Shown one piece after another: positions 1 through 64,000 of a stretch of DNA of 64,000 nucleotides (position 1 is the first letter of the stretch; every line of letters starts with the position of its first letter). The position numbers and the translations under genes were made by a program. The notes beneath the pieces were generated by a model. It was not told the origin of the DNA. It did not search any database and worked only from the letters and a program-made list of their open reading frames with translations. Origin of the DNA: Paramarasmius palmivorus (taxonomy: Eukaryota > Basidiomycota > Agaricomycetes > Agaricales > Marasmiaceae); NCBI GenBank assembly GCA_037176845.1, contig JAYKXP010000003.1:372001-436000 (forward strand), in the 5' to 3' direction.

Positions 1-1934
1 CGAAGGATCATACACATCTTTGATAGCTTCAAGCTTCTCATAATGACTCCCAAAAAAGGTATGTTGGTAGTTCCTCTCGTACAATGACGCCTAAAAGAAA
101 ACCAGAAAGGAATGGTTGAGTACGGATCCAGACACAAATTCTGGAACAAAGATACCCACCTCATTAAAATACGTCCCCGATCCAGGCTGCAGACTCTCCA
201 AAATATCATTGTAGCCTTTAAGTTTCTCCTTGATATTCTGGATCTCCTCTGCAGATGTACCATCCTCCCATGAATCACCAACAATAACAAGGGTAGCAGC
301 ATTCCTCCAAGCAGGATTCAAACCAACGGAGTCTGGGTCAACTCGCGAGACGGCCCCACCCGCGACGTGACTAGACTAGGAGTCAGAACCAGGACCTAAA
401 CCCAAATAAACACAACACTCACTTTGTAGCAAAACCATCTTCAAACGAAAGTAACACACTAGCCATCTTCTCGGGTTCCTCTTCGTACAATTCCCGAGTA
501 TACAACCTCGATGAAACCTCTGTATTCCTGCCAACCTGCCCATTCCTCGTGAAGAACTGCTGATAGAAGGCGTAAAATGACGGAAAGGGGACCGTGAAAA
601 CCTGGGTATCGTTCGATTTGCTTTGCATCAACTCGGCAAGAGGCGTAAACGTCGCATTTGCCTCTTCAGATGACACATTAGGATTGACCATCATCGCAAT
701 CAGCGACACGTTGGTCAACAACGAATAGCCTCCCCAACCATGGTCGGCGAGGCTAGGCTGAATCTTGAGGAACTCTGACCCAACTTCATGTGCAGTAGCC
801 CCCGCATCGGAGAAATTGGACAGGAGTATTGTGGTAGTTAGAGGTGTCGTCTCGTGTGTTTGGTAAGTCACGGAGGTGACAACGCCAAAGGTACCTCCTC
901 CGCCTCCACGTAATGCCCAGAAGAGGTCGGAGTTTGTGTACGCGTTGGCGGTGAGGTGTTCGCCTGAGGCGACCACGACGGTGAATTGGAGAGCGTTGTC
1001 AACACCTGTAGAGTGTAATGTGAGCTTGATATCGTTCAAAGAAATGTGATTCGCTTACCGAGTCCGTAGGTAGGAGCCAAAGCGCTATGTCCGCCCCCAA
1101 GGACCCAGCCACCGGCAGCACCAACGGATCCGCCAGCAGATATTCCACCGACAATGACGCGCCCGTTTTGCTCGGCAGCGTCATACGCTTCTTGCCATTG
1201 GACACCGGCTTCAAGTGTAAGAGCTAGACAGACACGTATTTGGTCAAACAACAAACCGGATACGGTTTGTTTGAGAACTTACCTTTGAACGTTTCCGAAC
1301 TAGTAGAGTTGGCCGGGACAAAAGCAGCGTTATACGTGATATTCTTGAGGTGGTGCGTCCAAATCATGAATGAGTTCCGAGCCGCGCTTCGGCCCAAGTA
1401 ATCATGTCTAGTATGATCCGGTTTCAAAGTGAGAAGGCTGGCTAAAATTCAAGGTCAAACTCACCCAGTGTTTTTGACGACCAAGCGTAGATTATGTTCA
1501 GCCGCGAACTGTACAGCAACTTGTATATCCTCGGGAGAACGCGCATCGACACCAATAGGAGGTATGCTCCCCTGTCCGCAGGGTGCTCCGAGAGTGGTGT
1601 TCAAATAGCACGCGCTGATCGTGTTATTGGGGAAGATGAAACTCTGAAAGTTGGTGTTTTGCAATGCACCAACTTGGTCTGCACGCCAAGTCCCGTTATC
1701 ATAGTTGACCTGGACGTCTGTACAGTTTCCCGAAGGGTTTGAAGCCGGGTAGCAGGCAGACTCCGGTGGTGTGGGATGAACGAGAGGTTGGGAGAGGCGC
1801 GACGCGAGCTGGTTGAAATCAGATTCGGAAGGCCAGCATGCCTCACCATATAGGCACTTGCAACTAGCTGCCAGGGAACCTTGGACTAGGCTAATGGCAT
1901 ACGATGCCAGGAAAGATAGCTGAGATGCAAGCAT
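1..1934 (-). CDS. Secreted FAD-linked oxidase (BBE/VAO family), copy 1, 3' end cut by window
   Basis: This is a flavin-dependent oxidoreductase of the berberine-bridge/VAO fold, expected to oxidise an alcohol, sugar or alkaloid-like substrate outside the cell. Exon 1 (about 1462-1934) starts MLASQLSF, a hydrophobic signal peptide, then a Cys-rich start with CKCLYG and CWPSE. The next exons carry GHDYLGRS, whose His is the usual 8-alpha-histidyl FAD anchor, then [18 protein letters not shown], then [15 protein letters not shown]. The second (cysteinyl) FAD anchor of plant BBEs is not seen, so mono-covalent flavin is inferred. The last exon runs off position 1. The gene is nearly identical to the copy at 2961-5000. 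The longer start used there (ATG at 5000) is AGG here, so translation must begin at the internal Met. A one-codon in-frame deletion separates the copies (FFTRNG here, FFVTTNG there). The substrate is unknown. Confidence 0.85.
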
Positions 1935-1984
1935 AATGGTCTTGGACCTCCTTGCAATGCAAAGAAGGATGTCTGGTGGAGCGG

Positions 1985-2190
1985 CACGTTTTATACTTTA
2001 AACCACAACAGCTTTCAAGGGATGCTGGCATGTAAGTGGAGAATCTGTCAATGGGTACTGCGCATGCACCCGCGAAGTTACAGCAGTGAGCGGACCACTA
2101 GAATATATCGGATACTTTCGGGTAGTACTACTTGTACTAAAATCCCTAGAGCCCACTAACGAACTAAAAATTGGAGCTGGCAAGGACCGA
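1985..2190 (-). promoter_or_regulatory. Duplicated promoter of FAD oxidase copy 1
   Basis: Reading toward the gene, a TATA-like TATAAAA lies at about 1989-1995, some 55-60 bases before the ATG at 1934. The block also contains the CAGCTTTCAAGGGATG word (sense orientation as printed) found upstream of all three oxidase copies. The same block recurs at about 5040-5260 with small indels. Confidence 0.55.
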
Positions 2191-2960
2191 CACAGCCCTT
2201 ATATTCGCAAGTATCACTCGTCGCGTCACCTTGCAATTGGAGCGTGTCTTCAGCGTAGAGCGGCTAGAAGTATTGGAAGGGGTGAAGCGTTTCATAATTG
2301 GAGCTGTTTGAGATAGATGGGAACTTGGAAGATTCAAGAAAGGATGCGAGAGGAACATAGCGGGGTTGACGCCTTCAGACGTGGGCGAAGTGGTCAAAGG
2401 GCAATGAGATTATGTCATCAAATGTTGAATCATTTATTGCCAATGCGGCAGTTTGAAGTCTCGACGTTTCCGCCTTCTTCTACCTCAGCTAAGTTACCTT
2501 GCTTGTCAAGGTCTCTCCCGAATGATTTGCACTTTCCCACCCTTCTAACCAAATAGCTTCAAACAACCCTTTCCGGAATTTTCCAACTTTTCACAGAGCG
2601 ATTCTGTCAGGTCCCTGAGAATTTCACCCCTCGGCTCTTCAAGCTTCAGTCTCGATTTCTTGTCGTTGAACATCCTCGAGACTCCGTGACAAGCAAGGTA
2701 TCTGCGCGGGACGCGCGCTTTCGAGTATATAGTCTCGCTCATTTCAAGCAAAGTTTCTGGGCACAACTATCCCCGAAGGAACCTCCAAAAAGGTCATCGC
2801 ACACCCCTACTGCTACTATTTAACTATCTCCGCGATATAGTAGGCCCCTTAGTACTATTCCGGTAGAATCAGATTTCAGATGGATATTGCACAAAGAAGC
2901 GTCATAAATAGAAGAAAACACACGGGTTGATACACAGGGGTATCGTGCATCCACTCATAA
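2191..2960. other. Spacer between tandem oxidase copies
   Basis: I see no convincing gene here. About 2882-2935 (GATATTGCACAAAGAAGCG and following bases) recurs at about 5326-5375, just beyond the other copy's promoter. It therefore marks the edge of the duplicated unit. The 2191-2880 stretch has no counterpart downstream of copy 2's promoter and looks like unique or inserted DNA. Its reading frames are short and show no family motif. Confidence 0.5.
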
Positions 2961-5000
2961 TTAGTACCCCTTAGGACAATTCAACAACTCATCCCAACGT
3001 TCAGATCCAACACCTTCAGCCACAACAAAAAGCCCCGAAGGATCATACACATCTTTAATGGCTTCAAGCTTCTCATAATGACTCCCAAAAAAGGTATGCT
3101 GGTAGTTCCTCTCGTACAATGACGCCTAAAAGAAAACCAGAAAGGAATGGTTGAGTATAGATCCAGACACAAATTCTGGAACAAAGATACCCACCTCATT
3201 AAAATACGTTCCCGATCCAGGCTGCAGACTTTCCAAAATATCATTGTAGCCTTTAAGTTTCTCCTTGATATTCTGGATCTCCTCTGCAGATGTACCATCG
3301 GCCCATGAATCACCAACATAAACATGGGTAACAGCATTCCTCCAAGCAGGGTTCAACCCAACGGAGTCTGGGTCAACTCGCGAGACGGCCCCACCCGCGA
3401 CGTGACTAAACAAGGAGTCAAAACCAGCATCCAAACCCAAATAAACATATATTTGGAAGAACACTCACTTTGCAGCAAAACCACCTTCAAACGAGAGCAA
3501 CACGCTAGCCATCTTCTCGGGTTCTTCTTCGTACAATTCCCGACTATACAACCTCGACGAAATCTCTACATTCCCACCAACCTGCCCGTTGGTTGTCACG
3601 AAGAACTGCTGATAAAAGGCGTAAAATGACGGAAACGGGACCGTGAAGACCTGGGTATCGTTCGATTTGCTTTGTATAAACTCCGTAAGAGGCGTAAACG
3701 TCGCATTTGCTTCTTCAGACGACACATTAGGATTGACCATAATCGCAGTCAGCGATGCATTGGTTAACCATGAATAGCCTCCCCAACCATGATCGGCGAG
3801 GCTAGGCTGAATCTTGAAAAACTCTGACCCAACTTCATGTGCAGTAGCCCCCGAATCGGAGAAGTTGGATAAGAGGATCGTGGCAGTTAGAGGTGATGAG
3901 TCGTGTGTTTGGTAAGTCACGGAGGTGACAACACCAAATGTACCTCCTCCGCCTCCACGCAGTGCCCAGAAGAGGTCGGGGTTTGTGTACGCGTTGGCGA
4001 TGAGGTGTTCACCTGAGGCGACCACGACGGTGAATTGGAGCGCGTTGTCAACACCTGAACAGTGTAAGGTGAGTTTGATATCATTCAAGAAAATGGAATC
4101 TACTTACCGAGTCCGTAGGTAGGAGCCAAAGCGCTGTGTCCACCCCCAAGGACCCAGCCACCGGCAGCACCAACGGATCCACCGGCAGATAGTCCACCGA
4201 CAATGACGCGCCCGTTTTGCTCGGCGGCATCATATGCTTCGTGCCATTGGACACCGGCTTCAAATGTAAGAGCTAGACAAACGCGTACTTGGTCAAACAA
4301 CAGACCGGAAATGGTTTGTTTGAGAACTTACCCTTGAACGTTTCCGAACTAGTAGAATTCGCTGGGACAAAAGCAGCGTTATACGTGATATTCTTCAGGT
4401 GGTGCGTCCAAATCATGAACGAATTCCGAGCCGCGCTTCGGCCCAAGTAATCGTGTCTAGTATGTTCAAAGTGAGAAGGTATACCCAGCTGGCGATTCAA
4501 GGTAAAACTCACCCAGTGTTTTTGACGACCAAGCGTAGATTATGTTCAGCTGCAAACTGTACAGCAGCTTGTATATCCTCGGGAGAACGCGCATCGACGC
4601 CAATAGGAGGTATACTCCCCTGTCCGCAGGGTGCTCCGAGAGTGGCGTTCAAATAACACGCGCTGATTGTGTCATTGGGGAAGATGAAACTCTGGAAGTT
4701 GGTGTTTTGCAATGCACCAACTTGGTCTGCACGCCAGTTCCCGTTACCATAGTTGACCTGGACGTCTGTACAGTTTCCCGAAGGGTTTGAAGCCGGGTAG
4801 CAGGCAGACTCGGGTGGTGTGGGATGAACGAGGGGTTGGGAGAGGCGCGACGCGAGCTGGTTGAGATCAGATTCGGAAGGCCAGCACGTGTCACCGTATA
4901 AGCATTTGCAACTAGTCGCTGGGGAACCTCGGACTAGGCTAATGGCATACGATGCCAGGAAAGATAGCTGAGATGCGAGCATAATGGTCTTGGACCTCAT
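2961..5000 (-). CDS. Secreted FAD-linked oxidase (BBE/VAO family), copy 2, complete
   Basis: This is the complete tandem copy, roughly 570-600 residues from about six exons. It starts [11 protein letters not shown] at 5000 with a signal peptide. Exon 1 ends near 4513 at the KNTG/GHDYLGRS junction that carries the FAD-binding His. Later exons carry [33 protein letters not shown] with [28 protein letters not shown], and a C-terminal block beginning [18 protein letters not shown]. The protein ends NCPKGY with TAA at 2961-2963. Many N-x-S/T sites fit secretion. The family is confident; the substrate is not. Because it is so close to copy 1, the duplication is recent or the copies are still converting each other. 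Confidence 0.9.
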
Positions 5001-5039
5001 TGCAATGCAAAGAAGGATGTCTGGTGGAGCGGCGTATAG

Positions 5040-5260
5040 GGCGTGTTTTATACTTTAAACCACAACAGCTTTCAAGGGATGCCGCAGCCTGGGAAATAAG
5101 CATCTTAGACATGTAAGTGGAGAATGATGAATCTATCAATGGGTAGAATTACTGCGCATGCGCCCGCGAAGTTACAGCAGTGGGCGGACCGCCGGAATAT
5201 ATCGGATACTTTCGGGTAGTACCACTCGTACTAAAATCCCTAGAGCCCACCAACGAAGTA
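5040..5260 (-). promoter_or_regulatory. Duplicated promoter of FAD oxidase copy 2
   Basis: It contains a TATA-like box at about 5046-5052 (TATAAAA on the minus strand), roughly 46-52 bases before the ATG at 5000, and the shared word CAGCTTTCAAGGGATG near 5066. It aligns with 1985-2190 and, more weakly, with about 45960-46050 upstream of the third copy. Confidence 0.55.
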
Positions 5261-5375
5261 GAAAATCGGGGGATGGTCCGACACAGCCTTTTGCCCCTGT
5301 AATCGCAAAATGAGTCAGTGATATTGCACAAAGAAGCGTAATAAATAGAAGTAAATTCACGGATTGATACGAGCA

Positions 5376-6039
5376 AGTTGAACCTCGTGCTAGCATTGAA
5401 AGATTCCCGACTGCAGGGTGTGGCACATGCAAAATGTAGAGCTGAAGATGTTTACCACCACTTTAAGTTACTGAGGTTGACACCTGTACTAAGTTCTGCC
5501 AAGTTCTGCCAACACTTTCGCAACACCTGGGTGAACTTTTAACTTTCGAAAACAGATTCGGATATAGCAGCCTTCCAAGGCAAGAGGCAGAAATCCCTCT
5601 GATATGTATCAGTTTCATGGATATTCGGTGACAACGTAATCCTTACCGCTCTCAAGTAGGGTCCTGCTCTAGACACATATACATACGTCAACATAGAACC
5701 TTATGCACCTGAAACGGCGAACTTACTTGCGTTTCTTCTGCCATTCGACATGACCATCACCTCTAGCATAAACGGCGTGTAATATGCTATCCCGCACTGT
5801 CCAAGGTCAGACGAGATACCATGCCATGGTGAGATCAGGAAGGTGTTCGTCCTGGCTAAACGGAACCGGTGTAGGATACGCAGCTCTTCTCGGTGAGTGG
5901 CCAAGACTAAGAAGTTGTTACCTCTGCATCTTCCCCAAGTTCCATCGACGAATACCTCAGCGACTACCTGTTGATTCCCGGCTGAATAACACCAAGAGAA
6001 ATGAATAATAGAACACACGAAGATGAGATATTACGCACA
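5376..6039. other. Spacer with no supported gene
   Basis: A 105-codon open frame lies on the minus strand (5701-6018) but resembles no family I recognise and has no clear exon partners. I see no tRNA or terminal repeats here. Confidence 0.4.
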
Positions 6040-6390
6040 ACACGTCCCGCGAGAAATCGCAATCTGAGCTGCCTCCTCAAAGAAACATCCCCTCTAGTCA
6101 CGAACTCGCCGAGTCATGCATAAACTGATCTGTTGCCTATTTAAAGAGTGAGCTCGCGGTCTCAGTCAACCCTTGGTTTGTGTATCATACCCTCCAACCA
6201 TGGTGAAAACTTGGTGTATAACGCGGTGGACCGGGTCAAATCACTCGATCCGATTCCTCGATTCCTTAGGTGATAAAGGGTAACTGAACTGGAAGAGGAG
6301 ATGTGCGAGCAATGTGCTGCTGCAGGTGAAGCCAAGCAAAAACAAAAACAACTTCAAACATCGCTAGCGCTCACAACGATCTAAGCGCTC
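6040..6390 (-). pseudogene. Decayed fragment of SET/MYND-like gene
   Basis: This stretch aligns by eye with part of the intact SET gene at about 20140-20430. Matches include GAGCTGCCTC..CAAAGAAAC (near 6065, against 20150) and ACTTGGTGTATAACGCGGTG (near 6209, against 20330), followed by GGTCAAAT..CTCG. At least one single-base indel breaks the frame within the conserved F-D-Q-I-T segment. No SET catalytic core is found beside it. I read it as a relic of a dispersed duplicate, in the same orientation as the intact gene. Confidence 0.6.
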
Positions 6391-6549
6391 TGCCATCCTG
6401 CAAAAAGATCTCCTACGGTTTCAATCCTAAAATTCTGTAACTAAGTACCTGATGGCTGAATTTAAACTATTAAGATCCTGTACTATATGAACTTCAACTA
6501 TTCTCAGAAATAAACTAAGTACGTAGAGATTGAACGGAGTGTCAACATT

Positions 6550-9500
6550 CTAGTTCAAGTTGAGCATCCCCTTCAGAATTTTATTTTGCTCACTGGCCAT
6601 CTTGATATCAGCTAGAGAAATGCCCGACCTCTCGCACATTCCTCTGAACACACCGCCTTCTTTTGACCAGAGGTTCTCGGGAGAATCAAACTCCTTGACC
6701 TGTCCAGCATCCAGGACGCAAATTCGGTCGTACCCGATGATAGTACGCAAGCGGTGGGCGATACATAAGAGTGTACGATCCGCAAACTCGACCTGAATAG
6801 TGTCTTGAATGTTGCGGTCGGTCTCAAAGTCGACAGAAGCTACCGAAGGTTTGAGTTTTTCCACTTTCCTGAACTGAACAGAGGTTGACTCACCGGTTGC
6901 TTCATCCATGATGATAATCTTAGAATTTTTTACCAGCGCTCGTGCCAAACTGACCAAAGACCGCTTCACCGGACAGTCAGTAAAATACAACGAGAAACAG
7001 AGTAACGGATTCATTACCTGTCCGACAGAAAGGTTGGATCCACCTTCTTCAATACGGCTATCCAAGGTCAAGCGACTCGATGACCCTTCATTGATCGTCG
7101 ACGATGCACTTGATGAATAACCGTCGGACTTCACGTTCTCGACCAGCCAAGAACGCTTCAGAGCATCCCACAGCGTAGCATCGTCGTATTGCCCAAAGGG
7201 ATCGAGGTTGGACCGCAGGTCACCTGGAACTAGTCTAAGCACTGCTAGTAGCATTTCTATCCGCCTGATCATGACTTACCACTGAATAGAGTAGGCTCTT
7301 GTGGAATGACTGATATGTTCATCAGTAAAGACAGTGTGCGTTGTCAAGAGTTATACCCACTTGCAAGTGCACTGCGAAGGTCACGAAGACCAATCTCAGA
7401 TATGTCAATGCCGTCGACCTTGATGCATCCGGATAGCAACTCTATGGTCCTATATAGAGTCATAGTGACTGCGAACATGTTTCATTCATCCTAAGCGTCA
7501 AGTCGGTGGAAGGTGCTTACTGGTCGACTTGCCGGCTCCAGTGCGTCCAACAATGCCAATGTGTTCTCCACCATTGATGTTCATGCTAACGCCCTTGAGT
7601 ACTGGAGGAAGGCCAGGGCGGTAGCTGACAACCACGTCCTTCATTTCTACAGATCCTGTACTAGGCCAAGATGGGGGCGGCTTGTTTTCAGGGATGTCAT
7701 GGGGCGGCTCCTGCTCGACTTCACTTGTGTAATGAAGGACCCTCTCCACAGCATTCATGTTATTCTCGACTTCGGCGCTTTGACGCACAGCCCAGCCGAA
7801 TGCCTAATGTCGAAGGTGTTTATAGCGGACACTCAATAACTGAACGTATCATACCTGTTGAACAACCAGCATGTATGACAACACAACACCGGTTTGAGCT
7901 GGAGAGATGTCTGCCCGAGTGCCGACAGCCATGATTGCTACCGCGAAGACCATAATGGATCCAAGGAAGTCCAATCGAATGCTCAACCAACGCTGATTTG
8001 ATACACTCAACCAATAGGCCCTATGAAAAGTTGACGAATGTGTAGCGAATCGCTTTGGAGGGTGGACCCACCGGTTCTCTATGTTTGTCCTGGACGCATT
8101 TTCATTCTTGAAACGCGGGGATTCTCCATAAGCGCGTATCGTCGTAAGACCAGTCATAGATTCCGAAAAGTGACCATACAAAGAAGATCGTAACACGGCA
8201 TCTAGGCGCTGGGAGGACTAGCTTTAGTATATGTCTTGCATTAGCCAACATAGACACAGACCTTCAGCTCTCGAGCGCTGGCCCGGTAGAATATGGTGAT
8301 CCAGTAGTACAGAACCAGGATGAACGCCACCGCAATGAGGAACCATGGTATAATGATCGAAACCAATACGATTGAACCCACGACTTGGACCATGGTGCCG
8401 AGAAATTGGCGCATAGCTTCGCCGACGACATTGTCTAGCGTGTCGATGTCTGGAGACCGCGTTAATGAGAAGAACAGGGTATCAGGTCCCGACATACCCT
8501 TGCTGAAGCGATTCATGATTCGACCAAGGGGCTTACAAGATCATCAGTACAACGAATGATGTGCCGAACATGCAGTAACTAACAGTAGTGCTAGTGTTCG
8601 GTGGTTATTATTCAGTAAAAATTCCAATTTATGATTACACAAACTCACTCAAAAAAGGAGACTGGGGCGTGCATTACTCGCGTCAGTGCGTTCTAATTGA
8701 CACGGTGTTAATCGAAGTCCAGATGCACAGGGATATACGCACTCGATGCAGGGTCCGCGAGGCGTTGAAAGTGAACAACGCAAAGACAGCGCCCATCGAA
8801 AAGAGACCAAACGCCTATGGATATCAGAATAGGACATTTCGCTACGGCTGAAAAGACGATCTCACTTGCGAAAAACCCAACACGGCGTAGATCGTCATCT
8901 ACATCAAAATCCGTGAGAGTAGCTCTTGAATCCCTGTATGAGGACTCACATATATACCCTTAGCCATACCAAAAGTCCTGTTAATCTGTGAGCTTCAGAC
9001 CGGCTCCCTTGAGAGGCCAACATACTCTTCTTGCCACCACACTAGCCTGAGTAGAGTCAATGACTGAATACGTTAATGATAATGACAGCTATGCTCACCA
9101 ATAAGGACTGAGAACACTGGAACCTTGGAAGAATAACACGGCGACTACGAACAATGGGAAGGTGAATGGCAGGCGTCCAGCACGGAAGAAGTTCATGTAC
9201 GCTAAATCATGGAATTGAGCCATGTTGGAGACACAAGAATATGAATTCACGTACTGCTGAAACTGACGGATCCCACATTGCGATCCTCGGTTTGCATGAG
9301 TTTCTTCGAGGTGGTATCTCTCTTCTTTTCTCCGCGCATCGCAGGGTTGTCCTCCGTCTTCTTCTCCGGTGACCTTTTATCCGCAGATTCTTCTTGGGAC
9401 TCAGTGCTACCGAATTCCTCGATGAATCGTGCGAAAGCACCGCCTTTAGCCATCAGTTCAGAATATGTTCCTTCTTCGACGATCGCACCATCATTAAGCG

Positions 9501-12171
9501 TAACGATGTAGTCCATGTGAGGTAGGAAATGCAGAGCATGGGTGACAATGATACGAGTCGTGCCTGCCAGCGCTCCCTGCATGACGTTCTCGAATACGTC
9601 CTTGGCTACATGGGCATCCAGAGCAGACAGTGGATCGTCGAAGAGGGTGATTTTGCTGCCAAAGTAGAGAGCACGAGCGATATTGATGCGCTGTTTCTGT
9701 CCGCCAGACAGTGATATACCTAGTACCAAGTTTAGCTTAGCTGTGAAAGGGAAAGGAGATATTCACCTTTTTCGCCAACCTCAGTAAGATCACCGTCACT
9801 GAGCGTAGGTCAGTGCCCAGAATAAGGTCAGAGAATGAGAAGATACGTACGGCGAAAGCATTTCAAAGTCGGGAAGGAGGCATGCATCCGTGACGACTTT
9901 CCAGTACTTTTCCTCATCAAAGGGTTGCCCGAACGTGATGTTATCGCGAATAGTGGCGCTCTTTGAAGTTGCAGTAAGTGAGAAGTTGCTACAGTGTCCG
10001 AGAGAATCAAACCTGAATCCATGGTATCTGAGGGCAGTAGCCGACGCGTTCGCCAAAGACAATTTCACCGTCAGTCCGATGCATCTCTAAAGTAGACTAT
10101 CAGCGGTACGTTCAGCTAAAACAGTTACAACATAGACTAACCTCCGACTAGTCCCTGTAATAGACTGGACTTCCCTGAGCCAATGGGTCCCACAATTGCA
10201 CACATTTTACCGCGTGGAATGGATAGGTTGATATTCTTCAGCCTGAATATACGATCCTCTGTTTTCGGTGTCTCTGATTGCTTCTCGCTGATTTCTGAAT
10301 TGACTGCGGAATCTGCCTTGCGGTTGATCACTTGCTTGACTTTTTCTACAGCAGCAGAGGCGGCGGAGACGGTTGGAATAGCAGGTTTGGCTGATGTTTT
10401 GGACGGTGGAGGTGCATCCCAAGTGAAGTGTGCATTTTTCACCGACAGAGCGACATCCAATTTCGGATCGAATTTGATGTTTTCACCCATAACCTCCGCA
10501 AGGAATACATCTTGAACTCGACTGAACGCATTTGCCGCATCGGCGATGGAGCTCAGTGCAACCGCTGGTAGAACATTTAGAAGAGAGTAATGCAGAAGAT
10601 ACCAGTCGACTCACGCAGGAAGGTCAAAGGTGTTCTCAGAAGATTGAATAATGAAAGGGAAGAAAAAATAATTGACGGCTCTAGCTCGTGCCCTGTAATG
10701 GCGTATACGATAAACGAAAGGACGGCCGCCAGTGTCGGGAGTGCAAAACCCAGGGCGTTGTTGACCGAGCGTAGCATCAGTCGTGATCGGAGGAATCTGC
10801 ATTGGGAGTGGAAATAAGTATCATCAAACAATGTAAAGGTTTGGGACTGACTTCATCTCTTGGGTACGGAATTTCTCGACGCGGTCCAAGAAGGGAAGCT
10901 AACATCGAAATAAGTATGGATGCTATTAAATAATATTGGTCATTCAAGTCACCTCCCAAGCGAAAAGTTTGATCAGTCGCATGTTACCCAGCAGTTCCTG
11001 CAGAAGCCCAATTCTGCGATCCGTCCAGACCATGCTTCGTTTCCTGAAATCAGGTATTAGCTTGTTTCGCTGATCGTTCAGAGTAAACACCGTCACCTCA
11101 AAAGGAAGAGCATCTTGGTGATTCTTCCCTGAAGCGGGCTGAATAACAAGAAGAATGCAAAGCCGGGAAGAGCGCTGTATCCCAAGTTGATGCACAAGAT
11201 GATCAAACAAATGATCATCTGGACCGGAGATGTGAACGCCATATGGAAGTAGGCCATGCAGAAGTCGATCCTCGAGACGTCGGTACTAATCATTGATGTC
11301 AACCTTCCAGCTGTCAAACCACGCGCAGACCGTGCTCTAGAGGTGAGCTTCAGGGAACGCGCGAAGAGAGCGTGGATGAGAGCACCACGTAGAATGACAC
11401 CTGTGGTATAACCACGATAGTAGGCCTGTGCGTTCAGAAGCGAGATGGCAATCTGAACGGCCCAAAGTCCAAGAGCTAGCCCTACACCTGGGCCTATCGG
11501 CGGTAAACCTTCACCCCTTGATACCTGCGCGTGAGATTCTTTTGCAAACCGGATAATTGCCTGATGAATCATTGAGTAGGATCTACAATGGCTGAAGAGA
11601 GAGACACACACACCTTAATGATCAAAGGACTAGTGATTGTTCCAACATCGGCCAGAAGACGGAATAGACCGCCGAGCCCAAACCACCAATAAACAGCGTC
11701 GTTGCATGCCATAGCGAGGCTTGGCGACTTTCGTTTCGTTGTTTTCCTCCAGCGTTGAGCACGTTCCTCCTTTTGACCGAGTAACGACCACCAAAAGGCC
11801 TTGAAAAACGGCGGTACAGCGGTCCCGTCGTCGAGGCTTTCATTATACGCGTCAGCCTCGCGTTGCCGACGTTCGAAGGATTCGACAATCTTTTCTGCGT
11901 ACGCCTCGGCTGCTCGTTTGTCGTCCAAGCGGTAAAGATCTGGAACCTCCAGAGGTCGAGCATACCCCAAGGCGAGAATACTCGTCATCCATGAGAAGGT
12001 GATACAGGAAAACCATGACGCGCCGACTTCGGGAATCAATTGAGCGTCATCGAGAGAGCTGGGTGGCGGCGAAGCTTTTGTGGAGACGAAAGGGACCCGA
12101 GAATGCCATGGACGGGGACGAAAAGCCAGAATATCTTCTGGTGAGGATTTTGGTGGAGGTGAGGCTGCCAT
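6550..12171 (-). CDS. ABCC-type (MRP/Yor1-like) ABC transporter
   Basis: This is a full-size exporter with two membrane domains and two nucleotide-binding domains, expected in the plasma or vacuolar membrane and moving conjugates or drugs using ATP. The start is Met at 12171 ([10 protein letters not shown]); an in-frame Met at 12300 is less likely. In order: N-terminal [14 protein letters not shown] segments around 11093-11611 and 10577-10831; NBD1 with Walker [10 protein letters not shown] (near 10160), signature LSGGQKQR and Walker [13 protein letters not shown] (9600-9730); second TM domain (8100-8560); NBD2 with Walker A GRTGAGKS (near 7540), MDEAT and the switch-His AHRLRT (near 6760). 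The NBD1 Walker-B Asp in place of Glu is typical of ABCC. Many short introns, two of them readable through, split the NBD2 signature and the ATASVD motif. The long Yor1-like linker before NBD1 is rich in Ser, Ala and Lys. Confidence 0.92.
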
Positions 12172-12542
12172 GATGGTTGAGCAAGAACCTGGCCCGGGAG
12201 CATCTTGGAATGCATGTTTAAGCCTACCGACCGTTTCATCGCATGAAAATGAGTGACAAGGTTGCTGTAATCTGATAAGACGATCAGAAAAACACCACAT
12301 GGGTTATCATATCAGATAAAAATTACCTCCGAACCGAACTTATTTGGCTAATCGTAATCCCATCGCCGAAATACACCCTGCATCTGGCCCCACGGTCCAT
12401 CGGTATTGCGGCCGAAAGACGGAAAAGTGCTTCGTCCCAACATCGTTCAATGCTTTCAAAATCCTTTAAAATTGTCAGGATTCATATAATTCTACTGCAT
12501 AATTCTATACAGTGACCATACATACCAAATAAAAATAGAAAA
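12172..12542. other. Spacer upstream of the ABC transporter
   Basis: This 371-bp gap lies between two minus-strand genes. It should hold the ABC transporter promoter and 5' leader and the hydratase gene's 3' end. No other feature was seen. Confidence 0.4.
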
Positions 12543-13744
12543 CTACTCTCCAATGAATACAGGTGACCTCTTCTCCCTAAAAGCAACCAAAGCTTCCATA
12601 CGATCTTTTGTTCCTAGAAGTGGCTCGTAGCATGCGAGTTCATGATTCAAAGCGACATCAAGAGGGCAATCAAGTGATCTCGAGACTGCAGCCTTCGCCG
12701 CCCGAAGAGCTAGTGGGGCTAGAAGAACGATATCAATTCAAACGTATCTCTCAGATGACTTGGGGTAAACTAACCACTCAGAGCCATCTCGTCAGCGAGC
12801 TCGAGTGCACGTTGGAAAGCTGTTGTTCCAGGAGCGGCGACATAGTCAACCAGGCCTAGGTGGAGTTAATCAGAAGGTTGAATGAATGAATGAGATGGCA
12901 AATACCGAGTTCTTGAGCTTGACGTGCTGTCAGCTCCCTTCCAGTGAAGATAAGCTCTTTCGCTTTCGTCATTCCAATAAGCCGAGGAGCACGCTGGGTT
13001 CCACCAGCACCAGGAATGATTCCAAGTCGACATTCCGGGAAGCTGATCTTGCTCACATCGTTCGCTGATTAGAGACAAAGCAGATTAGATATAGATTACG
13101 ACGGTGACTCAGGGGTCACTGACCTGCGATTCGGAAGTCACATGTCAAGGCAAGCTCAAGACCACCTCCCATCGCTGGGCCGTCAATGGCCGCTATTGTT
13201 GGGAATGGTAGGTCGTCTATACCATTGAAAATCTCGCGAATATTGGCAAGGAACTCCCGGACTTGAATCTCGGACATTGAGCGCCGCTCTATCAGGTCGG
13301 CACCGGAGCAGAAAGAGCCAATTGTGGACGAGTAGAAAATCAACACATTGAGCCTATAAGGAAAGTTTCAGATGTCCAGATAGAATATAACAAGTATTCG
13401 AGGCTAGACGCACCCTTTCTCATTCAGCGCTTGATCTAAAGATGCACGTAGGTCCTAATAGATGGTTTCAGTTAAGAGAATTGTAAGACGCAGGTTAATC
13501 ATACTTTGAGTAGTTGCATAGATATGGCATTCCTTGACTTTGGTCGATTCAAGGCGATACAGTATACGCCTGGATGACCTTGAACCTTGTGTAGATATGC
13601 CTGGGCGACGGTGTCCTTCGCTATAGCGGAGTCGGCCACGAGTTGAGGCATATTGAGGGGATAAGAGGTTTGGATGGATGTAAAAGTTAGAGCCTTGAGT
13701 CCGATGTTCGTAAAGGCTCTAAAGCAGGGTATATTAGGACACAT
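12543..13744 (-). CDS. Enoyl-CoA hydratase, methylglutaconyl-CoA hydratase (AUH)-like, mitochondrial
   Basis: This crotonase-fold enzyme probably hydrates 3-methylglutaconyl-CoA in leucine breakdown. Exon 1 (13499-13744) begins [19 protein letters not shown], a basic, Arg/Lys-bearing leader that suits mitochondrial import, then [11 protein letters not shown]. Later exons show the oxyanion-hole block GSFCSGADL, then [19 protein letters not shown], then [17 protein letters not shown] with [15 protein letters not shown]. The last exon ends [11 protein letters not shown] with the stop at 12543-12545. The [10 protein letters not shown] pattern favours AUH over short-chain enoyl-CoA hydratase ECHS1, but substrate assignment is by family resemblance only. 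Confidence 0.85.
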
Positions 13745-15042
13745 TCGGTGTGGAACAGCTGGCGCCCAGATGGTGTCTGGAAAAGAATCAGGCCGAGATC
13801 TGTCAAAATCTTATCTGATATGATACGATATGATTTCTGGACTTACCTGGGTTAGGGTCCACGCTCTCGCCCGGCTCCCCAAAATTCCACCTCGATCCTT
13901 CCCAAGCCAACACTTATTGCAGGTCGCTGCCCAGACTGAGATCCTGATCTCGCACAGCACAGTAGCGACACCCGTTCCGGTCGTGGTAATGTTGCGCCGC
14001 TAACGCAAACCAGAGCAAGGGACCGACTGAGATGAATCTCCAGTGGTTTGTCCACTAAGTATCCCACACCGGAAATTCCACGACAGGCCTGTGTGAAGAA
14101 TGACTGAACCGTGGATCTAGGAAGCAACGCAGGGTGGGACAGAGTTCGGGCTCAAAGTCCCTGAGTATCGCGTTCTAAACGGGACAACTGCCCCAGAGAT
14201 ATTCCAAGTCCTTGTGTGAGCAAGGGGGTCGTTCCCTTGTCTATCTTCCCTCGCACTAAACCCGGGCGAGATAGTAGGCCTGGAAACCCACTCAGCGCTT
14301 TCCTGTCGTCCTGAGACTACAGGTAAATGGATGTTCTGAACCGTATGAGGGTGCCCACATCGCCTAGGGTCATGTAGCCTGTACTGCAACCAGCTGCCTC
14401 CATTCTTGCGTCGTGTCCCTCGTACTTCGGTCGGCTCTTGAGCAACGATGTGCTGGCCATAGGTGTGAGTGGCAAATGCAGGAAAGCAAGGGCTCATAGT
14501 GACATTGCTTTCGTAAAGAAGCTGGAAACTTGAGGACAAAATGAAGCTATAGACACCAACGCGATGACAGGCTAAACATTCACCCTAGCGCAAGCACTAA
14601 GTTGGTAAAATTAGTCCAAACCTTGTCAGAGAAGCTAATTTAGGACTTACAACTCTTGTCAAGGTTTCCACCTGTAGCAACTAATGACCAAAGGCCAATA
14701 AAAATGCGAATTTCAAGGTGTACTCTCCACCGCTGCCTCTCCCCGTTTGTGGGTTCTCAATTGGTGACGAGCACATTGGATTATGGTAGAATGGTTCAGG
14801 TATGCATAGCGTGTCTTCGCAGAGTTGTGATCAATAGGTCTGGCGAATCATGTCGGAAGAGGTGATCTAGGTGATAGTGACTGGTTGTGGTGTATGAATG
14901 GCATTGAGAAAACTATGTGTTGTATTCGAAGCTGAGAGTTGCGAAGGCAAATATTCAGAGCGGAGAAGAGTCTGGACGTTGATTCCCACGGATACAACCC
15001 ATTCCGAATCCTCCATCGCCGTCTAACTAGCTCATATCCATA
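13745..15042. other. 1.3-kb spacer, no supported gene
   Basis: It lies between the hydratase start (minus) and NDUFA1 (plus), so it must contain both promoters. Minus-strand frames at 13852-14127 and 14117-14539 (140 codons) have no motif I recognise and are short of splice partners. I leave them unannotated. Confidence 0.4.
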
Positions 15043-15489
15043 ATGCCAGTACCATGGGAAGCCCTCCTCCCTTTTGGTATATATCCTTGTGTAGACTCTG
15101 AATGAATTGACTCAAACTCTTCAAACAGGGATGGTCACAATGTTTTTCGGTGTCAGCGGTACCTTGCTCAACATTTCAACGAGGGCGCAGAACCAGGGAA
15201 AGGTCCGTATTGATTCAACTGGAAGATGGCATACGAAGCTTACCTCCTTGAACATGGAACAATAGCCCATCCGGTACAACATTGACAACTGGGACGAAAT
15301 GATGATGAGAAGGGACGAGCAACTCACAGGGCATAGACGCGGTCAAAAGGTGCGTTTTGTACTCCCTTCTGTTGAAATAAAATAGGAAATAACCGTTTTC
15401 TGTTCTTCATGGAATACTAGGATGACCCAACGCCACCACCGGGATACGAGACGAGCAGTGTATGGTATACACAACAAACCAGATCGTAG
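15043..15489 (+). CDS. NADH:ubiquinone oxidoreductase subunit NDUFA1 (MWFE) of complex I
   Basis: A small single-pass accessory subunit of the mitochondrial complex I membrane arm, spread over four exons too short to show as open frames. Exon 1 is 15043-15076 (MPVPWEALLPF). Exon 2 is 15129-15202 (GMVTMFFGVSGTLLNIS, the membrane helix, then TRAQNQGK). Exon 3 is 15266-15349 (RYNIDNWDEMMMRRDEQLTG). Exon 4 is 15421-15489 (DDPTPPPGYETSSVWYTQQ, stop TAG). All three introns are GT..AG and keep the frame, giving about 86 residues. MPVPWEALLP, the Asp-Trp-Asp..Met-Met core and SSVWYT at the C-terminus match fungal NDUFA1 in length and order. Confidence 0.92.
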
Positions 15490-15800
15490 AATTGCATCGT
15501 GTTCTTATAGCCACTCACTACACAAACATCTTTTCAAGGACGTCTCTTGCAGTTGAACCTGAAGGTCTCGTAGACGTTGTGAGAGTGAGGAAGCAATGTA
15601 GCGTGGACTTTTCTCGTCCTCTTCAGGCACAGGCTACGACCCTGTGCGCACAAGGTCATTCTTTGGGGTTGCACCGTCGGTCTGCCTGCTATTTCGGACA
15701 GAACTTGCATGCTACGCCTCCCACAAGAGGTGCCCTAAGGAACACTGAGTACTTAACACTAAGCAACGGTCTTTCAGGAACCCCAAGGTACACGGCGATA
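15490..15800. other. Convergent 3' spacer
   Basis: 311 bp between the tail-to-tail NDUFA1 and lipoate-ligase genes, holding their 3' ends. No other feature was seen. An open plus frame across it (15462-15860) is antisense to the ligase end. Confidence 0.4.
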
Positions 15801-17195
15801 TCAACTATGCATGACGGTCTTCAACCACTTCCACAGTTCCACCTCCTTCTCTTGCCCTGACATCCCAGATACTTCATCGCGCACAAAGCCATACCTGTTC
15901 CCTTCTAGGGCCTTTTGTAAACTATGCGCGGTCTGATCTTCAACTCCTGTAATATCACAACCCAAGATAACACCGTGTTTGGAGCGGATTTTCGCTTCCT
16001 ATATCCTTCGGTCAGTCAAACGAGAAAACAAATGAAAAGGGATGAACGTACCACTGTGCCCCAAGCGAACCCATTCCGAACAGTATATGTAAACTCGGGT
16101 GTTTGCCCGTAGGCCCATTCCCAGCTCTATTGAAGCATTAGCGCAAAGGACTCGAGCAAGAACGAAAGATAACGCACGGGAAGCTCTTCCATTCCTTTAC
16201 GGATGTATTCTACATCTTGCCATTGGTCATGGTTTATGATTTGTGGCTGGGCAGTATTAGAATCGCAGAAGGAAGAGATGAACAAGACATTTACCTCCTC
16301 CGCAATGCCATACTCTAGCGAAAATTCACGTACGACAGCGTCCACAAATCTTTCATGTGTGACACTCGAGTCGAACTGTTGCAGATTACACACAGGTGAC
16401 CTGACTGATGCGACGCCTTTGGTTTCCATCGTGTCCTATGTTGCTTTCAGTTTCAGATAGCAATACGCGTAGAGATAACATGTACACACCTTTCTCACTT
16501 TCAATAACTCCCCAAGCGTGTCCAGCCTCGTGGAAATAAGCATCGTTCCATGATGATACGCTCGTTTATTCACGATTTTATACGCCGAGCCTGACACTTT
16601 TTTCATCTCTTTCTCTGTACCTTCACCGACGCCGACACATATATCATTGCGGTCATTCACGTCTGCCTGTGGAATACCCAACGACCTTACAGCGCGTAAG
16701 ACTATCTTGGCTGTAGCGAACCGGTCAAAGGAAGGTCGCGCAAGGTGGATAGAGAAATTGGTATTGCCTAGGTCCTATGCTCGAAGTTAGAGCGTGTTAC
16801 AAGAGAATAAGGAAACACGTACGTGGTACACCGTACCACCACCACTTCTCCGTCTGATCCATGGAATTCCTGTTCTCTCACTAGCAGGAAGGTTGACTTC
16901 TTTCCAAGGATTTTGGTTTCGTCCGATGACAACACATGGCTCGTCGCGGTATAAAAGCAAGAGGGGTTCGTGCGCCGGTTTGTTTCTGAATAACCTAAGG
17001 ATATCCTGAGTGTTGAGAGGCTAAAGTGGTGTTGTTACCGTACCAGTCCTCGAATGACAAGTTGAAGTAAGGGTTGGTCGACTCTGATATGTATATCGAG
17101 TGCTCTGGAGTAGGTCCACTTCTTGACGACACGAGCCTATTTTGAGGCGCACGGAGGTTTCTCCGAAAGCAACGAGACCAGTGGGAAGTGTACAT
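15801..17195 (-). CDS. Lipoate-protein ligase (LplA/Lip3-like), mitochondrial
   Basis: This enzyme attaches lipoyl or octanoyl groups to lysines of mitochondrial dehydrogenase and glycine-cleavage proteins. The start at 17195 gives an Arg-rich leader (MYTSHWSRCFRRNLRAPQNR) that looks mitochondrial, then YISESTNPYFNLSFEDW. Across a short intron follow EPLLLLYRDEPCVVIGRNQN, the ligase hallmark RRRSGGGTVYHDLGNTNFS (near 16820-16870), NDICVG, and KKVSGSAYK, whose Lys is expected to contact the lipoyl-adenylate, with HHGTMLIST after it. The last exon ends EVELWKWLKTVMHS, stop at 15801-15803. All the diagnostic motifs are present, so it is probably functional. A MITE sits about 115 bases upstream of the start and may affect its promoter. 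Confidence 0.88.
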
Positions 17196-17308
17196 TGAAG
17201 GAAGAAAGTTGAGCCCTTGACGAGAGCGGAAAAGGTGTAACGGAGATCATGGTCGCAGGTCGGTCGGAGGCGCGGTAAAGATTCACAGCGCTTTCTCCGG
17301 AGGCCAAT

Positions 17309-17684
17309 AGGGGTTCTCAAACCTCAGGATTTTGCTCGATTTCGCGCCTGATTTTGGGTCCTGATGTTGATGGATTTTGGTGAGTGAAATCAGATGTAAG
17401 GTTTGAATACCCCCGTTGTCAACCTTGATTTTCCTTGATTTTACCCACAGCGTCGAGCCGGCAGCAGTCGCCTGAAGCGGAGTTAGAATTCATGTTGTCA
17501 CTAAAAGAACCCGTGGTATGGTCTTGATGAGACTTCAGACAGTGCTCAGGCAGCCGCTCGATTGCCGAAATCAAGATGTCAGATTCAACAAAATCACTTC
17601 GACCTGATTTCACTTTTTAGGACGCAAAATCAGAACCGAAATCAGAGGTCAAAATCAACCAAAATCCTGAGGTTTGAGAACCCC
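17309..17684. mobile_element. MITE with perfect 25-bp terminal inverted repeats
   Basis: The left end 17310-17334 (GGGGTTCTCAAACCTCAGG..) and the right end 17660-17684 (..CCTGAGGTTTGAGAACCCC) are exact reverse complements. The element is flanked by TA on both sides (..AATA / TAATG..), which fits a TA target duplication of the Tc1/mariner type. Inner sequence adds imperfect symmetry built on CTGATTTT/AAAATCAG words. There is no transposase frame, so it is non-autonomous. It lies between the lipoate ligase start and the kinase gene's 3' side. Confidence 0.85.
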
Positions 17685-18127
17685 TAATGTAACAGTAGAG
17701 CGACCCACGCTGGCCATCCGAGTCTGACTTCGCAGATCTCTCGCCTTCTTCTCTATCGGCGGCCGCGTGTTATCCTGTTTCTGATCCCTCTGGAAACTGC
17801 GCGGAAGCACAAGTACAAAGAACCAATGGCACTTGATGTAGGGGCGATGGAGAATCCGAACTTTCAAGCTTTCATCTCTCCAAACAGAACCATTAGTGCA
17901 TGCTACCTGGATACCAGCCTTGGTCACGGTGCCGCCATTCTTCGCATGACGCGCAAAGGCGTGTCTATGACCTTCGACTGCCGCAGAGAGTCGGCGGCAT
18001 AAGTGGGGTTGTGAAAGTTATAGGAATACAAAACCGTATATACGCTCACGAATAGCCTCTGATGAGACCGATGGATATTATGTGTACAGCCGGGTTCACT
18101 ACAAAAACACCAGGCCAATGTCCGTAC
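17685..18127. other. Spacer between MITE and kinase gene
   Basis: 443 bp. The open frames on the minus strand (17655-17927, 17924-18118) start or end inside the MITE or lack family motifs. No supported gene. Confidence 0.35.
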
Positions 18128-19513
18128 TCAAAAGGTGCGACCACGGTTCAACACGACAGCCTTTGCTGCTACACGAGCCCATTCCCAACTGCCCCTACAA
18201 AACCACCACCATCTCCAGAACGCATCATCTTTCGCTTTCGGGACACGGTAGAAGAATCGCTGGCGCACATGTCGAAGTAACTTGAGACGGGACAAATTTC
18301 CGGTGAGTTGCCTGAACATTGCCAACGCAGCTGGCGCGTCTGGACGTTCATCTGGGGGAAGAGCGAGTGCCCGGAACAATGGGTTGAGAAATGGTAAAGA
18401 CTGAAGGTAAGGTATGAGAATCACCATGTCTACAAAAACGTGAAGACGGAGGAACTTACAAAACCAAACAACACCTCGATAAGGCACCCAAGTTGCTTGA
18501 CATCGGCCTTGAATGGGTCGTGCGGAGCGTAAACAAGGTCCCACGCCTGTGTACCCGGTTCGTAGAACTCTTTGAGGCGTATTTGTGCACCGGTGTTGAT
18601 TACCTGGAACGGCCCCTCACGACTTCGGAATTTTAAACTGTATCCATAGTCAACCAAGTAATAGCGAACGCGTGCCACGTCTATGCGATCAAGGTGAGAA
18701 GGTTCAGGCGGAAGATGTCGTTCGTGAATGCAATAGTTGACAAGTGGATTCATTCCACGAGGGTAGAGGGATGTGTCCATCATGACATTAGTCCAGCAGA
18801 TGTCACTACGAAGATGTGAGTGAATTGTAACAACTGTAACATAACTCTGAGACCCACCGATGAGCAATGTTATGCTCGTGAAGAAACACCAAAGCCTATC
18901 AAATGTTTCAGCATGATTAAGTAGGCGAAAAGAGAGCTAACCTCTAGCATTTGTCGAATGAACGATAAGGCCTCAACGGCCAGGTGAAATCGCGGAACAG
19001 AAGGATACCTCGTCCAAGTCATCACGAGGATTCTCCCGTTTTCTGCGTGTGGAAGTGGAAAAGAGTCCAGCAGGAGCGGACAGGGATTACATGGATGATC
19101 ACGAAGCTTTTGGGATGCCAGTAGCTTCATGATATGAAGCTCGTGAAGCGAATGCTTGGAAAAATTGGGGGTCTCTCCTTTCTTGGGTGGTGTGATGTAT
19201 TTCAATGCGACGACAGAGCCATCTGAAAGTCGAGTGGCGTCGACGACTGTAGATTTTGACTGTTGAGATGCGATTAGCACGGTTAGTGGCTACTAACGCG
19301 TGGATGACTCACGACGACGGAGTCCTCGAATTGGGTGTATCTCTTCTTCCCCATAGACAACAACTTATCCTCTGAAATGCCCTGCACCAGCCACGAACCA
19401 ACCCAACCCGGTTGATAACGCTTTCGTAGTTGATAGCCCTTCTTGAGCAGGAAATCATAGTTATCGACCCATACTTGTTCTCGAGGATGAATCTTGAACG
19501 CCGAATGTTCCAT
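18128..19513 (-). CDS. Basidiomycete protein-kinase-like protein
   Basis: The start at 19513 reads MEHSAFKIHPREQVWVDNYD. A degenerate kinase fold follows: SVVALKYI (the VAIK-type Lys), ELHIMKLLAS, then ALVFLHEHNIAHRD with DICWTNVMMD across an intron (an HRD..N catalytic loop), and YLVDYGYS, where DFG is DYG. FKADVKQLGCLIE resembles the APE-to-helix-F region (D-V-x-x-L-G). The final exon carries PDERPDAPAALAMFRQLTG and a basic, Trp-rich tail, stop near 18128. The catalytic Asp, Asn and DxG Asp are all present, so activity is possible. Such genes are common in mushroom genomes and their targets are unknown. At least four short introns. Confidence 0.75.
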
Positions 19514-19834
19514 TGTCGAATAAGTTAAAGGAGTACAATCCTAGTATGCTTGTACATGTTTGTCGTAGGCGGCTATCAGCGGATCGTCATCGAACGGCTG
19601 TTATTTGTTACATCAGAAAGTTGTCATTCGGATTTTGCACTTTTGATGAAGACACCACTACACCGACAAAACCAGTAGCGGAGAATGTTATTGACGATAC
19701 CGAAGTAAAGATTCAGAGCACTTTCACCTACATCTTTAGAAACGAGGTTGTAAGGTGCATAAAAACGTTGACATATAGGATACACACAACCAAATGATTA
19801 ACTTAGGCAGGGCAAGCCATTTTCATTCGCACCC
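19514..19834. other. Spacer upstream of the kinase-like gene
   Basis: 321 bp between the kinase start and the SET gene's stop, both on the minus strand. Presumably kinase promoter; nothing else seen. Confidence 0.35.
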
Positions 19835-21432
19835 CTAGAACCATTCTTTTGACGGACCTCCGACGTCTAATCTTTCCCGACTACCCAACTGCGGATGTTC
19901 ATCGAGATGATCCAGAGTATATCTAGCCCGTTGAGCACGCTGCAAAATCATAATGAACAATTGTGTCAGACCCGGGAAGATGAGCCCCATTTCTTACCTC
20001 TGAATCCTCTCCAAGCTCGATTGATGACCACTTCAAGCCCAATTCCAGCCACTGGCGTGCAGATTCTTGGCTACATAAGCAGAATGGATCAATGACCGGA
20101 AAGCGAGGAAAGTAAAATATCACATACTCTCCGTGGATAGTTGCAACATAAGCTGCCTCTTCAGCGAAACGTCCTCGTTCGCTGGGATAGTCCAACTCCA
20201 TCGAAAGGTTCCATAATTCGTGCATGGTCTGGATGGCCTCAGTTCCAGTTATGTTACCTGTTCAATGTGTGAATCAACAGTGGTATAGCAAATAAACCTT
20301 CGACACATACCCTTCATCCATCGCGAGAATTTGGTGTATAACACGGTGATTTGGTCAAACCTCTCGTCTCTGGTTTCTGATTGTTCGGGGGGCAAAGAGC
20401 AGACTGGACAAGTGCAAGTGAAGCCATATGAGTCGTTCAAGTGTTTACTGCCAATTGTAAGTCAGTATCAGCTTCGTTCGGGCTCGAAAAGTTGGCACGG
20501 CACACCCACATTCGTTCATCTTTCGGTTTGCGGGATTCGATATATGTAATGGTCAACTCTTCTCCTTTCTTGACGTCCTTTATCGCGTAGACTCTCAGCT
20601 CGTCTTCGGCTTCTCTCCATGAGAACATCATGTTGAAGGCACCTGCGCATGCGTGATTGATTCTGGCCATCCTCGGAAACACGCCTAGGTGCGGCTTCCC
20701 GCCTTTCCAGAGCGCGACACCGTTGTTTTGTATGATGCCTTCAGTCATAAAGTAACGCTCCTCTTCAGTTTGGGTTCGTGGATCAAAGTTGAGGGTATCG
20801 TTGGTTTTGAGTTTGCTCCAGGTCAATGATAATAAAGTATTGGCCTGGGATGAGTTCCAACTCTGGTATAATTCAGCAATGAAGGAGCGCGGGACTAGGA
20901 GTGAAAGAGAGTAGGTCAGACACGTCGGGAACGAGATTTTGATGAGCTTACTTTCATCGGCTGGAGCCAGTACGAGCGGCTTTTCTTGAATGACAAGTTC
21001 ACCTTGCTGTGACCGGGGCAGTTAGTAAACAAATGTGTGTTCTCGAAGCTCGTCGATAATACATACCTTTATATCGCGAATAGCAACCATTCCCATGCCT
21101 TTTCCTTTCATTTTAACGACTTTGAAAATCTCCCTGTCGCGAAGTATCCCCTCATAGTCGTAGAGTTCTTCATCGCTGGGTTCCACATGCGGAGACGTAG
21201 ACGTGAACGAGGGTATTTGTATACCCAATTGGTTCAGTGTAGTTTCGTTGATACCAAAACGGTCCAAAGTCGTCGCCAAATGATTCTGGAAATCTGCTGG
21301 CTGGAAATACCAAACTCCAGAAGCTACTGCAGCTGCCAGAGCCGTGGGCAGCCATAGCCTGGAAGATGTCGATGTTTTCGAAGAAGATGGCTTCTTGGTC
21401 TGGCTTTTGGAGGATTTCTTGGATTTGGCCAT
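19835..21432 (-). CDS. SET-domain (SMYD-like) lysine methyltransferase
   Basis: The protein starts MAKSKKSSKSQTKKPSSSK, a Lys/Ser-rich head, followed by a hydrophobic stretch (WLPTALAAAVASGVWYF) that looks like a membrane anchor or signal-anchor. The SET domain begins at KGKGMGMVAIRDIK and carries RINHACAGAFNMMFSW (the NHSC motif as NHAC) and KGEELTITYIE. A post-SET Cys cluster FTCTCPVCSLP follows, which with the upstream SET core would bind Zn. A C-terminal helical part (WNLSMELDYPSERGRFAEEA) and the end PSKEWF lead to a stop at 19835-19837. No MYND finger was seen. S-adenosylmethionine-dependent methyl transfer is inferred from the family. A decayed partial copy lies at 6040-6390. Confidence 0.82.
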
Positions 21433-21869
21433 GTTGAAGGAGTTTTGAAGATAGAATCAACAATTGGCAAGCTTTTGAGGGCAAATCTGCGACAGTGATT
21501 CATGATCATCAACTCGCCAGCGTGAGGATGGCAGTGTCGCCAAGGTCAGCTCCAGCGCCACAACATAACAACTAAACCATATGGACGGGCTATGCGGGGA
21601 GCAAGGGCGCTTTAGCTCTAAGTTGAGGTCAAGGTCGAGAAGATGGAAGAGGAAGGTGAACATTGTCGAATTCAAATTCGTCGGCCTCGCGTTCCTTCGT
21701 TTGGTAATACTAACAGCCCGAAACGTCGCAGTTCTTTTATGATGACAGTAGAAATCCATGTCAATCATGTATACACGGTATATGTACTACAAAGGAATGA
21801 ATACAAACGATGGTGAATCTATGGATATATCCTGAATCGTAATAGATCGAGTATTTTAAGCCGTCTCGA
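21433..21869. other. Spacer upstream of the SET gene
   Basis: 437 bp between two minus-strand genes (SET gene start, dre2 stop). No gene or repeat seen. Confidence 0.35.
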
Positions 21870-22930
21870 CTAGATATCATCCATGTCGAGACTAATCTCC
21901 ACCTTCTCTCCCGGCTTGAATGCAGGAAGACCTAGACAGTAGATATGAGTTGCCGTACAAACGAACGTGAATTTGAGTTGACTTACCAAGGTACGGGCAG
22001 CTAGCGCATCTAAACGCATCTCCCAAGAAGCAGTTACCGCAACTGCTGGTAGCCTTAGGAGCGTTTTTCGCAGCTTGAATCAGTCGTTCCTTCTCACTCT
22101 GATCAACTTCAACGGCACCACCGCTTTCGGACCCATCCAAGAGGACAACCTTGCTCTGCCGCAGCTCCTCAGCCTCCAGCTCCGCGAGACCACAAGTGCA
22201 CCCCTTGCAAGCACGCTTCCGTCGTGGCGCAGAAGGATTGACCGGTTCACAAGTAGGAACCGGGCGCTTTGTCCGGTCTTCTTCGGTCAAAAGAGAATCG
22301 GCATCTATTGTTGGAGTAGAGGGCGAACTGAGTGACCACAAAGCTTTCTTTGTCGCCGGATCAGTTTTCTTCCGGTTCAGCTTGAGAGAATTGGACTTTA
22401 GGGAAAGAGATGCACTGGGTGCATGGGAAGGCTTTTGCGCAATGATCGTGGTTTCGGTCGATGACAAGATTATAAATCCTGAAAGTGTTAGCTCCGAAGG
22501 TAGAGAGCCTTGCAGAGCGGAGGTGATGTTGAGCAGGTGTAACATTGCAAGGGGTGCCATTCCGTTGAGAAGCTGCTGAAGGAGGCTTGAAAGATTGGGC
22601 AGCAGGGAGGTGTATTCAGGTTCGGTAAGGGTGACATGGACGGCAGAATACGTTGATGGGCTCAATGTTGTCGCTGTTCGATGCATTGTTACATCGAATG
22701 TAACTCGAAAAATCGAGCGACGTACCACCATCGACCAATCTATCAAGCATTTGCCTTTCCACCTTGCTGCTGCCGCCTTCTAAATCCGTCACAAGAGCCT
22801 GATATTTGCCGTCCTGGGCTGTAGATAGCGAGCCGATTGCGAGTACGGGTCCTTTGGCAGGAGCTGCTACGAGAGCAGTGTCTGAAGGCTGGTATGATGA
22901 GGGAATGTCATCTACTGCAGTCGGGGACAT
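21870..22930 (-). CDS. dre2: Anamorsin/Dre2, cytosolic Fe-S cluster assembly protein
   Basis: This is the electron-transfer component of the cytosolic iron-sulfur assembly machinery, working with the diflavin reductase Tah18. The start is Met at 22930 ([11 protein letters not shown]), read from a frame that is open upstream. An N-terminal methyltransferase-like domain contains [11 protein letters not shown] and, after one 50-base intron, [18 protein letters not shown] linker follows, then the two hallmark clusters: CEPVNP..CKGCTC (C-x11-C-x2-C-x-C, the [2Fe-2S] site) and [17 protein letters not shown] (twin CX2C, the [4Fe-4S] site). The protein ends [10 protein letters not shown] after a second intron, stop at 21870-21872. 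All eight ligand cysteines are present. Confidence 0.95.
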
Positions 22931-23272
22931 TTTGGAGTGAGGACAAGATAAATAATTTACTCGTGCTTTATGGACAGACTTGAGCGGTTCCACGGCCCAC
23001 GCCCACGGTGCTTACCTTTTTTTCTAATGGGCATCGGTGACTCATCAAATTACAAATCGATCTCCGCTTCGGCCGCAGTGCAAATGTTCACCCGAAAGAC
23101 CGATATCGTCCAATGAAAATCGTACAATTATCGAGGCTACATGTAACGCGAGAGTGGTAATAGGCGGTAATCCTAACTGGACTTTATCATAACGAATCCG
23201 AGACAACATAAGAACGCAGAGCGAAGAACATAAGACTCATCAAACGATACATACATACAAGACCCCTCCTCG
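22931..23272. other. Spacer upstream of dre2
   Basis: 342 bp between dre2 and the forkhead gene's stop. No feature recognised apart from the expected promoter. Confidence 0.35.
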
Positions 23273-24614
23273 TCATTGCTGTTGTCCGGGTTGAGGGGCT
23301 TGCTGTTGTTGCTGCTGACCGGTAGCGTCAACCTGAGGCTGAGTAACCATCGGAGGCTGCATGTGCATCGCGTCTGGTAACATGGCCGGGGGCATCAAGG
23401 CGGTCCTGACTCTGAAAAGCATCATTCGATACCACTCGGGATCGGCACCCTGCTTCTCTTGCTCTTGAGTCAGCTGTTGCAGATGCCCAATCTCCTTGTG
23501 CCACGCTAAGCGCCAGTCGATATTGCCGTTCTCGTCTTGTTCAAAGCCTTCGTCCGGTGCCATTGGCATGGGCATACCAGGTATAGGTCCAGGTGGAAAG
23601 CGCATGCCCATCATCGTAAAATTAGGGTCGAACCTGAAACGAAGTCATGTATCAGTCGTATACAGACAAAAAAGAAAAAAGAGGACTCACGGAGCATAGG
23701 GTGGGGCGAAATTCGTCGGCGGTCTGTTAGCATCTTGGTTGTCTGTAGGCATAGCCGGTGGTGGAGCGAATTGGTTCGCAACAGGATCCTGAAAGTTCTC
23801 CGGCGGATGATAATCTACATCACCAGCCTCAGGACTACGAGCCTTCGAACCCTTGCTCTTCTTCTTCCGAACACGGTGTACACCAGTCCGAGGGTCTACA
23901 TTATCGTTGACCGTCCAATAGGATCCCTTGCCACGGTCGGTAAGAGGGCGAGGAACCTTCTCGAAACAAGGGTTGAGAGAAAGATTATGCCGGACGGAGT
24001 TCTGAAAGGTTGTTAGTAGTTTGTTCGTATAGACAATGGACAACAAATAGGGACAGTCAAACAAAAACAGCGCGTCGCGACCCCGGAAACGTTCTATTTG
24101 TTTGTGTGGTATCGCGCGCATATGAAATTTAAAATATGGTATTTGGTCATTGGAGGCAATATTTTTACTCAAAATGCTACTACTGTCCAGAGAGAGCGAG
24201 AAACACTTACTTTCCAGCCATTTGGAGCGGTTCTAAAATACGGGAACTGCGCACAAATAAATTCGCTGTATTCAAGGAAAAAGCAGAGAAACGTACTCGA
24301 GACTCTATGGCGTAATAAATGTCTTCGAGAAGTAATTTCTGGTTGGGTGATCCTTTGATAGCGTAGCTGTTCACACCAGCGTACTTTGAATGAGCTAAGC
24401 ACAACAGCACGCAAATCCGGCTAACATACCGTATAAGAGTCGAATATGGATAAAATGGTTTGCTTCCTGGTGGTCCATCTCGGAGAGAGTCGAGGTTGAT
24501 AGGAAGACCACCGGTTAGGTCATTCTCTGGGGGGTAATACGAGGGATTATTCAGGTCCGGCTGCTGGTCTGGCATCATTTGACCCATTCCAGGCGCAACC
24601 GGCTGTTGGGACAT
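23273..24614 (-). CDS. Forkhead (winged-helix) transcription factor
   Basis: The start [18 protein letters not shown] is a low-complexity head. The forkhead DNA-binding domain is spread over four exons: [12 protein letters not shown], then [20 protein letters not shown], then [10 protein letters not shown], then [19 protein letters not shown] with [11 protein letters not shown]. The recognition helix Asn-Ser-Val-Arg-His-Asn-Leu-Ser is intact. A basic run [10 protein letters not shown] follows and may be a nuclear signal. The tail is Pro/Met-rich ([19 protein letters not shown]) and ends in Gln runs. No FHA domain is present, unlike the forkhead gene at 40561-42927. The target genes cannot be told from the sequence. 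Confidence 0.92.
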
Positions 24615-25208
24615 CGTGGAGAGTGTGGAGAACAGTCTTGCGAATTGAGGGGGTCGGGGGGAAGGTAAGCAAGGGAGGTCAAGGTGCTGAGTTCCATTAT
24701 GTCACGTACCATCGGCACATAATTCCCAGGGTGTGCACGGACCCATTCCATCGCTGAGGGGTTTGTGGTCGAGGTTAACGACGACGACGGCGAGAATAAT
24801 TTGACGAACTTGAAAGACGATGAGCAAAATTTCGCTTTGTGTGTTTGGTCTGGCTAGACAAAACTTGGAACAACACTCCAAAATTCCAAAGCAGGTGCAA
24901 ACCTGATGCAAACAGTTACACAGCGAGGTTTAGTCTCACTCATCTCGATTCCTTTGCAATGCACGCTCTTCCCTCCTTCAAAATTGCTCAGAATAAGCAG
25001 GAAAAAATTCCAGAAATACAGTGAATAACTTGTTTCTCTTATGTTTTTCTCAACCATTTCAGGTATATATATATTTAGTTGCGATCACTCACAGCTAAGG
25101 AGTACTGACACCAATGCTGCAGAAGTCTAGCATTCAGGGGAGACACCATGAGACATTTTTGGATGCATATAGAGCCCCCAGCGGGGTAGGGGCCAACGAC
25201 AGCCCTCC
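24615..25208. other. Divergent promoter region
   Basis: 594 bp between the forkhead start (minus) and the DUF6533-type gene (plus). Both promoters must be here; no TATA box or repeat stood out. Confidence 0.35.
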
Positions 25209-26845
25209 ATGTCCCTCGCAGAAACCATTCAAGATACACGAGCAATTCGATACTGTCAGCGTAAGTGGTTATCGTCATCTGTGGTTGACCGAGTGCTTAC
25301 ACTTATCATTTCAGTTGCTGCCACATTCCTGGTTTTTTATGATCATCGTCAGTGATTTACGTCTAGGAGAGGTAGAATGTTTTGTATTGACTCTGTGACT
25401 GGACATAGTAATTTGTTTGGACCAAGAGGTACGTTTTCTGCCGCTCCTTCTTTTGGCCAGTGCTGATCCGAAGTAGGTGGAATTCATCTGGGTATATATC
25501 TACTAGTCCTGGCTATAGCCACTCTGAAGAATTTCACACCCAGAAAAGAAAATGGACGTTATCGAAAATTCTGTACATAGCGGCAAGTCAATCCGCTGCT
25601 CTTTTTGCGACATCGACTAAATCCATAGCACAGAATCGATGGTTCGGCCAACTGCTATTGACGTGAGTTGCTTGAAGTTCTGCACTTTTAATTCATGCTG
25701 AAGAGTCCATAGCTCAGAATGTGTTTGTAAGTGTTCTTGTCGACCTCCAAGAAACCCTGGACCCAAACGCCCGCAGTATACTTCATGTCCTTCGAATCCA
25801 CCCAGGTAGGCACACTCTTGATTAACACGGTTATATGGCTCTGACCTTCGTGAATAGATGTACGTCCTCTCATTCCATCCAATACTCATTCGTATCATCT
25901 CATTTCTCTAGATGTGAGTAAGATAGTCCCAGGGACGTTCATTACCACTTATCTCACGATCAGGCTCGGCTCTCTTCTGGCTACAAGGCTACCTCAATAC
26001 CGCTGTGATCTGGATTGCTAGTACAATCATGACCTTGCGTGTCATTGCCATGTTCCCTCAGTCTCGCGTTATTCGCTATTCGGCCCTTCTTGTGCTTGTT
26101 GCCGAGCTGATCGCAATGCTCGCCATCCTGTCTGTGACGCTGCGGGGTACTCGCCGTGAGTACCTTCTCAAGCGGCATTGCGAACCGATCTGAAGACCTT
26201 TCTAGCGACCCCAAACTACAACCATGGCGTAGTGGCCTGTTTTCCGTTCGGTGTATCGCAGTTTTTCTATGCCTTTTACCTCCCTCCACTTATATTAGAG
26301 ACGGTCCTCTTCTTACTCGCGATCTGGAATGCCGTCTACCAATTGAAGATACGGAAGGTCTGGAACAGAAACGAAGTTTTAAGTGTACTGATCCGGGACA
26401 GTATCTTCTACTTCTTCGTGTAAGTAATATTTATCCAGTTCTGAGCTAGGTTCAATGTCCGCTGTAGATCAGAACTATCTTTCGCCGCAAATGCTGGATT
26501 AACACTGTACGTGTTCAAAGAAGGGCTCTACTTAGGATTTCGACAACACCGGGTATGCAGACGACTACCCTTGGTTTGAACGCATATTGATCACCCTTGT
26601 AGACCCCCTGGCTGCAGATCCCGTACTCGTTATCAGCGACCGCCAATACCATCTTGGTCGCCAGACTTATACTCAATCTACAGTCTGCATTCTACAAACC
26701 GACGTTCAGCCCCACCGACACTCTCACGACAATCGATTGGGTTCACACCGCTAATTCTACATCCACTGGTGCCTTCGAGATGTCGACGAGCCCCCGAATT
26801 CCGGACTTTTCCAATGTTCCTAATTCACAGTACTTTCCCAGTTGA
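25209..26845 (+). CDS. DUF6533-type integral membrane protein
   Basis: Reassembled from splice signals, the start is MSLAETIQDTRAIRYCQ. The next short exons give LAATFLVFYDHLICLDQEV, EFIW and KRKWTLSKILYIA, the usual opening of this basidiomycete family (a YDH..D.EV.F.W pattern). Later exons hold membrane helices: LNTAVIWIASTIMTLRVIA, SALLVLVAELIAMLAILSV, and FFYAFYLPPLILETVLFLLA, followed by VLSVLIRDSIFYFFV. The tail (LQSAFYKPTFSPTD.., ending SQYFPS) is hydrophilic. About six or seven TM segments are inferred. The exon near 25731-25804 is uncertain in frame. The function of the family is unknown; it is widely expanded in mushrooms. Confidence 0.65.
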
Positions 26846-26925
26846 GCTGTAGAAATACGTACCTCTCGTACCTTTTTACATTTCTGCTATCTCTTCATCA
26901 ATGTGGATAGATAAAAATCAGTTTC

Positions 26926-27730
26926 TCAGTACGCTGCGCTTCCCATATTGTATGCTACGCTCATGTAATAGTGAAACCCGCTACACGCTGGAAATGCTGT
27001 CAGATCTGTGTTCCCAAACAGAGGAAAGAAACACGAACCCATAGGCATACTCAACCTCATCCACACCGGCACCATCGGCGAACGCTGACTGCTCACGAGG
27101 CGCAGGGCCAATTTCCTCTTCCTCGTCTTCATCAACAGCAGATCCATCGTCCAATCCAAATGGTACGACAGGCCGCAATCCGCCTCCGGAACTAGACCTT
27201 CGGCCATGGGGGGACTTTGGGAGCGCAGCCATCGTTTTGGGGCTCATATGCTGGAAAGTGGGGCAATGAGATATACCACTCTTCAACCCTAAATCGTGAC
27301 ATCTTACCTCCCAGTTATTCAAGTTCTCGTCCACAACTTCGCCATCATCCCGGCTCGGATCTAACCTTCCTTCGTCGCCCAGGTCGCCAATAGACACAAT
27401 ACTCTCCGAATCACTGATCCCATCCGCAATATCCTGAGCAAACTCGGCAGGGAATCTTGACCAAGCAGACATTCCTCCGCCATTGAAGAGGAGTGCATCC
27501 GAGCTTGAAATGTATTCTGAATCCGACAAACCGAGATCAGAGATGTATTCTTCGTATTCTTCTTCGAAGCTGATGTCTTCCGGGATGTACGGTAAGAATA
27601 TTGAAGGATCTGGGGCTTGCGAACGTGCTGGAGGGAATACGTCCGCTTCTGCGATGTTGGGGGTGCCAAGAGGTCGGATAATACCCGATAGTTCAGGCCC
27701 GGGGTGAAGACCCTCGAGATGATTTGACAT
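26926..27730 (-). CDS. Hypothetical acidic protein
   Basis: I do not recognise this one. The start MSNHLEGLHPGPELSG leads to an acidic, Ser-rich protein with ISFEEEYEEYISDLGLSDSE, DSESIVSIGDLGDEG and a late DEDEEEEIG run. A probable 50-base intron (around 27250-27305) lies after NNWE. Splicing a second intron at the 3' end joins EYAYG to SGFHYYMSVAYNMGSAAY, ending at 26926. Without that splice the frame ends a little earlier. It sits 95 bases downstream of the Far11 gene's stop, on the same strand. Codon use and introns look like a real gene, but homologs are unknown to me. Confidence 0.6.
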
Positions 27731-27824
27731 GCTACCAGATCGTTTGTGGAGCGCACCATGTTGATTGGCTGTCGCGCTTGCGCCATATCGCTGGTTGTTA
27801 TCTGTAGTTTGTATTGGTACGGAG

Positions 27825-30800
27825 TCAGTCAGCCGTCATTGAAGATACTTTGGGTTTGGGGTGCAAAAGAGACTGACAGAACTTGACTAAATGACGCAGT
27901 GCTTGCTCTTGTGCCTGCAATAATGAATGAGCATGGCGTACCGCTGAGAAAACATGCACCTACTGATGCATCTGTTACATCATCGACCTCAGTTCCTGTC
28001 AACCATTCATCTCGCAAGTCTGGTCTACAATTGAGGTAGATTGCGGTGATGACCTTCATGTTGCCTAACAACACCGTTAGCGGGTTCTCAAACCGTTACA
28101 CACAGTACACACTTTGTCTCCACTTGCGCCCACAGAACGGTACTTGGCTCTTAATCAACTTGAGGAGATGCAATTGCAGAATCGGGTGTTGTACCCTCAG
28201 CATTCGTTTCAGCACAGCCTGAAATTCAAAGATTCAATACACCGAAAGGCGATCTCAAGACCCGGTGGTAACTCACCGAACTCTTGTATTGTACCAACAT
28301 CCATATCCGGTGCGAACGATTCTTGGAAAGCTTTTGCATTATTTTGGCAAAGTTGATGGTTGCAAAGAAGTTTCTCCAGGAGTAATCTGTGACCATCTCT
28401 ATTTCTTCTTCGTGCACTTCGCCATTAGGAAGTGTGACCGATTTTATGATTGTATGGCGTGGTGCCTTGAGCATGTTGTCTTCCTGTCGGATATGCTGCG
28501 GGTTTTTCGAGTGGTTTAAGAAACAGTATCGGAAGAAGCTGGGCACTCTGCGTCAGAATATCAATTTCTAGAAGCCAAGAATACAGGGCCTACTTGTGTT
28601 CCGGAGAGTCTGCTTTCGAGACGACAGATGTTGAAACTTCTTGAAGTCCAAATAACTTCAACAATAGTAACAAACAGTTCGTGTCTAAAAGTAGCTGCCC
28701 CAGATGATGGAACTTCATCACATCTGCACTCACAACAGGATCATTACAATGCCACCAATCGTCATGATTTCGCACTTACGGGAGACTTTGAACCATTTGA
28801 GCACCAACAGTAGGATGGCCGAGACCGCCTTGGAAGTGATTTCGCGATGTCGGGTCACATCAGTCTCGTCCAATGTAGGAGGTGGTAGAATTGGGTGTTC
28901 TTGCGCAGCTATTAATTTATCAGAACACAGCACTAACACCACTACTTATTAATAAGAACTCACGAGAAGCGACACCCGGCGGGAAGGGCGAAGCAGCAGA
29001 TGGCGGCGCAGCATTTGTTGCCGCAGAAACTGTGGCCAACAATAGCTTGAGCAGAACGAGGACCCAGCCCGACAGAACGGGTAATACAGCGCTCTGTTTT
29101 TCATTTCATGTGTTAGAAATTAATAACGGCAAGTCAGAGTAATCCTGACTCACGTAGATCTGCTCCACGCGCTTCAAGCGCATCAAATCTTCCCGTCGTT
29201 CCTTTGCTTTACGTTTCTCGGCTGGAGTCTGGGCTTTTTCCAAAGCTTCCGTCGCCTCTGCGAGTTTGGCATCCAAGAGTGCTACATCTGGGAGTGGCTC
29301 TGCAGTTTCCGGGTCCTAAATATGCGGAGAAAGGTGAATCGACGTACAAGAATCAGGACAAAGTAATAAAACATACCTTGCTCGTAAACGTCGACGGTTC
29401 AAACTCGCCTTCCGATCCCGGCATATGCTCCAATCCGCTCTCAAACGTCATGCAATCCTCTCTCGTCCGCCACATCTGCGCAAGCGCCAAGCTCACATAC
29501 ATATGGCGATTATACAGCTTGTCTGCTTCATCAATCGCAAACGGTACAAATCTCGCGTCTTTGCTCTGAGTCTTCGAAAAGGGAAACAGGAAAGGACGGT
29601 TCTGATCAGTTTGGTACTGCTGCTTCTTGGGTTTTGCGTTGGGAGCAGGAGGTTGACCCTGGCCCTGGCCCTGACCTTGACCTTGACCTTGACCTTGACC
29701 CTGGCCTTGACCTTGAACTTGACCTTGAACTTGACCCTGAACCGGGGGAGAAGGTGCAGGCGTTGGTGGCTGGATTGGAGGTCGGAAAGGTGGACCGGCG
29801 TTGGGGTTTTGTGCGAACGGATGAGGAGGAGGGAGTCCAGGGTGGCTTTCTGATTCTTCGTGGTGATAGTGATGTCGGACAGGTATAGGTGAATAAGCTT
29901 GCGCGAGTTTGGAGGTGAGGTTACTTGGGAAGGGCTTGACAGGCGTGGGCGCATTTGGGTCTAGGGGTGGTTGCGGTGGAGGTGTGAAAGTAGGATATTT
30001 CACTGAAGTTTCTTGTCGGAAAGTTTCCATGTCCAGTGGTGAAGATTTGATGATTGGTACTGATGGTCCTGTGCATAATCGTTAACAAGTATCCTGAACC
30101 GAATTAGGAACGAATAAAGTACCTCGTTGTGAGCTAGGTAGTCCTGGTAATCCAGCCAGTTCCCGCGCTAGCATTTTGACTCTGGCGTGATCTCGGATTC
30201 CACCAAAGCAAGCAAGTAACGATTTCCATAGAAGTAGCAGGAGCTAAAATTCTCGTGAGATGCGTGGAACTCTAAACGACTTCGACTCTGAGATACCTTC
30301 TTTATTGGATAACCTTTTGCACTCTTGTCTCTCAATCCTGACACCAAGTTGAAGAGATAAACTGGGAGAGGAGGATCCAGACTCACTGCAACAAGTTAGT
30401 CAAGAATACCATGAAGTATTGGATACACTCACTCAGTTCGTCGGCAAAGTCATCGTGGCCCTTGAAGATTTCTATTAAGTGATACAGTATGCCAAAATAA
30501 ACCGAGATCTCCGTCAAGACTTCCTCCAATAGATCAGCTTTGTCCTGCGGTGAAATGTTCAAGTGTGCGATATCGGCATCGTTCAGGCTCCTGCATAATC
30601 CGTGTCAATCTTTCAGCACCCTGACAAGTAACGAGACTTGCGATATTAGGTCTTGTTTTGAACTTGCAATCTTTAAGGCTTCGATGACAGCGCTCACGCC
30701 GTTGGCAGCGCGCACAATCTTGCAATTCTCAAAGATCCAGTGAAGTTGATGCTCCGGAGAACCCGTCTCTGCAAAGGTACCTGCACAAATAGATAGTTAG

Positions 30801-31322
30801 GACGAATTCGAGCCAGCTATATGAGGTGATACGCACCTTGAACAACATAGAATAACCGACGAGAGTTCGTAAATCGTACTACCGCATCCTTATGCTCCAA
30901 TCCTTCTAAAAGTAGTTCCACATGCAGTCGTCGTTTAGCAGGTGATGCTTTGGTCCATTCTACGAATATCATAAATATCAACGATTAAGATAATAATGAT
31001 AGCCTGACATACCTTCACCAAATGATCCTTGCTGCCATGCCTTGAGATTCTCAGCAACTTGAGGCATTTCAACGTAAGAATACAATTCATCAATCTCGTT
31101 CATAACAGTGTCCTCATCGTCGTAATTGAAGTCGTACCACCATTGCTAGCAAAATGTTCGTTAAGTGAATGGTTATACAGATGTAAGTGGGGGAATGGAA
31201 GGTACCTTGGGCTTTGGCTGGGAGTTGACCATGGCCTTGAGCTGGCCAAGGGTAATCGAGTCCATGGGAGCAGGTGATTGACCGAGATTAGAGCCATTGG
31301 TCTCTGCGGCCGGTATGTTCAT
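27825..31322 (-). CDS. STRIPAK complex subunit Far11/STRIP1-like (FAM40)
   Basis: This scaffold protein of the striatin-interacting phosphatase and kinase complex controls cell fusion, fruiting and polarity in fungi. The start is Met at 31322 (MNIPAAETNGSNLG). The N-terminal (N1221-type) domain contains YDFNYDDEDTVMNEIDELYS, KAWQGSF, AVVRFTNSRRLFYVVQG, HQLHWIFENC, and further LTEISVYFGILYHLIEIFKG. The hallmark PLPVYLFNLVSGLRDKSAKG lies near 30320-30370. A Pro/Gln-rich spacer with a Gln-Gly repeat follows, and then the C-terminal FAM40 domain with HTIIKSVTLPNGEVHEEEIE, KVITAIYLNCRPDLRDEWL and the end AQEQALRHLVKFCQSLLHPK. The stop is at 27825-27827. A dozen or so introns. Confidence 0.85.
29651..29740 (-). 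repeat. Gln-Gly coding minisatellite inside the Far11 gene
   Basis: On the minus strand about 15 six-base units of the type CAAGGT/CAGGGC run in a row. They encode alternating Gln-Gly with three Gln-Val-Gln-Gly variants. The repeat lies in the Pro-rich linker between the two conserved Far11 domains, so length change there is probably tolerated. Confidence 0.85.
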
Positions 31323-31770
31323 GATAGCACCAAACTTGCAATGGATTCGACAGCGTGACTTGAACGCGTACAGGCCACGCGTCAAATATTCCCACGCAGG
31401 CTCTGGCTCACTCACTCTTCTCTCTTTGAAGTTGCTACTCAACGCCACGTTCAGCATACTGGAAACTAGACCTCTCTGGTGGGTAGAACTTGTTTCTGAA
31501 ATCTTAGGCCTATTACTCTCTTGGTACATTCTCGAAAATGCAAAAATGGAAAGAACCACTGTCCAAATTTCCGTGGTGCAAGCTTTGAACTCCTCGAAGC
31601 AAAAGGTCTCGACGATGATCATTCAAGTCGACCATAACTTGTATTTTTCAATCGACGAGACCACAGACGACAATGATGTAATCAATGGATGAAGAAGGTT
31701 CTAGAAAATACCATCTCTGTCCTATATGGTTTTCCTTCCTCTTCTTCGCATCATCTCAGACTCAACTACA
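31323..31770. other. Divergent promoter region
   Basis: 448 bp between the Far11 start (minus) and the small conserved gene (plus). Open frames extend through it on both strands but show no family motif; I take it as promoter and leader. Confidence 0.35.
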
Positions 31771-32043
31771 ATGACTTCCGACCAGAACAACACGACAGCA
31801 CCACTACCACTACCACCTCCGCCAAGCAACAACGACACGACAAAGTTGGACGTGTCCGGTGGTGAATCAATGGTCAAGATGGACCATCTGGGTCCTTTGG
31901 TTGTCAATCAGGACGGAACGCTGTCGAGAATTGCAAATTGGGCGCAGATGACAGAGATGGAAAAGAAGAATACATTGAGAGTGTTGGGGAAGAGGAATCA
32001 ATTGAGGCAGGAAGTTTTGAAAGAGACGAGTAGTGAACAGTAG
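31771..32043 (+). CDS. Small conserved fungal protein of unknown function
   Basis: A single-exon frame of 90 residues. The chosen start is MTSDQNNTTAPLPLPPPP; the frame is open 15 codons further upstream. The Pro-rich head is followed by a compact conserved-looking block, LGPLVVNQDGTLSRIANW with MEKKNTLRVLGKRNQLRQE, a polar helix. I recall similar NxDGTLSRIxNW..RxLxxRN proteins in other fungi but no assigned role. No signal peptide or TM segment. Confidence 0.65.
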   Translation: MTSDQNNTTAPLPLPPPPSNNDTTKLDVSGGESMVKMDHLGPLVVNQDGTLSRIANWAQMTEMEKKNTLRVLGKRNQLRQEVLKETSSEQ

Positions 32044-33656
32044 GCTTCAGGTAAGTAATGGTTCGAGAAGGATTGAAACTAGTATTTATGGTGCTATAGC
32101 AGGCCGAGACGCATGAATGTCAAATAGTGGATAGAGCACCCCGAGGAACTCGCACCGTGTACTACTCTTTCTAATGGGAAAACCATCAAAAAGTTGAAAA
32201 AGTACATGGCTGCGGCGAGTGATAAGGGACCTGTATCTGCGGCCGGTATGATCTTGGTACGGAGGTCGAGGTCGTGACCTAGTACGCGTACGAGTTACGC
32301 GCCCAACCTTCTCACGGTAAAATGTTTCCTTCTCGCAATCTTTTCCTTCTTCCAAGCTGTTATTTTCGGCGACAGTGACATGTCCATATCGTGTACTAGT
32401 CCTCACATGCTATTTCCGAACAGCTGCTGTGACATCGCAGGAATGATCGAACTCGCCTCAGCGCCAGAGTCAGACATTTACTGACTCGTCCTCGGCACTG
32501 CGGTTAGCTGTCCAACTTACTCTCTACTGCGTTCGCGATATAGAGCGCCCGAACGCCCGGAAATGGCAGTTTTGACCTAGGTTCCTTTTGTTCAGGCTTG
32601 GAACATTCATGAAAGCAAGAGACGCCGACGACGACAACCCAAACGTCACCAAGCAGGACATCGGCTCCATTCCTCTATTTCCATCCACGGAACTATAACC
32701 AATGACTCGAGTCTGATGTGTCATATTGGTTGAATGGCCCAGTCGCAGAGCGCAACGAGTTGACGTGTCCTAGGCCGCAGGCCGCTGCACATCTTGGATG
32801 AAATGATGGTGGATAGGCGGCTGTATGGGCAAAAACGCTAGTTGCAAGTAGTTGCAGTGCATACATATTACCCATATTTGTAGCCGGCTCGCCCGCGGTC
32901 TGGAGACTGGAATAGTAAGCAAGCTTGTTCTCGACGCTCAGGTGGGCATTCTTGTGGCCCTAGTACATTTCGATTGGTCGCGGAGCCCCGCAATGATATC
33001 TGAAGATCTGATTCTTGACTGATTCTCCTCATCGATGTAAGAAGAAAATTCCACAAGGCACAAGTGGTAATGTGATACAAATGTGATATCTGGCGACCGG
33101 AGTGAGTACGGAACGGAACCGAGTGGAAAACAATGAAAAAAAAGTGAAAGCCACGTTGGCTGACATAAGGAGTATATGAGGAAAGAGGTCCCATTTTTGA
33201 CCTTGAACCTCCCAACCCCGGCAGGCGAGGGTCGATAATCTCTGCCTTTGCTGCTCTTCCACTCGCTCTCCCTCCCAGGCCTGGCTCAAGAGATCGTTTT
33301 CTCTGATCTTTGGTAGCAGAGTTTGCCGTCTGCAAAGCCTGTGGATCCTTGGTGACCCACTCCAGCATCTCGTCACCGAACCCGTCTCATTTTTTTCTCT
33401 TTTTTTCTCTTTCCTCTGCGGATCCAAAAAGGCACGCCTTTGCTGTGCGTCTGCCAGTCCTCGTAGTCGACTCAGTCTACCCTCGCAATCTCTTGCCAGT
33501 CTTTCCTGCATTTACGACAATTTTTACGACCCCCCTTTCATTCGAGTCGCCTTCGTCATCAAGGAAGCACTCGGATTCCTTATAGGTTGGAGAACTTGCA
33601 GCAGTCTTTGAATTCAAAAGCTGGCTGCATTCTCGAATCTATAATCTCTCAAGCAG
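32044..33656. other. 1.6-kb spacer with pyrimidine-rich cyclin leader
   Basis: No supported gene. A 160-codon minus frame (33029-33511) and a 166-codon one overlapping it lack recognisable motifs and have odd Arg-rich composition. A CT-rich run around 33388-33416 (TTTTTTCTC repeated) is typical of the promoter or 5' leader of strongly used fungal genes, and fits the cyclin gene that begins at 33657. Confidence 0.45.
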
Positions 33657-36118
33657 ATGCCAGTTCCCGTTCCGTGTATTCCAAGACAACCTGCGCACCC
33701 AGTCATCAAACCTCCTCGTCTCTCTGACAACGGCGGAAACAACTCGTTCAGGAATCTGACACACACTCTCCCCGTGTCTCCAACGGGGCCGCCACCCTCG
33801 TTTGGGACTCGTGAGCAGTGGATTAATTCACTGCCGTCTTGGAGGAGAAGCAAACCACGCAGAATCTGGGAAGAAGATTCTCACCACCCTTCACGCATCG
33901 GTGTTGACCAGGATTTTCACCAAGGGTTAGCAGTTGCGGACAACGTTGCTGCTATTAAAGGACCTCACGCTGAAGCGTGTATTCCGCCCTTGTCGTCTCC
34001 TCAATACGTCAACCCCGTTCACATGCAGAGAGACATGCAGATCTATCCTCCTCGTCTCATCGTCCACAGGGACAGTGACGCTTCGCTTGCCGAACCCCGC
34101 GCACATTTTATCGGCAATACCGCGGTCGAAATGGATGTAAACTATCACCTTGCTTCTGGAGAGGAGGCCGAAGATGTGGCGAGTGAAGATGTGTATGGAA
34201 GCGGTTCATTCACTCCTTTCTACGAAGATGATTCGCCTGGCGGTAGGGAAGGTGGCCACCTCGGTTCTAGTCCTATGGAGCCTGTCACACCTTTCGGCGA
34301 ATATGTTGACCAGGCCATTGCCCCAGCTCCATTGACAGTCCCTTACGATGAGGGCATTTATCGCAATGAGGCACCCATTCAAAGCTACCCTTACGGCTGC
34401 GTGGACGACAAATGCGGCACTCGTTGGGCTTTGCCGCCGCCTGCCATGCAAATGCCGCAGGAACCAGTCCCCGCACCCGCCGCAGTTCCTGAGCTCGTGA
34501 CGCCCACAGCTACTGCTGGCTACCGGAGGTTATCCGAGCCTTTGTCAGAATGGATTGCCAACTTTGTCTGGAAAGTTTGCACTACCGGGTCCAACTTACC
34601 GCCCTTTGTTCCTCGTCCTACGTGAGTCATTTCATTTCGGTCCTTCCCATCACCAAACTAATTTTGTCATGTTCCAGGCTTAGTCCCACCAAGGTTCATG
34701 CTGTATCTCCGCCTAGTTACTTGGCGACGTCGGTTCATTCATTGCTTCTGTCTACTCTCCTCCAGCCTTCGGCCATTTTCTTGGCGCTCTGGTACATCAT
34801 TAAGCTACCAGTTTACTTTGGCAATGTAGGACTTACAGCCGACCACGTTAAAGAACTTCGCTTCAGGCTCGCTTTACTTGGCGATGGCCGTGACAGAGAA
34901 GCCGAAAACAATGCACCTTTTAGGGTGATCGTCCTCGGTTGCATGCTGGCTAATAAATGGCTTGATGATCACACTTTCTCCAACAAGACTTGGTACGTCA
35001 GCTCTAATTCACGAATTCACTGATGGCAACAAACTAACGAATCATTTCTTTGCAGGCACTCGATCTCGAACATTCCCGTTCAGACCTTGAACAAGCTCGA
35101 GTCACTGGCTCTGGATATCTTTTCGTACGACTTGTCAATTTCCTCTCAGGAATGGTCGCAGTGGCTGTCACACGTCATGTCTTACCACCAGTCGTTGACT
35201 TCGCCCTCTCATCCACAGCCAATCTCACGGCCTTCCTCCAACCCTTCGCTCATTATTAGGATGGCCATTGACGAGATCATCCAGGCACCAACAGCGTGTG
35301 GCTTTGACCCCAAAAACCCACAACCGGTTTTCATTGGGATCGAAGAACGCCGAAAGGAAAGAATCCAAAAAGACAAGGCATTGGCCGTGGAATCCATTGA
35401 ATTGGACCTTGATGATGACGGACCCCTCCGGGAAGAATACGTACCCAAGCGTCGTGTCAGCAACGCTCATCCCGTGCGAACCAATTATCGCATGGAAGAC
35501 AGACAACCCTCTTGGGAGATGGGTCAATCCGCAGGCAAGTGTCTTCCTCCGCCTGCCCGCTGGAGTCCGGCTGGCGACGAACCCATTCTCCGAGAGAGTA
35601 ATCGTCCCTATGGACGTTACGTTGCCGTGCAACCCACGCCGATTCCCACTTACAACGGCTACCCTGCGATTCCGTCTTATCAGCCAATCCGTGAGGGGTA
35701 CCAGAGTCATTGGCCCATGTTCAGTGCCTATTCCTCCGCCGAGGTGCAGCCTATGATAGGCTACTCTTACGAAATGCCGAACATTCAGCAGCCCCCACCT
35801 CCACCGGCTTACAATCATTGTGGACCTCTTCTCATTCCTCATCATCAAATCGCAATGTCTCATTCTCGCTCGCAGTCTCTTTCTCATGATCAGGATATTT
35901 CACAGTCGCGTAATCATATACGCTCATTTTCCCAGTCGTCACGTATGGATACCAGGGGTCCAAACCACGATGGACATCACCATATGCCTGCACCCGGTGT
36001 TGAGATCCCACTAGCACCTGCACATCAAGTCACAGATATGCGCTGGGGCCCACGACCTCTTACCTATCACCCGGCAGGCTTTGCACCTCCACCCCTCTAT
36101 ACCTGGCTCCGAACATGA
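33657..36118 (+). CDS. Pho80/Pcl-type cyclin with long disordered arms
   Basis: Three exons. The first (33657 to about 34621) is mostly disordered, rich in Pro, then SEPLSEWIANFVWKVC starts the cyclin box. Exon 2 (about 34679-34992) continues with SPPSYLATSVHSLLLSTLLQ, FLALWYIIKLPVYFGNVGL and FRVIVLGCMLANKWLDDHTF. Exon 3 (about 35056-36118) gives ISNIPVQTLNKLESLALDIF, then a 280-residue tail rich in Pro, Tyr and SRSQS-type Ser. The box pattern (A..R...GCM.LA.KWLDD..F.N..W..I..I....LN..E...L..) is that of Pho80/PclA cyclins, partners of Pho85-type kinases. Targets (phosphate, cell polarity, glycogen) cannot be told. Confidence 0.88.
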
Positions 36119-37766
36119 GCGTCGTCTCGTCGGTTTCCTTGCAATTGTTATGGAGCACCCCAGAATATTATTTTCCCAAGCTCCTACTAGACCTGCATGT
36201 GTTTTCTCGTCTTTCCTCTTCCCACACTACCATATCCACTCTGTCCGGAAACCAACGGCGCTAATTGCGTTTGGTGATCTACTCGATGTCACTTCTCCAG
36301 ACGATGGTTGTATTTTGTGACCACCTCTCGATTCGCATCTTTCTTGCCAAATGTCCATAACTATTTGGTCTCTCCTCGTTGTCTTTGTGTCATACTGTTT
36401 ATTCGGGCCACGTCAACATTCGACGACACATTCCACTATTTGCATTACCGGCCCTCGTTTTCTCTTCATTGTATTCAAACATAATTCTCTTCGATCACGT
36501 TACACGTTCTTGTGGGGCCGTGTATCGTCCACTACACTTCGCCTTCTTGTAAGGCTTTTCTTGCTGGTGCAGCCCCACATTTCATTCTTGGTTGAAACAC
36601 AATGGACTATACGACTCGTAGTTGCTTTTCATTCCCATCTCTCATCATGGTGCACGCTATAAATATTACACATCGTGCTCTTTACGTTTCCGGCTCGTTT
36701 CTGTCTGTGTTCCATTACCAGCCTCTTCTATACTTCTTCCTTTCCTTTTCTCCGACTAGCAGATGCTATTTATTCCGTAGCCGTCATCCTCCTTGGGCGC
36801 CCTCCTGGGACATTGCAGCTGGTCCTCGATCGCTGCTCAATTCAGGGCTCAAGGTCCTTCCTCGGACGTGGCGCTACATGATGGATATAGACGAACTCTT
36901 CTAGGAGCACGAAAACCCAAAAACATCTAGTTTCTACATACCACGTCGCTTCGTCATCTTCATCTCTACCTGTTTTTGACAATGATTCACCTCCTCCCCC
37001 AATACCACCGTCCCTACGTGACCTCCCTCTCCAATACCTTCCGTTACCCCAATACGATATCCTTCTTCACCGTCTTCAAACATTTTCCCTGCATTGCGTC
37101 GTATATATTACCTTTCATATGAAGTAGTATTATGCATTTGCGAAATGTCATTAGGCTGAAGCTCAAACAGCTTTCAGTCCTGTCGTGTTACTATGTGTGC
37201 TAATTTTGAACTGCCCATCACCTGTTGTGAAACTTAAAGAGAAGCGTACGGTCATGAGAGAAGGCTGACGGTATCAATCGAAGTTAGCGAACAGCGACGA
37301 ATACTCATCAATTTGGCATATAATATTCATGTCGCAGGCAGTGGCCTCTAGCTAGCTAGATCGAGGCTACTTGACTGTTGAATGTTTTTGCTTGCATGCA
37401 TATGGTCTGTATACACGACTCATTATCGAAGTGCTCTACAAGAACAGTGTTACAGTAATTCTAAGTACATAGATCTCCACACTCCTATAGCAACTTCGCA
37501 CTCATGTCAAGGACCGAAGCAGAACGGAATCGTCGTGGAGACCGCCTTCCATCTTTCAATCATTATGCCCTTTGACAAGCTGAATGAAGGTAGCTCCTGT
37601 GATCCTTGTGGATACCGGCATGCGCTTTGCTCGTAAGGTATAAAGTTGTGGCCAGCCTGAGGAAACGATCAACATTCGCTGGCATTCGATCCTTCCCTTC
37701 CTTCACAAACTCCAGAGCGCTGCGCGTCGACTTGAATCATTTATATCGAAACCTATTAACTCAAAC
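36119..37766. other. 1.65-kb spacer, no supported gene
   Basis: This holds the cyclin 3' end and the promoter of the small secreted protein. Several T-rich plus-strand frames (36351-36662, 36602-36904) look like 3' UTR read-through: they are Ser/Phe/Leu-rich with no motif. No repeats were recognised. Confidence 0.4.
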
Positions 37767-38255
37767 ATGCAACTCACAACTTTGTTCACTGTCATTATTG
37801 CTGCACTCGTGAGCACATCTGTGGCTGCACCATTGGTAAGGTCGTCATGCACTTCGCAAAGCTCTTTTTACGATCGTCTCTTTGAACCTTCAACAGCAAC
37901 GCAGACAGCTAGGTTTGGACAAGTTGAAAGACCTCGTTGGTGGAGGTGGTGCCGACAAGGGTATGTCTTTCGTCGTCTTATTGAAGCTCGGTAATGCAAC
38001 TCGAGATCCTTCCCACAGTTGGTGACCTCGTCGATGGCGCGGAAGTCCAAGCCAACAAAGCCGTAGATAACATCGTCAATGCCGCACCAGACGTCGGAGG
38101 TAATTCGTTCCTCGTAGTTCACGTCCAGTCAGTCACTCAATAGTCTGATCATAGGGGCTGACCTGGTGGATAGTGCCGAGGTCAAAGCTAACAAGCTTGT
38201 TGACAATCTTGTCAACGCTGCGCCCGACGGCGTCGCCAAAATCCTGCCAATTTAG
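37767..38255 (+). CDS. Small secreted protein with duplicated repeat exons
   Basis: Four exons: 37767-37835, 37897-37960, 38019-38099 and 38155-38255, all with GT..AG introns that keep the frame, giving about 104 residues. MQLTTLFTVIIAALVSTSVA is a clear signal peptide. After APL comes QRRQLGLDKLKDLVGGGG, with a dibasic RR that a Kex2-type protease could cut. Exons 3 and 4 encode two near-copies of one unit: DLVDGAEVQANKAVDNIVNA and DLVDSAEVKANKLVDNLVNA, each followed by APD. The units look like amphipathic helices. No Cys are present in the mature part, so it is not a hydrophobin or a Cys-rich effector. It may be a repeat peptide precursor or a small structural secreted protein; its function is unknown. 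Confidence 0.8.
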
Positions 38256-38515
38256 ATGGTCTACGCCAGCCGCTGCATGCCAATTCCTTAGCCATATGAC
38301 TGTCTCTCTGTCAATTGCACTTTGTTTGGCATCTCGTATAGTATTACAATACCTGCTTTTGGCGGTTCCACAGGTCACCGTTTTATAGCTGTGTGAATCA
38401 TCTACTACCCCTAGCGCTGACTGCTGGCCTAAAGGTCCCCGAGGTACGTTTAGCTGGGTTGGTCGCAAAAACTAAAAGGAAAATGTCAGAACGTAGAAGA
38501 GATTGCGAGTATACT

Positions 38516-40250
38516 TCACTCGCCTTTCTGTGGCTGAGCTGCCTGCCTGTGTCTCGAAACACTTGCAGCTTGCCAACCAGAAGTAGTAGAGATTCGGTGG
38601 CTATACGGCGCACCACCACCCACGAGCAAGTTCTCGACTTCGTTTGCGCTGTCCGAGCGATCCGACATATATCCAGAGCGGTTCGTTGACTCCACCGTAG
38701 CACGTTTCGGTTTGAATCCGGGTTGTCCAAATGTCCGTTGCTGGCCTGCATGCGGTGCCGTCGGAGCAGGTTGCACCCAGCCTCCTTCGCCACTGCTCAC
38801 CCTTTGTGGCCCTTGATATGTCCCAGTGCGGTTAACGATTGGTGTTCGTTGGATCTGACAAATGTTGATCACTGAGGGGCGAGTCATCAACGTGGATTAA
38901 AAACACTCACCCCATTCGCCTCCATCCCGCCTACTACGGCACCGATGTCTACAGCGTCGTTCATGTTGCTGGCGAAGGTCCTCAGTGTTGCAGGACCTCG
39001 AGAATCTTCTACAGGCGCTTGACCGTTGACTGTAGCATTGACGTGGTTGAGGTTGGGAGCAAGGACAGTCTTCCGTTTCATCTTGTCATTTTGAGCCTAG
39101 CGCACAATCCATTTCATTGGAGATCATAAGGATTCGACTGAAAAGCACTTTAAGTTTTTGATATTCTTTCTCTTGCTCTTTCATGGCCTCTTGCAGATCC
39201 CTGACTTTTCGTTTTTCGTTCTCGAGGTCTTGTTCAAGTTCTGGCCAATAGCGAGGAAGATGTCTTTTGAGATATAGCCCGGAAGTACGTCTCCAGTAGT
39301 ACCTAATTTTTTGTTGTTCAGCAGAGCGATCTCGCTGTTGGCTGTTGGTCGGGTAATCAACAATAGAGCGGAAGCTTGAACGGAAGAGGAACCTTCTCGC
39401 ACGATGCTATCGAGCTGCTTCTGTAGCTGAGTATTCTTGTCGTTCAAGTTGCGCAACACAGCTTGCTGGAAGGTACTGTTGGATGTTAAAAGCCTCTTCC
39501 CTGGAGAGACGACTTGATACGAACTTCTCTTGATGAATCTGATATTGCCAGAATGAGATAGCGCTATGCGAAGCATAAGCAATATCCAGAGATCTAGGAA
39601 TCATGACGCACCGGCTACAAATCTCCAAAATTATTGATGGCGCCAAACCAGAGAGGACCGACTTGTTCAGTTGTCAGAGAGATGGCAGATGACAATACGT
39701 ATATGCGCCTTTATTCACCGTCTTGTAATCGTTTGATGGATGTAGTGAGCAGACCTGAGCGAGGTTGAGGCTTTCCCTTCAAAACTTTGACTGTATCGAC
39801 CATACCACAACATCGTCCCTAAGTAACGAGTTAGGTAACCATTCGACAGAAAGAAAATTCAACGCACGGTTCCGATAGATGAGACTCGCAAGCTAAATGC
39901 CAATATTAGTTCCAGTTTCGCCCCAAACGTCGTGTAGCTTGCGGATATACCTGGACACAGGCGCGACGCGTTAAATAGCTCATTGGCACAGTCGACTTTG
40001 GGGATTGTCAGTAAACGATTTTATGAACGAAGTCGCAAGTGACATACCACAAAAGATGTGTGAACCTCCAATATACATTCATCAGTTTGAAGCTCCGAGT
40101 GTAAGCATCGCCGAAATCTTACAGGTCGTCTAAGGGTGACCAGTCAGCTTGAGGCAGCCTCATTAATCACTCAGGAACACATACCACGACTGCCTTGTCG
40201 GTCAAAGATTTGCGACAAGTCAAGCGATTACATTTGAGCTCCGTATCCAT
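38516..40250 (-). CDS. HEI10/CCNB1IP1-like meiotic RING E3 ligase
   Basis: Reassembled exons start MDTELKCNRLTCRKSLTDKA at 40250. They go on through TTC, SHIFCVDCANELFNAS and RLCPACESHLSEP, a compact C-x-C..H-x2-C RING made from several tiny exons. Then come PSIILEICSRCV and FWQYQIHQE with FQQAVLRNLNDKNTQLQKQL, a long coiled coil containing EIALLNNKKL and ENEKRKVRDLQEAMKEQEKE. The C-terminus has NDAVDIGAVVGGMEANG and RTPIVNRTGTYQG, ending AAQPQKGE. The order RING, coiled coil, Ser/Pro tail and these words match fungal HEI10, a SUMO/ubiquitin ligase that marks meiotic crossover sites. The gene is on the minus strand with many introns. Confidence 0.85.
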
Positions 40251-40560
40251 TGACCCAAATCGGCACCGGACGAGGTGGTGGTGGTCTTGAAGAAAGTGGT
40301 CACAACATCAAGCGCCCAACAAGCGACGTCAAAACACACTGAACCTGAACCTCTCAAAATGTATCCAAAGTTCATCTAAGGTCGTAATTGAGCGATGTAG
40401 ACTAGATATACGTTATACGTACGATGATAAAGTAGACGTAAATGCGATGAGTAGTATGTAGAGTGAAATGGCATGCAACTATCATGTACAACCAAAAAAA
40501 GCCAATACTGAAAGTGATGGGTTGTCGACATAGACAATCCATATCAACAACCTGTAGGTT
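40251..40560. other. Spacer upstream of HEI10-like gene
   Basis: 310 bp between the HEI10-like start and the stop of the FHA-forkhead gene, same strand. No other feature. Confidence 0.35.
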
Positions 40561-42927
40561 TCATGAAACTGGGACAGCCCTCAACCCATGTCCAGAAAGT
40601 CCGGGTCCAGCGCCAGACTCGCTGACATCGACCTTTCGTCTCTTGGGCGCGGGCTCTTCATCTCGTCGTGTGGTGTCATCGTCATCGTCGTCGACAATTA
40701 TGATTGGCGACTCTGGCCGTTCTGGTGCAGCAATAGCAATAGCTGACACTGTCGGTGTTGCAGGTACCGCTGTGTCAACCTCCATCGCAGTGGTCCCCGC
40801 CGTTGCCGTCGCTTCACCAGCTCCATCTTTCCCCTTTCCCTTCTTCTCCTTCTTCTTCTCCCTTTTCTCTTTCTTCTCTTTCTTCTTCTTCCTGGCCAGA
40901 CTTTCCCTCTCCTTCAAGACTCTCGTCATATGACTCGTCAAGAACTGTATTGCTTTACTTGCACCCAGCTTTTCAAGCGTGTTCAACATGTCTTTGCTTA
41001 GACCATTGAAGACTTCCGGATCCAGGTATATTTTAGAGTCGTATACAACCATTGGTGGATGTTTCGTTGTACTGGGCGTCGCACTGGCATCGGCATTGGG
41101 AGGTAGACCAATGACGATTGGTACAACCACAGATTCTAGAGCAAAGGGTATAGAAGGCGTAACATCAGTCTGAGATTGTTGGGTAGCTGGTATCGCGGTC
41201 GTTGTAGTTTTTGTCTGTGCTGGTATCGGCGAGGATGCTGCTATAGGTGGTGGCGATGTTACTGTAGGAGCAGCCGTGGTCGTGGTCGTAGATGTAGAGG
41301 GAGTCGTGGTGGCAGTGATTGGTGGTGGAGAAGGAGCAGTAGCAAGTCCCGATGTAGACGTTTGTGGTAACGAGGATGCACCGACTGGAGGAGAGTTTTG
41401 TTGTGTATGAGGATGAGGAGGCGGATGGGGGTGCTGTATGTACGGATTATGATGCGGGTATTTTCCGTGCATTCCCCACGGTCCCTGGGTAAGCACGGCA
41501 TAGGGATTGGACGAACTTAGTGAAGTCTGCGCATAATTAGGTCCCATCTGTTGATACGAGAATACTCCCGTAGTAACCGCCGGGCTTTGACTGGTCCCTG
41601 TAGCCTTATCACCGCCTGACGTCGACGCGGCCGCGACTGTACTTGTCATCGGTGTTGTCTTGGACGCAGCCTTCACCAATGGTTTTGAAGTCAATGGTGG
41701 TGGCAAAGGAGCTCCTTTAGCGTCCTTTACGCTTCTCTTTAAGGGTGGTTCGGATAGAGCTGCGCCACCCTTTTCCTTCTTCTTCCCCTTTCCGCCTTCT
41801 TGTTCCATCCTAGCGTCTTGCTCTTCTAGGGTATGTAGATGAACCTCGTCGAGTGACCAAAAGAACCCTTTCCCTCGATCACCACCACATCTTTCCATCT
41901 TCTTGAAAGCACGTCCTGACGAGAGATTATGTCGTATAGAACTCTATACATAACGGATAAAGATAGTCAGTAGGCGCCCACAAAGGCACACAAGGACAAA
42001 GCGTACCCTCCACGCATCGTCTTCCACGTAACGATAATACTCGTACTCTTTCGTAATCCAGTTGCATATCTCCTGCAATGTGGCCTTTCCGTCTAGAGCT
42101 TTGATAGCACGAAAGATGAGTTGTGCATATGTTAAAGAAGGTTTCGGGGGCATTTCCTCTGGTTTAGGCCTGGGAGGTGGTGGAATAGCCGCTGCTGAGT
42201 CGCTCTTCTTCCGTTTCTTGGAAGTCGAGGGTTTGCTACTGCTACTTGACTTTCCGCCGGTCGTGATGACAGCAGGCGGCGCAAGTGCTGGTGCTGGTGC
42301 TGGTGCAGTCGCAGGAGGTGGTGGTGTCGGTGGTTTGACCTTTACCGGAGGATCTTCTGGTGGATCCGGAAGAGACGACGGAGGTGATATCGAAGTAATA
42401 TCGAGTGAAGGAGATCTCGCACGATTGCTAGTGTTGTTGAGGGGAGAATGTGAATCCGAATGTTCACTGGGTGAAGGGGTATCTTCCGGAGGAGGTGGTG
42501 GGGGAAGAACAAAGTGAAATATGCGCGAAGCAATCTGGATTTGGGAACGTTCTCCTAGAGGAGCTCTTGTTCCGCTTCCCTGCCAGACGCCATCAACCCA
42601 AGCGCCATTTCGCCCAATGACTTGCAACACAAACCGGTCTTGCTCTTGATCATATTCTATCTTTGCGTGTAACCGCGACACGCTCTTCAATGCACCTAGG
42701 TCCACGTCTACCTGTACGGGATCCGCAGCTGACGAGCTCGAAGCTGCCTGAGTTGGGGGTGCTACTCGTCGACCGATAGTGACGGAGAGTGTCTGAATGT
42801 AAAAGGTGAAATGAGGAAAGACGAGAGAATAATAAGCAGATATCTTGTTTGTCGGGTGAATGTGCTGGTCGTCGTGTTGAACGATGGGCATGGGCTCCGG
42901 AGAGCGTGAGGCGGACCTTGTCTGCAT
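40561..42927 (-). CDS. FHA-forkhead transcription factor (Fkh1/2, FOXK-like)
   Basis: Two main exons. The first (to about 42007 from 42927) has an FHA domain: KISAYYSLVFPHFTFYIQTL, SVTIGRR, LGALKSVSRLHAKIEYD, and VIGRNGAWVDG, with the phosphothreonine-binding Arg and Ser of S-R-L-H-A intact. After a Pro/Ser linker with KPSTSKKRKK (likely nuclear signal) the forkhead begins: KPSLTYAQLIFRAIKAL, ICNWITKEYEYYRYVEDDAW. Across the intron come SIRHNLSSGRAFKKMERCG and GKGFFWSLDE. The tail (about 445 codons) is rich in Pro, Thr and Ser, with a Lys/Glu run KKKKEKKEKREKKKEKKGKG. FHA plus forkhead defines the Fkh1/2 class, which drives cell-cycle genes in yeasts. It starts only 113 bases from the divergent MTP18 gene. 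Confidence 0.93.
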
Positions 42928-43040
42928 GATGGGGGGAGAGGAAGAGTATTCAACGATCCGACTGCCGAGTCACCGCGTCTCCCAAACGGCAAAACGTGAA
43001 CAAAACTTGAAGTTGATGTGACACTGCAAAATTCTCTTCC
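42928..43040. promoter_or_regulatory. Short shared promoter between FHA-forkhead and MTP18 genes
   Basis: Only 113 bases separate the two divergent start codons, so the promoters must overlap and the genes may be co-regulated. No TATA box was seen on either strand. Confidence 0.5.
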
Positions 43041-43718
43041 ATGTCATCAACCTCCACCATACAATCCGTCGAAAACACTGTCGACGATCTCGCAGACAAG
43101 AATGTCGATTCGACGGATTCAGACATTCGTTACGCTGCCTATGGTGCCCGTCTAAGAACAGCTCTTCGCGCTTCAACCCGTTATATCGCTTATACCAGTG
43201 ATGTTGGCGAAGCTTTTCGTCCCGTCGTTCCCCCTTGGGTCGTCACTCTCGCATACGGAATATCATGGGTCTATCTATCAGGAGATGTTGCGTATGAATC
43301 GTACAAGGCCAGCAGAAGAGGTCCTACTCCCTTTGAAGCTGCCAACTTTTCCGAAACTACGAGAATTTCTCTCGTCGCAGTCCAAAGAGCAACCTTCCAA
43401 TCCATAGCTTCAATGTGCGCAAGCCTTCGATTCATCCTCAAAGCATACTCATTGTCAATCAACAGGGCCTTGCCTGCATTCACAATCCATACCGCTGTGA
43501 AACAGGCTAAGAAGGCTTTCGTTAACGTCAAGAATCCCCGGGTCAAAATGTGGGGTCCGACCTTGACCGGTCTCGCAATCGTTCCCGGCCTCCCCTACAT
43601 CTTCGATCACCCTGTAGAGCATGTCACTGAGAAAGCGTTTGAGTGGATTAAAGAGAGGATGGCTTCACAGAAGGATACCAGTACACGTAAAGTAGACAGC
43701 GATAAACACGAACTCTAG
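43041..43718 (+). CDS. Mitochondrial fission process protein 1 (MTP18/MTFP1)
   Basis: A single-exon frame of 225 residues. After an acidic head come YGARLRTALRASTRYIAYTS and DVGEAFRP, then VPPWVVTLAYGISWVYLSGD (TM segment 1). FQSIASMCASLRFILKAYSL fits the second helix, and ALPAFTIHTAVKQAKKAF and MWGPTLTGLAIVPGLPYIFD the third with the family's GP..G...PGLP..FDHPVE box. MTFP1 sits in the inner mitochondrial membrane and promotes fission and membrane integrity. The start gives a head without a classic presequence, which fits internal targeting. The tail KDTSTRKVDSDKHEL is charged; it is not a canonical ER-retention signal here. Confidence 0.92.
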   Translation: MSSTSTIQSVENTVDDLADKNVDSTDSDIRYAAYGARLRTALRASTRYIAYTSDVGEAFRPVVPPWVVTLAYGISWVYLSGDVAYESYKASRRGPTPFEAANFSETTRISLVAVQRATFQSIASMCASLRFILKAYSLSINRALPAFTIHTAVKQAKKAFVNVKNPRVKMWGPTLTGLAIVPGLPYIFDHPVEHVTEKAFEWIKERMASQKDTSTRKVDSDKHEL

Positions 43719-43914
43719 ACATGTAGATTAATTAGTCGCATTAACGAGCAGGATACGGACGACCTTGTATACGTACGCTACATAATGATACACGCTCACA
43801 ATTTACATATATACCATACAAAGGCTACAAGCTAGCGTACTGAACGGATTACCGGTCTGTACCGGTATCGCTGTCATTGGCTACTGTACGCCCGCACAAG
43901 ACACAGTGACAGCA
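43719..43914. other. Convergent 3' spacer
   Basis: 196 bp between the tail-to-tail MTP18 gene (plus) and the third oxidase (minus). It should hold both terminators; no clear hairpin was seen. Confidence 0.3.
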
Positions 43915-45909
43915 TCACTTGCGGCAGTTCAAAGACTCGTCCCAGCGCTCAGAACTAACACCCTGAGCGACGATGAAAAGTCCTGACGGATCGTACACGT
44001 CCTTAATTTCTAAAAGCCGTTCATAATGACTTCCGAACAGGGTATGACGGAAGTCCTTCTCGTACAAGGACCCCTATGAGAAGCATAATTTTAGAATATA
44101 AACAGTGAGCAACCAACGCGGAACGCTCACCTCGTTGAAATACGTCCCTGCGCCAGGTTCTATGCTCTCATAGAGTTCATCCCATGAACGAAGTAACTCT
44201 CTTTTACTCTCTATCTCTTCCGCTGTCGCCCCCTCAGGCCAACTAACACCGTTAAAAGCATGAAATATAGCATCACGCCATCCAGGGTGCACCCCCACAG
44301 AATCTGGATCAACACGATTGACAGCCCCTCCCGCAACATTGCTAGTACCAATTTTAATAAACTTCAGTGATGCGCATGAGGACATTGACTTACTTTAAGA
44401 CAGCACCAAAGGAAAGTATAACGTCCGCCATTTTTTCATGGTTCGTCTCCAAGGTCTTCCGACTGTAAAACCTTCCTGATATCTCCGAATTGAATCCAAC
44501 TTGTGGACCAATGACATAAAACTCCTCACGATTCCAATCGTGAAACGACGCGAATGGTGCCGTATAAACGGACGAATCATTAGACTTGCTCTTTACGAAT
44601 TCGGCAAAAGGAGCGAAAGTAGCATTAGCGTCTGCATCCGACACATTGGGAGCTAATAGTCTCGAACTCAGGGATGTATTCAAGATCCATGAGTAGCCTC
44701 CCCAACCACTGTCAGCGAGGCCGGGCTGGATCCTGAAGAATTCAGCTGTGACTTCGCGTGCGACGTCCAGCGAAGAAAAGTTGGCGTCGATGAATACGGC
44801 AGAAACAGGAGTCGATGGATGAGTAAGGTGGGTCACAGAGGTGACAACACCAAAGGTTCCGCCTCCTCCACCCCGCAGAGCCCAGAAAAGGTCGGGGTTT
44901 GTGTATGCATTAGCGGTCAGGTACTCGCCTGAAGCGACTACTACGGTAAACTGGAGAGCGTTGTCGACACCTGGACCAGATAAGATGAACGGGGAGTATT
45001 CTGGGGGTACGCTGGGTACGTACCAAGTCCATATACAGGAGCCAAAGCGCCATGTCCGCCTCCAAGCATCCAACCACCAGCGGCACCTACTGACCCGCCG
45101 TCAGATGATCCGCCGACGATGACACGACCGTTCTGTTCAGCGGCGTCGTACGCTTCATACCACTGAACACCAGCCCCAAAGGTGAGAGCTAGATACACAT
45201 CTTAGTTTATGATCCGAATTCTGTGCGATACCGGTGCCATACTCACCCTTGAACGACTCGGAGCTATTGGAGTTGCTCGGAACAAAGGCATCATGATAAG
45301 TGATCTCCTTGAGATGGTGCGTCCAAATCATGAACGCATTGCGAGCGGTACTTCGACCTAAGAGATCGTGCCTAGTGACTGGTTTCAGCTAACAAAGCAA
45401 CTGATACCAAATTATTGAAAATCTTACCCGGTATTCTTAACAACCAGTCGCAAGTTATGTTCAGCAGCGAAACGAACAGCAGCTTGTATATCCTCAGCTG
45501 AGCGCGCGTCTACACCAACAGGAGGGATGCTCCCTTGCTCGCAAGGAAACCCAAGAGTGGAGTTCAGATAGCACGCGCTGATCGTGCCATTGGGGAAGAT
45601 GTAATCTTCGAAGTTTGGGTACTGAAAAGAACCAGGTTGGTCTGAAATCCATCTGCCGTCTTGGCTATTTTCTTGTACATCTGTGCAGTTTTCCGAAGGG
45701 TTCGAAGCGGGATAACAAGAGGCCTCAGGCGGTGAAGGGTAAATAAGAGGCTGAGAGAGACGCGACTCGAGTTGTGCAAAATCGGCTTCCGAAGGCCAGC
45801 AGGGATCACCGTATAAGCATCTGCAGTTGCTTGGTGGGCTTTCTTGAGCCAGGGCGGGAACGGATGATATCAAGAAGGCAAGTGAAGCAACGAAAATCTT
45901 GGACTTCAT
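43915..45909 (-). CDS. Secreted FAD-linked oxidase (BBE/VAO family), diverged third copy
   Basis: The start is MKSKIFVASLAFLISS at 45909, with a signal peptide ending around ALAQ. The layout is the same as the tandem pair at the left edge: CRCLYGDPCWPSE, NTG/HDLLGRS-type junction (the printed bases give DLLGRSTARNAF, with the FAD-binding His before it), [49 protein letters not shown] and [14 protein letters not shown]. It ends DESLNCRK with TGA at 43915-43917. Intron positions are conserved, but the protein differs by about a quarter to a third of residues by eye, so it is an older duplicate. It lies 39 kb away, just before the accessory block. Confidence 0.88.
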
Positions 45910-45944
45910 TGCAGCGCTGGGGCGAATCATGATCGTGACCAACG

Positions 45945-46060
45945 AAAGCACCTTTTAGATTTATATCTCAAGGCCCTAAACAGCTTTCAAGGGATGTCGT
46001 GACCTGGGAAACAAACATGGAAGTGAATTGTGGAGAATTGCTGATTCTTCAACGGGTAGA
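45945..46060 (-). promoter_or_regulatory. Partly conserved promoter of third oxidase copy
   Basis: The word CAGCTTTCAAGGGATG and then ..GACCTGGGAAA.. and GTGGAGAAT.. keep the order seen at 5063-5145 and 1999-2050. The TATA region is weaker (TTATATCTC). Conservation beyond the coding part suggests shared control of all three copies. Confidence 0.5.
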
Positions 46061-47075
46061 CCTTTACCTATGACGATATCCTTCCCGCCCCAGTTTTGCA
46101 ACCTTAGTATGTAGATCTTCTCGATATCCAGTGTACCTGTAGCACTAAGTGCATGTCTTCACCGCATCCTACGGGGTGCTTGCTGGATACTAGATGACTT
46201 AGACCAACGCAACCTGAACGCAGTCGAGACCTGCAATTACTATAACATTTTTCATTTGGAGGCTTCCATCTCTTTCAGCGCGCTGCCAAGTTTGTACCAG
46301 CAGTCGAGCCAAGAATAAATCATAAGCATCTGGAGACTCCAATTAATGACGAAGACAAGACGAGCCATTGGAACTTGCCTTGTACTTCGGCTCGATGCCG
46401 ACTGTGCGACCTCTCGTTCTATACGACTGGTTTTCGTCTAGTTTCAGGCGTGAAAACTGTGACCACGCTGGAAGTCAGATACCAAAGCCGTTAGATGCTA
46501 GCAGACGCACTTGCTACAAAAACACTCACCGATTACGGAAATCATTTCCATAGACTTCCCGGGATGGATGCTGCGGCGTGTGTGCAGTCGATGGTTACCT
46601 CCCGATAAGGAACCACGAAGAGAAGGCAGAAATGATGGACAGGAAACGTCTCACAGAATCGGGACCGAAGTGATGACGCAAACTTCGCGGTCGCACGACA
46701 CCGACGCCGGCGCATAGACAACAGTGACAAATAAAAAAAAGAGATGCCAGAGCAATACATAGCCAAACAATGTGAATTATATTTGTGAATTCTTTTCCTT
46801 GGTCTCCAACACGCGTCGAAGGCACGAGGCTCCCCGAAGGTGTATCGAATCGGCGAAATCTTTTCTACGGCCACTCAGTCGTCACCACTGTGCCTGCAAT
46901 GATCTCCGTGCGCCTTCGTGAACATCTCCCGCGGAACGCAGCTCCCTAGCAATAGGCATTGCAAACCCTTCGTAGAGGTTTGACGATGCAAAGCTCTCCT
47001 GGTAATCAAGTTATATGATGGGTATTCATCCACACCTAAATAAAAATTATTCACGAAACCAAAGTCCTCGGTGGC
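46061..47075. other. 1-kb spacer at the left edge of the accessory block
   Basis: No supported gene. A 110-codon minus frame (46542-46874) has no family motif. I looked for, but did not find, terminal inverted repeats matching sequence near 62 kb. Confidence 0.4.
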
Positions 47076-50000
47076 ATGAACCTGTCCCTGTTGCTGAATC
47101 CTTCAGCCCCGACCTCACCTTCGAGGCCGTCCAGAAACTCTTCAGATCCCGAACACGAACTTCAGTTGATGGATGCACCCTCCAGAGTGCAGTATTCAGT
47201 ATACCTCAACAGTCAGACCACACTTATCACTCTGTATCACTATCCCCCGAATGTCAGAGGCATACCATATCCGCAAACACACGCTTCTGGTAGCATTGGA
47301 CATCTCTTCCGAATCGACCCCGAAAACCCGTGCAATCCACTCAATAACATGGCGTACTCGCATGGAGGCAACAAGGGAAGTCGATATGGTGTCAAAGTTG
47401 CTGTCTTAACCGATGGGCAAGGTGCACTTGTACCATGTACCAAGACTACGACTACATGCCGCGGTTGCAAGAAATGTCCGTTTGTTGATGTTCAACAAAT
47501 CAGTCAAGCACATGTCTCTGTGGAAGAACAGGGCTATCCGCACTATACTGCAGTCGAACGCGACCTCGCTGCCTGCACTCCAGAGCGGGAGGTGTTTGAG
47601 GCGACTCTGGGACTATTCGCAACATTCCGAGATCGTGGATGTTTCGCCCCTCTGCAGCAGCCTACATACTACACGGAGGCTGAAGCTCGAGTCCTGGAGG
47701 ATGTGCGCCGCACACCCACCAAGGCTAAGCGAGGAGCCACAATCAAAGAGACCTGCAAAGGCCGACTCTTACTCATTCAACAGCCGGACGGTGTGAAAGT
47801 CCAGTACGAGCACTGCTTCATTGTACGTCGCAATACTCATAAATGATTAGATGTCAACATTATCATCCCACTCAATCGAAGGCGCATACATCACGGTTTA
47901 TCTCCGCAGGACGATACCATTTATCCTACCTCACCGCCCTGTTTAACGAAGATGGACCTACTATCGCACAATACGAGGAGGCGATGAAAGTCAATGGGTA
48001 TGGCCCTCTAGTTCCTTGTAACACAGTACGAAACTTTCGTGCCGTGAAGACGAATTGTGGTAAGCATGACCATGCGCCTCTGACAAGATGTGCCTCTGAC
48101 GTTGACAAATTCCATCCTACAGACCTACACCATCGAGACTCTGACGGAAGACTTGTCATGCAAGAGATGAAAGATCATCCTTGTGACAGCAAGTTCATCG
48201 TCTACGAGCCCGACGAGGAATACCGACAGGCGTGCCCGTACATCTTGGTTGTATGCCGATATCCTCACACCCATCCTCCACCCATTCTCAGCAAGACCCC
48301 CTTTCATATCCGGAATAGTGTCTTGGAATTTCTCGGGACACTCGAAGACCTTCCCAATCTCACCGCACGGAGACTTTTGCGAAGTGATGTCGCGCTGCAA
48401 TATCTCCGAGGGCTCCTACCACAGATACCACGGCCTACCTTTGTAGATCTACATGTTTCTTTCAACAACAGAGATCACTTACAAAGCCTTATTGACCAAG
48501 CACAACAAAGTTTGTATCCGATGGGCACTGGCTGGGAAGGTAAGAGGCGCTTCGTCAGCTGACGACGTAGCTGACACGATTGAAACAGGTGCCAAATACC
48601 TCAAGGAGCAGGAAGATCTTTTATTACCCCCTGAGAAACGCTATATACGATCAATCCAAGAGCATAGACTTGTCGGTGTGGACGATCTCGATGAGCCATT
48701 GCGATTCGTGATATGCATCAAGAGCCAGAATTCTCACCGACTACTTACCTCTGCTCGACACATTCAAAGTGATATTGCCTTTAAACGGGTCGTGCACTGG
48801 TATGAGTTTGAAATTACGGGCTTTGATCGTTCGCTACAAGCCAGTGGGTACCAACAATTTACTGTAATACTGAACATTACTGACTGGAAATCACAGCTGT
48901 TTGCTATGTTCGATGCTACATTAACAGTCAAAGTGCAGAGGCACATTGTATCTTACTCTTGCAGATCCACCGAATAGTGCTGGAAGACACTGGGCGCTCG
49001 CTGCAATTCCGACACCTGCACTCCAGTGCCCAAAACGATCCAAACTTTCAGGGAATATTGTCGTGGACAGTCGACCATCATGCCGGTCAAGGCAAAGGTA
49101 TGCTATGAGACTCTTCGTTCTTTCAGTCTCATTAACCAAACAGTACACCAGGGATCGGTCTTTACATGCAGCATATTGCCCCCCATGACAAGTTTGACTT
49201 GCACGAACCTGGTCGATTGCTAACTGAACTCGGACCATATGACCACCTCAAACGCATTTTGCGACTATGTGTTGCACATTATTACCGCAAGATACAGGAA
49301 GGCCACTATGAACCTGCGATTGGCCAAGCCATGCGAAGTCTCGCATGCTTTCGCCACCAGTCTTGGGACCAAACGATTGCAACAATCGAACAAGGCGATC
49401 AGAAAGCCAAAAGTACGCACACCACCGTCACTATTCGTCTCTCAAACTCAGTGTGTCTTTCAGATTGGCTTGTGCATAAGCAAAATCTCAAGTTCGCCTT
49501 CCCTGCTCTATGCTGGGAGAAGAGTTTTATACCGGCGCCAGTGTGGCAGGCGTCAGAGGCAACCAGCAATATTGTCGAGTCCTCACACTGGGATATATTG
49601 ATTGATACAGGACGTGACTGTACTCTCGTTGGTGGTATCATAAGGGCTCAGAAGTATGATAACATGCAAGATCAGACGAATCAGGTGCGCAAAAGCATGA
49701 AGACACGAGGACCGCTGACTTTATATCTTTGCAGACCATGGAGAACACAGGAATACCCCGGCGTTATCGACAGGTAAATCCCACGAATCGTGAATACAAC
49801 AGTATGAGGCGGCATAGTGAGTACCTTAATGTCAGCCGCACCTCGCCTCTGACAACAGTCGCATTTAGCCAACTCGCGCGTGCAACAGTTACAATCCCAG
49901 GATCAGTTAATCGAAGGTATCAACAATGCTCTCAAGAAAGCTAGGGATGCGGTGCTTCGAGCTCAAGCTAGGCTTGCCCAAGCTGAAGAAATGCAGAGTC

Positions 50001-50152
50001 GTGGAGGGACAGATAACCAAGCCGTACAACGAGCAGCGCAGCAGAAACAAAAGGCCATGAGGCAATGGGAAAAGGCTCGAACCACCAGCGAAAATGCTCG
50101 ACAAGGGGGGATGGGGTCTGGAAGCGTCGCTGTGGAAATGTATGAGATCTAG
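47076..50152 (+). CDS. Transposase-like protein of a multicopy basidiomycete family
   Basis: A large gene with several introns. N-terminal part: a Cys motif CRGCKKCPF and PEREVFEATLGLFATFRDRG. Middle: YLTALFNEDG, RLVMQEMKDHPCDSKFIVYE and CPYILVVCRYPHTHPPP, a Cys/His-bearing stretch, then FVDLHVSFNNRDHLQSLI. Core: LTSARHIQSDIAFKRVVHW, then after an intron LSWTVDHHAGQGKG, then LRLCVAHYYRKIQ, then FALPAL..CWEKSF read as FAFPALCWEKSFIPAPVW and TSNIVESSHWD. The Asp..Asp..C-x2-H..Glu spacing recalls the DDE core of MULE-like transposases; that is inference. I recall this family as abundant in mushroom genomes. The tail (from about 49860) is a coiled coil, ending VEMYEI. The first splice (near 47822) does not keep frame by any simple GT/AG I could find, so a frameshift or a missed small exon is possible. 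Confidence 0.6.
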
Positions 50153-51745
50153 GAAGCTGTGGAAGTGTGGAATGCCCTTTTTTTCTTGGTAGAAAGCACT
50201 GTCACGAGCGCCTCGGACACAGCCTCGGACATAGAAGACGCCTCGGACATTCCGGTCCAATATCAACTACCAACATCTCGATATTTATGAATACCTCTCC
50301 CGACAGTCATACGCTGCTGGTCCAGTACTTTATTGCCTATCATCACCGCAAGTTGAATGAGTGGGCTCAGTGCTGCGAATGTGAGGGAAAGGCAATAGTA
50401 AGGACGATGCCTCGGACACCCGGACAATACTTCCGCCTGTCAAAGCATTCCATTTCAATTTTGGGTAGACTACCCCAATTCTCGACACCGGTGGTGGATA
50501 ATTAACCAATTGAAAAAACTCTCCAGGTGGTACGACTCGGTAACACGATTACCGTCGCGATTTCCAGACCTCGCGACAGTATTCTCAAAGTGATCTCCTG
50601 TCACCCTAAACGAAATCGAATGCATCGCTGACACGCGTAGAATTCGAATACATCGCTGACCTGCCTCGAGGTTGTCGATGTGCCTCTGAGGACTGGAAGA
50701 ATCCAACCAAAATGGCGGTAATTAAAGTTCTCTAATTTTCTTTCAGGTTTCCCCAACGGACTGTATTGCTCTAGTTGACTCTGTGTGGAATACAAGGTCC
50801 AACCAAAGCTGGGACGTTGGCATAAAGGAAGGGTCAATATTCTCACCAACTCAGAATCCACCCACTTCAGTTCTTCTGCGACTTTGCCTCAAACGTCATC
50901 GACTTCAAAGTTCATAATGTCTCCTCCATCTGGAACCTGATATTTCTCAAATAGTACGGCCCTTTCTATATAGTCAGAATAGAGCGATAGTCTGGATAGT
51001 AGCACATGCGCACCTTATTACGGAGGTATTGCAGGACTGGGTTTTCGTTGGAAATTCATCTGACTATATAGTGCTATATAGACGAGGTGTAACTCCGTGT
51101 CAGAAACGGTCGATTTGCCGAGAGGTGTTATGGTCGGTACTTCAAAGTTCTCTGTACATTCTCCTGCAGTACCCTTGTTAGTTTATTGTATGTATAAAAG
51201 CTGCCCGACGTACGAGTCACACATGCACTCCTTTTTCCCTCGTCCACTTAAGGTCCACTCCCAAGGCGCCGCCTGTTGTCGGATAGTGTCGTAGCATATA
51301 TATCAAGTAGATCGAAGTTGAATACTGTAATAACCTCTAGTAGACAATCTGAACGAATGATCATACAACTTCCATACAATTATCAGATACGTTGAATGAT
51401 TCTAAGGCCTGGGGGAATGCTAGCAATCGAGGGGATGGACGATTTCATGGCGTGCGGACGCGAAAAGCTGTTGGCCAATCAAGGCGCTCGGAGCAGGGCA
51501 AAATGAGGAAATCGATGCCGTACCACCGGCTTGATTCGGTTCCACGACGTACTATATAGTCTGCGATAGTCGCAGATAGTTGCACCACTCCCTCTGATAG
51601 TTAGGGGGCGAATATATAGAGCCCAGGTGAGCTATCTGGTCTATACGACTATTTCCACTATATAGGACCATATAGTGTTTGGACGAGTTCCAGATGTCCA
51701 ACCACACCACCCTTCGTCCCCGGACTCTCGCTCACTCCTGAACAG
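50153..51745. other. 1.6-kb spacer with GCCTCGGACA cluster and TATAG palindromes
   Basis: No supported gene. Four GCCTCGGACA copies start at 50210, 50222, 50240 and 50409. From 50960 to 51690 a run of CTATATAG and ACTATATAGT words appears (near 50967, 51065, 51075, 51551, 51657 and 51670), with a perfect hairpin CTGCGA-TAG-TCGCAG at 51561-51575. The right part should be the promoter of the next gene. Confidence 0.55.
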
Positions 51746-52527
51746 ATGGCGGCATTAATCCAATTCGCCCAAGCCTTCATGGGTAAGTTCTTCCGTGAAT
51801 ATTTGAACGTCCACAATGCTGATGAACCACCTCAACATTATAGGCAATGTCGCCACCAGTACCAACGGCCTCGGGAACGTAAACGCTCGAGGTGCCTCTG
51901 ACATGCCTGCTGTCAGCGGCGCCTCTGGTAACGCCGGCGCCTCTGACCTCCCGAGCGGCGGTGTTAATCTCGGAGGTCCACCTCTTGACGTTGCAACTCA
52001 AGCTGGAGGAGGGGGAGGAGGAGGGGGCGTTGCTGTGGCTGGTCTCTCCGCCGTTGCTGCAGGGCCTGGAACCTCTGTCGCAGGCGCAAAACACCATGAC
52101 GGTATGATACAGTTTCCTGTCCACTATTAACTCAAGCTCACCTTTACTTATGAATGTTTCTAAGGTCCCCGTTGCGTCCATTGTGGACGAGCCAATCCTT
52201 TGGACCTTCCCGAAGCCCGTATGCGTTGGTATTCTATCTATTGCGGGCGTATGGTCGGATGGTGTCTCGGCTTGTAAGTTTTTTTCAGGCAAACAATTTG
52301 ATACGTGACTAATACCAAGCAATAGGGAGCGTGCCACACAACTAGTCCTGGGCGTAAGCGGACAGAGTTACGAATTTTTTTGGAACCAGGCTGACGCCAG
52401 GAAGGCGTATGAAGATAAGCGTAACGCTCGCCAGACTATGGTGAATGGTAACCCCGCAGAGAACATTATCTTGACCTTGGGACCCGGTGAAGGTCGTCTC
52501 TTTACCCGTGTTGACGAGACCGCGTAG
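51746..52527 (+). CDS. Small protein with RNase H1-N/viroplasmin-like domain
   Basis: Exons start MAALIQFAQAFM (51746), then a Gly/Ala/Ser-rich low-complexity exon with GASDMPAVSGASGNAGASDL, then GPRCVHCGRANPLDL (one CxxC), MRWYSIYCGRMVGWCLGL, and a last exon ERATQLVLGVSGQSYEFFWN with ADARKAYEDKR. The pattern W-Y-x-V-x-x-G-R-x-x-G ... V-x-G-x-S-x-x-x-Y-x-x-F ... A-x-x-x-Y fits the small domain that lets RNase H1 hold RNA:DNA hybrids. No catalytic RNase H part is present. The frame upstream of the ATG would add FVPGLSLTPEQ, but reaching the Met at 51694 needs a one-base frame change, so the internal start is used. Two YGCCTCTGAC words are part of the coding sequence. Confidence 0.6.
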
Positions 52528-53046
52528 ATATTTTTATCCATATCATGGTCTGTTTTGACTTGCATAGTTGTCCAAAAATATGTTCGAAAGTTTGTATTGA
52601 TAATGTAGATCAATACCGTCTCTGTTTATCTTGACTTTCATAGTTGTAGTGTGGCTGTTAAAAATGTGTCCGAAAATTTGTATTGATTGGTTGCAAAAAA
52701 TATACTTGAAGTGGTGTTGAATCGGGTGTAATAATCACTGCCAGTGCCTCTTACCATGTGAATCGCCTCTGACAAAGGCTTGTGATGCGAAACGCCTCTG
52801 ACATGACACGTTTCGCGCGACATCCCGAATATATTTTCACCGGTGTCAATACAGCACTATATATTCATAAAATGTAATATCTGAGCATGGGATGAATACC
52901 CTGACTGACTCCCTTGTTGGCAAACTAGCGAGGAAAATACGGGAACACGAAAATATGGGGTGTCAGAGGCGAGACGCGTTTGGATGACGTTTGATTGATC
53001 CGAGGGGTATTACGGCAAATGTACACGTCTTTTCTTCACCACCACC
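52528..53046. other. Spacer with direct repeat and three motif copies
   Basis: 519 bp. A direct repeat lies at 52555-52602 and 52631-52688 (TTGACTT.CATAGTTGT .. AAAATTTGTATTGAT type). YGCCTCTGACA words start at 52765, 52794 and (reverse) 52961. The right end is the JmjC gene's promoter. No gene seen. Confidence 0.5.
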
Positions 53047-55437
53047 ATGTCGAGCCTACTTCAGGTTTATGAACGCTTTCGCGACGATCCATTGGAAATA
53101 CTCCCCCAGGATGGCGAATCAGAAGAAGAGTGGCTGGACAGAATCAATCCGGATGGAGAACCCCTTCACCCCGCCAGCCTTCGGTACTTTCGAACTCATC
53201 CCTCTCAGCGTCCAGAGCCCATGACAGAAGACGCATGGAGGCGAGGTTTTCATAGTAACTATCGGAACCTAATATCGAAACAGAAACGGTATCTTGTACC
53301 TCTGTCAGGGAATTCCGTCATACTGAAAGCCGATACAGAAGTCCAGACCGGGTCAAAGAACAAAATCGCATTAACCAGGCCAACTCCAGGTACGTATATA
53401 ATGGAGTCATTCTCAGCCCTGTCTCTTAACTTGGATTATGTAGAGCCCGAAGGAAAGATGGTAACATCCCAAAGCTATCCTCGAAAGACAAGCCGAAGAG
53501 GTCGAAAACTACGCGTACCGTAAAGGCATTGAAGTGCAAGGCAACGGAGGTTATCGGTAACACAGCCAGTACATCCCCATCCATCATCACAACATCACTC
53601 TCAGAGGCTCGCCAGATCTTACGCCTGGACCTATATGCATTTCGCCATAAGTTGGTCCCCCACACAGCGGAGTCTATTTGTTGGATCGGAGATAAAGGTT
53701 CGGAGGTGTATATGTGTTTGCCGCAGATAGAGGACGAGGAAGGCAAAAATGTGGTCAAGCCGGTGAGTGGTTCGTCATCATTAACCTACCTTTACACTGA
53801 CCAGATATACAGGTTGGGGATTACATTCGGCATCTGAGCCAAACACCGTTCGTCGAACAGTCGGGGAAGAGAGTATTACGTTTGGAATCATCGCAGCTCC
53901 CGGCAAATGAAGAGGATCTCTTGCCTATAATCCGAGAGGCATTGGGCCGTAACCAGATGGTACACCTGGTCGGTTTTCGCAAGCACGCGGTACAGCCCTT
54001 CGACCTTTCAAACACTCCAGTCCTCAATGCAGCGTTCCTCGGTGCTCGTCATATCTCCCCTTTGAGGCCGGCATCGATTCATTGTACGAATCTACCTACT
54101 ATATCTCTGCCTATGTGCTAACCAACACTCAGCCCTCAAGGAGACCACTGCGTACCAGTTGGGATTGGGTAAAGGACAAGGACGTGTTAGAGATGAAAGG
54201 GTGCAAGATTTCATGGACAGGATGCGCTTATGGCAGCGGATAGAGTGTATTCTGGCCATTTCGATGACAGGGATGACATTTGGTCACCCCGTAGAGTAAG
54301 TCTTTGAAGTGCCTCTGACACATCAGACGCCTCTGACAATCAAATCACAGTCAGTTGAATGACGTCATCGCCGCTTGCAGGAACCTCGTTTACGAGGAAG
54401 TGAACGACCATGCCAAACACGCTATATCTCATGCTACATGGGGTTTGTTACACCACGCGTGCTACTTTTCGTTCAACCATCATGACGCCGGAGGGGAGTT
54501 GGCCGCAACTGCAGTTGAACACGGATTCAAAATATGGACTGGGTATTTTCCATCTGACGACACCCCACGAAGTACTCAGATGTCACAAGTGAAGCATTTA
54601 TGCTCCGAACCTTTAGAGAGCGATTTTGGCGACAGTGGCATAGAGACCGTTACAATTCTCCTCCAGCCAGGCGATGTTCAGTAAGTGTTTGCATCGTCAT
54701 TTGCCTTCTGACTGAAAAATCACACTCGATTAGTTTGCAACCTCCCGGACTGGTTCATTCCGTATATACTCCACTGCCTTGTTTCATGCTAGGGTCCAGT
54801 TGGTGGATGTATGATTCCTTGCATCTGACGGAAACGTCACGGCGGATTGATGGGCGAAACGGGGATCTGGTTACCAACCAGGATTTTGATGAGGAGATCA
54901 TTTTCACCCAGCTTGTGGCGTTGCTCTTTGGCATGAGAGTTGTACGTACTCTCAATCCTACATATTGTAAGCCTCCTTCATCTACCGATATGGTGCTTTG
55001 AGGTATTGACTTGAATGGTATTAGGTTTCTACCAGATTCCCATCCTGGCACTGTGCGCTATGATCTTGGATCCCCAGACGTACGTCTCGAGCTCCAGTAA
55101 GCTAACCAAGGTCAAGGGAATTCGGCCTGCAGAGATGATCCCCCTACAATCTTCTTATTTGGACGCATCACGGGCAGCACTTGCACTAACCAAGTACATT
55201 GAACCATCTGTGACGACAGCGGTGGAGTTTCCCCAAGTTGCTGATCCGCCGGAGTGGACCAAAGGTATCAAGGAAATACGTCGCTATCTTGACTCAATAA
55301 GAAGTGTTCGTTTTGGGTGTCAGGATGTGGGGGAGGCCATTCGTGCACGGCTAGATCAGAGGCGAGTGTGTGATCGAGGCCGAGTGCTGGATCCTGAGAC
55401 GTTGGACAAAGTTCTTGAGGCTATGGAAGTGGTATAG
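53047..55437 (+). CDS. JmjC-type Fe(II)/2-oxoglutarate oxygenase-like protein
   Basis: About seven exons. The N-terminus MSSLLQVYERFRDDPLEILP is acidic; a basic middle segment (KDGNIPKLSSKDKPKRSKTT) needs the AG acceptor inside GTAGAG near 53443. Next come VGDYIRHLSQTPFVEQSGKR and NQMVHLVGFRKHAVQPFD. The oxygenase core has HACYFSFNHHDAGGELAATA (Fe-binding H-x-D), GFKIWTGYFP (a Lys that may hold 2-oxoglutarate), TILLQPGDV and LQPPGLVHSVYTPLPCFMLG (the distal His). The C-terminal helical part ends LDKVLEAMEVV at 55437. A histone or nucleic-acid demethylase or hydroxylase role is possible; the substrate is unknown. The intron 54299-54352 carries two YGCCTCTGACA words. Confidence 0.75.
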
Positions 55438-55516
55438 AGCTGTTTCCTGTATTTGTTTGTCGGGTTAAGAGACGTGAGATGTGTACTGTAGGCTGCGCTA
55501 TTCATGGATATCTCAG

Positions 55517-55790
55517 CAGGATATACGGTAGCCATGATTATGGCTTTGTGGCTAACTTGAACACCAATCATGTAGGATATACGGATGTCAGAGGCGCTAA
55601 TAAATACTGAATACCTGTCAGAGGCGCCCTTACACAGATAATTCTTAGACGGAAAGGTAGCCACAGCGAGGAATTCGTGTTCAAACTTCAATGATAAAGA
55701 CATTAACATTTTAAACATGGCAAACGTATACTCTACATAATTGGTGTTCAAACCGCAAAGCCATAATCATGGCTACCGTATATCCTACAG
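55517..55790. mobile_element. Foldback/MITE-like inverted repeat
   Basis: The left arm, about 55518-55575 (GGATATACGGTAGCCATGATTATGG and on), is matched with few mismatches by the complement of about 55734-55788. The arms are about 55 bases and the loop about 160. Two TGTCAGAGGC words (55586, 55616) lie just inside the left arm. There is no coding potential inside. A clear target-site duplication could not be fixed. Confidence 0.65.
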
Positions 55791-55974
55791 CGATAAGATA
55801 TTGACGCGTCTGACGGATCGCCTCTGACACCCAAGAAGTTTTGCCTCACGTGCGGCTTAGCTGGCCTGTCGCTTATATAACATGGTTCGATTTTGCAGTC
55901 CTTTTTTCTCCAACCACAACGTCCTGTGCTATCCTGTGCTTTTTCGTTGTTTTGTGTCCTCTCTGCTCGTAATC

Positions 55975-57252
55975 ATGGTGTCCCGATCACAACGTAAGTT
56001 CCCCGACATGATCGCTCGTATGTTATTACCCTAATTTGTCAATCACTCGGCTATCATAACAGAAAACTCCCCGTCAAAGGAAGCCCGATTGCAAGCTATC
56101 CGTGAGGCGCTTGAAGCATCACAGGAAGCGACGCAAAACCACCAAGGTATGTACAGCGACACCATCGGGTGATAAAGGAGGTCCTAATTGTCTTATCTTC
56201 AGCTTTGAGTGAGGCCGAGGTTAAGATGGAGCGAGCCAACGCAGAATGGGAGGATGCCGAAGCAAACCTCACCAATTGTTTGGATCAGATGACATTGTCA
56301 GCTGACAAGTATTCAGCGTCAGTGGGTGCGTGTCCAGGAGCTCATTGCGTACCAGTATAGATCTGACTTATTCAATAGCGGCGGTTCGCAACATCTATGG
56401 AGTTACTCCTCATGGCAACGTGTCGACTCAAGCGGATCATCCCCGCACCCCTAATCGTCAGCATACGAGGAGCGCTGTCGAATCTCCCCGTACACGCACT
56501 CCTCGCACTCCTCGCACCAACTCTAACCCCAATAACACTCCCAGAGCGAATGCTGGTACTAACAACCCTGAACCTGCTTCAACCCCCACTCCAGCCCCTG
56601 CGCCTGATGTATTCCAAGATGGATCACCCCTTCCCAACCCCGGTGGTCTTTATCGATCCTATCGCCAAGTCAGGGGCAAAGGTCTCGAAGCGACTTACGT
56701 CGGCAGTTCATTCCCTGCGTATCTTGTCTACGTTGGTCCTAACAAGGAGCACCGTTTGTTCTATTCTTGGTAAGAAGCACATGTACCAATCACTTCGCGC
56801 AAATCTGACTTTTATCACAGGGAGACCATTCTACAGATTGGTGTTGAAGGGGCGAAAGAGTGGCTCGCGGGTGCCAAGATGACGTATTACAAGGGCTTCA
56901 CATCGTCTGAGCGTGCTCGGCAGTACTTCCGAGAATGTGAAGAGACTGGGGTTTTTGACGCGCTCAAAGTCGAGCCGCGGCAAAGGGGCGGTACCCTCTA
57001 CTACATTGTCTCTCGGGGTGTTAAGCCAGGGGTCTACTCCACCAAGTGAGTGGTTTTTTGACCATGCCCTGCACTCGCGCTAATTTTATTTGGGGTTTGA
57101 CTAGACATGAACTAATCCGTGACGGTCTGCAGTGGCGTGGAGGCCAGGTCACTGTATGGGATGGTGAAGAGGAAGGCGCAATGCACCTCTTGAACCATTG
57201 GCGTGCCGAACACAAGGTGGGGTGTTACACGCCGTTGGGTGGGCCTCCTTAG
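55975..57252 (+). CDS. Protein with two RNase H1-N/viroplasmin-like domains
   Basis: Exons start MVSRSQQ (55975), then NSPSKEARLQAIREALEASQ (coiled coil), LSEAEVKMERANAEWEDAEA, then a Pro/Thr/Asn-rich linker (TPRTPRTNSNPNNTPRA). Domain 1: FPAYLVYVGPNKEHRLFYSW, ETILQIGVEGAKEWLAGAKM, TYYKGFTSSERARQYFRE. Domain 2: GTLYYIVSRGVKPGVYSTKH, LIRDGLQWRGGQVTVWDGEE, EGAMHLLNHW. Each has the Y-x-V-x-x-G ... G-V/L-Y/F ... A-x-x-x-F/L order of the RNA:DNA-hybrid-binding fold. No nuclease domain follows; stop at 57250-57252. It shares the fold with the gene at 51746, on the other side of the JmjC gene and in the same direction, which suggests related roles. Confidence 0.6.
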
Positions 57253-58077
57253 TTACTTCTGGTATGGAGTTTGTGTCTTGTTGCCTTGTAGAACTTGTTG
57301 CCTTGTAGAACTTATTGTTTTGTACCCCCGGGTTTTCTCGTAGAATTTGTTGTGTTGTACGTTTGTCTGCAATGAACGATTGCCCTGTTTGATAATAGCA
57401 CTTTCCTGTTTGTGTGGAAAATGTGTAAGAGGCGCCCGACATTGATTTGTTTCTTGTCAGAGGCGATCCGCCTGTGAAGTGATACCTCCGGGCGTGCTTA
57501 TCCCAACGTCTGCTCTATTCAAATCAATCCTTCTGGAAACAAAACATAACTGAAAGAATGTAACTGAAAGAACGTTAATCAATGGCATTCAGTTGATGTC
57601 AACTAATGTCAGAGGCGCTGACCTGTTTCGTGTCAGCCTTGTAAGGTGATACCTCCAGGCCTGCCTGTCACAACGCCAGCTCAAATACATCTTTCTGAAA
57701 CGAAACATAGGTGAAAGATCGTCCATGAATGGTACTCTCGGTTTATCTTGGCAGTGGTGTCGATGTCAGCAAGTGTCAGAGGCGCCTGCCCATCGACTGG
57801 ATATATTTATCAATACGTGCTCACTCCCAGTTTTAAATAAAACAAATTGTTTATACTGTTGAAAGGTGAACTAATATACAGGCGTAACAAAGATATATAT
57901 CTACACTGAAGATGAATTATAGATACTGCAGTCCTTCAAGAAATACGGCATCAGCACTAAACGGCGGGCTCAAGAAACTCAACTATGCTATCGCGGGCGT
58001 CAAAAGTCCAAGAAATACAAGATACATAACAATCTTTCAGCCATTCGGAGGCTTCTGGATAGGACACGTAGATGTCC
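57253..58077. other. Spacer with tandem and direct repeats
   Basis: 825 bp with no gene. Near 57284-57350 a 20-base unit (TTGCCTTGTAGAACTTGTTG type) repeats two to four times with decay. At 57443-57560 and 57615-57720 lies a direct repeat of about 110 bases with GTGATACCTCC and GAAAC.AAACATA..TGAAAGA. TGTCAGAGGCG words start at 57455, 57607 and 57774. This is the 3' side of two convergent genes. Confidence 0.55.
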
Positions 58078-61000
58078 TCACTCGTCGCAATAGTGAATGA
58101 TACCACCAGCCATGAAATATACCATCTCACACCGGTCGCACTGTTGAAAGTTAGCCAGGAAAGCCTCCATTTCTTCCAGAGTGATGCCGAATCGGTAGGC
58201 AGCGGGTCGAATGTCTTTGACGGCCTCTTCAAACTCCTGGTGGACCACATCTTCGGAGACTGGAATGGGATGATAAGAGTACAGTGACAGATCATAAGTA
58301 CAAAGGGACATACTGGGTTTTTCATACCCGTTCGGAGCCATAAACTTAAACCGTGCACCTGTGTGGCATATTGACATGAGCGGAGAGGTTGAACAGATGA
58401 GATAGCAACTAACCTCGAGGGAATGGTTCATCATCGTCGGAGTTCGGTACGCGTTTGGGTTTCTTCGGCTCTGTTTCGACGTATTTCACCTGGCGCTTGG
58501 GTCCAGCCAATGCAGATGAAGATCCTGACGCGCGTTGGTCCGAGTGGGCGCTTCGGTTGGCAAGCTTTTGAGCGACCGCCTTGCTCGCGTCTAGGAATAT
58601 ACCGGGAGGTACAGGTTTGAAGGTTGGCTGTGATGGTCTGGATGGAGCTTCGGCCTTGCCTTTGCCCTTGGATGGAGCTTCAGCCTTGCCTTTGCCCTTG
58701 GATGGAGCTTCGGCCTTGCCTTTGCCCTTGTTGGTTGTCGACTGGGTATCTCTGACCATGATCACCGGCTTCTCGACTTTGGGGCGTTTGATGACGGGCC
58801 GTGGTTTGGGTTTGGATGAGGATGGCTCATCTCCAGTGAGATCAAAGGCTGTGGAGGGGGTGCGGCCAAAGGGAACTCGGCTACGTGCAGAGAGCTGCTT
58901 GCCTTCAGGCTCGGAATCACTTGAAATAGAGATGGCGGAGCTGTCAGGAGACGCAGGCCGTTCGCTGTTTTGGGTGGTTTTCTCCTGCTTGATGACGACA
59001 TTGTCGATCTTCTTCGCATAGGCTTGCATTACTTGTGAAGGTGGCGGTAGAGGAGAGGAGTTGAGGGGAGGCAATGTGGGAAATGGCTTGATGTCAGAGG
59101 CACGCGACGCAGCTTTGTCTTTGGAGCGTTTTGGCGCTGGCTGCTTCGAGTTTACAACTCGGCGAGCTTTCTTGCGAACTGGAGGTGACACGGTGTCCTC
59201 CTCGTCGGATTCTGTCACTGCTGTCACTTGGCGAGTTTTTTGGCGGGGCTGGGTTGGTTCCGGTGGTGGCGGAGTATACTCTTCGTCTGAAGTGACGATT
59301 TTGCGTGCCTTTTTACGAGGCTGGGTACGAGCAGGCTCGTCGGAGTCGGAGTCGGAGTCGGTGATATCAATCTCGTCAATGGGACGCTTGATGGATTTGG
59401 AGGAGGTTGGTTGGGAAAGAGATGAGGGTCGACTGACAGAGCCCTGCCCTTTGAGTACATTGCGGGGCGGTGTGGGAGTTGCGAGGTTGGATGATTTTTG
59501 AGTCACCGACGTCATAGGACTGACTTTCTTCACAGCCCGGGAAGGAGTGGGGGTGAATAGAGTGTTGTTGTCCATCGGGATGAAGGCGTCAGGTGAATAT
59601 GTTGGGTTGAGCAACTCCTTAGGGACAGCTGTGGGCCCAGAGTTACGAGGTGATGGCGTTTTGGCGGTCATTTTGGAGGTCCCAGAGGCGGACGCACTCT
59701 TGCGAGGGGTAATTTGGGGTGTCGAAGAGCTGGAGTGTCGTCGGGGACTTGTAGATGTCGCACAAGGTTTCATATTGGGTCGGGTCATATCGAACCCAAG
59801 AGCAACCCCTTCATCGTCGGGTATTAGCTGATTATCTGCGACAGGATATTCCACTGTGACTAATGTCAGCGGAGGGTATGTTGTTGTACAAATAAACTGA
59901 CCGTTAAGTGGGTTGCGTAACGTATAGATTGGGTCTGTGGTATGTTGTTCTCGAAATCGCGTAAGATGATCTGGGATCAAATGAAGCCATCAGCGGATGG
60001 CTACAAACGAGAACCCTGAGGAACTTACAATGCATCCCACACTTGGGAAATCCTGGGGGTGCATCACAGACCATAACATAGACTCGGGGATTGTCAGGAT
60101 TGTCGAGATTGAGTTTGGGAGGTGCACAAATCTTGACTGCGCGTCCACAACGACATTTAGCTTGGCATTTATGCTCAATGCAATAGGGTTGTAGACGGCA
60201 GTCTGGTATTGATGACACGCGATTGCCTACCAATTCAGCTGGCCTAATAATAACAACAGCATCAGTGTTAGTTGACAAGCACAGGCAAGCATGACTGACA
60301 GGTAATAAGGTTCTGCTTTTTGGGCGTCTGAATTCCATGTTGACAGACATCCGAGCTGCTCGAACTGTTTGATTACGCTGTGTGAGGCTTGCAGTCAGAA
60401 ACTTAAAGAGTGATGAGTGAGAAGATTATTCACCGAACGAAATCCTGAGAATTAGCTTCGAATTCAGCTCGTTTTTTTGCCTCAGGGGACGTGAACGGGT
60501 TCATGACTTCTTCGGTATTTTGGTCAGATGCGGGGATGTCAGAGGCGGATTCAGGGATGTCAGAGGCGCCCGGAGTTATCTCAGGGTTTTCAAAGACAGG
60601 GTTCTGCGTGGCAGATGGTGAATTCGCGGTGTCACAGGGTAGGTGGGCCTGCTCGGTGGGCGGAGATTGACTGTAAGTGGTGGCTGAGGGTGTTACGTTT
60701 TCGCTGGTCCAATCTGGCAAGTGCTCGACTGACCCGGTATTGTTTTCGTCAGCGCCCCAGTCAAATTGGAAGTAATCAGTGAATGGCGGTGTGCAGGGAA
60801 AGGATGAGTCGTCAACAAGCGCAGGGGTTTCCGTAGGAAGTTGTCCGTCAGGTTCCTCGTCAAGTACGGCAGTGTCAGAGACACTTTTTGATAACTCGAT
60901 GGCGTCCGAGTCAGAGGTGGTTTCGTGTCTGATGTCAGAGGCAGCAGCGTGAGATATGTCAGAGGCAGTGGTTGTATCCGCAACTGTAGTGGAGAAATCA

Positions 61001-61824
61001 GTACTTCAACGTGACTGTTCTGAAGGAATAAGTACTTACTAGAGACACTTTTTGATAACTCGATGGCGTCCGAGTCAGAGGTGGTGTCGTGTCTGATGTC
61101 AGAGGCAGCAGCGTGAGATATGTCAGAGGCAGTGGTTAGAGGAGAGGTTGGGGTTGTATCCGCAACTGTAGTGGAGAAATCAGTACTTCAACGTGACTGT
61201 TCTGAAGGAATAAGTACTTACTAGAGACACTTTTTGATAACTCGATGGCGTCAGAGGTGGTTTCGTGTCTGATGTCAGAGGCAGTGGTTAGAGGAGGGGT
61301 TGGGGTTGTATCCGTAACTGTAGTGGAGAAATCAGTACTTAAACGTGACTGTTCTGAAGGAATAAGTACTTACTAGTCTCGGTGGCAACAGAAACTATGG
61401 TATTTTTGTCTGCAGAGGTGTTGATCTGGTTCCCTAGAGTGGATTAATGATCAGTCGTAGTGCATGCTCCCCAGAGATGACAACCGTATACCTGGTTCTG
61501 AAGTGTCGTGAGCACCAAGGCAAGTGAGTGGTTCACTCTGGATAGGCGGAGATACGTTAACGGAATCTGTAGCCTTAATCAGAGTTTGATTGGAAAAGAG
61601 TGGTGAGACAGCCTACCTGAGTGACTGTTGGTCGGGTCCAGATCCGGTATCAAGGTGGTGGGAGAAGGTTCGACGAGGAGAGGTGGTGGCGAAGGTTTTG
61701 AAATTGGTGAAGACTCTTCCGCAACAACGGGGAGCTGAGCAAGAGGAAGATTGGTGCACCTAGTAGCAGGTGTCGTAGGTGGGACTGAGAGGGACTTGGA
61801 TCGAGAGCGTGTAGTGGGTGCCAT
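58078..61824 (-). CDS. Large nuclear-looking protein with GRF-like zinc cluster
   Basis: The start is MAPTTRSRSKSLSVPPTTPA at 61824. The 5' half is a series of short exons, three of them near-copies encoding TASDISHAAASDIRH-type text. One continuous exon then carries ELSKSVSDTAVLDEEPDGQL and NPFTSPEAKKRAEFEANSQD. The zinc-cluster exon (near 60050-60240) has YCIEHKCQAKCRCGRAVKIC and, further on, NPRVYVMVCDAPPGFPKCGM, close to a GRF finger (C-x-C-G ... N-x-x-R-x-Y-x-x-C ... C-G). The 523-codon exon (58409-59980) is disordered, rich in Ser, Pro and Lys, with basic runs and three KGKGKAEAPS repeats. The last exon has EVKIF-free text ending CDRCEMVYFMAGGIIHYCDE, another Cys set. GRF fingers bind single-stranded nucleic acid in other proteins; the role here is unknown. 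Confidence 0.6.
58641..58730 (-). repeat. Three perfect 30-bp coding repeats (KGKGKAEAPS)
   Basis: Three head-to-tail copies at 58641-58670, 58671-58700 and 58701-58730, differing by about one base, encode Lys-Gly-Lys-Gly-Lys-Ala-Glu-Ala-Pro-Ser. They sit in the disordered part of the GRF-like protein. A recent slippage origin is likely. Confidence 0.9.
60882..61374 (-). repeat. Triplicated exon-plus-intron unit in the GRF-like gene
   Basis: Units start near 60882, 61040 and 61222, each about 155-180 bases, and nearly identical. Each contains one short exon and one complete intron that starts GTAAGTACTTATTCC and ends with an ACAG acceptor. Frame is kept in each unit. Exon parts differ by small in-frame losses of ASD-encoding words. 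Confidence 0.85.
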
Positions 61825-62761
61825 GCTCTCTTCAGTTCAAGTTCCTTGTTAAATACCATTGCCTCTGGTATGACTTGCCTCGGACATTCGGTATCAAATC
61901 TTCGTCAGCCTGGGTTGGATCGAGGGTGGCAAAGACTTTTGCTGTGTCTCCGAGGAGCATATTGGGCCATGTATTCGAAAAGGTGGCTTCGCAGAACAGA
62001 TGCAGGGCGTGTTCGAAAGGGCTAGAGCGCTTTGGACCTAAAAGATCGTTTGGAGAAGTAGAAGACGCGGTCAGCTATGGAAATGAAGCAACCGTCAGCG
62101 CGTCAGCCGGTGCCTCGGACCTGTCAGCCGGGGGGAGGAAGCACATCTCGGTATAAAAAGCATCGGGTGGAGATTCGACATAATGAGTAAGGTGAAAGGT
62201 ATTGTAGGCCTATCTGGTGGGTCGAAAAGAAATTGTGGGTATGTCTCGGTGTCCATAGTGGAAACAAGGGACTCTCAAATGACGAAGAAGACTCGATGCA
62301 AGATGCGAGAGGTGGGCGCATGTCTCGGTTTCCATGGTTGAAGTCGATGACAGAGAATGACAGAGAAGTCACTTCATTAATGAGGCCACGAGGTGGAGGA
62401 GGTGAAACGTGTACTGGAAACGTGTCGTGAATATTGAATTTTTAATTATCATTATTTTTTATTTATTCTTGTTTTATTGCGATCAAAACCACGGGATGCG
62501 GCGGGAGGCGGAGCACACATCACATGACACTCCGGAGCGCAAGGGACTGCAGATCAGAAGTTCGTTGACACTTTGATGGGCCTTATCGGGAGGTAACCAT
62601 CGACCTGTGTCTCTGCTGCGGCTATCCAACGAACATTGAGAGCGTCAGGAACGAGTGCCGGATTTCGGTAAGCCGTGGAAATCCGGCACGGCAAATGTCC
62701 GGACCACGTCATTGAGTTCCGTGCAGCTTCCGTGTCGTGTCTGTACAGCAATAACGCCTCT
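61825..62761. other. Spacer closing the accessory block
   Basis: 937 bp between the divergent GRF-like gene and SEC22. GCCTCGGAC words at 61877 and 62112 and a GCCTCTGGTA at 61861 mark the right limit of the motif. Beyond about 62430 the sequence is AT-rich then resembles a normal promoter for SEC22. No gene seen. Confidence 0.45.
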
Positions 62762-63636
62762 ATGGTTCGGTCAACGATCATTGCCAGAGCTTCAGATGCT
62801 CTTCCTCTTGCTGCCAGCGTAGACGACGAACAGGTGCGGTTTAATATCCTTTTTGCCGTTGCAGATTCACTGAAATTTTATACATAGACAGACCAAGCAC
62901 TCGCAGAACACAAGCAACAATCCAAGCTCATTTTCCGACGGATAACGCCCAATTCTGAGCCTCGGTGCTCAATAGAGAGTGGTCAATACACATTACAGTG
63001 CGTCTTTGAGCTGGGCCACCAAGGGATTACTCGTTAACGCGTATCTGCTTCACAGCTACCTCATTTCAGACAATGTCGTATTCCTCACGATAGCAGACAA
63101 ATCATATCCTCGGAAACTTGCCTTTTCTTATTTGGACGAACTATCAAAAGAATTTGCGACGACATATGGCGCAAAGGTGGATAGTGCTTTGAAGCCGTAT
63201 CCTTTTGTTGGATTCGGTGCGTGTCATTCAACTCGTGGTGATGGCCTTTATTCACAGCGGATCTTTAGACACCTTTATGTCGAAGACTGCACGGCTGTAT
63301 CGTGATACCAGAACAGCAAATGCGGCTGCTTCAGGGCTTGACCGACTCAATGACGATCTTCAAGACGTAACCCGAATCATGACCAAGAACATGGAGGAGT
63401 TGCTGTGGAGAGGAGATTCACTGGACAGTACGCGTCATCTTTCCCCACGCTTTAAGCTTTTTAACTGACCTGCTTTTCAAGGAATGTCACACTTGTCAAC
63501 GTCTTTGCGGTCAGAGTCTGAAAAATATCGCAAAGCTGCAAGGAACATTAACATTCAGGCTATGATTCGCCAATATGCGCCGTTGGGTGCTGTTTTACTC
63601 CTTGTTCTCATTATACTATACTGGAGATTCTGGTAA
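62762..63636 (+). CDS. sec22: R-SNARE Sec22, ER-Golgi vesicle trafficking
   Basis: Five exons with GT..AG introns keep one frame, about 210-220 residues. The start MVRSTIIARASDALPLAASV opens the longin domain, continued by KQQSKLIFRRITPNSEPRC, SDNVVFLTIADKSYPRKLAF and SYLDELSKEF. After FDTFMSKTARLYRDTRTANA comes the SNARE helix: ASGLDRLNDDLQDVTRIMTK, with the zero-layer Arg in the WRGDSLDRMSHL segment. The C-terminal anchor is PLGAVLLLVLIILYWRFW, then TAA at 63634-63636. Order, length and the family-typical RDTRTAN text make it Sec22, which acts in transport between ER and Golgi. Confidence 0.94.
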
Positions 63637-63919
63637 ATACTATATCACATACTTTTTTGTCTAGTAGACATTCTTGCTAGTACTTTGAGTTTATTGCCGG
63701 AATTGTACGATACATTTTGCCACACGAATAGCCTGCGAATAGCCGGAGCTTGAACCTTTCGGCCGGGCCGGGCACATGTGAGTGGAAATAAAAGCAAACA
63801 TGACATCGGCAAAATCGGAGTGACGCCTTTTACTCTTGTCCTTGTTGGTCGACTCAACACTCAATTGCACTCTATACGCCCCTAACTAAATCTCTTTCTA
63901 TAATCTAAAGTCCTGTACA
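63637..63919. other. Spacer, promoter of the last gene
   Basis: 283 bp between SEC22 and a new ATG. Pyrimidine-rich leader just before the ATG (TCTCTTTCTATAATC) is usual for fungal genes here. Nothing else seen. Confidence 0.35.
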
Positions 63920-64000
63920 ATGAACTTTCACGGAAACGATACACCGGTTCTAGTCGCCCCTCGTCCTGTTAGGATGACTTCCCCCTCGTTTTTCTTGGGC
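63920..64000 (+). CDS. 5' end of an unidentified gene, cut by window
   Basis: 27 codons starting MNFHGNDTPVLVAPRPVRMT and running off the right edge. Too short to name. The ATG lies behind a normal-looking leader about 283 bases after SEC22, same strand. Confidence 0.4.
   Translation, partial: MNFHGNDTPVLVAPRPVRMTSPSFFLG

Follow-up and report, generated by a model that had tools for sequence, protein, structure and literature searches.

The 64,000-nucleotide stretch of Paramarasmius palmivorus DNA analyzed here (the window) carries at positions 46,578-62,613 a single DNA transposon of 16,036 bp, termed C3, with inverted repeats, a 9-bp target-site duplication, a MULE-like transposase gene and a gene for a JmjC-like dioxygenase. 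The duplication (TGCTGCGGC) is present on the plus strand of the window exactly twice, once at each end of the element (46,569-46,577 and 62,614-62,622), and is absent from the minus strand. A conserved 24-bp terminal inverted repeat (GTCGATGGTTACCTCCCGATAAGG) lies at 46,587-46,610 on the plus strand, with nine variable bases outside it (46,578-46,586), and its right copy lies at 62,581-62,604 on the minus strand. The inner 17 bp of this repeat have four exact matches in 68 Mb of genome, which are the four ends of C3 and of a syntenic, divergent copy, C8 (C8:708.5-723.2k; ~66% nucleotide identity). When the genome was searched with the end pattern, 21 matches were obtained compared to none for the reversed control. 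Three further elements with matching ends were identified (C8, C181 and C1), along with partial ones, and terminal inverted repeats are present at both ends of all four elements. Target duplications measure 9 bp in C3, 10 (or 11) bp in C8 and 9 bp in C181, while C1 has a 6-bp match only, away from the place expected from its ends. The block is thus a class II, cut-and-paste element. An earlier sequence-only reading had placed a border here between conserved and accessory DNA; that border is the transposon end at 46,578. The genes beyond it, which that reading had taken for unrelated neighbors, are co-residents of one mobile element, since the block is bounded as a whole by inverted repeats and a target-site duplication.

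Genes carried by the element

The transposase gene (VNI00_001015, P0001; 47,076-50,152, plus strand) has nine exons. MULEs are characterized by target duplications of 9-11 bp and by a DDE transposase with an IS256-like fold and a CxxH motif between the second D and the E, and IS256-type transposases have been linked to them. The protein encoded here presents the D, D, CxxH, E signature with CxxH in that position, duplications of 9-11 bp flank three of the four elements, and the closest match of the predicted fold was ISCth4. The UniRef name "MULE transposase domain" is attached to P0058. The Pfam MULE model matched neither any of 29 members nor the window core with five homologs, and searches of Pfam and NCBIfam with exon pieces and whole proteins returned nothing significant for either the transposase or the JmjC-like protein. 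Sequence comparison of the transposase to the PDB gave ten matches, all with E-values of 0.58 or worse and mostly to coiled coils. Likeness to Mutator-like and IS256 elements lies in the catalytic signature, the 9-10 bp duplications (as given for Mutyl in the available part of PMC6446971) and the ISCth4-like fold model; in contrast to those elements, C3 lacks a Pfam MULE match and extends over 16 kb with a JmjC gene and other cargo. The main text of PMC6446971 mentions neither JmjC nor Jumonji.

Downstream of the transposase, putative gene 2 (51,700-52,523, plus strand) was delineated by tblastx against C8 and our own splice model, with uncertain ends; in C8 its homolog is P0063, over the N-terminal portion of that protein. 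The JmjC-like gene (VNI00_001017, P0062; 53,047-55,437, plus strand) has eight exons and is followed by putative gene 3 (55,975-57,252, plus strand; own exon model, ends uncertain), for which a weak RNase H1 N-terminal-like match was obtained (Pfam Cauli_VI, E 0.23, below cut-off). Gene 4 (VNI00_001019, P0065; 58,078-61,824, minus strand) encodes a long, low-complexity protein of 1047 aa that, judged by eye, is probably disordered.

The JmjC-like protein contains an HxD motif (residues 392-394), His467 and a basic stretch after residue 80. H392, D394 and H467 are invariant in all three aligned JmjC proteins, in an order that fits a metal triad, and the C1 protein has the HxD and distal His as well. 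JmjC was the best Pfam family for the protein core in all three, each time below the Pfam cut-offs; in whole-protein scans the family appeared in one of three (E 0.2). UniRef names the window protein "JmjC domain-containing", and the PDB sequence search returned no relative of it. A fold comparison was set aside, as the model built from three sequences was poor (mean pLDDT 38.8). Dioxygenase activity is a prediction from motif and family resemblance. The basic stretch, which matched bZIP in one of the three proteins at E 2, is not conserved in C1.

A ten-base word is repeated across the element

The exact word GCCTCTGACA was found 23 times in the window, between 47,252 and 61,282, with 8 copies on the plus and 15 on the minus strand, and is absent from positions 1-47,251 and beyond 61,282. 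The sequence-only reading had counted 22 copies; it was right about the repetition, the use of both orientations and the confinement to one block, and it missed the copy at 47,252-47,261 (minus strand). The base preceding the word is C or T in all 23 cases (14 C, 9 T), as had also been noted. In 100 shuffles of the window the word occurred 0.18 times on average and at most once, and none reached 23, bearing out the claim that its frequency is far above chance. The nine-mer GCCTCTGAC is present in 26 window copies, all within the element.

Genome-wide, GCCTCTGACA has 174 exact copies in 68.3 Mb compared to 104 for a reversed-pattern control; among the matches listed, 23 fall in the window and at least six in the C8 element. 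The even spread that the earlier reading had named as grounds for rejecting the pattern was not observed, as 174 sites placed at random never gave more than four per 16,036-bp stretch (2,000 simulations). Copies of the Y-preceded word separated by no more than 30 bp form six pairs genome-wide, each of them in the window, as against none for the control.

Copies were mapped to introns, spacers and exons, as originally described. Within the transposase gene, the word lies antisense in exon 1 (the copy at 47,252), in intron 2 (48,076-48,085, plus strand), where the variant GCCTCTGACG follows at 48,092-48,101 (plus strand), and in the last intron (49,845-49,854, plus strand); a second GCCTCTGACG is antisense in an exon (49,551-49,560, minus strand). 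Four GCCTCGGACA variants (starting at 50,210, 50,222, 50,240 and 50,409) occupy 50,210-50,418 on the plus strand of the spacer after the transposase. Putative gene 2 holds one word (51,894-51,903) and the variant GCCTCTGACC (51,939-51,948), both on the plus strand. Upstream of the JmjC start, words are found at distances of 282 bp (52,765-52,774, plus strand), 253 bp (52,794-52,803, plus strand) and 85 bp (52,961-52,970, minus strand), and a JmjC intron contains two more on the plus strand (54,311-54,320 and 54,329-54,338). The spacers contain two words at 55,586-55,595 and 55,616-55,625 (minus strand), one upstream of gene 3 (55,820-55,829, plus strand), and three between genes 3 and 4 on the minus strand (57,455-57,464, 57,607-57,616 and 57,774-57,783). 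On the minus strand of the gene 4 exons, a word reads in frame as Ala-Ser-Asp at 59,092-59,101, two are in frame at 60,537-60,546 and 60,558-60,567, and a coding repeat holds two in-frame words at 60,933-60,966, two at 61,097-61,130 and one at 61,273-61,282. Two plus-strand variants, GCCTCGGACA at 61,877 and GCCTCGGACC at 62,112, lie at 61,877-62,120.

Word density is highest in introns (3.48 per kb), followed by spacers (1.61) and the exons of the transposase and JmjC genes (0.43), which hold 2 of the 26 nine-mers. Gene 4 exons hold eight, all in sense and reading Ala-Ser-Asp, and five exact copies (60,933-61,282) belong to the one three-copy coding repeat, as would be expected if the words were by-products of repeat expansion, chiefly of the Ala-Ser-Asp-Ile coding repeat of gene 4, and had no function at the DNA level. 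The largely tandem copies in C181 and C1 could be read in the same way. This explanation is nevertheless extremely improbable, being contradicted by the intron and spacer copies: 18 of the 26 nine-mers lie outside gene 4, five of them in introns, and C181 and C1 have words although gene 4 was not found in their covered parts. Two further copies (57,607 and 57,774) sit inside an imperfect 167-bp repeat, so that about 19 of the 23 can be regarded as independent. Longer repeats, which bear on the other ground for rejection that had been named, cover only about seven of the 23 copies.

The flanks of the 26 nine-mers vary from copy to copy, which would suit the earlier suggestion of a very short, self-mobile sequence. 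Yet all that they have in common is a preceding Y and, in most cases, a following A(T), with no shared ends beyond the word, related elements spell the word differently, and close pairs outside the elements are near control level (see below), leaving this suggestion a probability next to nil.

Related elements use private spellings

Counts for C181 and C1 refer to the covered 74% and 88% of these elements, respectively. In an unbiased scan for the top 8-9-mer of each element, GCCTCTGAC was recovered for both C3 and C8, ACCTCTGAC for C181 and GACTCTGAC for C1. The top-word log10 P values over the four elements were -48.7, -22.9, -11.4 and -10.5 (uncorrected for the number of words), while the best of 11 control regions in the same scan reached only -6.9. 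The table of spelling by element is near-diagonal, and with sites merged within 200 bp an equally extreme arrangement arose in 5 of 20,000 permutations; the C181 and C1 counts stem mainly from a few tandem arrays, amounting to two and three merged sites in the covered parts. ACACCTCTGAC has 64 copies genome-wide, nine of them in the C181 element and elsewhere at most two per 15 kb. Close pairs of CTCTGAC number 76 genome-wide, with 38 in six of these elements and the remaining 38 outside them at about the level of the reversed control (31). YGACTCTGACR is found at 288 places outside compared to 146 for its reversed control, so the C1 spelling by itself is not specific.

Over the covered stretches, the transposase, the JmjC gene and the word are the sole internal parts common to all four elements; genes 2-4 were not found in the covered parts of C181 and C1. 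Related ends, one or two bases off, are present at C33, C192, C68 and C32, with no word within 1.5 kb. The idea that transposase-only copies without the word tie the word to the JmjC gene was dropped as a test, because the two such copies with matching ends (C11:915k and C8:1054k) are interrupted by contig ends and may possess a JmjC gene; other transposase-only places (C20, C123, C64, C43, C138 and C119) are more distant.

Since all elements examined carry a transposase and the spelling tracks lineage, the transposase could itself be the binder, with the words acting as repeats that pair element ends, in the manner of the subterminal repeats of CACTA elements. Against this, the words are not mainly subterminal but spread throughout the element, across its introns and spacers. 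Strict sites come no closer to the C3 ends than 0.67 and 1.3 kb, and in C181 (covered to 74%) and C1 the nearest ones identified are 2.9-3.9 kb from the ends; variants come closer, with GCCTCGGAC within 0.5 kb of the C3 right end and a GCCTCTAAC within 0.44 kb of that of C8. We therefore consider end pairing distinctly unlikely. In all four elements, word sites do occur in the 300 bp that precede the JmjC start, and C28 has a word array ~90-150 bp upstream of its JmjC gene. This upstream position, together with the distance from element ends, is the basis for linking the word to the JmjC gene rather than to the transposase.

The same upstream sites are what plain promoter or operator sites for an element or host transcription factor, with no chromatin-modifying step, would produce. 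A host factor leaves the private spelling of each lineage unexplained, however, and the intron sites and those far from gene starts exceed what a promoter needs. Such sites are an unlikely but credible account of the words, and with an element-encoded factor this account overlaps with the explanation preferred below. Recognition by the host, for example as silencing seeds, could be suggested by words that are dense and element-restricted, but would be expected to lead to site loss, whereas the words have been kept across the divergence of C3 and C8; we regard it as very improbable.

A candidate self-addressed anti-silencing system

Somewhat better than an even chance, in our estimation, is that the word is a recurrent binding site of a transposon-encoded, JmjC-linked, sequence-specific regulator that protects the element encoding it from silencing. 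The JmjC protein, or a partner, would bind word arrays through a helical N-terminal domain and the basic stretch, and would clear its own element of a repressive mark. Histone methylation is the likeliest such mark, and its removal would leave the JmjC promoter and the transposase open. Word arrays and binding surface would drift jointly, leaving each lineage with a private address. Two proposals of the sequence-only reading are retained, as candidates, within this explanation: that a protein encoded by the block binds the word, and that the word directs chromatin change. CpG depletion was also considered as a trace of methylation history and gave no signal: the observed/expected ratio of the element (0.88) is close to that of its surroundings (0.89-0.93), and thus no sign of escape from methylation.

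The proposed mechanism would resemble the anti-silencing of plant VANDAL elements, with other protein parts. Sequence-specific transposon anti-silencing with a mapped DNA word is described for Arabidopsis VANDALs, where the VANC proteins of VANDAL21 and VANDAL6 are associated with a dispersed 8-9-bp word (YAGTATTAY; AGTTGTCC/AGTTGTAC), in the available part of PMC5735166. As in that account, a MULE-type element carries a second gene beside the transposase, the word falls largely within introns, spacers and upstream sequence and forms tandem arrays, and its spelling varies between related element families (PMC5735166). The C3 word is likewise largely noncoding, arrayed and privately spelled, but 8 of its 26 copies fall in gene 4 exons. 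VANC carries DUF1985/DUF287 and is not described as an enzyme in that part of PMC5735166, whereas a putative JmjC dioxygenase is encoded here; neither domain gave a match at E ≤ 1 in the window models of gene 1, the JmjC gene, gene 3 and gene 4, or in any of the three JmjC proteins. By sequence the JmjC-like protein does not appear to be a VANC, and would merely work like one. The hosts also differ, Arabidopsis as opposed to a mushroom-forming fungus, and in the latter binding and demethylation are predictions.

Fungal DNA transposons with Fe(II)/2-oxoglutarate dioxygenases of the TET/JBP type, which have an HxD/E...H triad, are a second likeness, and these enzymes are presumed to counter silencing (PMC12730594, in the part available). 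MuDR/MULE is not among the 11 TET+ lineages there, and the enzyme is TET/JBP rather than JmjC. The Tet_JBP Pfam family matched none of our three JmjC proteins; distant TET/JBP types can elude sequence profiles (PMC12730594). The main text of that paper does not mention JmjC, MULE or Marasmius, and no targeting word was found in the passages of it that were consulted. No JmjC gene on a MULE-type or other fungal transposon was found among the literature matches listed.

More tentatively, and at a little under an even chance, a fungal MULE-like lineage may have independently evolved self-addressed JmjC anti-silencing, in which word and DNA-binding stretch co-evolve and GCCTCTGAC, ACCTCTGAC and GACTCTGAC coexist without cross-talk. 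If true, this would be a second case of word-directed anti-silencing, in a fungus and with an effector that is unrelated and probably acts as an enzyme, and it would show private addressing to be a general means by which selfish DNA can avoid being silenced while the host genome stays closed. In that event, chromatin editing would also gain a tool, a JmjC protein addressed by 9 bp. Because three spellings coexist in one genome, the co-evolution of protein and DNA can be put to a direct test.

The repeated word clusters within a single transposon

The sequence-only reading described 22 copies of a short word spread over a 13-kb "accessory block". The repetition was borne out, with one extra copy at 47,252 giving 23 occurrences of the 10-mer GCCTCTGACA, all within 47,252-61,282 (0.18 expected from shuffled sequence). 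Five of these lie inside a three-copy coding repeat and two inside an imperfect 167-bp repeat, which reduces the number of independent copies to ~19. As claimed, the copies occur on both strands and each is preceded by C or T (Y). The clustering also holds at genome scale. The 68.3-Mb genome contains 174 copies, against 104 for the same pattern written backwards (reversed control), and among the 100 matches listed 23 fall in the window and another 6 in an element of contig C8. Random placement of the 174 sites produced at most 4 per 16-kb stretch in 2,000 simulations, and all six close pairs of Y-preceded copies in the genome fall in the window, compared to none for the control.

The block itself is a single transposon. 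Comparison with C8 revealed two copies that are syntenic, have diverged and face opposite ways, with ends more conserved than the middle. Both carry the inverted repeat GTCGATGGTTACCTCCCGATAAGG at their ends, and its inner 17 bases have exactly four genome matches, one at each end of each copy. Direct repeats (TGCTGCGGC, 46,569-46,577 and 62,614-62,622) lie nine bases outside the inverted repeats, and therefore define the window (C3) element as 46,578-62,613. Direct repeats also accompany the elements on C8 (ACGACACATA, with one extra base that may be coincidental or real) and C181 (GCGATGAGA); no convincing target duplication was found at the ends of the C1 element. A looser end pattern matched 21 genome places (reversed control, 0), comprising complete elements in the window and on C8, C181 (24.2-38.9 kb) and C1 (1,318.6-1,333.6 kb), isolated ends of additional copies on C28, C45, C11, C8 (1,054k) and C297, and variant ends elsewhere. 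The copies on C28, C45, C11 and C8 (1,054k) run into contig ends, suggesting that the assembly was interrupted by more copies of this kind. Ends differing by 1-2 bases were seen at C33:407469, C192:9947, C68:222519, C68:259214 and C32:378222, with no word within 1.5 kb of the variant ends on these contigs; the C33 and C192 loci share ~95% identity over 3 kb. Just beyond the left end of the window element (44074-45951), the ORF list includes reading frames that we take to be FAD-linked oxidoreductase-like.

Word spelling is private to each element lineage

All 8-9-mers with at least 4 copies were ranked by excess over a first-order model in the four elements and 11 control regions; two of the controls share 2 kb of sequence, and some contain a stray word. 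The top-ranked word was the nine-mer GCCTCTGAC in both C3 (26 copies, 0.14 expected) and C8 (14 copies), CACCTCTGA in C181 (8 copies) and GACTCTGAC in C1 (8 copies). Uncorrected for the number of words, log10 P values were -48.7, -22.9, -11.4 and -10.5 for the elements versus -6.9 for the best control. Counts of individual spellings (in the order C3, C8, C181, C1 and a 46.5-kb control) were 26, 14, 1, 0 and 0 for GCCTCTGAC; 0, 10, 0, 0 and 0 for GCCTCTAAC; 3, 1, 7, 0 and 0 for ACCTCTGAC; 1, 0, 0, 8 and 0 for GACTCTGAC; 0, 0, 0, 3 and 2 for AACTCTGAC; 1, 0, 1, 4 and 0 for AACTCTAAC; and 6, 3, 0, 0 and 0 for GCCTCGGAC. After merging sites within 200 bp, which left few own-spelling sites in C181 (2) and C1 (3), 5 of 20,000 permutations were as extreme.

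Genome-wide, 38 of the 76 close pairs of CTCTGAC fall in six of these elements (C1, 6; C3, 11; C8, 3; C28, 4; C181, 11; C297, 3), and the 38 elsewhere approximate the reversed-control level (31). Nine of the 64 places matching ACACCTCTGAC are in C181, with at most two per 15 kb anywhere else. YGACTCTGACR has 288 places (reversed, 146), and among the 100 of these listed the C1 array is the sole tight cluster. A short GCCTCTGAC array with one GCCTCTAAC, the C8 spelling, was observed at C19:284230-284289; no transposase, JmjC gene or element end was among the matches listed nearby, and the array is perhaps a relic or non-autonomous derivative. GCCTCGGAC bears a CpG (C3 copies at 50210-50418, 61877 and 62112) and could represent a methylation-sensitive form of the candidate site. 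The CpG observed/expected ratio of the C3 element gave no sign of a methylation history.

Word placement suggests a possible self-targeted regulator

Nine-mers in the C3 element were densest in introns (3.48 per kb), followed by gene 4 exons (2.56) and spacers (1.61, with genes 2 and 3 included here), and sparsest in exons of the MULE-like transposase and JmjC-like dioxygenase (JmjC) genes (0.43). Density exceeded that of the transposase and JmjC exons both in introns (P = 0.0099) and in all noncoding sequence (P = 0.027). All eight nine-mers in gene 4 exons are in sense and encode Ala-Ser-Asp, and the word seems to be tolerated in this low-complexity protein in its least harmful frame. Gene 4 also contains a 30-bp coding tandem repeat of 3.1 copies (58639-58730). 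By-eye comparison of the transposase genes placed words in the second and last introns in C3 and in another intron in C8, so that their number seems to be kept while their places turn over.

All four elements read have a site in the 300 bp preceding the JmjC start (joint chance 0.0004 from each element's own density). The C1 start is approximate, and in C8 the annotation joins the JmjC part to gene 2, placing its site in an annotated intron. An array on C28 likewise lies ~90-150 bp upstream of JmjC. The putative JmjC identity is based on a motif, a UniRef name and sub-threshold profiles.

We propose that a protein made by the element would bind the words. Since the transposase, JmjC and the word are common to the four elements in the stretches read, the protein that would bind is probably either the transposase or JmjC. 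If it were the transposase, the words might serve as its end recognition sites, but the nearest sites found in C181 and C1 are 2.9-3.9 kb from the ends, which argues against this role. The JmjC-upstream sites and the nature of the JmjC protein argue instead for a self-targeted chromatin regulator, and on the whole we lean slightly towards this reading.

The sequence pattern matches that described for Arabidopsis VANDAL transposons, in which the anti-silencing protein VANC21 binds YAGTATTAY in introns and spacers as well as in noncoding terminal regions, the tandem repeats formed by these sites differ among related elements, and VANC6 has words of its own (AGTTGTCC and AGTTGTAC) (PMC5735166). 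Noncoding regions bound by VANC are also targeted by RNA-directed methylation (PMC10398659), and a meeting report refers to unpublished research into how VANC structure and target DNA co-evolve (PMC12859917). The P. palmivorus element protein is not a VANC by sequence. TET/JBP dioxygenases occur in fungal transposons of 11 lineages, with silencing escape proposed (PMC12730594); the terms JmjC and MULE are absent from the main text of that paper, and the C3 element type is not assigned to these transposons. If our inference holds, the element would represent a new variant of transposon-borne anti-silencing, set apart from VANC.

Other genes may also contain the JmjC protein's N-terminal domain. 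At C48:200-257k, four matches (28-37% identity) cover this domain alone, with no core among the matches listed.
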